Assembly (NCBI GenBank): GCA_031260345.1
Contig: JAIRKA010000105.1
Coordinates: 1 to 38,822, forward strand
Direction of reading: 5' to 3'
Length of the DNA stretch: 38,822 bases
DNA from: Methanosarcinales archaeon
Lineage (GTDB): Archaea; Halobacteriota; Methanosarcinia; Methanosarcinales; Methanosarcinaceae
Position numbers and translations under genes: made by a program. The notes under the pieces were generated by a model. That model did no database searches. It saw nothing but the letters and a program-made list of their open reading frames with translations, and was not told where the DNA came from. Positions 1 through 38,822 of the stretch are shown one piece after another (positions within the stretch are counted from its first letter, which is position 1; each line of letters starts with the position of its first letter).

Positions 1-148
1 AGTTTTAAAGAGAGATTCTGCAAAAGGCGCGACATTGGCCTCCGCTTTGAAGAATCAAGAGGTTGTCGTTGCCGCAATTACGGCAGCAGTCAGCAGCTAC
101 ATCTCAAACATTGCGGAAATTGATAACAAGAAACAAAAGAAAAAATAA
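1..148 (+). CDS. C-terminal end of a small protein, possibly OadG-like (partial)
   Basis: The second frame is open from the window edge to TAA at 146-148 and encodes about 48 residues. It contains an alanine/valine-rich helix (VVVAAITAAVSSYI) and a lysine-rich tail. This resembles the end of small decarboxylase or carboxylase-associated (OadG-like) subunits, which often end in an AAIxAAVxxY-type segment. The next gene is a biotin-protein ligase, which fits a biotin-enzyme context, but no catalytic or biotinyl motif is visible. The assignment is a guess; that this is a real coding 3' end is supported by the hairpin terminator that follows it. Confidence 0.4.
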   Translation, partial: VLKRDSAKGATLASALKNQEVVVAAITAAVSSYISNIAEIDNKKQKKK

Positions 149-170
149 AAAATAAAAAATAAAAATAATA

Positions 171-215
171 AACCGAGCCGAAACAGGCATCGGTTTTATT
201 TATTTCTTATTTTTT
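171..215 (+). terminator. Hairpin terminator after the first gene
   Basis: AACCGAGCC (171-179) pairs with GGC-A-TCGGTT (186-195) with one bulged A and a six-base loop. A T-rich run up to about 217 follows. It sits about 20 bases after the stop codon at 148. Confidence 0.6.
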
Positions 216-295
216 TGTTATCTTGATTTTTACAGGCTTAATTTTTTCGATTTTATGACTTCGTTCGTTTGATATTGACTTGGCTTGTTTTATCG

Positions 296-316
296 AAATA
301 CAAATTTATATAAACT
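296..316 (+). promoter_or_regulatory. Archaeal TATA box for birA
   Basis: TTTATATAAA at 305-314 follows a purine-rich CGAAATACAA that could act as a BRE. It lies about 57 bases before the birA start, leaving a leader of about 30 bases. Confidence 0.45.
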
Positions 317-370
317 TGAAAATATAGAATGAAAGCTAATAAGCGAGTATTAAATTAGGGGAAGCTTGGG

Positions 371-1345
371 ATGAAAAGCAAAAGATCAGAAATTATCAAT
401 GCGTTTAAAGCCGCGAACGGGAAGGCCATTTCAGGCGAAGAGCTGGGAAAAGAACTCGGCATATCAAGGACGATGGTCTGCAAATATATCAAAGGCTTAA
501 AAGAAGACGGCTATGAAATTTCATCGGCGCCGAAAAAGGGCTATGTTTTGAAATCCGTTCCCAAACTGCTTTACCCTGAAGAGATTCTGTCAGGCTTAAA
601 GACAACGCTTTTCGGCAAAAACATTCATTATTATGACGAAGCTGGCTCTTCCAACGATATCGCCAAAAAACTCGCCCCGACGGCGGAAGAGGGAACGATT
701 GTTGTCGTGGAACAGCAGACCGGCGGTCGTGGTCGTTTCGACAGGCAGTGGGCGTCTCCGAAAGGCGGCATTTGGTTTTCAACCATTCTCAAACCGCGCA
801 TCGCGCTCAGCGCCGCATCACGCTTAACGCTTACATTCGGGCTCAGTGTTGCCAAAACAATGCGCTCGTACGGCTTGGACGCCAAAATCAAATGGCCGAA
901 TGACATTTTGGTGAACGGTAAAAAAGTCACCGGCATTTTAACGGAAGTGGAAGCTGAAATTGACACAGTGAAATTCGTTGTGGTCGGCATCGGCATCAAC
1001 GCCAATATGAGCCTGAAAGACTTTCCCGAAGAACTTCGCGAAAACTCGACAACGCTTCGCGACGAAGGCGGAAAAAGTATTGACCGTGTCGAATTCCTTC
1101 AGAAACTTCTGTTTGAAATGGAACAGGAATACATTCGTTTCAGCACGCGCCCGTTCAGTGAGATCATGGAGGAAATCACCATGTTTTCCGACACGATCGG
1201 CCGTGAAGTAACGGTGAATATGCCCAATCGAATCGTCGAAGGAACGGTCGTCGGCATTTCAAAATCGGGCGCTCTTCTCCTGAGAAGAAATGACGGCGAA
1301 ATTGAGGAAATTATTGCCGGCCGCTGTATGTATGCAAAGAAATAA
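371..1345 (+). CDS. birA: Bifunctional biotin-protein ligase / biotin operon repressor BirA
   Basis: The 324-residue product has the full bifunctional architecture. Residues 1-65 form a winged helix-turn-helix (GEELGKELGISRTMVCKYI). The catalytic BPL/LplA domain contains the biotinoyl-AMP motif GGRGRFDRQWASP near residues 118-130 and the KWPNDILVNGKKVTGIL motif near 174-190. A small C-terminal SH3-like domain with VEGTVVGIS follows. BPL activates biotin as biotinyl-5'-AMP and attaches it to a lysine of carboxylase or decarboxylase subunits. The start is the ATG 10 bases after a GGGGAAG Shine-Dalgarno-like stretch. The HTH suggests biotin-responsive self-regulation. It stands alone between a terminated upstream gene and an exported-protein gene. 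Confidence 0.95.
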   Translation: MKSKRSEIINAFKAANGKAISGEELGKELGISRTMVCKYIKGLKEDGYEISSAPKKGYVLKSVPKLLYPEEILSGLKTTLFGKNIHYYDEAGSSNDIAKKLAPTAEEGTIVVVEQQTGGRGRFDRQWASPKGGIWFSTILKPRIALSAASRLTLTFGLSVAKTMRSYGLDAKIKWPNDILVNGKKVTGILTEVEAEIDTVKFVVVGIGINANMSLKDFPEELRENSTTLRDEGGKSIDRVEFLQKLLFEMEQEYIRFSTRPFSEIMEEITMFSDTIGREVTVNMPNRIVEGTVVGISKSGALLLRRNDGEIEEIIAGRCMYAKK

Positions 1346-1426
1346 AAGGGCAAAGATAAAAACGGAGATGAAACAGTCCGATTCAATCTGATTACATTTC
1401 GAAATTCGAAACAAGCAGTTCAAAAG

Positions 1427-2041
1427 TTGCTTTTCATTTTGCTATTCAGTTCCTTACTTTTGTTTGCTGCTCTGCCTCCCGCATCGGCGGAGGAGCAGCG
1501 TAATATTTTAGTTTCAGAAGAGTACAGAATCCTGCGCGACGGTGAAGCTTTAAAGCTTGCGCAGGGTTATGAAGTCGTTCTCAGAGGATTCGGTCCGGAT
1601 GCGGTTTTGGTGGAAATTGACAACAATTTCAGAAGTCCGCTGATTGTCGGAAGCATTGTTGTAAGAGAAGGAGAAACTATCCAATGCTATCGAATTCTTG
1701 AAAACGGGAGCGTCTTAATTTTGATGATGACGCTTGACAAACTCTATATCAGCCATTCAGAGGTTGTCGCCGGATTTTCTCATATTTATCAGTTTGAAGA
1801 TGAAAACACGCGGTATACGGAAGAAACAGAGTGGACTTTGGAAACGGTTGTTTTGGACGACCCGGCTGCGTTTCGACTTCCGACTGATGCGGCTAAAAAC
1901 GGCAGCATCGAACAAGGGGACACTTCCAGCCCGCTTTACATCATTTTAAGTATCGGATTTGCAGCCGCTGCGGTGGTTGTAATCGGTTTCTTTTTCAGAA
2001 AGCGTGTTGGCAAAGAAAAGAAAAGCAAAAAAACGAAATGA
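1427..2041 (+). CDS. Exported protein with C-terminal membrane anchor, function unknown
   Basis: The 204-residue product has a hydrophobic N-terminal signal (LLFILLFSSLLLFAALPPASA) with a plausible cleavage after ASA. A soluble region of about 130 residues rich in beta-type segments follows. A transmembrane helix near residues 170-191 and a strongly basic tail (FRKRVGKEKKSKKTK) come last. The topology would be N-outside/C-inside. I do not recognise the family. The start is uncertain: the only usable codon in frame is TTG at 1427 with no clear Shine-Dalgarno. A GGAG-preceded ATG at 1368 lies in another frame and stops after seven codons. A one-base indel near 1375-1390 could therefore have displaced the true N-terminus. 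It follows birA by about 80 bases. Confidence 0.65.
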   Translation: MLFILLFSSLLLFAALPPASAEEQRNILVSEEYRILRDGEALKLAQGYEVVLRGFGPDAVLVEIDNNFRSPLIVGSIVVREGETIQCYRILENGSVLILMMTLDKLYISHSEVVAGFSHIYQFEDENTRYTEETEWTLETVVLDDPAAFRLPTDAAKNGSIEQGDTSSPLYIILSIGFAAAAVVVIGFFFRKRVGKEKKSKKTK

Positions 2042-2076
2042 CAAAACGCTCCGCTTGCTTTCCTGCGGCCGCTATC

Positions 2077-2095
2077 GCGCGCGAGCCGCTCCGCT
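2077..2095 (-). repeat. GC-rich dispersed repeat A, copy 1
   Basis: GCGCGCGAGCCGCTCCGCT is the reverse complement of the module AGCGGAGCGGCTCGCGCGC found at several other intergenic sites in this window, for example 32161, 35641 and 37782. It lies between convergent genes and stands out from the AT-rich surroundings. Confidence 0.7.
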
Positions 2096-2165
2096 TGTAA
2101 AAAACAAAATGAAAAGGGAATCCTGTTTTTTTCAAAAAAAGAGGAATTGCAAACAATGCTCCAAG

Positions 2166-2193
2166 TTTGACCGCTCCTGTCGGACCGGTCAAA
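2166..2193. repeat. Palindromic repeat P, copy 1 (3'-end hairpin)
   Basis: TTTGACCG (2166-2173) and CGGTCAAA (2186-2193) form a perfect eight-base-pair stem around CTCCTGTCGGAC. The hairpin lies in the convergent gap between the exported-protein gene and argS. Near-identical hairpins occur at 10562, 15990 and 29370. It could terminate both genes. Confidence 0.7.
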
Positions 2194-2218
2194 TTTCAAA
2201 AAATAAAAAACGGAATCT

Positions 2219-3958
2219 TTACATGGATTTCGGCGCGTCAATTCCGAGGCAGGAAAGCGCATTCGCAATTGCCGTCTTTCCTGAAAAAGTCAAAGCAAGT
2301 CTTGCTTTTTTCAGTTCAGCGTCTTCAACATTCAAAACGGGCACATACCTGTAAAACTGATTGAAATCATCCGCCAATTCTCTCGCGTAAATCGCGAAGA
2401 TATGCGGTTTTAAGCCGGCAGCGCTCTCTTCAATTTTTTGTTCGAAAAGCGCGATTCTCTTAATGAACGCCGTTTCCTGCGGTTCCGTGAGAAGCGCGTA
2501 GTCCGCAAATCCCGCGTTGATGCCGGCCGCGCTGATGCTTCCGTCTTCTTCAGCTTTTGCTAAAATGTTGGCGGCGCGGGCGTGCGCGTATTGAATGAAA
2601 GGCGCGCCTTGTTTTTCAAAGTCAAGCGCGGTTTCCCAATCAAACACGGTGGATTTATCGGATGAAACTTTAATAATATCATAACGCGTTGCGCCGATTC
2701 CGACCATTTTCGCCACTTCTTTCTTAAAGCCCTCTGATTCTTCAGGGCGACGCTTTTCGATTTCCTCGTAAGCTTTGTCCATCATTTGTTTCAAGAGTTC
2801 ATCAGCGGTAATGAAAACGCCGCGGCGCGTGCTCATTGAACCTTCCGGGAGAGAAACAAATTCGAAGATGACGACTTCGGGCGTTTTTTCGCCGAGCAGT
2901 TGAAGCGCTGCGCGAAGCTGACCGGAAATAAGTTTGTGGTCCGCGCCGAAAACATCAATCATGCGGTCGCACTGAGGCGCTTTCCATTCATGGTAAGCCA
3001 AATCTCTTGTCGTGTAAAGCGATGTTTTGTTGGAACGGCGGATAACAAGCGTCTTTTCAAAACCGTAGTCGGAAAGGTCAACAACAAGAGCGCCGTCGGC
3101 ATCTTTGGTTTTGCCGGTTTTTTCCAGCCGGTCAATGACGTTCCAAACCGCGCCGTTTTCAATAAACTGCGATTCGCGGACAAATTTGTCGTGCTTCACG
3201 TTCATCAAAAGAAGCGTTTCGGTAATGCCGGCAATTGCCATATTGACCGCGGCGGTGAAACTTTCAATCGTTCCTTTGTCGCCGCTTTCAACCTTTTTCA
3301 TAAGCGCTTCGATATGCTCATTTATGGTTTCGTCTTTGGCGATTTCTTCATTGGCTTTGACATAAACGTCAACGATTGCGTAATCCGGCTTGATGTCCCG
3401 ATTGAGCGGATATTTGGAGGACGCCCATGACAAAACAGCAATCTGGCGGCCGATGTCATTCACATAATATTGAGCCTCAACGTCATATCCCGCTTTCTTT
3501 AAAATTCTGTAAAGCGTGTCGCCGAGAATCGCATTTCGAATGTGCCCGACGTGAAGCGGACCGTTCGGATTGGCGGATGTGTGTTCCAAAAGAATTTTTT
3601 CCGTCTTCTTCCCGCTGCCGTATTTTTCCTTTTCGGAAACGACATTTTCAACCGTTTTTTCTAAGTATTTGCCGGACGCAAAAATATTGATGTAAGGACC
3701 CTGAACCGTTATTTTTTCAATCAAATCCGCTTTCTTTAAACTGTCCGCGGAAACGGCCGCAGCAATTTCCTGCGCCATCTGTGCAGGGTTGCCGCCTTTT
3801 TCCTTCTTTTGAGCCGTCAGCTGAAATGCCAGCCGCGTTGCTAAATCTGCATGCTCGGAAAGCTCAAAAGGAACCTCTTCTTCTTTGATGTCATAACCGA
3901 GAGAAAACGCAGCCGTGCTAAGCACTTTTTGAACCTGATTTTTGAATTCGATAAACAA
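2219..3958 (-). CDS. argS: Arginyl-tRNA synthetase
   Basis: The 579-residue class I aminoacyl-tRNA synthetase charges tRNA-Arg. The N-terminal additional domain spans residues 1-115. The ATP-binding HIGH-type motif HVGH is at 136-139 within SANPNGPLHVGHIRN. The KMSKS equivalent is degenerate (EGSMSTRRG), as in many archaeal ArgRS. A DALR anticodon-binding domain with YARELADDFNQFYRYVPV forms the C-terminus. The start codon is TTG, placed six bases after GGTGAT on the minus strand; no in-frame ATG fits better. The downstream neighbour is convergent, and the gap holds repeats A and P. Confidence 0.96.
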   Translation of the reverse strand: MFIEFKNQVQKVLSTAAFSLGYDIKEEEVPFELSEHADLATRLAFQLTAQKKEKGGNPAQMAQEIAAAVSADSLKKADLIEKITVQGPYINIFASGKYLEKTVENVVSEKEKYGSGKKTEKILLEHTSANPNGPLHVGHIRNAILGDTLYRILKKAGYDVEAQYYVNDIGRQIAVLSWASSKYPLNRDIKPDYAIVDVYVKANEEIAKDETINEHIEALMKKVESGDKGTIESFTAAVNMAIAGITETLLLMNVKHDKFVRESQFIENGAVWNVIDRLEKTGKTKDADGALVVDLSDYGFEKTLVIRRSNKTSLYTTRDLAYHEWKAPQCDRMIDVFGADHKLISGQLRAALQLLGEKTPEVVIFEFVSLPEGSMSTRRGVFITADELLKQMMDKAYEEIEKRRPEESEGFKKEVAKMVGIGATRYDIIKVSSDKSTVFDWETALDFEKQGAPFIQYAHARAANILAKAEEDGSISAAGINAGFADYALLTEPQETAFIKRIALFEQKIEESAAGLKPHIFAIYARELADDFNQFYRYVPVLNVEDAELKKARLALTFSGKTAIANALSCLGIDAPKSM

Positions 3959-4225
3959 AAAAAATCACCCGACCCTGAAATTGAGCCTTTGAATCGCCTG
4001 AGAAAATATTTCCTTTGATGATTTAAAATAATCTGAATTAATCTAATTAATCTGAAATTTGTTATATGGGTATTTGAATCGGATATCAGAATTTAAATAT
4101 TTCTCTTTTTTCGGAATTCGATTTTTCCGTTCGCAGTCATTTTCCGATTAATATCAAATCGGAATCAAACAGGATAATATCATAACAGATATCAAACACA
4201 GGAATGTGTTCATATAGGATTAGTC

Positions 4226-4262
4226 TATTATAAGTATCAATACCGACCATTGTTGTACAACA
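4226..4262 (+). promoter_or_regulatory. Promoter and palindromic operator of the AI-2E permease gene
   Basis: TATTATAAGTA at about 4227-4237 is a good archaeal TATA box. A perfect 12-base palindrome TGTTGTACAACA (4251-4262) lies where transcription should start, about 37 bases before the ATG at 4299. A repressor bound there would block initiation. The rest of the gap from 3959 to 4226 is AT-rich, with short tandem AATCTGAATT-like repeats at about 4030-4059 that may belong to the divergent argS promoter. Confidence 0.4.
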
Positions 4263-4298
4263 TTGTGTCGCAGCAATATAATTCCGCAGAGGATGACA

Positions 4299-5393
4299 AT
4301 GAGCAAAATAACAGTGACGTCTGCCGACCTTCATCAGGTTTCTCTGCCATTGACGACGAGTAGGCGCGTTTGGTTGGCGCTCGCGATTGTTTTTGCCATG
4401 CTTTGCGCCGTGATTATGACGCTGTTCTACTTTTCGGAACTTTTTATCGTTCTTCTTTTCGGGTTATGTTTTATTGTTCTTTTCAACAAAGCTGTCAACA
4501 TTTTCAATAAATATACAGTCAAATACACTCGAAAACAAAAGCAAGTGTTCGCAATTTCAATTACCTTGCTGACCGTCACCATCGGCGGTTATTTTTTCAT
4601 GATGCAGGTCCGCAACCTGTCTGAGTTGTTTTCGGACCTCGAAGTCATTCAAGTTATGATTCTTCAAGGCACTCAGCTTTTAATGGAAATGCTTTCCGTT
4701 TTCCCGGATGCTGTAACGGAATGGGTTCAGAATACGATTGACGGCATCGTCAGTCAAATTTTTTCGTATATACCTTCCCTTTTATCTCAAGCTTCCTTTT
4801 ATCTCCTGTCAATTGTTTTGCTTTATCCGATCATGTTCAGCATGTATCTCAAAGACCGCGGCAGAATCAAACGTCTCATTGATGACGCTGTTCCGAAAAG
4901 ATTTGAAAATGAATTTAAATACACGGCAAACGCTGTTTTAACTCAGTCCAACAATTTTTTTGTCGCTAAAATCATTGAAAGCATCGCAATTGCAATTATT
5001 TGCTGTATCGGCTTTTATTTAATCGGCCTTCCCGGCTGGCTTTTCCTCGGCATTTTGGTCGGCCTTTTGAACAATGTGCCTTACATCGGCCCGATTATTG
5101 CAACCATTCCGCCGGTTGTCATCGGCTTTGTGATCAGCTGGCAAGTTGCGGTGCTCGCCGCTGTTGTTTGCCTGATTGCGCAAATCATTGATAACGTCTA
5201 TTTAGTCCCGTTTATGATTTCAAGCAAAGTCAATGTCAATCCGTTTACAACTGTTTTGCTGATTCTGACTTTCTCACAGCTTTTCGGTGCGCTGGGTATG
5301 ATTCTCAGTATTCCGATTTACATCATCTGCAAAATCATATTGATTGAATCATACAAGCTGCTGGTTCGTGTCTTCCCGGAACCGCAAACATAA
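4299..5393 (+). CDS. AI-2E family transporter (PerM/YdiK-type permease)
   Basis: About 364 residues with roughly eight hydrophobic helices: two or three at the N-terminus, a central soluble region (residues about 95-200), and a cluster of helices in the C-terminal half. The family hallmark near GILVGLLNNVPYIGPIIATIPP is present. Proteins of this family are polytopic exporters or permeases whose substrates are mostly unproven; the AI-2 name should not be read as function here. I chose ATG 4299, because GAGGATGA precedes it at normal spacing. ATG 4293 overlaps that site, and the upstream TTG at 4263 lies inside the operator region. A candidate operator palindrome suggests regulated expression. 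Confidence 0.88.
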   Translation: MSKITVTSADLHQVSLPLTTSRRVWLALAIVFAMLCAVIMTLFYFSELFIVLLFGLCFIVLFNKAVNIFNKYTVKYTRKQKQVFAISITLLTVTIGGYFFMMQVRNLSELFSDLEVIQVMILQGTQLLMEMLSVFPDAVTEWVQNTIDGIVSQIFSYIPSLLSQASFYLLSIVLLYPIMFSMYLKDRGRIKRLIDDAVPKRFENEFKYTANAVLTQSNNFFVAKIIESIAIAIICCIGFYLIGLPGWLFLGILVGLLNNVPYIGPIIATIPPVVIGFVISWQVAVLAAVVCLIAQIIDNVYLVPFMISSKVNVNPFTTVLLILTFSQLFGALGMILSIPIYIICKIILIESYKLLVRVFPEPQT

Positions 5394-5435
5394 AAAAGCC
5401 GACAGCAATGATCTGAAATTAGAAAAACAAAGTAT

Positions 5436-5486
5436 AAGAGTAAAGGCAAAGTTTGTGAAAACAAAAGAGTGAAGGCAAAACTTGCG
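5436..5486. repeat. Imperfect tandem 22-base repeat
   Basis: AAGAGTAAAGGCAAAGTTTG-TG (5436-5457) recurs as AAGAGTGAAGGCAAAACTTG-CG (5465-5486), matching at 18 of 22 positions with a period of 29. It fills the convergent gap between the permease and mptD. No function can be assigned. Confidence 0.4.
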
Positions 5487-5864
5487 TTATTCAATGCCTT
5501 CTTCGATTTTGTCAATCTGCATCAGCGGATAATTTAATTCTTCATTCATTTTTAAAGAAGCAAAGACGCGAGCCGTGTTGAAACGAATGACCGCTTTGAC
5601 AGTCAGCATGGGTCCTTTTAATTCCGTATACATGAAAGTTTCATTTGTTTCGGCAATTACTTTCTTTTGATCAATCTCGACGGAGACGGATTCAGCAAAA
5701 GGCTGAGCCAAAATGCTTTCTTGAATCGCTTTTTCCATTGAGCTGATGCTTGCAGCCGTAATCGGACTGCCGATGAATTGGTGATAAAGCGCGCCGAGTT
5801 TGATTCCGGCTTCAAAAAGAGCGTTGTCGCGGTCGGTCATTTTCGGCGGATTTGTTTCCCTCAT
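5487..5864 (-). CDS. mptD: Archaeal dihydroneopterin aldolase MptD
   Basis: The 125-residue product matches the small archaeal MptD (former DUF372) family, including the signature FEAGIKLGALYHQFIGSPI near residues 17-35. MptD converts 7,8-dihydroneopterin to 6-hydroxymethyl-7,8-dihydropterin in tetrahydromethanopterin synthesis. That pathway makes the C1 carrier of methanogenesis. The start ATG follows GGTGATG. It is 30 bases downstream of pssA on the same strand, so the two are probably co-transcribed, although their pathways differ. Confidence 0.85.
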   Translation of the reverse strand: MRETNPPKMTDRDNALFEAGIKLGALYHQFIGSPITAASISSMEKAIQESILAQPFAESVSVEIDQKKVIAETNETFMYTELKGPMLTVKAVIRFNTARVFASLKMNEELNYPLMQIDKIEEGIE

Positions 5865-5894
5865 TTCATCACCATGAAACTTAAAATTCGGCGC

Positions 5895-6593
5895 TTAAAG
5901 GTCAACGCTTTTCTTTTTCCCGGCTAAGCCGGCCAAAGGGGAGAACAAATATATCAGCATCAAAATACCGAGAATAATCGGGAAGAGGATGATATAAGGC
6001 GTTTCAACGAAAACAGAAGCGATTGTTCCGAGAAAGACGATAATCAGCAGGATGAAAGTTCCTTTTTTCATGACTTTTGAGTATGGAATCGTGCTGATCA
6101 TAAGCAGTGAGAGGATAAACATGTAAATGAGCAGTATTTCAATGGCGTAAGGAAGGACGACATTGATTTTTTCCAAATTCAGGTATAATATGATGAATAT
6201 TGCGACCGAAACGCAGGCGCCTGTGATCGGTATACCTGAATATCCGGATCCTTTAGGCGGAAAAGCGTTGTAGCGCGCCAATCTTAAAAGGCCGCAAATG
6301 ACATAAAAGAAAACGAAAGCGATTGAAATAAGGCTTTCACTCATACAATATACGACGACAGCCGGCGCAACGCCGAAGGATATGGCATCGACGAGCGAAT
6401 CGATGTGTACGCCGAGAGGGCCGCCGGAAGTCTTTCGGGCGACATATCCGTCAACGCCGTCTGCCGCCGCCGCAACCAACAGGCAGGCCGCTGCTGCCCC
6501 ATAGGCACCGCTAAGCGCAAAAAGTATGGCAGACATCCCAAAAAGAAGATTAATAATTGAGACAAAATCGGGAGCTTTGAGGAGGTGTAACAC
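5895..6593 (-). CDS. pssA: Archaetidylserine synthase (CDP-alcohol phosphatidyltransferase)
   Basis: The 232-residue integral membrane enzyme carries the CDP-alcohol transferase signature DG-x2-AR-x7-G-x3-D-x3-D, visible as DGYVARK...GVHIDSLVD near residues 47-68. About six to seven hydrophobic helices follow. It should transfer archaetidyl from CDP-archaeol to serine for ether-lipid headgroup synthesis. The start is GTG at 6593; an in-frame TAG six bases upstream rules out a longer form. It is first in a pair with mptD. Confidence 0.9.
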   Translation of the reverse strand: MLHLLKAPDFVSIINLLFGMSAILFALSGAYGAAAACLLVAAAADGVDGYVARKTSGGPLGVHIDSLVDAISFGVAPAVVVYCMSESLISIAFVFFYVICGLLRLARYNAFPPKGSGYSGIPITGACVSVAIFIILYLNLEKINVVLPYAIEILLIYMFILSLLMISTIPYSKVMKKGTFILLIIVFLGTIASVFVETPYIILFPIILGILMLIYLFSPLAGLAGKKKSVDL

Positions 6594-6830
6594 GCCCTAT
6601 AGATTCTCTGTATTCCTTATATAATCTTCGGCGGTTACGCTGTCTATTTCCGTTTTTTATTCCAACTCTCAAAAAAAGCGTATGTACGGAAAACTTTCAT
6701 TTGATTTGAATATTTTTTATTCCGTTAAATCATTCACTCGTTTCTCTTTTTCTTCCCTCTGATATAACTTCAAACAGGTTCGTATTTAAAGAAACGGTTA
6801 TAATCAATCAGGTATATTTTGGAATTACTT

Positions 6831-6867
6831 AGAAGTTTGTGAACTACTAGTAGCTCATCAAACTTCT
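6831..6867. promoter_or_regulatory. 37-base near-perfect dyad
   Basis: AGAAGTTTG (6831-6839) pairs with CAAACTTCT (6859-6867). Inside, TGA pairs with TCA and CTAC with GTAG around a two-base centre, with only single unpaired bases between helices. No T-run follows, so it is not an obvious terminator. It may be an operator or an RNA hairpin in a long leader; TATA-like sequence lies just upstream. Confidence 0.5.
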
Positions 6868-6977
6868 CAACAATCTGCAAAAACGAAAAACATCTAACAA
6901 TATCCCTATCTAAAACACAAAAACACAAATTAAAAACAAAACCAAAAACGACAAAAAACGGAAAAATGAAAAACGAT

Positions 6978-7046
6978 CCGGTTTCACCCGCAAATAAAAA
7001 ACGAACTTCAAAAACGATTTAAAAAACGGTTTGCGGATGAATCCGG
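6978..7046 (+). promoter_or_regulatory. Long stem-loop in the lipoprotein leader
   Basis: The 17-base arms at 6978-6994 (CCGGTTTCACCCGCAAA) and 7030-7046 (TTTGCGGATGAATCCGG) are complementary at 15 of 17 positions, with an A-rich 35-base loop. The element ends about 127 bases before the lipoprotein start and would form in its 5' leader. Confidence 0.4.
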
Positions 7047-7172
7047 CCATATGTTTAATCAAATAATAAATTTAACCAAAATTATCCATCAATTATCAAA
7101 CATTGATTATTCAACTCGATCAATCACAAATAATAATCAAATTATCAAATAACAAAAATATGAGGAAAAAAC

Positions 7173-7952
7173 ATGAAAAAATCAATTCTTGTAATACTTT
7201 CGGTCCTCGCCGTTGCCGTCTTGGCAGTCAGCTTCAGCGGCTGCTTGGCGACAGGCGATGACAAACCGGCCGGCGTTGACCATCCCGTTATCGACAACCC
7301 CGCAGTGATTCAATCAATTACCTATCATACATTCCCGTTCGGCAGTAATACTGTCACCGCGAATATCCTTGTCCAGATTCAGGGAACATTCAGCCAGAGC
7401 GTTGATACAGACAATATTACCGTAACGATCATCGGCGACAAAGTTTATGTCAATGTCCCGGTCACGGATTCAAGTGAACAGAACACAAGAGACTTTGGAT
7501 ATGAAAATGTTGAAGTTGTCCTCGGTACAAAAGACCAGTTCAAAGACGGTGACTATACTGTTATCGTGAACGGCGGCACCAGCAGGGAATTTGTTTCCAA
7601 AATTAAATTCACAGGCGGTCAGCTTTCCTCCTTCAAGCCCGGAAACATCGGTGACATTGTTATCGGATCCGACGGAAACAATATTACTGTTAATGTCAGC
7701 GTCATGCTTGGCGGCAGCGCTGAAACCGTTGACAAGGGCAACATTACAACTTCCGGCAAATTCGAAAACGGCAAATATGAAATTTTCATCCCGACTCAGG
7801 TCAAAGACGGCATCACAACTTTGATTTTGATTTTTGCTCAGGAATCCTTTGTTGTCGGCCAGCTCGACCAGTTTGAAGACGGAACATATACAGTTTCCGT
7901 TAACGGTGTCGAAGTTACATTCACGATTGAAAACGGCAGGCTTGTCGAGTAA
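7173..7952 (+). CDS. Lipoprotein with two tandem beta domains, function unknown
   Basis: The 259-residue product has a signal peptide ending in a lipobox-like SFSGC with Cys24 as the likely lipidation site. The mature chain holds two related modules, roughly residues 42-150 and 151-259. Both have an NITV-type strand, a QF-x-DG-x-YTV-x-VNG turn (DQFKDGDYTVIVNG and DQFEDGTYTVSVNG) and a closing F-x-I strand followed by a GxL turn. This points to internal duplication of an Ig-like fold displayed on the cell surface. ATG follows a TGAGG Shine-Dalgarno. It has a long structured leader and its own strong terminator. I cannot name a function. Confidence 0.8.
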   Translation: MKKSILVILSVLAVAVLAVSFSGCLATGDDKPAGVDHPVIDNPAVIQSITYHTFPFGSNTVTANILVQIQGTFSQSVDTDNITVTIIGDKVYVNVPVTDSSEQNTRDFGYENVEVVLGTKDQFKDGDYTVIVNGGTSREFVSKIKFTGGQLSSFKPGNIGDIVIGSDGNNITVNVSVMLGGSAETVDKGNITTSGKFENGKYEIFIPTQVKDGITTLILIFAQESFVVGQLDQFEDGTYTVSVNGVEVTFTIENGRLVE

Positions 7953-8055
7953 TTCGACTTCTTGCTCCTTTCAATTTTTAAATAAAAACAAAAACGAATT
8001 CAATCAAAAACAGAAAAACGAATTAAATTATATTTCCATACGAAAACCCCTCCCT

Positions 8056-8093
8056 AAGCCTTCAAGTCTGATTCAGATTTGAAGGCTTTTTTT
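8056..8093 (+). terminator. Strong intrinsic-type terminator after the lipoprotein gene
   Basis: AAGCCTTCAA (8056-8065) pairs perfectly with TTGAAGGCTT (8079-8088). Inside, TCTG pairs with CAGA around a three-base loop. A T-run to 8093 follows. Confidence 0.75.
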
Positions 8094-8103
8094 ATTGTTT
8101 TTG

Positions 8104-8280
8104 CGGGCTGTAAGGGATGTCAGGAATACAAGTTTGCCGTAACGAAAGGAATAAATAAGAAGAATCCTATGTGAAGGATTACGTTTTCGGCAGCATTTGA
8201 TTCTTGTCAAGCGCCGTTGAAAGCGAAAAATGAGTTTAAGGCATCCCAACAAAATCCGTTTTATGAACAATTCGGTTTTT
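8104..8280 (+). ncRNA. Candidate structured non-coding RNA upstream of tRNA-Tyr
   Basis: Five helices nest in consistent order. GGGATGTC (8114-8121) pairs with GGCATCCC (8240-8247), with one G-U. ACAAG (8128-8132) pairs with CTTGT (8203-8207). TGCCG (8135-8139) pairs with CGGCA (8188-8192). AACG (8141-8144) pairs with CGTT (8182-8185). AATCCT (8163-8168) pairs with AGGATT (8175-8180) closing a six-base loop. A weak hairpin (AAAATCCG at 8251, CGGTTTTT at 8273) ending in T's could terminate it. It lies between a terminator and tRNA-Tyr, with no plausible ORF. The strand is inferred from the terminal T-run. It could instead be a tRNA leader. No known RNA family is recognised. Confidence 0.4.
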
Positions 8281-8289
8281 GATCAGTTA

Positions 8290-8397
8290 CCCACCTTAAC
8301 TCAGTGGTAGAGTGCGCGGCTGTAGTTTGATCATTTCACGGTCTGTGAAATTCGCGCAGGCACCGCGATGCCCCCGGTTCGAGTCTGGGAGGTGGGA
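8290..8397 (+). tRNA. tRNA-Tyr (GTA) with a 36-base bulge-helix-bulge intron
   Basis: Acceptor arm CCCACCT pairs with AGGTGGG. The D stem is ACTC/GAGT, the anticodon stem CGCGG (8315-8319)/CCGCG (8363-8367), and the T stem CCCGG/CTGGG around TTCGAGT. Anticodon GTA is at 8322-8324. The first pair is C-G, the identity element of archaeal tRNA-Tyr. The intron, 8326-8361, lies at the canonical 37/38 site. A four-base-pair helix CTGT (8320-8323)/GCAG (8356-8359) sits between three-base bulges AG^T (8324-8326) and GC^A (8360-8362), exactly the motif cut by the archaeal splicing endonuclease. The intron also has a TTTCAC/GTGAAA hairpin. The mature tRNA is exons 8290-8325 plus 8362 to about 8397. Confidence 0.93.
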
Positions 8398-8405
8398 CTT
8401 GTATC

Positions 8406-8437
8406 ATACGGAAAAATCCTTTTTGGTTTTTCCGTAT
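8406..8437 (+). terminator. Hairpin after tRNA-Tyr
   Basis: ATACGGAAAAA (8406-8416) pairs perfectly with TTTTTCCGTAT (8427-8437) around a ten-base loop. The 11-base-pair stem starts within ten bases of the tRNA 3' end and includes T-runs in the descending arm. Confidence 0.6.
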
Positions 8438-8507
8438 TGAAAACGTTATAAACGCGTATTCACGTTGTTTAAATAAAAACTCGAAAAAGCGTATAAAACG
8501 GGTAACC

Positions 8508-8520
8508 TTTTTATATGAAA
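8508..8520 (+). promoter_or_regulatory. TATA box for tRNA-Asp
   Basis: CTTTTTATATGAA lies about 45-55 bases upstream of the tRNA-Asp 5' end, near the distance expected for a tRNA transcribed with a short leader. Confidence 0.35.
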
Positions 8521-8563
8521 ATAACATTTTAGGGGCGCAGGTGCGAGCCTGAAATAAACAAAT

Positions 8564-8636
8564 GCTCGGATAGTGTAGGGGACTATCATGAAGCCCTGTC
8601 GAGGCTTCGACCCGGGTTCGAATCCCGGTCCGAGCG
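8564..8636 (+). tRNA. tRNA-Asp (GTC)
   Basis: A 73-base intronless cloverleaf. Acceptor arm GCTCGGA pairs with TCCGAGC and the discriminator base is G. The anticodon stem AAGCC/GGCTT closes the loop CTGTCGA with anticodon GTC at 8598-8600. T arm CCGGG/CCCGG has the loop TTCGAAT. The 3' CCA is not encoded, as is common in archaea. Confidence 0.95.
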
Positions 8637-8676
8637 CTTGATGTCTAATCACATCAACAACCCAATTAAAACACAC

Positions 8677-8717
8677 AAAAAAAGGCCTTTCAGTCCACGG
8701 ATTGGAAGGCTTTTTTT
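8677..8717 (+). terminator. Hairpin terminator after tRNA-Asp
   Basis: An A-run plus GGCCTTTCA (8684-8692) pairs imperfectly with TTGGAAGGC (8702-8710), followed by T7. Inner TCC/GGA extends the stem. The T-run/A-run symmetry means it could also serve cofD, which ends at 8763 on the other strand. Confidence 0.65.
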
Positions 8718-8762
8718 ATGGATTTTTTTGAAATTAACTTTTAACTTAATTGTTTTGCATCG

Positions 8763-9677
8763 TTAAAACAGCTTTAAAATCTCTCTCGCTAAATTTACTC
8801 GCTTTTCTTCATCCGTCATCATTGTATCCAGCGCAATCGCTTGAATTCCCATCGCTTCCAATTCTTCGGGATTTAAAACGTCATCGCGGATGTCATAAAC
8901 GAAAATATCAATAAAATCTTTGTAAAGTTCGGCAACGCCTCTTGACGAAACTTCCAAACCTTTGGATGCCATCAATTTTCCGGCCGGTCCGCTGACGGGC
9001 GCGTTTCCGATAATCGGACTGATCGCAATCACTTTTTTGCTTTTTAAGATTTCTTTCATTTCGGGAAGCGCTAAAATCGGACCGATGCTTGTCATCGGGT
9101 TGCTCGGGCCGATGATCACCAAATCTTCTTTTTCCAAAACAGATTTTGCAGCCGGCGACAATTTTGCTTTTTCAGCCCCTTCATGTTCAAAAGAAAGAAC
9201 TTCGGGTATACCTTTCTTTGTCACCCAAAATTCTTGGAAATGGATTCTTCCTTCCGGCGTTTCAATCATAGCGGTGACGGTTTCATCAGACATCGGAATA
9301 ATATTCGCTTTGATTCCGAACCGCCTCGAAATTTCATCAGTTGCTTCCATCAATGTTAATCCATCGTTCAGCATTTCTGTACGAACCAAGTTGACAGCGC
9401 GGTCGCGGTCGCCGAGCGGCAATATTTCATTTTGCCCGAGCTCTTTCATTTGCTGAAATGTGTGATGGGTGTCGCCGACAATGCTCCACCACTTGTTTTT
9501 GTCCAAAATGCCGGCAAAAAGATAAAGAACGGTATCGATGTCGGGCGTTATGAACACCCCCGATGACCAAATGTCTTCGCCCGTGTTGACAATCACGGAT
9601 ATTTCCTCATCGGGAATTAATTTTCGAAGGCCGTCGATGAGTTTCGGTGAGCCGGTGCCGCCGGAAAGGATAATCAT
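8763..9677 (-). CDS. cofD: 2-phospho-L-lactate transferase (coenzyme F420 synthesis)
   Basis: The 304-residue product is full length for CofD. It starts MIILSGGTGSPKLIDGL, the glycine-rich nucleotide-binding motif of the family, and contains GPSNPMTSIGPILA (residues about 190-203) and the VSGPAGKLMASKG segment. CofD transfers the phospholactyl group from an activated guanosine donor to 7,8-didemethyl-8-hydroxy-5-deazariboflavin (Fo), giving F420-0. F420 is the hydride carrier of methanogens. It is divergent from the MBL-fold gene across a 135-base gap; no other F420 gene is adjacent. Confidence 0.95.
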   Translation of the reverse strand: MIILSGGTGSPKLIDGLRKLIPDEEISVIVNTGEDIWSSGVFITPDIDTVLYLFAGILDKNKWWSIVGDTHHTFQQMKELGQNEILPLGDRDRAVNLVRTEMLNDGLTLMEATDEISRRFGIKANIIPMSDETVTAMIETPEGRIHFQEFWVTKKGIPEVLSFEHEGAEKAKLSPAAKSVLEKEDLVIIGPSNPMTSIGPILALPEMKEILKSKKVIAISPIIGNAPVSGPAGKLMASKGLEVSSRGVAELYKDFIDIFVYDIRDDVLNPEELEAMGIQAIALDTMMTDEEKRVNLAREILKLF

Positions 9678-9812
9678 AACATTTTAAAAAAGGCGCTGAT
9701 TCATTAAATAATGATTCTATTATTCTTTGATTTTTTGAAAATCTGTTAAAAGAAACGAGATCTCAATTTTTCGAACAAATCTTAAATAGGATTGTGAAGA
9801 CATAAAGAAATA

Positions 9813-10559
9813 ATGTCAATGAAAATTACGCTTTTGGGAACGGGAGATGCGACCGGAACGCCGGCAATCGGCTGTTCCTGTGCTTCGTGTACAGATGCGG
9901 GAGATGGGACAAAAAGCAACCGAACGCGTTTCTCTGTTTTGGTTCAAACCAATCAGGGTAATGTTCTGATTGACACGAGCCCCGATATGCGTACTCAGCT
10001 TCTGAAAGCAAATGTCGGGCACATTGACGGCGTGATTTGGACGCACGGGCATTACGACCATTACGGCGGCTTCCCCGAATTTTACCGCATTCAGCATGAA
10101 GTGAATGTTTACGGTTTTAAGGACACCGTTGACTACATTACGGAAATGGTTCATTTCATTGAACCCGTTAAGCATTATGTAAATTTTTATGAACCGTTTT
10201 CTTTAATCGGTCTTGAATTTTCGTTGTTTGAAGTCATCCATTTCCCTGAAAAAAATCCGGCGGGCGTTATGATTTCAGACGGCAGGCACAAAATTGTCAT
10301 CAGCGGTGATTCGGAAAAAACGTTTCTTGAAAGAAGTTTAGAATATATTCAAAATCCGGATTTATTCATTGTTGACGCGATCGTCCCCGAAACGATGAGT
10401 GTGACGAAACATATGAATTCAAAAGAAGCGCTTGAAATCGCTGAAAAGATTCACGCGAAGCGAACGGTTTTAACGCATTTGAGTCACTATTACGGGCCGC
10501 ATGATGAAGAAGTGAAGAAGCTGCCGCTCGGGTATGACGGGATGATGTTTGAATTTTGA
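9813..10559 (+). CDS. MBL-fold metal-dependent hydrolase (PhnP-like)
   Basis: The 248-residue metallo-beta-lactamase-fold protein has the PhnP-type N-terminal zinc cluster CSCASC near residues 22-27. The catalytic THGHYDHYGG motif (H-x-H-x-D-H) lies near 78-87, SGDSE near 163, and THLSHYYGPH near 224-233. PhnP relatives are cyclic phosphodiesterases for ribose phosphates, but archaeal homologues are not functionally assigned. Two Met codons (9813 and 9819) are possible; neither has a strong Shine-Dalgarno. The stop codon is followed within two bases by repeat P. Confidence 0.85.
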   Translation: MSMKITLLGTGDATGTPAIGCSCASCTDAGDGTKSNRTRFSVLVQTNQGNVLIDTSPDMRTQLLKANVGHIDGVIWTHGHYDHYGGFPEFYRIQHEVNVYGFKDTVDYITEMVHFIEPVKHYVNFYEPFSLIGLEFSLFEVIHFPEKNPAGVMISDGRHKIVISGDSEKTFLERSLEYIQNPDLFIVDAIVPETMSVTKHMNSKEALEIAEKIHAKRTVLTHLSHYYGPHDEEVKKLPLGYDGMMFEF

Positions 10560-10561
10560 CC

Positions 10562-10607
10562 TTGACCGGTTCCGAAGGAAACGGTCAACTCAGAGCGCAG
10601 CTCTGAG
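10562..10607 (+). terminator. Palindromic repeat P, copy 2, plus second hairpin
   Basis: TTGACCG (10562-10568) pairs with CGGTCAA (10582-10588), with an inner TTCC/GGAA stem. Directly after it, CTCAGAGC (10589-10596) pairs perfectly with GCTCTGAG (10600-10607) around GCA, followed by a T-rich stretch. The tandem hairpins start just after the MBL gene stop. Confidence 0.7.
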
Positions 10608-10974
10608 GAGAATATTTTTCATTTATTTCATCTCATTTTATTTCATTTTTTCAGTTCACTGACATTTTTCAATCGAAACGGAATTTATTTAAATAAGGAA
10701 AAACATTTGTGCAACCTTTACGATGAGTTTTGCAAAAAGTATAAATCAAAACGAACCCTTCAATCGTAAACTTTCGATTTGATTTATCTGAAATCAGATG
10801 CGCTCAGCGCATCGCACAAATTTCATTCCTTAAATCATCCTTTCACAATCATTCACTTATTGAAGATTTAAAAATAAAAACGGCAAGCGAAAATAAATGT
10901 CCATTCAATTTAAAATAACACATTAAATAAAATATTTAAACTAAACAAATTAAACGATTCAAAAGAGGATTAAC
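10608..10974. other. Intergenic region upstream of rps17e
   Basis: AT-rich, no ORF. One perfect hairpin GATGCGC (10797-10803)/GCGCATC (10807-10813) with loop TCA is visible. Several TATA-like stretches between 10865 and 10940, such as TTTAAAATAA, could drive rps17e. Confidence 0.5.
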
Positions 10975-11169
10975 ATGGGAAATATTAGACACTCCAACAT
11001 CAAAACCATTTCATTCAAGCTTTTAGACAACTACGGTGACGTTTTCACCGAAGACTTTGACCAGAACAAACTTCTTGTGACCAAATACACAACCATCGAG
11101 AGCAAGAACATCCGCAACCAAGTTGCCGGATACGTCACAAGAAAAGTCAGACGCGCACCCAAATACTAA
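10975..11169 (+). CDS. rps17e: 30S ribosomal protein S17e
   Basis: The 64-residue basic protein begins [20 protein letters not shown] and contains [12 protein letters not shown], typical of the archaeal/eukaryotic S17e family. It binds the small ribosomal subunit head and has no bacterial counterpart. The length is normal for archaea. ATG is preceded by AGAGGAT. A T-rich tract after the stop (11170-11210) could terminate it. Confidence 0.95.
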
Positions 11170-11239
11170 TTGGGTCCTTTCTTCTTTTTCATCTTTTTTA
11201 CTTCATTCGGCTGTTTTTCAGCTTATTGATTCATGACAC

Positions 11240-11258
11240 GGCAGCTTTTGCTGTCGAT
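11240..11258. other. Small hairpin upstream of recQ
   Basis: CGGCAGC TTTT GCTGTCG forms a seven-base-pair hairpin with one G-U pair, about 100 bases before the recQ start. It may be part of the rps17e 3' end or the recQ leader. Confidence 0.3.
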
Positions 11259-11357
11259 ACCGTTGGGTCAGCATTGCTTGTGAATACTTTCACCTTCCAA
11301 GCCAAAGTCCTTTTAATCGTTTGAATCTATTTATTTAAAAAAAACAGGTCTTGAAAA

Positions 11358-13898
11358 ATGGCAGCGTCATCCAAAGAAATGATAACAGTCCTTGAGAAGA
11401 ACTTCGGCTATACCGCGTTTCGGCCGAATCAGGAAGAGGCAATCCAATCAATTCTTGATGGTCGTGACGTTTTTGTTTTGATGCCGACGGGCGGCGGAAA
11501 ATCACTTTGCTACCAGATTCCCGCGCTTATGAAAAAAGGAACGGCTGTTGTTGTCTCACCGCTTATTTCTCTCATGAAAGACCAAGTAGACAGTTTAGTT
11601 TCAAACGGCATTTCCGCCGCGTATTTGAACAGCACGCTAACGGAGTCGGAAAGCGCTGATGTGAAAAGCCGTCTTTTAAGCGGCGATTTAAAAATCCTTT
11701 ACGTCGCGCCCGAACGTTTAATGATGCCTTCAATGCTGTCGCTTTTAAAAAGAACTCAAATCAGCCTTTTTGCAATTGATGAGGCTCATTGCGTTTCGGA
11801 ATGGGGGCATGACTTCCGTCCGGAATACAGAAAATTATCAGAATTGCGTGACAAATTCCCGAATGTCTGCATTGCGGCGCTCACGGCAACCGCGACGGAG
11901 CGTGTCCGAAAAGATATTGTTCATGTTTTAAGGCTTCAAAATCCGGTTATCAAAATTTCCAGCTTCAGCCGCCCCAACCTTTCTTACCAAATTGTTGAAA
12001 AGAAAGACGTGATGGAACAGCTGGAAGGCTATATCAGAAAAAACCGCAATAAATCAGGAATCATTTACTGTCAGAGCCGTGATGCCGTTGAACGGCTGGC
12101 TGCGCGTTTGAATAAACTCGGCTTTTCGGCGCTTCCTTATCACGCCGGCCTTTCCGATGACAAACGCGCGCTTCATCAGGATAAATTTATCCGCGACGAT
12201 GTTGACATTATCGTTGCAACCGTCGCTTTCGGAATGGGCATTGACAAACCCGATGTCCGTTTCGTGATTCATTATGATTTGCCGAAAAATTTGGAGAGCT
12301 ATTATCAGGAAACCGGCCGCGGCGGCAGAGACGGTCTGGAATGTGAATGTATTTTGTTTTTCAGCCGCGGCGACTGGCACAAAATCCGTTTTTTGATTGA
12401 AAAGAAGCCGAGCAAAAAGGAAAGAGATTTGGCGTTTCAGCAATTGTCTCAAATTATCAGTTACTGCGAAAGCACGGATTGCCGACGCAATGTTCTTTTG
12501 CGTTATTTCGGTGAAGACATCGAGGAGCTGTGCGGCAACTGCGACTCCTGCTTCCATCCGAGAACAAAAGTAGACAGCACGTCAGAGGCACAGCTGCTTT
12601 TGGAATGCGTCAAGCAGACCGGACAGTATTTCGGCATGTCTCATATTGTTGACATTCTTTACGGTTCCAAAACACAAAAGATCAAGGACAAGCGCCATGA
12701 TAAACTGCCGCTTCACGGCGCCGGCAAGCATCTTTCCAAAAACGAATGGAAACGAATCGGCAACGAACTGCTTCAAGCGGGCTATCTCAGCGTCAGCGGT
12801 GAGCGTTATCCGATTGTCAAGCTGAATCCGAGCAGCCGAAAAATAATGTCGGGCGAGTTGACAGTGGAACTGACCGAAGCGCCGATTTCAAAAATTTCAA
12901 AAGGCAGAACCGTTCTTCCGGAAGGTGCTGCCGGTGACTCGGATCAAACGGCGGGAACTTATATTGATGAAACTTTCGAGGAAGAAAATGAAATCATAGA
13001 AAATGATGTTTTTGCTGAAAATTCGGGCGGCGCAATTGTTTACGGCGGCCGGAAATCCGTTTTAGCTGACGGCATTGATGATTACATTAAACCGCCCGCG
13101 GTTGCGAAATCGTCTGTGACGGTTCAGAAAACTTTTGAAACGGAAGAAAAGAAAGAAGAGAGGAAGGCCGAAGCTCAGAAGAAAACAAAGCCGAATGCGG
13201 CTGTCCCGAGGATGGTTGAGAAAGGAAAGTTCGACACCGTTTTATTTAATCGTTTGCGGGATTTAAGAAAACAAATCGCGTCCGACAAAAACCTGCCGCC
13301 TTATATCATTTTTGCGGACACGAGCCTGCGCCAAATGGCAACGGATTTCCCGACGGATGAAGCCGCATTTTTAAAAATCGCGGGTGTTGCCGAATATAAA
13401 CTTCAGAAATACGGCGGCTTGTTTATCAGCGAAATCAGCGATTATATCGGAGAAGCGGAATTTCCGATGCCGGCGTCGGTGCCTGTTCTAAACATGAATT
13501 CGGTTCCAATCAAAAAAAATACAAATGGAGTAGGCGAATTGGAGTTATCGGAATCGGCTGTTCCGATTTCAGAAGAAGATTTGAAGAAAACGTTAATCCT
13601 GTTTTCGCAGGGACTTTCCGTCAGCGAAATTTCGGAAATCAGAGGCCTTTCTGTTTTGAAAATTGTCGGGCAGTTGGAAGCGCTGATTGCTGCAGGAATG
13701 ATTGATAATTTAGATGTTTTAATCGACGGTCAAAAGCAAAAAGCGATTTCGGATGCGATTGAAAAAATGCAGATTGAATTTACGAAGAAACTGATGAATT
13801 CGATTGTGATTGAAAAAGCGGATGCGAAGTGTTCGGAAGAAGAAGTTCGCTTGATGAAAGCGCTGATGATTGCGGAAATGAAAAGAACGCAGAAATAA
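11358..13898 (+). CDS. recQ: RecQ-family ATP-dependent DNA helicase
   Basis: The 846-residue product is longer than the classic bacterial RecQ of about 600. The SF2 helicase core has Walker A TGGGKSLCYQIP (near 42-55), DEAH (near 140) and GRGGRDG (near 322). A zinc-binding RQC region with four cysteines (SYCESTDC... and CGNCDSC, near 370-400) follows. A charged, low-complexity linker spans roughly residues 520-620. An HRDC domain (about 625-695) and a C-terminal helix-turn-helix (QGLSVSEISEIRGLS, about 750) complete it. RecQ unwinds duplex DNA 3' to 5' in recombination repair. ATG follows a weak AGGT site. It is a monocistronic-looking gene after rps17e. Confidence 0.93.
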   Translation: MAASSKEMITVLEKNFGYTAFRPNQEEAIQSILDGRDVFVLMPTGGGKSLCYQIPALMKKGTAVVVSPLISLMKDQVDSLVSNGISAAYLNSTLTESESADVKSRLLSGDLKILYVAPERLMMPSMLSLLKRTQISLFAIDEAHCVSEWGHDFRPEYRKLSELRDKFPNVCIAALTATATERVRKDIVHVLRLQNPVIKISSFSRPNLSYQIVEKKDVMEQLEGYIRKNRNKSGIIYCQSRDAVERLAARLNKLGFSALPYHAGLSDDKRALHQDKFIRDDVDIIVATVAFGMGIDKPDVRFVIHYDLPKNLESYYQETGRGGRDGLECECILFFSRGDWHKIRFLIEKKPSKKERDLAFQQLSQIISYCESTDCRRNVLLRYFGEDIEELCGNCDSCFHPRTKVDSTSEAQLLLECVKQTGQYFGMSHIVDILYGSKTQKIKDKRHDKLPLHGAGKHLSKNEWKRIGNELLQAGYLSVSGERYPIVKLNPSSRKIMSGELTVELTEAPISKISKGRTVLPEGAAGDSDQTAGTYIDETFEEENEIIENDVFAENSGGAIVYGGRKSVLADGIDDYIKPPAVAKSSVTVQKTFETEEKKEERKAEAQKKTKPNAAVPRMVEKGKFDTVLFNRLRDLRKQIASDKNLPPYIIFADTSLRQMATDFPTDEAAFLKIAGVAEYKLQKYGGLFISEISDYIGEAEFPMPASVPVLNMNSVPIKKNTNGVGELELSESAVPISEEDLKKTLILFSQGLSVSEISEIRGLSVLKIVGQLEALIAAGMIDNLDVLIDGQKQKAISDAIEKMQIEFTKKLMNSIVIEKADAKCSEEEVRLMKALMIAEMKRTQK

Positions 13899-13931
13899 AT
13901 ATTATTTTTTTGAAAAACGAGAGACAAGTTT

Positions 13932-13988
13932 CAACAATTTATTAAATAACGGGCGGCATTTTTAACAAAAAAATGAATAAAATTGTTG
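13932..13988. terminator. Inverted repeat between convergent recQ and peptidase gene
   Basis: CAACAATTTATT (13932-13943) is complementary to AATAAAATTGTTG (13976-13988) with one bulge, around an AT-rich loop. Being in a convergent gap, it may act on both transcripts. A GC-rich patch GCGAACGCGCGCGGTGGAGC follows at 13987 and may be a degenerate repeat A. Confidence 0.35.
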
Positions 13989-14014
13989 CGAACGCGCGCG
14001 GTGGAGCCAAATTT

Positions 14015-14593
14015 TCAGAAAAAAAAGGAGAAAAGGGAGAGGAACAGGTTGACATCACAAAGCGACAAAATAAAACCGCCTGTTATTGCCGGCAAAAACG
14101 GAAGCCGAAGCTTTAAAGCATGAACGGCTGAAAACTTTTCAGCCGAAATCGAGACGGGTTGTTTGAAAATTTTTGATTCTTTGAGAATGTAAAAGATTGA
14201 AAATATAAGTGAAAGAAATAATGAATTAAACAGAACGGAAAATGAAAGAGAATTGAGAAAACCACTGCTTTCAAACGGAAAAAGGATTGAAAGAAAAAGA
14301 AACGCCTTGCAGTCCGCGCCGCCGAAAAATCGAAGGGAAAAGCAGACAAGGGAGAACAAAAAGAAGAATCCCATTGAAATAAAAATATCAAGTAAACGGG
14401 AAAAACCGATAATAAATATTTCAACGATTATCATTGGGAGAATGAAGAAAAATCCGACAATCCAAACTCTGTCGGATACCGTCTGTGTACGGACATCCTG
14501 AACGGAAGCGATGAGAAGAAGAAATAAAAAAACGGCTGATTTAAAAAGAAAGATAAATGACAAAAATTCAGGAAAAATCTCGGCGAGGTTCAT
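14015..14593 (-). CDS. A24-family prepilin/preflagellin peptidase-like membrane protein
   Basis: About 192 residues, mostly hydrophobic, with about six transmembrane helices. The two catalytic aspartates of A24 peptidases are visible: Asp33 in SVQDVRTQTVSDRVW and Asp94 in the GGAD motif GGADCKAFLFLS. Such enzymes (FlaK/PibD/EppA) cut class III signal peptides from archaellins and pilins. I prefer ATG 14593; a TTG at 14647 would add 18 residues and neither has a clear Shine-Dalgarno. It is rich in Phe and Leu. No pilin or archaellum gene is nearby, so its substrate must be encoded elsewhere. Confidence 0.75.
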   Translation of the reverse strand: MNLAEIFPEFLSFIFLFKSAVFLFLLLIASVQDVRTQTVSDRVWIVGFFFILPMIIVEIFIIGFSRLLDIFISMGFFFLFSLVCFSLRFFGGADCKAFLFLSILFPFESSGFLNSLSFSVLFNSLFLSLIFSIFYILKESKIFKQPVSISAEKFSAVHALKLRLPFLPAITGGFILSLCDVNLFLSLFSFFF

Positions 14594-14851
14594 GAATTTA
14601 CAAAAAAAGAAGGATGGATAAATCTTTTTTAATATTTTCAAATGCAATAGATTGAATTTGAATAAAAATGAATGGTTAAATGAATAAAGTGCTTAATGAA
14701 ATGAAGAAATTTTTAGAAAAAATTAAAGATAAAATCACGAAAAACATTTACAAAAACGTTCATATAATAACATATAATAGCTCTATAATACGATTTTATA
14801 ACTTTAAGGCATATTCTATACAGCACATTTACAAGGTATTTTTAGGAGTTC

Positions 14852-15772
14852 ATGAGAATGGAAAATGTCAAAGAATTCATAACAGCGGAAATTGAAAAGA
14901 TCAAAAATCAAGTTAATGGGACTGCCCTTATTGCACTTTCCGGCGGCGTTGACAGCTCCGTCTGCGCCGAACTCGCCTACCGCGCAATCGGTGACAGGCT
15001 TCTTCCAATCTTTATCGACACCGGTTTTATGAGAAAGGATGAGCCCGAACAAGTCAAAGCTGCATTTTCTCATATGAATGTCAAAATTATTGATGCGAGC
15101 GATCGTTTTTTTGAAGCCGTCAAAGGACTTGAAGATCCCGAACTCAAAAGAAAAGCCGTCGGCGAAACATTCATCCGCGTTTTTGAAGAGGAAGCCAAGA
15201 AAATCAATGCCGATTACCTGATTCAGGGAACGATTTATCCCGATGTCCTGGAATCCGAAAAAGGGATCAAAGCTCACCACAATGTCGGCGGCATGCCTGA
15301 AAAAACGGAGTTCAAAGGCGTTATCGAGCCGCTTTACTATTTGTATAAAGACGATGTGAGAGCGGTCGGACGCGAGCTCGGCCTTGCCGTCGCGCTCTCC
15401 GAGAGAATGCCGTTTCCCGGCCCCGGATTATCCCTCCGCGCCTGCGGAGAAGCGACACGCGAAAAAGTCGCTGCCGCTCGCGAAGCTAATGCAATTGTCG
15501 AAGAAGAAGTCATGGAAGCGCTTAAGCCCTGGCAGGCACTTGCAGCCGTCATCGGAAAAGGGACAGGCAAAAAAGATGATAAGCGCATTTACGGCTGGAT
15601 TATCGCAATCCGACTCGTCAGCTCCGACAACGCAATGACCGCAGAGCCTTTGGAAGTTCCGTATGACATATTGAAAAGAATTCAGGAAAGAATCACAACG
15701 GAAATTCCGGATGCCTGCCGTGTTGTTTACGATGTGACGCCAAAGCCGCCGGGAACGATTGAATTCGAGTAA
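14852..15772 (+). CDS. guaAB: GMP synthase subunit B (ATP pyrophosphatase)
   Basis: The 306-residue product is the synthetase half of a split archaeal GMP synthase; the glutamine amidotransferase is a separate protein. The PP-loop SGGVDSS lies near residues 29-35. [11 protein letters not shown] and the C-terminal [13 protein letters not shown], which is the conserved end of GuaA, are present. It adenylates XMP and aminates it to GMP. ATG is six bases after TAGGAG. The upstream 200 bases are very AT-rich, with no gene I trust. It is convergent with nrdD. Confidence 0.95.
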
Positions 15773-15989
15773 ATTTAAAAAATAAAAAAGGAAGAAGTGA
15801 AAAGAGATTTTTGGTGGCTTCTTTTCGCTCGTTTTTATTAGGCCTCCTTTTTAAAGAGACCGATTTCTTTTCATTCGTTTTTGGGCTTCGTTTTTGATAG
15901 ACTTCCTAATTTTTGAGGAGGTCGATTAGAAAAGAAAAGTGAAATTCCTTGGAGCTTTGTAACGATTGACAACTCCCGGAAAATTGCTG
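15773..15989. terminator. T-rich convergent 3' region
   Basis: Several oligo-T tracts (near 15811, 15832, 15850, 15878 and 15892) occur within repeated TTCGTTTTT units. In archaea, runs of T are sufficient terminators, so this gap probably ends guaAB transcription. Confidence 0.4.
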
Positions 15990-16016
15990 TTTGACCGCTC
16001 CTTCGGACCGGTCAAA
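15990..16016. repeat. Palindromic repeat P, copy 3, overlapping the nrdD stop
   Basis: TTTGACCG (15990-15997) pairs with CGGTCAAA (16009-16016). The TGA stop codon of nrdD (16014-16012, minus strand) lies inside one arm. A tail with TTCCTTGGAGCTTTG at about 15945 resembles the sequence beside copy 4. Confidence 0.7.
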
Positions 16017-18321
16017 CTTTCAAATTATTCGGATCGGCTCTTGTCCTGTCCACAAGCTCCTGCCGCTTTCCTGCATTCCAGCCGTCAACGGACTGCAGAT
16101 AACCCGTAATTCTGGACAAGTGGTCAATGTTTTCGGAGCCGCATTTCGGACAACTGTCTTTGATGCCGGAGGTGACATAGCCTTCATCTTTGCAGATCGT
16201 TATGTCGCGCGTAAACGCGAAATATCCGGTCGCCGTGTTCTTTGCGATGTGCATCGCCATTTCCTGCAAGCCGTCGGGGTCAGGCGTTCCTTCGCCGAGC
16301 CAGATATGGAGAATGTTTCCGCCGTCAACGATCGGGAAGAACGTTTGTTCGTAATTGATTCTTTCAATGACGGAAATGTCTGCGCCCGGCGGAATGTGCG
16401 TTCCGTTGGTGTAGTAAACCGGCAGGTCTTTCGTTGTTCCGAGTTCCTTTTTCGTCAGCTCAACATCGCCGTTCATATTGTTTTCAGCCTTGCCGGCATA
16501 TTCGGGGTGGAGCAGGTCAGACACTGCAAATCTCTGAGCGGTTGTCTCGGCAGGCGTTCGAGCAAGAGCAATTTCAATGCCGTTTTCCTGCGACAGCCTC
16601 TGAGCGTGCAGCTTCATTTCGTACATGATGCGAATCGCGAACTTGAAAGAATCCGGAGATTCGTACATGGATTTTCCGGTGTGGTACTGAACCATTTCGT
16701 TGATTCCGACAACGCCGATTGTGTAAACAAGCGCGGCAAAGTCAACGGCAATCGCGCCTTTTTCGCCCGTGTTCGGATCCCTTGGAGTCATTGCCGCAAA
16801 TGGAATTCTGTTGGATGCCAAAAGGTGATCCATCCACTTTTTCTTCACGCGGAAAACCTCAACGGATTTGTTCATGAGATATTTGAGCTCATCAATCAAT
16901 TTCTGATCGTCGTGGTCGGCTTTGTAGGCGGCGCGCGGGCAGTTCAAGGACATAACCATCCAGGAGCCCATTGAGAAGTGCTTTCCGTCTTTGAAGTAAA
17001 GCTTGTCATCGAAGTCGGCATCGTCTTCCGGATTTGCGGAGAATTGTTAAGCACAGCACTGGTAGCAGCTGATGCCTTCACCTGCGCCGCGGTATTCCGG
17101 AATCTGGTTGTCGAAATACGGCGTTCCGAATTTGGCGGCCAATTCAAAGGTTAAGCGGTAGAGTTCTTTATAAGTCAAAACATCCGGGTTGGCGGCGTTG
17201 AACGCGGCGTCTTCGTCCATGAAATCCGGCTCGATTGAAATTTCCGGCTTCGGGAAGGAAAACGGCTTGCCCCAGTCATCGCCTTTGAGCATGACGACCA
17301 TCAAAGCGCGGAATCCTTTCCTGACTTCCTTTTCAAGATCGCCGTAAACCCACTTTCTCGTGCCGTTGGTGCCGTCCCAAACTTTACCCATCGCAACGAC
17401 GGGCTTGTCTTTCCAAAGCTTCGGAACGCCCGGAGAAAGCTGAACGGATGAGAAAACGGTCTGGCCGCCGCGGGCGCACATCATCTGCATCATTTCGTAA
17501 ACGAACATCTGCATGAGCTGCTCAAGCTCTTTGTCTGTTTTGTCAACAAAATACGGCGCGAGGAAGGTGAGGAAATTATAGAAGCCCTGGCCACCGGCAA
17601 AGTTTGTCTGAGCGGAGCCCATGACTTTAACGGCGTGAAGAATCGCAACTTCCGCTTTCATGGCGGGGCCTGCAACGCTTGACTGGACGCCGACACCGTC
17701 GGGCATCAAGCCGTAATAGAAGAAATATCTGAGATCCCAGTCCTGACAGAACGGGCGCGTTCCAAAGTATTCCAAGTCGTGAATGTGGAAGTCGCCGTTT
17801 AGGTGAAGGTCGGCCAGATTTCCGGGCATCAAAAGAAGATTCTGTTCCTTAGACATCTTGTCCGCTTTCTTCTTGTGAGATGTTTCGGCGTTGTCTAACT
17901 GGTTGGCGTTGTCGTGGGATTCGAATCCGAGACCTGTGTCAATTTCGCAGGCGTCATAAACGGATGCGCCGACTCTTGTCATCACGTTACGCCATTCGGG
18001 GTGACCGCGTTCCAAAAGGATGCAGTTGACGATTTCACGAACCAAGGGGCCTGAAAGAAATTCAACGCCCATTTTTCGGATGCGTGTTTCGGCTTCTTTT
18101 GAAATTTCGATGGCCTCTTCTTTGGTAATTCCTGGAACGCCGTAAAAGCGCTCCGCGAGCGGCGTTTCTTTCATCAGCTGGCGGACAATTTCGTTTCTGT
18201 TCCAATCCATCATGTAGCCGTTGGTCGTTCTGACCTTCGGCATGGTCGGAACGGTGCCGCCGTCAAGCGTCTGCTGGACTCGGCCTTTTCCTTCTGTATT
18301 TTTGCTGAATTGTGTTGACAT
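16012..18321 (-). pseudogene. nrdD: Anaerobic ribonucleoside-triphosphate reductase, interrupted by one in-frame UAA
   Basis: The frame runs 769 codons plus the final stop and is intact except for TAA at 17049-17047. The upstream part (424 codons) holds an ATP-cone domain (about residues 27-120) and ends in the cysteine motif GEGISCYQCCA. After the TAA the frame continues directly as QFSANPEDD...GKHFSMGSW to the glycyl-radical segment RITGYLQSVDGWNAGKRQEL. Class III RNR reduces NTPs to dNTPs without oxygen using a glycyl radical made by NrdG, which is not in this window. The zinc site appears as ICKDEGY...CPKC, one cysteine short of the usual CxxC pair. ATG follows GGTGA. It could be a recent nonsense mutation, a sequence error, or a gene needing readthrough. 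UAA ends many other genes here, so it is not globally reassigned. Confidence 0.85.
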
Positions 18322-18466
18322 GAGCCTTCACCGTGTGTATTATTTTTTGATTATATGAAATAATAATGAAGTATAAATGTAAATGATTGATAAACCGTAA
18401 TTAAACCGCGTGTAAGTCATGTGAAAGTAATCGATTCGAGATCGGTTCAAAATCCGATTTCATTTT

Positions 18467-18721
18467 TTATGCGATCAGTTTCGTAATCTGTTCTTCTTTG
18501 ACAGCGTTTCCTTCAAAGATCTCCCTGTATGTGAGGAATTTGCTGTCAATTTGGAGAACCGGGGCAACGTTTGTAAAAATGTTGTTGACAGCGAGTTCTG
18601 TGAGCGCTGCGGGCGTTGTCATGTCCGCTTCTTCGTATGCGATATTTCGGGACTCAAAAAATCCTTTTAAAATTTTACATTTCGGGCAGACATCCGTTGT
18701 ATAAATGATTACTTTTGACAA
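18467..18721 (-). CDS. nrdH: NrdH-like glutaredoxin
   Basis: About 84 residues with a thioredoxin/glutaredoxin fold and the redox motif CPKC in YTTDVCPKCKILKGFF. It also has VAPVLQID, which carries the cis-proline-like turn, and FLTYREIFEG. In Methanosarcina a redoxin of this kind passes electrons to the class III NrdD from a ferredoxin-dependent disulfide reductase. I prefer the TTG at 18721, since AGGTGAAAGG just upstream is the Shine-Dalgarno; the GTG at 18730 lies inside it. It precedes nrdD by 145 bases on the same strand, supporting a shared role in dNTP supply. Confidence 0.8.
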   Translation of the reverse strand: MSKVIIYTTDVCPKCKILKGFFESRNIAYEEADMTTPAALTELAVNNIFTNVAPVLQIDSKFLTYREIFEGNAVKEEQITKLIA

Positions 18722-18764
18722 ACCTTTCACCTGTTGCTGTTTATTTCTGTTAATTTTGCTGCTC

Positions 18765-18780
18765 TCTTTTATTTATAAAC
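18765..18780 (-). promoter_or_regulatory. TATA box for nrdH
   Basis: On the minus strand GTTTATAAATAAAAG lies about 40-50 bases upstream of the nrdH start. It is the best archaeal promoter match in this leader. Confidence 0.4.
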
Positions 18781-18832
18781 AAAAATATGCTGTTTACAAA
18801 TAAAAAAGACAAACAAACGTATTTTGTCCTCA

Positions 18833-18861
18833 TTTTCGACAGCGATTTAATGTGTCGAAAA
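18833..18861. promoter_or_regulatory. Nine-base-pair inverted repeat upstream of nrdH
   Basis: TTTTCGACA (18833-18841) and TGTCGAAAA (18853-18861) are perfectly complementary around 11 bases. It lies 110 bases upstream of nrdH, beyond the TATA box, where an activator could bind. Confidence 0.4.
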
Positions 18862-19250
18862 CATTCATCATTAATATTTTATTAAAATCCGATGATTAAA
18901 TGAGCGGAAACTTTGATGAAACTTAAATAACTGTTTTTTTGTTTAATAAACTTTTTACCACCATCTTTGGATACAAACAATGAAAACGAATGCAGTAAGC
19001 GCTCATAGTTTGAATACAAAGAAAAACAGCAGAATATAAATCTCTTGGAAATGATTTGGTAACATATTTGGTATAAAATTCTACAGCGTTCGAAAATTTC
19101 GAAAAAAATGAAAAATTGAAAGCCGAAGCGGCCAAACTAAAAAGAAAGTCAAAAAATCAAGAGATATCGAATTATAAAAAATTTTTAATAAAAACTTGAA
19201 ATTGAAAAGCAAAGTAAAATTAAGACAAAATTCAAAACCGAAAACAAAAC

Positions 19251-19325
19251 TCAAAACCAAACATTGATTTTTGTATCAGACTCATGAAACTCGAACGCCC
19301 GATAAAATCCTGAAATTTAATAATT
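19251..19325 (+). repeat. Dispersed repeat C, copy 1
   Basis: The segment contains AAAACCAAACAT at its start and CGAACGCCCGATAAAA (19287-19302) in the middle. Both recur in the same order and similar spacing, reverse-complemented, at about 28030-28105. Confidence 0.55.
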
Positions 19326-19365
19326 GAAGTTTTAAAAAATTTCGTTTACAGATCGGCCGCCTCTA

Positions 19366-19378
19366 TCGAGCCGCTCCG
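19366..19378 (-). repeat. Dispersed repeat A, degenerate copy 2
   Basis: TCGAGCCGCTCCG matches the core of repeat A in reverse orientation. The flanking CTCTCAAATAT resembles the flank of the copy at 23805. Confidence 0.45.
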
Positions 19379-19531
19379 TTTCTCTCTCAAATATCGAATA
19401 GAATGCTCTCTCTTTTTCAAATTTGAGGTCATCGTAAATGTTTTTATAGAACGGCACACATTTATTTGCCAAATCTCGTTATTTTACTATTTTTAAATCA
19501 ATTACGGTCATATGTTTTGGGAGGCTGAAGT

Positions 19532-20560
19532 ATGGGTGTTGCCATCGGCGATCTGCTGGAAAGGGATGAAATTTCCCGCTCGGATTTAAAAGGCAAAATC
19601 GTTGCGTTTGACGCGTATAATGTAATATATCAGTTTCTCACAACCGTACGCGGCCGCGACGGAAAGCCGCTCACGGATTTAAACGGCAACTTAACTTCTC
19701 ATCTCTCCGGCATTCTGTACCGAACGTCAAGCTTTGTTGAAGACGGCATTAAGCCCGTTTTTGTTTTTGACGGCATTCCGCCCGAATTAAAAGCCGAAAC
19801 GCTTGACAAACGCCGCGAAATTCGTGAAGCGGCGCATGAGAAATGGAAGCTTGCAATGGAGCTCGGCGATACGGCTGAAATATTAAAATATTCACAAGCC
19901 GCTGTTAAAATCGACCCGCAAGTCGTTGAAGAATCGAAAATGCTGCTTGCAATGCTGGGAATTCCGGTCGTTGTTGCGCCCTCAGAAGGTGAAGCACAGG
20001 CGTCTTACATGGCAGACAAGGGCGATGTTGATTTAGTTTCGTCTCAAGATTATGACGCTTTTATTTTCGGCGCCAAAGCCGTCATTCGCAATTTAACGGT
20101 GTCGGGAAAGCGCAAACTTCCCGGAAAAAGTGTTTATGTCGATGTTTTGCCCGAAAAAGTGGATTTGAATAAAAACTTGGAGCGTTTGGGAATGACAAAG
20201 GATCAATTTGTTGACCTCGCGCTTTGTGTCGGTACTGATTTTAACAAAGGGATTGACCGTGTTGGTGCAAAAACGGCGCTCAAACTCATTAAAGAATACG
20301 GCAGCTATGAAGGCGTTTTAAAGTCCAAAGGACTTGAAGACCAAATTGAACGCTATGCCGCAGCAAAAGAATTTTTCAAAAATCCGCCGACAACGGATGA
20401 CTATACAATTCAGTGGACGAAACCCGATAAAGAAAAAATGATTGAATTTCTATGTTCAAAACACGATTTTTCGGAAGAGCGCGTGACATCCGCTTGGCAG
20501 AAAATTAATGCTGCGTTTGAAACAAAAACCAAACAGCCGACTTTGGATCAGTGGTTCTGA
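19532..20560 (+). CDS. fen1: Flap endonuclease 1
   Basis: The 342-residue archaeal FEN-1/XPG-family nuclease removes 5' flaps during Okazaki fragment maturation and long-patch repair. The N-nuclease region begins MGVAIGDLL and holds FDAYN and FVFDGIPP. The I-nuclease region has PSEGEAQASYMADKGDVDLVSSQDYDAFIFGA split across residues about 148-180, with the metal-binding acidic residues. A helix-hairpin-helix follows (GTDFNKGIDRVGAKTALKLI). The C-terminal QPTLDQWF is a PIP box for the PCNA clamp. ATG follows GGGAGG at good spacing. A TATA-like TTTTTATAG lies at 19441. Confidence 0.96.
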   Translation: MGVAIGDLLERDEISRSDLKGKIVAFDAYNVIYQFLTTVRGRDGKPLTDLNGNLTSHLSGILYRTSSFVEDGIKPVFVFDGIPPELKAETLDKRREIREAAHEKWKLAMELGDTAEILKYSQAAVKIDPQVVEESKMLLAMLGIPVVVAPSEGEAQASYMADKGDVDLVSSQDYDAFIFGAKAVIRNLTVSGKRKLPGKSVYVDVLPEKVDLNKNLERLGMTKDQFVDLALCVGTDFNKGIDRVGAKTALKLIKEYGSYEGVLKSKGLEDQIERYAAAKEFFKNPPTTDDYTIQWTKPDKEKMIEFLCSKHDFSEERVTSAWQKINAAFETKTKQPTLDQWF

Positions 20561-20668
20561 TTCGGCGGCCGTTTTTCTCTTCATTTTTTGAAATTTTTTC
20601 CTCTAATTTTCAATCAAAAAGTGCATAAAAACGCATTTTCCTTTTTGGAATATTTTTGAAAAATTTGT

Positions 20669-20745
20669 GCGGCTCGCGCGACGGCGGCAGCAAACAACGC
20701 CCTCCCTCTGCCATGAAATTTTTTGAGCGAAGCGAGCAAAATTTG
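20669..20745 (+). repeat. Dispersed repeat A with module B, copy 3
   Basis: Module A reads GCGGCTCGCGCGACGGCGGC (20669-20688). Module B follows at 20698-20745: ACGCCCTCCCTCTGCCATG, then AAATTTTTTGAGCGAAGCG and AGCAAAATTT. The pair lies in the gap between fen1 and lysC. Confidence 0.65.
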
Positions 20746-20858
20746 AGCAAACTTTTGTCACAAGATATTTAAATATCTTTTAACATTGAAAAAGGAAGCA
20801 AAAGTTATAAAAAACCATACGCAACGGAACAGAAAATTAAACGGAAAAATTGAGAATT

Positions 20859-22262
20859 ATGAAGATCGTGATGAAATTCGGCGGAACTTCCGTCGGTGAC
20901 GGGAAAAAAATACGCCATGTCGCCGAACTGGCGAAGAGTTATTATGACAAGGGAGATCAGGTTGTTTTGGTGACATCCGCTCTCGCAGGCGTTACCGATC
21001 AGCTTCTGGATGTCGCGACTGCCAGCCGTGAAAACGGAAAAGTGACGGTTGTGACGGAATTTATCACCGCGCTGAAACAGCAGCATTTTACCGCCGTCAA
21101 CGAAGCGATTGATGACGAAGGGATCAAAGCGGAAGTTGTCAGGTATTTAACCGGCCGCATTGATGAGCTTGAAAAAGCACTTATCGGCATCTGCTATTTG
21201 GGCGAGCTGACCCTCCGCTCCCGCGACAACATTTCATCCTACGGCGAACGCCTGGCAGCGCCGGTCGTCTCAGGCGCGCTTCGTTCCATGGGCATTGATT
21301 CTAAAGATTACACCGGCGGTGAAGCCGGCATTATCACGACGGACGTTTTCGGCGGCGCAAAACCGCTTTCAAGATCATACGAATTGATTCAGAATAAATT
21401 AACGCCGGGGCTGAAAAAATCAATTCAGGTCGTCACGGGTTTTATCGGTGAAAATGAAGAAGGCGTGATTACAACGCTCGGCCGCAGCGGATCGGATTAT
21501 ACCGCGTCCATTGTCGGCGTCGGCATCAAAGCGGACGAAATTTGGCTTTGGAAAGAAGTTGACGGCATCATGACCGCCAACCCGAAAATCGTTCCAAGTG
21601 CGCGCACCATTCACTTTATTTCATATCAAGAAGCGATGGAGCTCTCCTCACTCGGCGCGGAGGTACTGCACCCGAGAGCGATTGAGCCTTCAATGATGCA
21701 CAATATTCCTGTCCGCGTCAAGAGCACATTCAAGCCGGACTTTGACGGAACGCTTGTCATTACCGAAAGCAAAAAGTCCAAAAACGTCGTCAAAGCTGTC
21801 AGCATGATCAAAAAAGCATCGCTGGTCAATGTTTCAAGCCCGGAAATGGTGGATTCCGTCGGAAAGCTCGCAGTCATTTTTTCAATTTTAGCAAACAAAA
21901 AAGTCGGCGTCCGCTTAATCAGTCAGGGTTCCGAATCCAGCATTTCATTTATTGTCAACGACGCCGACCGCGCAAAAACAGTCAAAGCATTGAAAGCGGA
22001 ACTCGGAGAATCATATACAGTTGACTATCGCGCAGACGTCTCTGTTGTTGCGGTCGTCGGTGCGGGAATGGCAGGAACGCCCGGTGTCGCAAAACGTGTG
22101 TTTACGGCGCTTGGCAAGGAAAACATCAGCATCATTATGATCAGCCAAGGCTCTTCCGAATACAATATTTCCTGTGTTGTCAGCAGTGCTGAAGTCAACA
22201 AAGCGGTTGCGGCTTTGCATGCCGAATTTGAACTGGACAAGCCCGAAAACGGGAAGAATTAA
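20859..22262 (+). CDS. lysC: Aspartate kinase
   Basis: About 467 residues in two parts: an amino-acid kinase domain starting MKIVMKFGGTSVGDG and containing TLGRSGSDYTASIVG, and two C-terminal ACT domains (from about residue 305; MISQGSSEYNISCVV in the last). It phosphorylates aspartate, the first step towards lysine, threonine, methionine and isoleucine. The ACT pair implies feedback control by an end product. I place the start at ATG 20859; a TTG three codons upstream is possible. purM follows after 27 bases on the same strand. Confidence 0.94.
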   Translation: MKIVMKFGGTSVGDGKKIRHVAELAKSYYDKGDQVVLVTSALAGVTDQLLDVATASRENGKVTVVTEFITALKQQHFTAVNEAIDDEGIKAEVVRYLTGRIDELEKALIGICYLGELTLRSRDNISSYGERLAAPVVSGALRSMGIDSKDYTGGEAGIITTDVFGGAKPLSRSYELIQNKLTPGLKKSIQVVTGFIGENEEGVITTLGRSGSDYTASIVGVGIKADEIWLWKEVDGIMTANPKIVPSARTIHFISYQEAMELSSLGAEVLHPRAIEPSMMHNIPVRVKSTFKPDFDGTLVITESKKSKNVVKAVSMIKKASLVNVSSPEMVDSVGKLAVIFSILANKKVGVRLISQGSESSISFIVNDADRAKTVKALKAELGESYTVDYRADVSVVAVVGAGMAGTPGVAKRVFTALGKENISIIMISQGSSEYNISCVVSSAEVNKAVAALHAEFELDKPENGKN

Positions 22263-22289
22263 AGACAAGATTATAAATGAGGCTCATGA

Positions 22290-23294
22290 ATGGCGGGAAA
22301 AGAACAATCGACTTACGCGACTTCCGGTGTTGACATTCGTCAGGAAGAAGACACAATCAAATCATTGACAAAAGCGATGACCTTCAAAAGAGAGGGTTTC
22401 GGCGCACCGTTAACGGATATCGGCCACTATGCCGGTTTGATGGATTTCGGTGAATTCGCAGTTGCCATGGCAACCGACGGCGTCGGCTCCAAAGTTCTCA
22501 TCGCAAACGAAATGGGAAAATGGGATACGATCGGCATTGACTGTGTTGCGATGAATGTGAATGATTTGCTTGCAATCGGCGCGGAACCCATCGGTTTTGT
22601 GGATTATCTCGCGCTCGAAAAGCACAAACCCGGATTGGCCGAAGAAATCGGTATTGGTCTTGCAAAAGGCGCCGAGATTTCAAAAATGTCAATCGTCGGC
22701 GGCGAAACCGCAACGCTTCCGGACGTTATTAAAGGGTTCGATCTTGCCGGCACCTGCATCGGCATCGTCAAAAAAGAAGATGTTTTGACCGGCGAAAAAA
22801 TCAAAGTCGGTGACGTGATTATCGGCCTTAAAAGCAGCGGTGTACACAGCAACGGCTACTCTTTGGTCCGCCAAATCATCAAAGAGTCCGCTTACGATTA
22901 TAATGATTACTGCCCGTACGATTCCAAAAAAACAATCGGCAACGAACTTCTCATCCCGACAAAAATTTATATGGAAGTTTTGGACGTTATCAAACATCAT
23001 GAAGTTCACGGTCTCGCCCACATTACCGGCAGCGGCCTTTTGAAACTGAAACGCATTACAAGTCTCGGCTTTGATTTCGATGATCCGATTGAGCCGCCTG
23101 AGATATTCAAATTCCTTCAGGAACAGGGCAATGTCAGTGACCTTGAAATGTATAAGACATTCAATATGGGAATGGGCTTTATTATCGTCGTTCCCGAAGA
23201 AACGGCGCCTTATGTGATCGGACTGACGGGCGGAAAGCGCGTCGGAAAAATTGTTGAATCCGGCATTAAAGTCAAAGATTTAGTGATTGAGTAA
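22290..23294 (+). CDS. purM: Phosphoribosylformylglycinamidine cyclo-ligase (AIR synthetase)
   Basis: The 334-residue enzyme of de novo purine synthesis closes FGAM to AIR with ATP. It begins TYATSGVDIRQEEDTIK, followed by VAMATDGVGSKVLIA (metal/ATP binding), GGETATLPD and GLKSSGVHSNGYSLVR. HITGSGLLKLKR matches the family's HITGGG region. Length is normal. ATG follows GAGG at six bases. Close spacing after lysC suggests a transcriptional unit of convenience rather than a shared pathway. Confidence 0.95.
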   Translation: MAGKEQSTYATSGVDIRQEEDTIKSLTKAMTFKREGFGAPLTDIGHYAGLMDFGEFAVAMATDGVGSKVLIANEMGKWDTIGIDCVAMNVNDLLAIGAEPIGFVDYLALEKHKPGLAEEIGIGLAKGAEISKMSIVGGETATLPDVIKGFDLAGTCIGIVKKEDVLTGEKIKVGDVIIGLKSSGVHSNGYSLVRQIIKESAYDYNDYCPYDSKKTIGNELLIPTKIYMEVLDVIKHHEVHGLAHITGSGLLKLKRITSLGFDFDDPIEPPEIFKFLQEQGNVSDLEMYKTFNMGMGFIIVVPEETAPYVIGLTGGKRVGKIVESGIKVKDLVIE

Positions 23295-23423
23295 TCTTTC
23301 AAGAACTCAATCGTTTCTTCTCTTTTTCCTTTTCTCTCAATTATTTTTCAGCTCTTTCTCAACATCTCAATTTCAATCAAAGCTTCAATCAAAATCTAAT
23401 CAAAGTTAATTTCGGGGTCTTGT

Positions 23424-23723
23424 ATGGTTTGCGTTAATAATCTGGAAGTTACCATCATCGGAAATGACATGACGCTTTCGGAATGTGAAGAATTGATTTT
23501 GGAAAAATCCGATGAAGTTTGGCTTGTTCCAGGCGGTTATGAATTGCTTGGCGCTTTATTGAAAGGGGCGAGACCGTTTCCGGTTGGAATTTCAAGCGAT
23601 AATTTATATTTTCAATATGTGAAACCGTGTTTCGGGATTTTTGCTCTTTGGCTTGAAAATTGCCGGGAAATTGAAACGCTGAAAGAAGATTTTTTGAAAA
23701 ACGGATTTAAGAAAATAAAATAA
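23424..23723 (+). CDS. Small uncharacterised protein
   Basis: The 99-residue product has an alpha/beta pattern: a first strand (LEVTIIG), an acidic helix (LSECEELILEKSDE), a second strand with VWLVPGGYELLGALLKGA, then a hydrophobic helix FGIFALWLENC and a basic tail. No signal peptide or transmembrane segment is clear. Two Cys near the end (PCFG and ENCREI) do not form a motif. ATG follows GGGGTC. It lies 129 bases after purM on the same strand. I do not recognise the family. Confidence 0.6.
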   Translation: MVCVNNLEVTIIGNDMTLSECEELILEKSDEVWLVPGGYELLGALLKGARPFPVGISSDNLYFQYVKPCFGIFALWLENCREIETLKEDFLKNGFKKIK

Positions 23724-23804
23724 AAACAATATTTAATAAGAATATGAGCTCAGCTACTGGTGTATTTGCGTTTGTTGCCGTTATCCTGCTTGTTTTTCTG
23801 TTCT

Positions 23805-23830
23805 GCCGCCGCCTGCGCGCGAGCCGCTCC
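23805..23830 (-). repeat. Dispersed repeat A, copy 4
   Basis: GCCGCCGCCTGCGCGCGAGC plus CGCTCC is the reverse complement of module A. Its downstream flank, with TTTCAAATATTGAATT, resembles module B of other copies. Confidence 0.65.
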
Positions 23831-23940
23831 ATTTTTTGCGTTTCCAAAATTGAATGAATGCGCCCCTGCGTTCTCTTTCAAATATTGAATTTTTTGTGTC
23901 TTTTTATACTATTCAATAGTTTCACTTTGCAGGCTGATTA

Positions 23941-23950
23941 TTTATAAGAA
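23941..23950 (+). promoter_or_regulatory. TATA box for hef
   Basis: TTTATAAGAA preceded by GATTA lies 60 bases before the hef ATG, predicting a leader of about 30 bases. Confidence 0.4.
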
Positions 23951-24000
23951 AAAGCGCCATAGAACTGTACATCCAATCTGAAAGAATCCGAGAGGCAACA

Positions 24001-26544
24001 ATGTCAGAAGAGTTTTCAAACAAGCAATACATCAAGCATCCGCTGATTTTGGAAAACGCCGTTGAGCAGCGCTTGTATCAGCTCAACATTGTTTCCGGAT
24101 GCACGGCAAGAAATTCGCTTGTTGTTTTGCCGACATCACTCGGAAAAACAGTTGTCGCTCTTCTCGTTATGGTCATGCGGCTTGAAAAATTCGGCGGCAA
24201 AGTCTTGCTTCTCTCTCCGACAAAACCGCTTGTTGAGCAACATTTTGATTTTTTTTCACGCGTCATGAAACTTCCCGAGGGCTCAATTAAATCCTTTACG
24301 GGAAGCGTCGCGCCCGAAAAGCGCAGTGAAATGTGGTCTGGCGCGAGCATCATTATTGCAACGCCGCAAGTCATTGAAAACGATTTAATCAATTCAAGAT
24401 TTTCTTTAAAAGATGTTTCTTGTATCGTTTTTGATGAAGCGCACCGCTCCGTTGGCAATTACGCTTACACTTACATCGCTGAAAAATATATGGCCGCTTC
24501 CGATTTTCCGCTGATTCTCGGGATCACTGCAAGCCCGGGCAGTGAAAAAGAAAAAATTGATGAAGTCTGCGGCGCTCTTTTTATTGAAAATGTCGTTGTC
24601 AAAACTGAAGGGGACGCCGATATCAAACCTTATGTTCATAAAAAAGAAATCGAATGGATGAGTTTAGAGCTTCCGAAGGAGCTGGCTGAAATTCGGGAAG
24701 CACTTAAGAAAATATTGGATGAAAGATTGGACAAGCTCGCCGAATTCGGATATCCGCTGGATAAGAAATTTTTAGCCAAACGGGATCTTTTAGCGCTTCA
24801 ATCCCAATTGACGGCGGCGCTGAGAAGTGAAGACGCCGATCCGAGTCTTTATCAAGCCGTTTCCGTTATGGCTGAAATTATGAAGATTGAACATGCGGTT
24901 GAACTCATTGAAACGCAAGGCACAAAAGCGCTTCTCGCTTATCTGAAAAAAATGGATGAAGAAGCGGGAACATCCGGCGCAAGTAAAGCTGTCAAGAGGC
25001 TGGCAGCCGACCTTTATTTCAGGCAGGCGCTTCATCTGACAGAAAAATGCGGCGTCGAGCACCCGAAATTTTATGCCGTTCAAAGAATTGTAAGCGAACA
25101 GCTTTCACTTTCTCCCGATTCCAAAGTCATTATTTTTACGAATTTCAGAGAGACCGCAAACATTGTCAAAGAAGCGCTTTCGGAGGTTCCGGGTGTTCGC
25201 CCGATTCGTTTTGTCGGACAGGGTTCACGCAGCAAAGACAAAGGGCTGACTCAAAAGCAGCAAACTGAAATTATCGAGCAGTTCCGAGCAGGTGAACATA
25301 ATGTTCTCATCGCGACATCCGTTGCCGAAGAAGGCTTGGATATTCCGTCAACGGATATGGTTTTATTTTACGAGCCTGTTCCGTCTGAGATTCGAAGTAT
25401 TCAAAGAAAGGGGCGCACCGGCCGTTTTCAAACCGGCCGCGTCATCATGCTGATTACAAAGGGAACGCGTGACGAAGCTTATCGATGGAGCAGTCAAAAC
25501 AAAGAAAAGCGGATGCTTTTTGAAATGAAAAGTCTTCAAAAGGAGTATTCCGGCGGCCAACGCGATGTTTTTTTAAAAGGAACCGAAAATCAAAACGAAA
25601 ATCAAAAGACATTTTCGGATTTTGAAAAAGAATTTAAAAGCAAATACGGAAGTCAAAAATCTGATATTCAAGACTCTATCCGAAAATCCGATGTTCAAAA
25701 ATCAAACGCTTCTAAGATTTCTGATTCTGGAACATTCTCTTCGCCCGCCGATGATTTTCACATTTCGGAAATGATTGCAGTTTCGGCCGAACCACCCCTT
25801 CGTTCTCATGCTTTTTCCGAAAACTTTGCTTCATGCTCTGATTCAAATCCCGATTCTGATTCGGCTAAAATTCCTGAATCGAAATCGCTTGAGCCGACGC
25901 TGAAAATTTTAGCCGATACGCGAGAAATTAAAAGCGGCGTTTTGAAATATCTGGATAAATACGGCATTGAACTCAAAACAACGAAACTTGATGTTGCTGA
26001 TTATGTTGTCAGCGACGACATGGCTGTTGAACGAAAAACAATTGCCGATTTTTCGTCTTCCCTCATTGGCGGCAAGCGCAGTCTTTTTTCTCAATTGATT
26101 GATCTTTCCCGCGCCTATAAAAAGCCGATTTTAATTATCGAGGGCGATGAAGACTTGGCTGTCGGTCAAATGCATGAAAACTCCATTCGCGGCGCTTTGC
26201 TCTCGATTGAAATCGATTTAAATGTGTCCATCTTTTACACAAAAAACGAAGAGGAAACGGCTTTATTGCTTAAAATGATGGCCAAAAAAGAACAAATCAA
26301 TGAGAAAAAAACGGTCAACCCGCACGGGAAAAAGCCGGCGAAAACAACGCATGAGCAGCAGGAATACATTCTCTCTTCCATTTCAGGCGTCGGCCCGCAC
26401 GCCGCTCAAATTCTGCTTCAGGAATTCGGTTCACTCAATCATATTTTTAATGCGTCCGAAGAAGAATTGTGCCGCGTTAAGGGTATTGGAAAAGTAACTG
26501 CTAAGCGTATTCGAGAAGTTGTTGAAGCGGAATATAAAAAATGA
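24001..26544 (+). CDS. hef: Hef-type helicase/nuclease (XPF/Mph1 family)
   Basis: The 847-residue product has the archaeal Hef architecture. The SF2 helicase has LPTSLGKTVVALL (Walker A, 43-55), DEAHR (near 146) and QRKGRTGRFQ (near 468). A polar, low-complexity linker spans about 535-630. The ERCC4 nuclease begins ILADTREIKSG (about 635) and has VADYVVS and VERKTIADF, the metal-dependent active site. Tandem helix-hairpin-helix motifs follow (ISGVGPHAAQILLQEFG and VKGIGKVTAKRI). Hef processes stalled replication forks and branched DNA. ATG follows GAGAGG. It is convergent with the Fpg-like gene. Confidence 0.95.
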   Translation: MSEEFSNKQYIKHPLILENAVEQRLYQLNIVSGCTARNSLVVLPTSLGKTVVALLVMVMRLEKFGGKVLLLSPTKPLVEQHFDFFSRVMKLPEGSIKSFTGSVAPEKRSEMWSGASIIIATPQVIENDLINSRFSLKDVSCIVFDEAHRSVGNYAYTYIAEKYMAASDFPLILGITASPGSEKEKIDEVCGALFIENVVVKTEGDADIKPYVHKKEIEWMSLELPKELAEIREALKKILDERLDKLAEFGYPLDKKFLAKRDLLALQSQLTAALRSEDADPSLYQAVSVMAEIMKIEHAVELIETQGTKALLAYLKKMDEEAGTSGASKAVKRLAADLYFRQALHLTEKCGVEHPKFYAVQRIVSEQLSLSPDSKVIIFTNFRETANIVKEALSEVPGVRPIRFVGQGSRSKDKGLTQKQQTEIIEQFRAGEHNVLIATSVAEEGLDIPSTDMVLFYEPVPSEIRSIQRKGRTGRFQTGRVIMLITKGTRDEAYRWSSQNKEKRMLFEMKSLQKEYSGGQRDVFLKGTENQNENQKTFSDFEKEFKSKYGSQKSDIQDSIRKSDVQKSNASKISDSGTFSSPADDFHISEMIAVSAEPPLRSHAFSENFASCSDSNPDSDSAKIPESKSLEPTLKILADTREIKSGVLKYLDKYGIELKTTKLDVADYVVSDDMAVERKTIADFSSSLIGGKRSLFSQLIDLSRAYKKPILIIEGDEDLAVGQMHENSIRGALLSIEIDLNVSIFYTKNEEETALLLKMMAKKEQINEKKTVNPHGKKPAKTTHEQQEYILSSISGVGPHAAQILLQEFGSLNHIFNASEEELCRVKGIGKVTAKRIREVVEAEYKK

Positions 26545-26582
26545 TTTTTCTGTTTTTAAAAAGAGCTGCTTAAAATTGCTGA

Positions 26583-26601
26583 GGGGTGCCAAAGGCACCC
26601 C
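26583..26601. terminator. Perfect GGGGTGCC/GGCACCCC hairpin
   Basis: An eight-base-pair GC-rich stem with an AAA loop sits 38 bases past the hef stop and about 60 past the end of the Fpg-like gene on the other strand. An A-run follows on the plus strand. It probably separates these convergent genes. Confidence 0.55.
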
Positions 26602-26610
26602 AAAAAAGGG

Positions 26611-26663
26611 TGACAGACTCCAACTACCTCTGAAATTTTGTGAGCGAAGCGAACAAAATTTTT
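26611..26663. repeat. Repeat module B, copy at the end of the Fpg-like gene
   Basis: AGACTCCAACTACCTCTG, then AAATTTTGTGAGCGAAGCG and AACAAAATTT match the B modules at 20698 and 32221. It touches the stop codon of the minus-strand gene starting at 27488. Confidence 0.6.
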
Positions 26664-27488
26664 TTACAACTTTTGACACCCCGGACAAACATATACGGAT
26701 CCGCCCATCAACGCTTCTTTCAATATGACTTCTCCGCAAACTTTACAAGGCTGCCCAACCGTTTTGTTTGACAGAATCGTCACATAATTGCCGGAATTTC
26801 CGTAAATATCTTTTTCAACATCACGGCCGCCTTCATCTGCCATTTTTTGCAGCGTTTTCTTAATGCTCTCATAAAGATTTTTCTTCTCCGCTTCGGACAG
26901 TGTGTTCAATTTACGTTTCGGATGAAGTTTTGCATTGAACAGAATGTCTTGAAGAACGCCGTTTCCAAGCCCCGGAATTCTTTGTTCCGTTGCCAAAAAA
27001 GCTTTCATCGTTAAGGTTTGCTTGCTGCTGTTCATCAGTTCAGCGAAATAAGCCTCATCAAACGCATCCGAAAGCGGCGACGGTTTTTCGACAGCAACTA
27101 AATAGTACGGGTTGTCATTTTCGCCTTTCCGATAAGCCCACATGCCGCCGTACATTTGAATTGTACAAACGATCGCCGTTTTATCGCCAAACTCGACAAG
27201 AAGCTGATGCTTTTCGGGGACTTTTTCTCCTTCTTTTAAATATCGTGTATTGACGCCTTCACCAAGCAGCAATATTTCATCGCCGAATGAAATCTCTACA
27301 AATCCCGCAATCGGCTTGATTTCCTGAACTGCTTTTCCGCTTAAGAGAGCGTTGTAATTCTGCGGGTCGCCGCCATAAAATGCAAATTTATGAGGTGATT
27401 TGTCGGCGACGACGGAGGAAACGGTTTTTCCGATTAATATTTCATTCATTTGTTTTGAGAGAGCGATGCATTCCGGCAATTCTTTCAT
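26664..27488 (-). CDS. Fpg/Nei-family DNA glycosylase-like protein without catalytic Pro
   Basis: The 274-residue product has the family's layout: an N-terminal beta domain beginning MKELPE, the helix-two-turn-helix region RIPGLGNGVLQDILFNAKLHP split near residues 170-190, and a C-terminal zinc finger with Cys248, Cys251, Cys268 and Cys271. Fpg and Nei use Pro2 as nucleophile; here residue 2 is Lys while Glu3 is kept. The start is well fixed by GGTGAC upstream. Some Firmicutes proteins share this xELPE start, so a bacterial origin is possible. It may be a lyase-altered glycosylase or a damage-binding protein. Confidence 0.82.
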   Translation of the reverse strand: MKELPECIALSKQMNEILIGKTVSSVVADKSPHKFAFYGGDPQNYNALLSGKAVQEIKPIAGFVEISFGDEILLLGEGVNTRYLKEGEKVPEKHQLLVEFGDKTAIVCTIQMYGGMWAYRKGENDNPYYLVAVEKPSPLSDAFDEAYFAELMNSSKQTLTMKAFLATEQRIPGLGNGVLQDILFNAKLHPKRKLNTLSEAEKKNLYESIKKTLQKMADEGGRDVEKDIYGNSGNYVTILSNKTVGQPCKVCGEVILKEALMGGSVYVCPGCQKL

Positions 27489-27593
27489 CTGTTGTCACCT
27501 TAATTTTTTAAAATTGATATACGGTTGAATGTCATTAAATAAAATCAATTGTATTAATAAAACGAAAACCAAGTATAATTAAATAAGGGTCAT

Positions 27594-27692
27594 GATAAGA
27601 ATAATCATATTTTTGTTTTTAAAATCGTGCATCCGGATTTGATTTTGAATAATTTTATGAAAAATGATGCGGCTCGCGCGCAGGCGGTTGCC
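27594..27692 (+). repeat. Repeat D followed by repeat A
   Basis: AAGAATAATCATATTTTT (27597-27614) is identical to a stretch starting at 32034. The following bases also resemble each other (TTAAAATC-x-GGCA/TGCA..., ...ATTATGAAxAAATGA). Module A GCGGCTCGCGCGCAGGCGG begins at 27669. The D-then-A order recurs at 32034-32190. Confidence 0.55.
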
Positions 27693-28029
27693 GTAAACGG
27701 ATTTGACTGGTGGCAGCGGCAAACGGAAACGGTAAGGTAAAAGCGGCACGTTCGCGACAGTGAACGGATGTTCTAAAAAAGAGCAGATGCATACGGCAAC
27801 ACAAACCAAGTGGTGACGGCAACATAAACGACAGAGTTTATGAAAAGCAGTAAGTATAGATTTATTTTATTTCATGGGTAAGAAGCCGCAAATTTCCGAT
27901 TTTTCGCTTTGCTCAAAATCAAAAATTAGCGGTCGTACGTGAGGTTTCATACATTTTAGGGTTTAACTGAAACATCGTTTTTCATTTTAATTTTCAAGAA
28001 AAAGTTGGAACGCCGTTTTTCCATCTCAA

Positions 28030-28105
28030 TCTAAAACATCTTTAAATTGAGGTTTTATCGGGCGTTCGGATTTTAATCATTTTATGAAAACTGGATGTTT
28101 GGTTT
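28030..28105 (-). repeat. Dispersed repeat C, copy 2
   Basis: Reverse complement contains CCAAACATCCAG and CGAACGCCCGATAAAA at the same order and spacing as in 19251-19325, and both end in an AATTTAA-type stretch. Confidence 0.55.
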
Positions 28106-28165
28106 TTACACCCACAAAAAAGAAAACTGCCGATTCAATTTAATGTTCTAAACACGGTGAAAGGC

Positions 28166-28606
28166 TCAGCTGAGCCTCTCAATTAAATCTAAACCTTTTT
28201 CAATCATTTCCAAATATTCAAAAACGCGGCGCGGGTCGTTTTCATTCTGCATGTCTTCGGCAACCGCCGTGAGCTTGAGCAGAATTAATTCACGAAGCTG
28301 TTCTTCTTCGGCAGAATAAATCGGCTCCGCCGCATAATCCTTAAAGTTTCCAGCGGGTGTAACGGATGCGGTTTGCTTTTTGTTTTCTTTTTTGCATTTT
28401 TGGGGTATACTTATTTTTTGGGCGGGAACGCCGGAAGGGCGTAACGCGAGAGACGTTTCGGTTTCAACACCGCTGCAAAGCGGGCAAATGATTTCTCCTT
28501 TAAATCGGAAGAGAGGGGCGCCGCAGCCGTCGCAGTGATTGGCAAGCATCGTGCCGCCGTTTTCAAGGAAACGGGCAATCTTTTTAACATTGTCATCTGA
28601 ATCCAT
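28166..28606 (-). CDS. Zinc-ribbon protein of the Sjogren/scleroderma autoantigen p27 family
   Basis: The 146-residue product begins with a helix (VKKIARFLENGGTMLANHC) and a zinc ribbon CDGCGAPLFRFKGEIICPLC (Cys at about 25, 28, 41 and 44). This is the archaeal/eukaryotic autoantigen p27 domain. A flexible lysine-rich middle and a C-terminal helical region (EEEQLRELILLKLTAVAEDM) follow. The family's biochemical role is not settled. ATG follows AAGGTGA. It is divergent from the UPF0147 gene. Confidence 0.85.
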   Translation of the reverse strand: MDSDDNVKKIARFLENGGTMLANHCDGCGAPLFRFKGEIICPLCSGVETETSLALRPSGVPAQKISIPQKCKKENKKQTASVTPAGNFKDYAAEPIYSAEEEQLRELILLKLTAVAEDMQNENDPRRVFEYLEMIEKGLDLIERLS

Positions 28607-29070
28607 TTTTTCACCTTTTATTTGTTAAAAATCGTAATTATTTAAACGAATTGAAATTTGAAATAATTATTTGAAATCATAGAAAATAGGATTGGATTTT
28701 TGTTCTAATTAATCTTTCCAACAGTTCAATTTTTACCGACTTCATCTCTTCATTTTCACTTCAACTGCTGTCGATTGATTTCATCATGTCTGTTTTTTCT
28801 TTTCAAAGGTTAAATTTAAATGAGAGTTATCTCTACTAAAGTTACGTCTAAAAGGCGACATTATGAAGTAATAAATCTTTAAATTTTATTTAACTTAATT
28901 AAATCTTATAAATCATTATATTTATCAGAGAGTCCGTTCAAAAACAAATGTTTTGGATTTGGAGAAACTGTAAGACAAGTTTGTTTTACCTTCGTTTGTT
29001 TCTTTTCCGTTTTTTGAATCTGTCAGAAAATGCGACAGGTTTTTGATTCAACTCCGACTCAGGTGATATT
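28607..29070. other. Divergent promoter region, no gene
   Basis: AT-rich region between two divergent small genes. Good TATA candidates for the UPF0147 gene lie at about 28905-28925 (CTTATAAATC and TTATATTTATC), implying a leader of over 100 bases. No ORF seen. Confidence 0.45.
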
Positions 29071-29343
29071 ATGGCAGCTGATGAACACCAAAAAACAATT
29101 GATCAATGTATTGCGGAATTGGATATGATTGCAAATGATACATCCGTTCCGAGAAATATCAGACGTTCCGTTACGGAAATTATTGAAGTTCTTAAAGACA
29201 ACAATCAGGAACTTTTCCTGCGCGCAGCATCTGCGCTTAAAACCCTTTCCGATGTCAGTTATGACTCCAACCTCCCGATGCACACGGGAACTTACATTTG
29301 GAGCATCCTCGGAAAGCTCGAAACAATTCCGCCGGAAGCTTAA
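29071..29343 (+). CDS. UPF0147 family protein
   Basis: The 90-residue, all-helical acidic protein matches the archaeal UPF0147 family: QCIAELDMIANDTSVPRNIR, then RSVTEIIEVLKDN, and a conserved ending with WSILGKLETIPPE. No function is established. ATG follows GGTGAT. Repeat P lies 27 bases after the stop. Confidence 0.9.
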   Translation: MAADEHQKTIDQCIAELDMIANDTSVPRNIRRSVTEIIEVLKDNNQELFLRAASALKTLSDVSYDSNLPMHTGTYIWSILGKLETIPPEA

Positions 29344-29369
29344 TTCCGGTTGTTTTTTCATTTTTTGAC

Positions 29370-29424
29370 TTTGACCGGTCCGCAGGAGCGGTCAATCATT
29401 AGAGCAAAACTCCAAGGAAATTTT
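29370..29424 (+). terminator. Palindromic repeat P, copy 4
   Basis: TTTGACCG (29370-29377) pairs with CGGTCAA (29389-29395), with inner TCC/GGA. The tail AGAGCAAAACTCCAAGGAAA followed by TTTTT resembles the flank of copy 3. It follows the UPF0147 gene. Confidence 0.65.
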
Positions 29425-29713
29425 TCTTTTTTTCTTTTCTATTTTTGACTTTTTAAATCTGATTTTTCAAAGGTTTTTTTGGGTTTCTTCTTCATTTTCT
29501 TGTTTCTGAAGAATGGTCATACAGATTCACTTCACGTTTTTATTCATAAACTGAATATCTCTGTCATTTGCGGTGTTTTAAGGAGGCAGGCTGTTATTAT
29601 ACACCACCTCATATAAAAATAAAACATTATTTATAGAAGGTATGAAGATTATTCTTTATTGTTGATTTTGTTGAAAATCAGCACATTTAATATTTCAAAA
29701 AGGTGATTCAAAA
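29425..29713 (+). promoter_or_regulatory. Leader of the small membrane peptide gene
   Basis: T-rich sequence, then a candidate TATA box CATATAAAAATAAAAC (29610-29625), leaving a leader of about 75 bases to ATG 29714. GGAGG at 29582 is not followed by a usable ORF. Confidence 0.35.
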
Positions 29714-29866
29714 ATGAAAAAAATACTTAAGCTCTTGCTTATTATTATCATCCCCGTCATTATTGTTGCTGTTCTTTTGGAACTCCATAAAAAAGGCGGA
29801 TGCTGCTGCTTCTTAGGCGGAAAAAAGAGCGAAAAAGAAGGCAAGAAAAAGCATCACCTTTGGTAA
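29714..29866 (+). CDS. 50-residue Cys-rich single-pass membrane peptide
   Basis: ATG at 29714 follows AGGTGAT at eight bases and opens a 50-codon frame. Residues 4-23 are a strongly hydrophobic helix (ILKLLLIIIIPVIIVAVLL). Then come HKKGG, three adjacent cysteines (GGCCCFLGG) and a very basic tail (KKSEKEGKKKHHLW). The CCC motif and basic tail next to the membrane could bind metal, be acylated or touch nucleic acid or phospholipid; that is speculation. No signal cleavage site is obvious. It stands alone with its own promoter-like region. Confidence 0.6.
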   Translation: MKKILKLLLIIIIPVIIVAVLLELHKKGGCCCFLGGKKSEKEGKKKHHLW

Positions 29867-29947
29867 ATCCTCCGATTCACCAAAGACTCTTTTTAATTTT
29901 TCAAATCAATTATTAAATCGGTTTTAGAATTCGTTTTTATATGCTCG

Positions 29948-30775
29948 TTATTCATGAATGAGTGTGATCAGAGTCACTTCCGGTCTGGCAAAAACTCGGG
30001 GGTAATATTCCCCAACGCCGCGGCAAACATAAACAGGTGTCCCATCTCCGGATTCGGCCCACCCCTGCCGAAACCTTTCTCCATAGTCCGAAATGACTCT
30101 TGATTCAAGCCCTAAAGACCAGAGTCCAAAGAAATTGATCTGCCCGCCATGGGTATGACCGCTCAGAATCAAATCGACCTTCGTGGTATCCTGTAGCATT
30201 GAAACGTCCGGATTGTGGGACAGAAGAAGTACAAAGCTGCCCGGCTCGGCTCCCGCTATGGCTGCAGAGACATCAGGATTGCGATTCCATAAATCCTCCA
30301 CGCCTGCCAAATAAAAGTTCTCGCGCACGTAGACACCGCTGTTAGACAACGGTGTGATATTGTGTGCCTCCATTGCCGGAAACAGGTATTGATATTTATC
30401 ATGATTTCCTTCAATACCAAAACTTCCATCGGGAGCTGCAATCTGTGATAAAATCTCCATTGTCGATTCTACATTATCACTGTCATAAGTAAAATCGCCT
30501 CCCAGAAGCAATAAATCCACTTGCCTCCGGTTTAACTCTTTTGCAATTGCCTGCAAACGCCTGTCGGATTCAACATGGGTATCTGTTACAAACGCAATTC
30601 TATAGCCGTCCATTTCTGCCGGGACATTCGGTGAGGAAAAAGAAATTTCGTTGTATACAACGATTCGATCCAGCGTAGCCGCATGAACGACATGAACCAA
30701 GACAATAAGTACGGTTATCGTAAGTAAAATTTTTGCAGCGGTTCGTGCTCTTGATTTGATTTGTTCTTTATCCAT
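29948..30775 (-). CDS. Membrane-anchored calcineurin-like metallophosphoesterase
   Basis: About 275 residues: an N-terminal transmembrane segment (ILLTITVLIVLVHVVHA) and a catalytic domain with all metallophosphoesterase motifs. These are FVTDTHVESD, GGDFTYDSD, EGNHDKY, LLSHNPD and SGHTHGGQ. It resembles YkuE/YaeI-type phosphodiesterases of bacteria, which act on cell-surface or lipid phosphodiesters. I choose ATG 30775, preceded by GGTGAG; GTG 30784 is part of that site. The codon mix looks less biased than neighbouring genes by eye, hinting at transfer from bacteria. Confidence 0.88.
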   Translation of the reverse strand: MDKEQIKSRARTAAKILLTITVLIVLVHVVHAATLDRIVVYNEISFSSPNVPAEMDGYRIAFVTDTHVESDRRLQAIAKELNRRQVDLLLLGGDFTYDSDNVESTMEILSQIAAPDGSFGIEGNHDKYQYLFPAMEAHNITPLSNSGVYVRENFYLAGVEDLWNRNPDVSAAIAGAEPGSFVLLLSHNPDVSMLQDTTKVDLILSGHTHGGQINFFGLWSLGLESRVISDYGERFRQGWAESGDGTPVYVCRGVGEYYPRVFARPEVTLITLIHE

Positions 30776-30846
30776 GGGGCTCACCGAAATGATTTGAACT
30801 GTTCGCCTAATCCTCTGTGAGTCTTTAGGCGCTCTTTAATTAAAAT

Positions 30847-30877
30847 CGCTGCCTGCCTCACGCAAAGCAAGGCAGCG
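30847..30877. terminator. GC-rich hairpin downstream of the ureohydrolase gene
   Basis: CGCTGCCT (30847-30854) pairs perfectly with AGGCAGCG (30870-30877). It lies between the two minus-strand genes and may end the upstream one. Confidence 0.45.
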
Positions 30878-30994
30878 TACAAAAAAATCATTTTCGACTG
30901 AATTTTTTTAACTTTATTTTAGATTGCTCAAATATTTGCTCAATGTACTACTTGCTCTTTTAATTATTTTTCTATTTAAATATTTGTTTTCGTA

Positions 30995-31876
30995 TTATTT
31001 TTTCTTTTTAGAAGCTTCACGCGCAAAAATAAAATCGCGCATCAATTTTGTCGCCAAAATTGCGGATTGCCCCTCATCGTATTCCGGAGCGATTTCAACA
31101 ATATCAAAACCGACTGTTTTTGGTGCAAACGCGCGCAGCACTTCACGCACTTCACGGTCTGTCATGCCGAACGGCTCCGGCGTTCCGAGACCGGGGCAGT
31201 AAGCCGGATCAATCGCGTCCATATCCAATGAAAGGTAAATGTGTTCGCTGTCCAAATATTCCGCCGTTTCTTTGATGATTTCTTTAATTCCCATCTCAAA
31301 AACGTCTTCATTGGAATAGAATTTGATGCCTTCGCTCTTCGCGTATTCCCATTCTTCGCGCGGGCCGCTGCGAATGCCGATTGAAACATATTTTCTTGTA
31401 ATATTATCAATAATGTGACGAGAAACACAGGCATGATTGTTTTTCAGGCCGCGGAACTCCGTTCTCAAGTCGAAATGAGCATCCAAAACCAAGACGGCGA
31501 AATCATCTTTTTCTTCGCAGGCGTCGTAGCAGGCTTTAACAGGCGCGTACGACAAAGAATGTTCGCCGCCAATCATGATCGGAAATTTTCCGTCGTTAAC
31601 GATTTGTTTTGCGTCTTCGTAAACCCACTCCAACGTTTCGTCAATGTTGGCGGAAACAAGTGAATTGCCTGCGTCGTGAACCAAAATGTCGGTCATGTCC
31701 AAATCGTATTTCGGGCTGTATGTTTCAAAGTTAATTGCCGCTTCCCTCATTCTGTCAGGAGCCCAGCGGCTGCCTGTACGGAAAGATGAGGTGTTGTCAA
31801 ACGGCACGCCGAAAATAACGTATTCGGCCTCTTCATAGTCATAAATTGCGTCATAGAAAGTTACGGGTGAAAACAT
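30995..31876 (-). CDS. speB: Agmatinase/arginase-family ureohydrolase
   Basis: The 293-residue product has every metal-binding motif of the ureohydrolase family: GGEHS (His106), DAHFD (Asp132, His134, Asp136) and SLDMDAIDP (Asp218, Asp220). Agmatinase hydrolyses agmatine to putrescine and urea, which archaea need for polyamines. The TGSRWAPDRMREA segment fits SpeB. Substrate specificity cannot be read from sequence alone. ATG follows AGAGGAC at normal spacing. Confidence 0.9.
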   Translation of the reverse strand: MFSPVTFYDAIYDYEEAEYVIFGVPFDNTSSFRTGSRWAPDRMREAAINFETYSPKYDLDMTDILVHDAGNSLVSANIDETLEWVYEDAKQIVNDGKFPIMIGGEHSLSYAPVKACYDACEEKDDFAVLVLDAHFDLRTEFRGLKNNHACVSRHIIDNITRKYVSIGIRSGPREEWEYAKSEGIKFYSNEDVFEMGIKEIIKETAEYLDSEHIYLSLDMDAIDPAYCPGLGTPEPFGMTDREVREVLRAFAPKTVGFDIVEIAPEYDEGQSAILATKLMRDFIFAREASKKKK

Positions 31877-32033
31877 TTATTATGTCCTCTATTAATTGAA
31901 AAACCGTTTCTTGAAAGCTTTTTTTTCAATTTGCTTCCAAACGGGTGCTAACAAACAATAAAATAAAAGTCCTCTATTTAAAAATTTGTTTTTTTAAATT
32001 TGAATGATTTGTGCAAAAATAAAATGGCCGCGA

Positions 32034-32190
32034 CAAGAATAATCATATTTTTTTGTTAAAATCTGGCACCCAAATTCGGTATCAGATTATGAATAAATGA
32101 CAGACGGGTTGAAAATTAAAGATCGGCTCGCCGCTTCGCGCCGCCCGAAAAAAGAAAAGTGGAGCGGCTCGCGCGCACGGCGGCAGCCGC
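32034..32190 (+). repeat. Repeat D and repeat A, copy 6
   Basis: AAGAATAATCATATTTTTTT starts at 32035 and matches 27597. Module A GGAGCGGCTCGCGCGCACGG begins at 32161, followed by CGGCAGCCGC. Same order as at 27594-27692. Confidence 0.6.
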
Positions 32191-32191
32191 T

Positions 32192-32213
32192 AAAAGTCGC
32201 AAAGCGACTTTTT
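32192..32213. terminator. Hairpin AAAAGTCGC/GCGACTTTT
   Basis: A perfect nine-base-pair stem with an AAA loop ends in T5. It is symmetrical and could terminate ramA transcription from the other strand. Confidence 0.6.
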
Positions 32214-32220
32214 AAACTTA

Positions 32221-32275
32221 AAACGCCCTCCTCTCCTCATAAAAATTTGCGAAGCGAAGTTGAGCAAAATTTCCT
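32221..32275. repeat. Repeat module B at the ramA stop codon
   Basis: AACGCCCTCCTCTCCTCAT, then AAAAATTTGCGAAGCGAAG and TTGAGCAAAATTT. The same arrangement touches the stop codon of the Fpg-like gene at 26664. Confidence 0.6.
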
Positions 32276-33904
32276 TTATTCTTTGTGTACCACTTTCAAA
32301 ATGGAGTGGTTGACGGTATTGACCGGACAGTTTGAAATGCAGCGCTTACAGCTTGAGCCGAGACATTTCTGGCTGTCGATGACAATATAATTGTAAGGTT
32401 CGCTCTTATGAACCGTAATTGCGTTTTCCGGGCATATTTTCTCGCATTTGCGGCAGTAAATGCATTTGTAAACGGGCGCTTCCAAAAAGACGCCGATATG
32501 CTCGACCATTTTGACACCGCCTTCTCCAACGTCATCGATGTCGCGGACGACGCGGCGCTCGACATTCGGACTTGTTTCGTCATGCGGGAACGGCCTGAGG
32601 TGAAACATTCTCAGCATTTCATCATACATCTCCATCGGCATGCCCTGTTCCCAGTAGGAGAGCTCACAAACGTAAATGTCTTTGAATGTCTGAGAGGTCG
32701 CCATCATCAAATGGTCGGCCTGAATCCTTTTCGCCATTTGGCTGACTTCCTCCAGCTTTTCCGGATGAATCGCAAGCTTTCGGGCCAGTCCAATGGATGT
32801 GTTTCCGAATTGAATAATGTTTTTCGCGTAATTCGGAACGGAACCGAGATAAGCCGCTTTTTTGCCGTCAACGTACGTTCCGGTTGCGCCTGAAATGTAA
32901 GCGTATTCGAGCTCGTCATAACCGAGGCCTGCCGCTTCCATAAGCGTCAATTGCGCGGCGCGGATGGCGCCGATTGCCTTTCCGATTTCAATAACATCTT
33001 TTTCAGTGATTTCAATGTCGTCGCCGAGAATGACTTTGCCGTTCGGAAGTTTCGGAATCGTTGTCATCAATTTACTTTTCAGCATAACGGACATGCATGA
33101 AATGACGCCGGTCCCGGTGATGCCGACGGCTACCATATCGCCTTTTTCAATCACTTCGCCTGTGACAGGATTAACCAAATCGCCTTTGGCGGATTGCATT
33201 TTCTCATCCAATACAGATAAGCGCCAGTAGTCGCCTTCAATATTGACGTCGTTGATTGCGCCCGGCGCTGCCAGCATACCGCATTCAATGCCTTGGCCCT
33301 CAATGGACGGGCCGGCGGCGGCGCTTGCCGTAATAATTTTGTCGCCGACTTTGATTGCCATTTCAGCGTTCGTGCCGTAGTCGGTGACCAAACACGGTTT
33401 TTTCTGAGTGTAAAAGTCCGTTTCCGTCATCATTGCCAAAGCGTCGGCGCCGATTTCGTGCCTGATTGCGGGCGGAACGATAATTTGACAGTTCGGCAAA
33501 TCTGCAATGCCTTTGAATAATTCGTTTGCCGGAAAGATGCGCGCATCGCGTGAAACGTTTTCAATGCCCAATTTTTTCTGTTTCGTTTCGCCGGCGTAAG
33601 CCAAATCTCTGATTTCGGTTTTTTGAAACAGGGAAAGCTGAATGGGATTGCCGCAAATGGCAATATATTGAATGTCTTTTAAATCGACTTCAAAAGCATC
33701 CAGAATTTTTTTAACCGTTCGAAGCAGCACTTCATTGGCGACGTCTTCACCGGTGACGATTGCAAATTCCAAATGGTCAATCACATTGCCGCCGGGGAGC
33801 GGATGTCCCATTGTAATGACGGTTTTCAATGTTTTATTTGCTTTTTGGTCAACCAACTGTGCTCGTAAACCGCTCGTTCCGAGATCTAAGGCAATCACAT
33901 ACAT
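32276..33904 (-). CDS. ramA: Methylamine methyltransferase corrinoid protein reductive activase
   Basis: About 542 residues from ATG 33904, which follows GGTGG; the frame extends 13 codons further without a better start. The N-terminus MYVIALDLGTSGLRAQLV is an ASKHA ATP-binding fold. The C-terminus holds two [4Fe-4S] ferredoxin motifs: CIYCRKCEKICP and CLGSSCKRCISNCP. RamA reduces inactive Co(II) corrinoid proteins to Co(I) using ATP, keeping the methylamine methyltransferases working. It is divergent from mtbA across 568 bases, which supports the methylamine assignment. Confidence 0.94.
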   Translation of the reverse strand: MYVIALDLGTSGLRAQLVDQKANKTLKTVITMGHPLPGGNVIDHLEFAIVTGEDVANEVLLRTVKKILDAFEVDLKDIQYIAICGNPIQLSLFQKTEIRDLAYAGETKQKKLGIENVSRDARIFPANELFKGIADLPNCQIIVPPAIRHEIGADALAMMTETDFYTQKKPCLVTDYGTNAEMAIKVGDKIITASAAAGPSIEGQGIECGMLAAPGAINDVNIEGDYWRLSVLDEKMQSAKGDLVNPVTGEVIEKGDMVAVGITGTGVISCMSVMLKSKLMTTIPKLPNGKVILGDDIEITEKDVIEIGKAIGAIRAAQLTLMEAAGLGYDELEYAYISGATGTYVDGKKAAYLGSVPNYAKNIIQFGNTSIGLARKLAIHPEKLEEVSQMAKRIQADHLMMATSQTFKDIYVCELSYWEQGMPMEMYDEMLRMFHLRPFPHDETSPNVERRVVRDIDDVGEGGVKMVEHIGVFLEAPVYKCIYCRKCEKICPENAITVHKSEPYNYIVIDSQKCLGSSCKRCISNCPVNTVNHSILKVVHKE

Positions 33905-34472
33905 TCTTTTTAATCCACCGAATTCATTTTTTGTTTTTAACAAGTCTGTTAATTAACAATATTAATAATTATCAGCAATTATTAAATCAGCATTATTAAC
34001 AATTGCAGAATAATTTCCGGAATAATCATTAACTATTCTCCCCGATGTAGTTTAAAGGTATCGGATTTTGCGTTAACAGCATGTTTGTAAAACTCAACTC
34101 AATTGTATTTTTATAACAGCTTTATATTTTTGCTTACCCTTCTCGTTTTTCATTACAATTTCTCTCAAAATCAGGAAAAATTATAAGAATCTTTAATGTT
34201 ATAGTCAAGTAAGTTTATCCGTTCGATTAGGTTTTTGAAATTTCGGTTCGCCGTTTGAGCGAAATCAATTTTATTTGAAAATCTGATGATTTAAGCGCAA
34301 AATTTGCAGGATAAGCAGCATACGACATTTTGACGGTTCAATCGTCGAAACGTACGATTGTATCGCCTGATCTCGGAAGAGACTGTGTTTTGGCCGGCAA
34401 TCGTTTAAAAACTATCAAGCGAATTATGTAATATTCAACTTTGACTATATCCAAATTGGGGGAGATCAAGTT
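33905..34472. promoter_or_regulatory. Divergent ramA-mtbA regulatory region
   Basis: 568 bases with no ORF. TTTATATTTT at 34121-34130 is a TATA candidate for mtbA that would give a leader of over 300 bases. An inverted repeat CAATCGT (34339-34345)/ACGATTG (34354-34360) lies within that leader. Long leaders are known for methanogen methyltransferase genes. Confidence 0.45.
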
Positions 34473-35495
34473 ATGACAGAATACACACCTAAAGAAAGAT
34501 TATATCGCACGTTAAAGAAAATGGATGTTGACAGAATGCCTGCTGTTTGTTTCACACAAACCGCAACTGTCGAGCAGATGGAAGCATGCGGCGCCTTCTG
34601 GCCCGAAGCCAACGAAGAACCTGAATTGATCGCAAAATTGGCAGAAGCAGGTCACACCGTTGTCGGTTACGAAGCAGTCCGCGTCCCGTTCGACATCACC
34701 GCAGAAGCTGAATTCTTCGGATGCCAGATCAAACCGGGCACGCGCGAACAGCAGCCCTCCGTTATCGGCCACGTCGCTGCAACGCCTGAAGATGTTGACA
34801 GGCTGAAAGACTTCATGTTCGGCGGCACAGCCCGTGTTGACAGAATCATCGGCTCCATCAAGATTCTGAAAGCCAAATACGGCGATAAAATTCCGATTAT
34901 CGGTTCCATGATCGGCCCCTTCTCCCTTGCGCAGCACCTGAACGGCGACAACTGGTTCATGGGTCTCATGATGGACGATCCTGTCACCCAGCCGTTGATT
35001 GACATGACAACCGACTTCTGTATCCAGTACGCGCAGAGAATGGTTGAAGCAGGCGCAAGCTGCATTGTCATCATTGACCCGACAGCCAGCTATGAACTTC
35101 TCGGCGACGAATTCTATTCAAAATTCGCGATCCCGTACCACAAAAAGATTGCAGAAGCAATGAAAGCAATGGACACCCCGTCTATTCTCCACATCTGCGG
35201 CGATACGACAAAAGGCATCCATTTAATGGACCAGGCCGGCGTTGAATGTATCAGCGTTGACCAAAAAGTCGATCTCAAGAAAGCATCCGAAGCTGTAAAG
35301 ACAGCTATCATCGCCGGCAATCTCGACCCTGTCCAACTCATGTGGAAAGGCACACCCGCAGAAATTAAAGAAATGTGCGTGAAAGACTTTAAGAACGGCG
35401 CAAAAATCGTTACGCTCGGCTGCGGTACAGTTTCCGCAACATCGACAGAGAATTTGAAAGCGTTCGCTGAATGCGCAAAAACTTTAAAATATTAA
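34473..35495 (+). CDS. mtbA: Methylcobamide:CoM methyltransferase, methylamine-specific
   Basis: The 340-residue uroporphyrinogen-decarboxylase-fold protein transfers methyl groups from methylated corrinoid proteins to coenzyme M. The zinc ligands of the H-x-C-xn-C motif are His240, Cys242 and Cys317. The start [20 protein letters not shown] and [16 protein letters not shown] resemble MtbA rather than the methanol-specific MtaA, as I recall these families. ATG is preceded by GGGGGAGATC, a very strong site, and codon choice looks optimised, so high expression is likely. Confidence 0.9.
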
Positions 35496-35519
35496 ACTAA
35501 AAATTAATTACATGAGATT

Positions 35520-35541
35520 TCGGAATGATTTTTCATTCCGA
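35520..35541 (+). terminator. Terminator hairpin after mtbA
   Basis: TCGGAATGA (35520-35528) pairs perfectly with TCATTCCGA (35533-35541) around TTTT. T-rich sequence follows, 24 bases after the stop codon. Confidence 0.7.
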
Positions 35542-35638
35542 CAATTTTCTTCTTTTTTTGAAAAATTGTCAATTGTCGTTTGCTTTTGATATTTTTTTGA
35601 AAAAAAATCACGTTCGTTTTTGGCTGCTTGTTTGAGAA

Positions 35639-35727
35639 GCGGAGCGGCTCGCGCGCGGCGAAGCCGAACAATTTTTTAACGCAGACTCTCCCTACCATTT
35701 GAAAATTTGCAAACACAATTTTTTGAC
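35639..35727 (+). repeat. Repeat A with module B, copy 7
   Basis: GCGGAGCGGCTCGCGCGCGG (35639-35658) is followed by CGAAGCCG. A B-like module ACGCAGACTCTCCCTACC, then AAAATTTGCAAACAC, ends at about 35727. It lies between mtbA and cdc6; the rest of this 325-base gap is T-rich with no ORF. Confidence 0.6.
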
Positions 35728-35820
35728 AAACGGTTATATAATGTGCGGCAGTAGTCATTTTAATCATTTAGTCTTTTAAATTCGATGAAAAAATTTTAAA
35801 GTCAGGCGGAGTGAAAAACA

Positions 35821-36939
35821 TTGACGACAGAAAAAGATATGCTGATGTGGGATGAAACTCTTTTTCGCGATTCCGATATTTTTGAGCTGGATTATCTGCC
35901 GGACTACTTTCCGCACCGCGACAATCAACTCAATTCCATACGTTACGCACTTAAGCCCGCAGTTCGCGGCGGCCGTCCGCTCAACTGTCTTCTTTACGGT
36001 CCGCCCGGCACGGGAAAGACAAGCGCCGCTTTAAAAATTTTCGACGAGCTGAAAGAATACACTGATAAAGTCATCACGGTCAAAGTCAACTGTCAAATAG
36101 ACGCCACCCGCTTTGCCGTTATTTCACGCATTTATAAAAGCGTTCTCAACATTACGCCGCCCGCATCGGGCGTTTCTTTTAACCGCATCTTTGACAAGCT
36201 TGCCAAGAAGCTGATTGATACGGATAAAGTTCTCGTTGTCGTTTTAGATGACATCAATTATCTTTTTTATGAAGGTCACGCCGATGAAGTGATGTATTCG
36301 CTTCTCCGCGCCCACGAACAGTATCCCGGATCCAAGATCGGCGTCATTGCAATTGTCAACGACCCCGAAGTCATTTACAGCCTTGACAAGCGCGTCGGCT
36401 CCGTGTTTCTTCCGGAAGAAATTGAGTTCCCGCGTTATGAATGGCCGGAAATTGACGATATTTTGGCTGACAGGATTCAGCGCGGTTTTTTCCAAGGCGT
36501 TGTTTCCAACTCGGCTCGTGAAGCGATGACGGATTATGTTGCCGAAAACGGTGACCTGCGCGTCGGAATCGACTTGATGAAGCGTTCCGGATTAAACGCG
36601 GAAAAGCGTTCGTCGCGCAAAATTGATGTTGAAGATGTCAACAAAGCCTACTCCGCTTCAAGGTCTCTTTATTTATCCCGAATGTTTTCGGTTTTAACAG
36701 ACCATGAGAAATATTTGGCGGTTCAGGCATCCGCAGCCGGCTCAATTTCGGCGGGGGAGCTATATGAAAAGTTCCGCGACCATACCGGAATCGGCTATAC
36801 ACGCTTCTATGAAATCGTCAACAAAATGGTTTCCGCAGGCCATCTCACAGCTGATTTTTCGGGGAAAGGATCCAAAGGCCGGACACGCATGATTCGTTCG
36901 GGGTTCAAGAAAGAAGAACTGGATGAGCTTTTGAAGTAA
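35821..36939 (+). CDS. cdc6: Orc1/Cdc6 replication initiator
   Basis: The 372-residue AAA+ protein begins with the family's KDMLMWDETLFRD and DYLPDYFPHRDNQL (origin-recognition N-terminus). Walker A GPPGTGKT is at 60-67 and Walker B VVVLDDIN near 140. The C-terminal winged-helix region has YEKFRDHTGIGYTRFYEIVNK split over about 312-335. It should bind origin repeats and load MCM. The start is TTG 35821 after GGCGGAG; ATG 35839 would lose the conserved lead-in. I did not see repeated origin boxes in the AT-rich upstream gap. Confidence 0.93.
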   Translation: MTTEKDMLMWDETLFRDSDIFELDYLPDYFPHRDNQLNSIRYALKPAVRGGRPLNCLLYGPPGTGKTSAALKIFDELKEYTDKVITVKVNCQIDATRFAVISRIYKSVLNITPPASGVSFNRIFDKLAKKLIDTDKVLVVVLDDINYLFYEGHADEVMYSLLRAHEQYPGSKIGVIAIVNDPEVIYSLDKRVGSVFLPEEIEFPRYEWPEIDDILADRIQRGFFQGVVSNSAREAMTDYVAENGDLRVGIDLMKRSGLNAEKRSSRKIDVEDVNKAYSASRSLYLSRMFSVLTDHEKYLAVQASAAGSISAGELYEKFRDHTGIGYTRFYEIVNKMVSAGHLTADFSGKGSKGRTRMIRSGFKKEELDELLK

Positions 36940-36961
36940 GATAGGCGGTGCGTGTAAATCT

Positions 36962-37735
36962 ATGCTCGGGCGTTTTCAATACAAGAATATTGTTTTTTCG
37001 GGAGAGATTTTCGACGATGTTGTTTATCCCGACCCGGTTTATCAGCAATTGGATGATGAATACCCGCTCTCTTCTCTTTTGATTCTGCCGCCCGTTCTGC
37101 CGACAAAAATTGTCTGCGCGGGGCTTAACTACGCGGATCATGCGAAAGAATTGAATATGGAACTTCCGACAAGCCCTCTTTTATTTCTGAAGCCGCCGTC
37201 TGCGATTCTCCCCCATGAAGGCTTGATTCAATATCCGCCGGAAAGTGAACAAGTAGATTATGAAGCGGAACTCGGCATCGTCATCGGCAAAACCTGCCGC
37301 CATGTCTCCGTTGCGGATGCTTTTGATTATATTCTCGGCTATACTTGTTTTAATGACGTGACTGCTCGTGATTTGCAGCGGGCGGACGGGCAGTGGACGC
37401 GCTCAAAAAGTTTTGACACATTTGCGCCTCTTGGTCCTTTTATCGTGACACAGGAAGAACTTTCACAGCAAAATCTGACGCCGGAAAATCTTTCCGTTCA
37501 ATGCCGCGTTATCAGAAATGAAAATGAAGAGGTTCGGCAGAATTCGTCTACAAGTGAATTTATTTTTGGCATTCCAAAGCTGGTTTCGTTTATTTCTTCC
37601 GTGATGACGCTTGAGAAAGGAGATATTATCGCGACGGGAACGCCGCCGGGTGTCGGAGAGCTTTTGATCGGCGATGTTGTTGAAGTGGAAATTGAAGGTG
37701 TCGGGATTTTGAGAAATACGGTTGTTTCTGCTTAA
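36962..37735 (+). CDS. Fumarylacetoacetate hydrolase family protein
   Basis: The 257-residue product has the FAH fold motifs: GLNYADHAKELN, DYEAELGIVIG (Glu101 and Glu103, metal ligands), FNDVTARD (Asp132), WTRSKSFDTFAPLGP (Lys149) and the ending GDIIATGTPPGVG. Family members hydrolyse or decarboxylate 2-keto acid derivatives; the archaeal substrate is unknown. ATG follows GGTGCG by about 12 bases. It lies 22 bases after cdc6 on the same strand, so the two are likely co-transcribed. Confidence 0.9.
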   Translation: MLGRFQYKNIVFSGEIFDDVVYPDPVYQQLDDEYPLSSLLILPPVLPTKIVCAGLNYADHAKELNMELPTSPLLFLKPPSAILPHEGLIQYPPESEQVDYEAELGIVIGKTCRHVSVADAFDYILGYTCFNDVTARDLQRADGQWTRSKSFDTFAPLGPFIVTQEELSQQNLTPENLSVQCRVIRNENEEVRQNSSTSEFIFGIPKLVSFISSVMTLEKGDIIATGTPPGVGELLIGDVVEVEIEGVGILRNTVVSA

Positions 37736-37781
37736 AGAAGTCAGAAAAATCGCAGGCCATTTTCAAATTGAATTGAAAAGC

Positions 37782-37808
37782 GGAGCGGCTCGCGCGCGGC
37801 GGCAGCCT
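37782..37808 (+). repeat. Repeat A, copy 8
   Basis: GGAGCGGCTCGCGCGCGGCG plus GCAGCC is the fullest copy of module A. It lies in the convergent gap between the FAH gene and ackA. Confidence 0.7.
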
Positions 37809-37837
37809 CAATTAAGGGTATACAAAAAAGAATTCAA

Positions 37838-37860
37838 GAAGAAGTCTAAAGGACTTCTTC
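37838..37860. terminator. Convergent-gap hairpin
   Basis: GAAGAAGTC (37838-37846) pairs perfectly with GACTTCTTC (37852-37860) around TAAAG. It can serve as a terminator for ackA from the minus strand. Confidence 0.6.
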
Positions 37861-37889
37861 CTATATACGATTTTATCGTTTCAAACGGT

Positions 37890-38822
37890 TTACTGAATAA
37901 CCTGTTTCGTGTCTCTGGCGATGACCAATTCTTCATTGGTGGGGATAATCAAAGTGCGTACCTTTGCGCCGTCCTTTGAAAAATCAACTTCCTTGCCGCG
38001 GACATTATTCTTTTCGGTATCTATTTCCGCGCCGAGGTAGGTCAGGTACTTACAGATATCTTCTCGGGTTTGGATGCTGTTTTCTCCAACACCGGCGGTG
38101 AATACAATCGCGTCCACACCGTTCATGGCGGCGCTGTAGCTGCCGATATAACGGGCGACCCGATAACAGTAAGCATCCAATGCCGCTTTCGCCTGTTCGC
38201 TGCCTTCAGAAGCGGCTTGACCGAGGTCCCGGAAATCGCTGGACACGCCGGAGATGCCAAGAACGCCGGATTTTTTATTCAAAAGATCCAAAGCGGCCTG
38301 TGCGGTCAAATTTTCCTTTTGCATAATAAAGGTGAGAACCGCAGGATCAATGTCACCGCTGCGGGTACCCATGATAAGACCTTCAAGCGGCGTTAAACCC
38401 ATAGAGGTATCAACGGAGCGTCCGCCGTCAATCGCACAAACGCTGGCGCCGTTGCCCAAGTGGCAGGTAATAATTTTCAGTTTATCGTATGGTTTGCCCA
38501 AAATATCCGCCGCCCTCATGGAAACGTATTTGTGGCTGGTGCCGTGAAAACCGTACTTGCGGATTTTGTGCTTTTCGTACAGCCCGTAGGGAATGGCATA
38601 CAAGTATGCTTTCTTAGGCATGCCGGAGTGGAAAGCCGTGTCAAACACCGCAACTTGCGGAACGCCGGGCATGATGTGCTTGCAGGCGCGGATGCCGATC
38701 AAGTTCGGCGGGTTGTGCAGGGGCGCCAAATCAGCACACTCTTCGATGACTTGCTCCACTTCGTCGGTAATCAATACCGAGTCGGTGAAACGTTCACCGC
38801 CGTGTACGACTCGATGACCCAC
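37890..38822 (-). CDS. ackA: Acetate kinase (N-terminus beyond window)
   Basis: 310 residues of a protein normally near 400; about 85-90 N-terminal residues lie outside. All downstream motifs are present: [11 protein letters not shown], the catalytic [38 protein letters not shown] with [10 protein letters not shown], and FTAGVGENS. It interconverts acetyl phosphate and acetate with ATP. The sequence has a clostridial flavour by memory, and its codon use is more GC-neutral than neighbouring genes. No pta is visible, but it may lie past the edge. Confidence 0.95.

Follow-up and report, generated by a model that had tools for sequence, protein, structure and literature searches.

NrdD proteins (TIGR02487) of M. 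blatticola and other Methanosarcinaceae carry an SCYQCCA motif followed by Tyr, together with the glycyl-radical and zinc motifs; in M. blatticola, a redoxin gene lies upstream of nrdD. The gene described here shares all of these characters, including the length of the protein (94% identity); however, compared to M. blatticola it has a TAA at the place of the Tyr codon, and nrdG is located on a separate contig and not beside nrdD. Stop codons inside conserved frames are known in the Methanosarcinaceae from the decoding of UAG as pyrrolysine, and the genus studied here has tRNA-Pyl, but the codon at stake in nrdD is UAA and the ancestral residue is Tyr. Isolated nonsense calls also occur in draft and environmental assemblies, as consensus errors or minority alleles. 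Like the stop in this nrdD, these are single substitutions with the frame intact, no decay and intact relatives. Reductase frames divided into a 5' and a 3' piece are also on record, as in the functional nrdA-a/nrdA-b reductase of phage Aeh1 (PMC3653736); there, an inserted endonuclease gene makes two genes, whereas this nrdD has one stop, no insertion and no nearby start.

The window, i.e., the whole stretch of 38,822 nucleotides that was analysed, is one entire contig (contig 8) of a draft genome (1.59 Mb in 119 contigs; completeness 76%, contamination 1.45%). This contig count and completeness indicate a draft, whose source was probably a community or a single cell. The genome belongs to Methanimicrococcus, with congeners including M. 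blatticola DSM 13328, Ca. M. labiotermitis and Ca. M. odontotermitis. Members of this genus are insect-gut methanogens (PMC10684969) with reduced genomes and a nutrient-rich gut habitat (PMC11362671). Translation of the minus strand (18321..15991) yielded a single nrdD frame of 769 codons (18321..16012), devoid of frameshift, interrupted once and ended by its natural terminator, TGA (16012-16014). The original prediction had reported an in-frame TAA directly after SCYQCCA, and both its coordinates and its sequence were correct (Table 1). The earliest start codon past the TAA is the ATG of a 319-aa open reading frame (16971..16012), 25 codons downstream. The redoxin gene and nrdD are located between a GMP synthase gene and the flap endonuclease gene fen1 (window positions 14852-20560). 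The product of the redoxin gene reaches the curated cut-off of none of the redoxin subfamily models; it is predicted to be the probable electron donor of NrdD. The gene order around nrdD is different in M. blatticola (L033), where nrdG adjoins nrdD on the opposite strand.

Table 1. Coordinates of nrdD, its internal stop and the neighbouring redoxin gene in the window.
Feature	Position	Strand	Remarks
In-frame TAA, nrdD codon 425	17047..17049	minus	Tyr in relatives, TAT/TAC
nrdD 5' part, ATG start, 424 codons, ending ...GEGISCYQCCA	17050..18321	minus	94% identity to M. blatticola, residues 1-424
nrdD 3' part, same frame, 344 codons + TGA	16012..17046	minus	Zinc-site C724 and C727; glycyl-radical motif RITGYLQ (Gly740)
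Small glutaredoxin/NrdH-like redoxin gene, intact, upstream of nrdD	18467..18730	minus	Same neighbour in M. blatticola

When read through the stop, the product matched TIGR02487 with 564.6 bits (cut-off 326.35) over residues 137-761, in one stretch spanning the stop, and aligned end-to-end with four full-length congeners at 90–94% identity. C724 and C727 are invariant among relatives, and the RITGYLQ motif with Gly740 is present, as in class III enzymes; the frame is not uninterrupted, as it contains the TAA at codon 425. The window protein departs from its relatives at none of 238 invariant columns. Compared to the four congeners, both halves of nrdD showed dN values of 0.03–0.07 for dS values of 0.7–1.25, dN of the 3' half being slightly raised for this genome in some, though not all, of the comparisons. 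Nothing points to decay of nrdD, and the earlier description of a continuous frame with two conserved halves, without frameshift or decay, therefore stands. Judged by its sequence, the window gene is NrdD by descent, and presumably encodes a functional class III (anaerobic) ribonucleotide reductase of ordinary archaeal type, from a gut methanogen of the genus Methanimicrococcus.

NrdD matches were found in 110 of the 112 genomes of the family (this one counted), and an internal stop was present in the window's genome alone (0 of the 109 others with matches). Codon 425 could be read in 82 homologous loci, some of which represent the same genome from two collections so that independent genomes number fewer than 82: it was TAT in 44 and TAC in 38. 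In two further alignments the site, disturbed by an intein, appeared as Ala; the sequence following the intein reads CCAYQF, i.e., Tyr. The Tyr that the original prediction gave for the homologues was thus found in every readable locus, and the alignment with the NrdD of relatives supports the proposed origin, TAT or TAC to TAA, a single third-position change.

The cysteine motif preceding the stop, SCYQCC, is invariant among relatives and corresponds by position to 328-SCCR-331 of T. maritima NrdD and to 288-MGCR-291 of T4. Both cysteines of the T. maritima motif are essential for activity (PMC4493059). It is therefore reasonable to place the thiyl-radical cysteine within SCYQCC, with C419, C422 and C423 as candidates: the suggestion that the stop follows the radical-cysteine motif agrees with this positional correspondence. 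Termination at the TAA gives a 424-aa product that ends right after SCYQCCA and has neither the zinc-site cysteines nor Gly740. As it lacks the glycyl-radical and zinc-site region, this truncated NrdD would be dead, as originally proposed.

A further possibility is that the two halves are made separately, by re-initiation, and assemble into a working NrdD like the phage split reductases. In addition to the Aeh1 precedent, the break falls in a low-confidence segment of the predicted structure, and the T. maritima enzyme is disordered after SCCR (PMC4493059). The model (mean pLDDT 58.7, residues 408-454 below 50) is too weak to judge split assembly. However, re-initiation at the next start, 25 codons on, would cost the invariant residues F427, D434, F437, K440, F443 and G446-S450, and no insertion or spacer separates the halves; we regard such a split enzyme as very doubtful.

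The nrdD genes of several family members hold large in-frame insertions (L088, 6732-8095; L089, 7263-8626; L077; L081; L086). The insert of L088 and L089 is intein-like and falls exactly between residues Q421 and C422, within the active-site motif, three codons before the position of the TAA, whereas the other inserts are near residue 194. These two genes are thus interrupted in the same motif as the window gene, but the latter shows no intein or intein trace, only one base change. As the window gene and its full-length congeners are without intein, we took the proximity to be a coincidence.

We then considered how UAA is decoded in this genome. TAA terminates 571 of the 1009 open runs of 150 codons or more in the scanned genome and is the main terminator. 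Within the roughly two thirds of the genome that were scanned, we detected no tRNA having a UUA anticodon. The single aRF1 keeps its NIKS and YxCxxxF elements, and an altered release factor was accordingly rejected; likewise, the 100 nucleotides 3' of the stop fold no better than shuffled sequences (z = +1.1), and no recoding RNA structure was seen. Selenocysteine was excluded, the codon being TAA and not UGA, and homologues having Tyr and not Cys. Pyrrolysine does not explain the stop either, as had been noted: a tRNA-Pyl with a CUA anticodon is present, but the codon is not UAG. These data provide no support for programmed UAA readthrough. A reassignment of UAA to an amino acid throughout the genome might be suspected, since in-frame TAG codons in several genes show that the genus is not strictly standard for stops; the use of TAA as main terminator, the finding of a single internal TAA across the 151 genes aligned and the lack of a UAA-reading tRNA in the part scanned render it hardly credible. 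Readthrough confined to nrdD, by a near-cognate tRNA, a modified stop codon or a tRNA suppressor, would give full-length NrdD at a lower level, possibly with a regulatory role. It would fit the purifying selection on both halves, a gene that should be essential and the stop-codon decoding known in the genus for UAG. Nevertheless, in addition to the tRNA, release factor and structure results, no relative has a stop at codon 425 and there is hence no conserved recoding, so that we consider it improbable. Its strongest form, in which the TAA is real and fixed and an archaeon already reading UAG as pyrrolysine makes its sole reductase by UAA readthrough in the active-site loop, is more improbable still.

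Whether the population could live without NrdD depends on the other routes to deoxynucleotides. A search for a second nrdD or for another class of ribonucleotide reductase, as suggested by the original prediction, returned none in this genome or elsewhere in the genus. Each of the six genomes of the genus has one nrdD gene (PF13597), which in G004 is split over two contig pieces, and none has a class I/II reductase (PF02867) at 57–93% completeness. The absence of a second reductase from all six makes it improbable that the genus has one which simply escaped detection. The activase gene nrdG is located on contig 7 (41418-42086), scores above the TIGR02495 cut-off and has no internal stop. For salvage, no thymidine kinase was found and no deoxynucleoside kinase match exceeded the cut-off; the single weak deoxynucleoside kinase match was rejected, as by its own sequence it reads as a thymidylate kinase. 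With no other reductase, no thymidine kinase and a kinase match that is a thymidylate kinase, a population-wide nrdD null should be lethal.

These observations bear on a real and recent nonsense mutation, with survival through uptake of deoxynucleosides or through a reductase whose gene lies outside the assembled sequence. In its favour, the given sequence shows a clean TAA at this codon, a second system could be missing from a genome that is 76% complete, no decay would be expected so soon after a very recent mutation, and some comparisons give a slightly raised dN for the 3' half in this genome; in addition, the genus lives in nutrient-rich guts with reduced genomes (PMC11362671). However, no alternative reductase is present in the six genomes of the genus, no thymidine kinase and no deoxynucleoside kinase above the cut-off was detected, nrdG and the redoxin gene are intact and dN/dS is low. 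We therefore keep inactivation as a rival, albeit an unlikely one.

A stop-codon census covered ∼1.1 Mb of this genome (about two thirds) and 0.39 Mb of M. blatticola. Alignment of 151 genes to M. blatticola, spanning 45,873 codons, revealed no frameshift and two internal stops judged real, namely the TAA of nrdD and a TAG in the gene of a B12-binding radical SAM protein. We interpreted the remaining starred rows as ends of genes, starts that were misaligned or open reading frames on the antisense strand. A chance pair of open reading frames was ruled out for nrdD, whose stop is the sole genuine internal TAA or TGA among these genes. Likewise, an ab initio scan of the 1.1 Mb, judged by eye, gave no further convincing internal TAA or TGA. 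Given the codon usage of this genome, a single TAA or TGA among 294,120 codons is what a substitution rate of about 4e-5 per base would yield. Our search found no literature on premature-stop rates in metagenome-assembled genomes; in our own judgement, ∼4e-5 errors per base is plausible for a short-read draft.

Among the three options initially offered (sequence error, inactivation and readthrough), an error is thus favoured, here widened to include a minor allele, whereas readthrough is without support. We think it probable that the TAA is a base-level consensus error or the allele of a minor strain, because nrdD is the sole reductase found, shows no decay and is intact in relatives, and because there was no sign of machinery for UAA readthrough. 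In this scheme, a single-base deviation at the Tyr codon would have entered the draft consensus by a sequencing or assembly error, or the allele of a minority strain or molecule would have been carried into it, an equally simple source. The living population would then most likely make full-length NrdD, which NrdG would activate and which the redoxin encoded upstream would probably reduce. We infer that reads would not show TAA as the dominant allele. Against the error reading, the assembly is clean: the 151 aligned genes contain neither a frameshift nor a further internal TAA or TGA, so that errors are not frequent and the TAA of nrdD would be one of few. Its location in an essential gene is unexceptional, although chance cannot be proven. 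The finding is most likely not new biology, and shows that a lone stop codon within an essential gene has to be backed by reads when the genome is a draft. If the TAA were real and fixed, either an essential enzyme would be made by UAA readthrough or de novo deoxynucleotide synthesis would have been lost, and both outcomes would be striking.

TAG behaves differently in this genome. The genus decodes UAG as pyrrolysine, and in-frame TAG codons are present in several methylamine methyltransferase frames (families named from sequence). Long frames are also broken by TAG at a higher frequency than in the scanned part of M. blatticola (22 of 695 versus 2 of 252 runs of 200 codons or more). Unlike TAA, it probably serves as a sense codon in the gut clade beyond the known methylamine genes. 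In a radical SAM protein gene (L168:12816-13892, minus strand, contig C71; homologues L226-L230 and L236), codon 157 is TAG in all six genomes of Methanimicrococcus, and homologues in another genus of the family (G026 and G027) have one inner TAG in both genomes. Almost all other Methanosarcinaceae searched are without inner stop in this gene, and one of them, G011 (L236), has Lys at codon 157. This looks like a conserved replacement of Lys by pyrrolysine outside the methylamine methyltransferases. The in-frame TAG of the B12-binding radical SAM gene (L113:8828, plus strand, contig C16; TIGR04013, 448 bits when read through), where M. blatticola has Gln, may also be a sense codon. A purK frame (L158:2471-3625, minus strand, contig C61) contains three inner TAG codons and matches TIGR01161 with 396.6 bits when read through; as the other Methanimicrococcus genomes have no close homologue, it was either horizontally acquired or lies on a contaminating contig from an archaeon using TAG as a sense codon. 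Further frames with inner TAG codons were found at L151:2672 (plus strand, aminopeptidase N-like), L117:17499 (minus), L162:11343 (minus) and L173:3635-7432 (minus).
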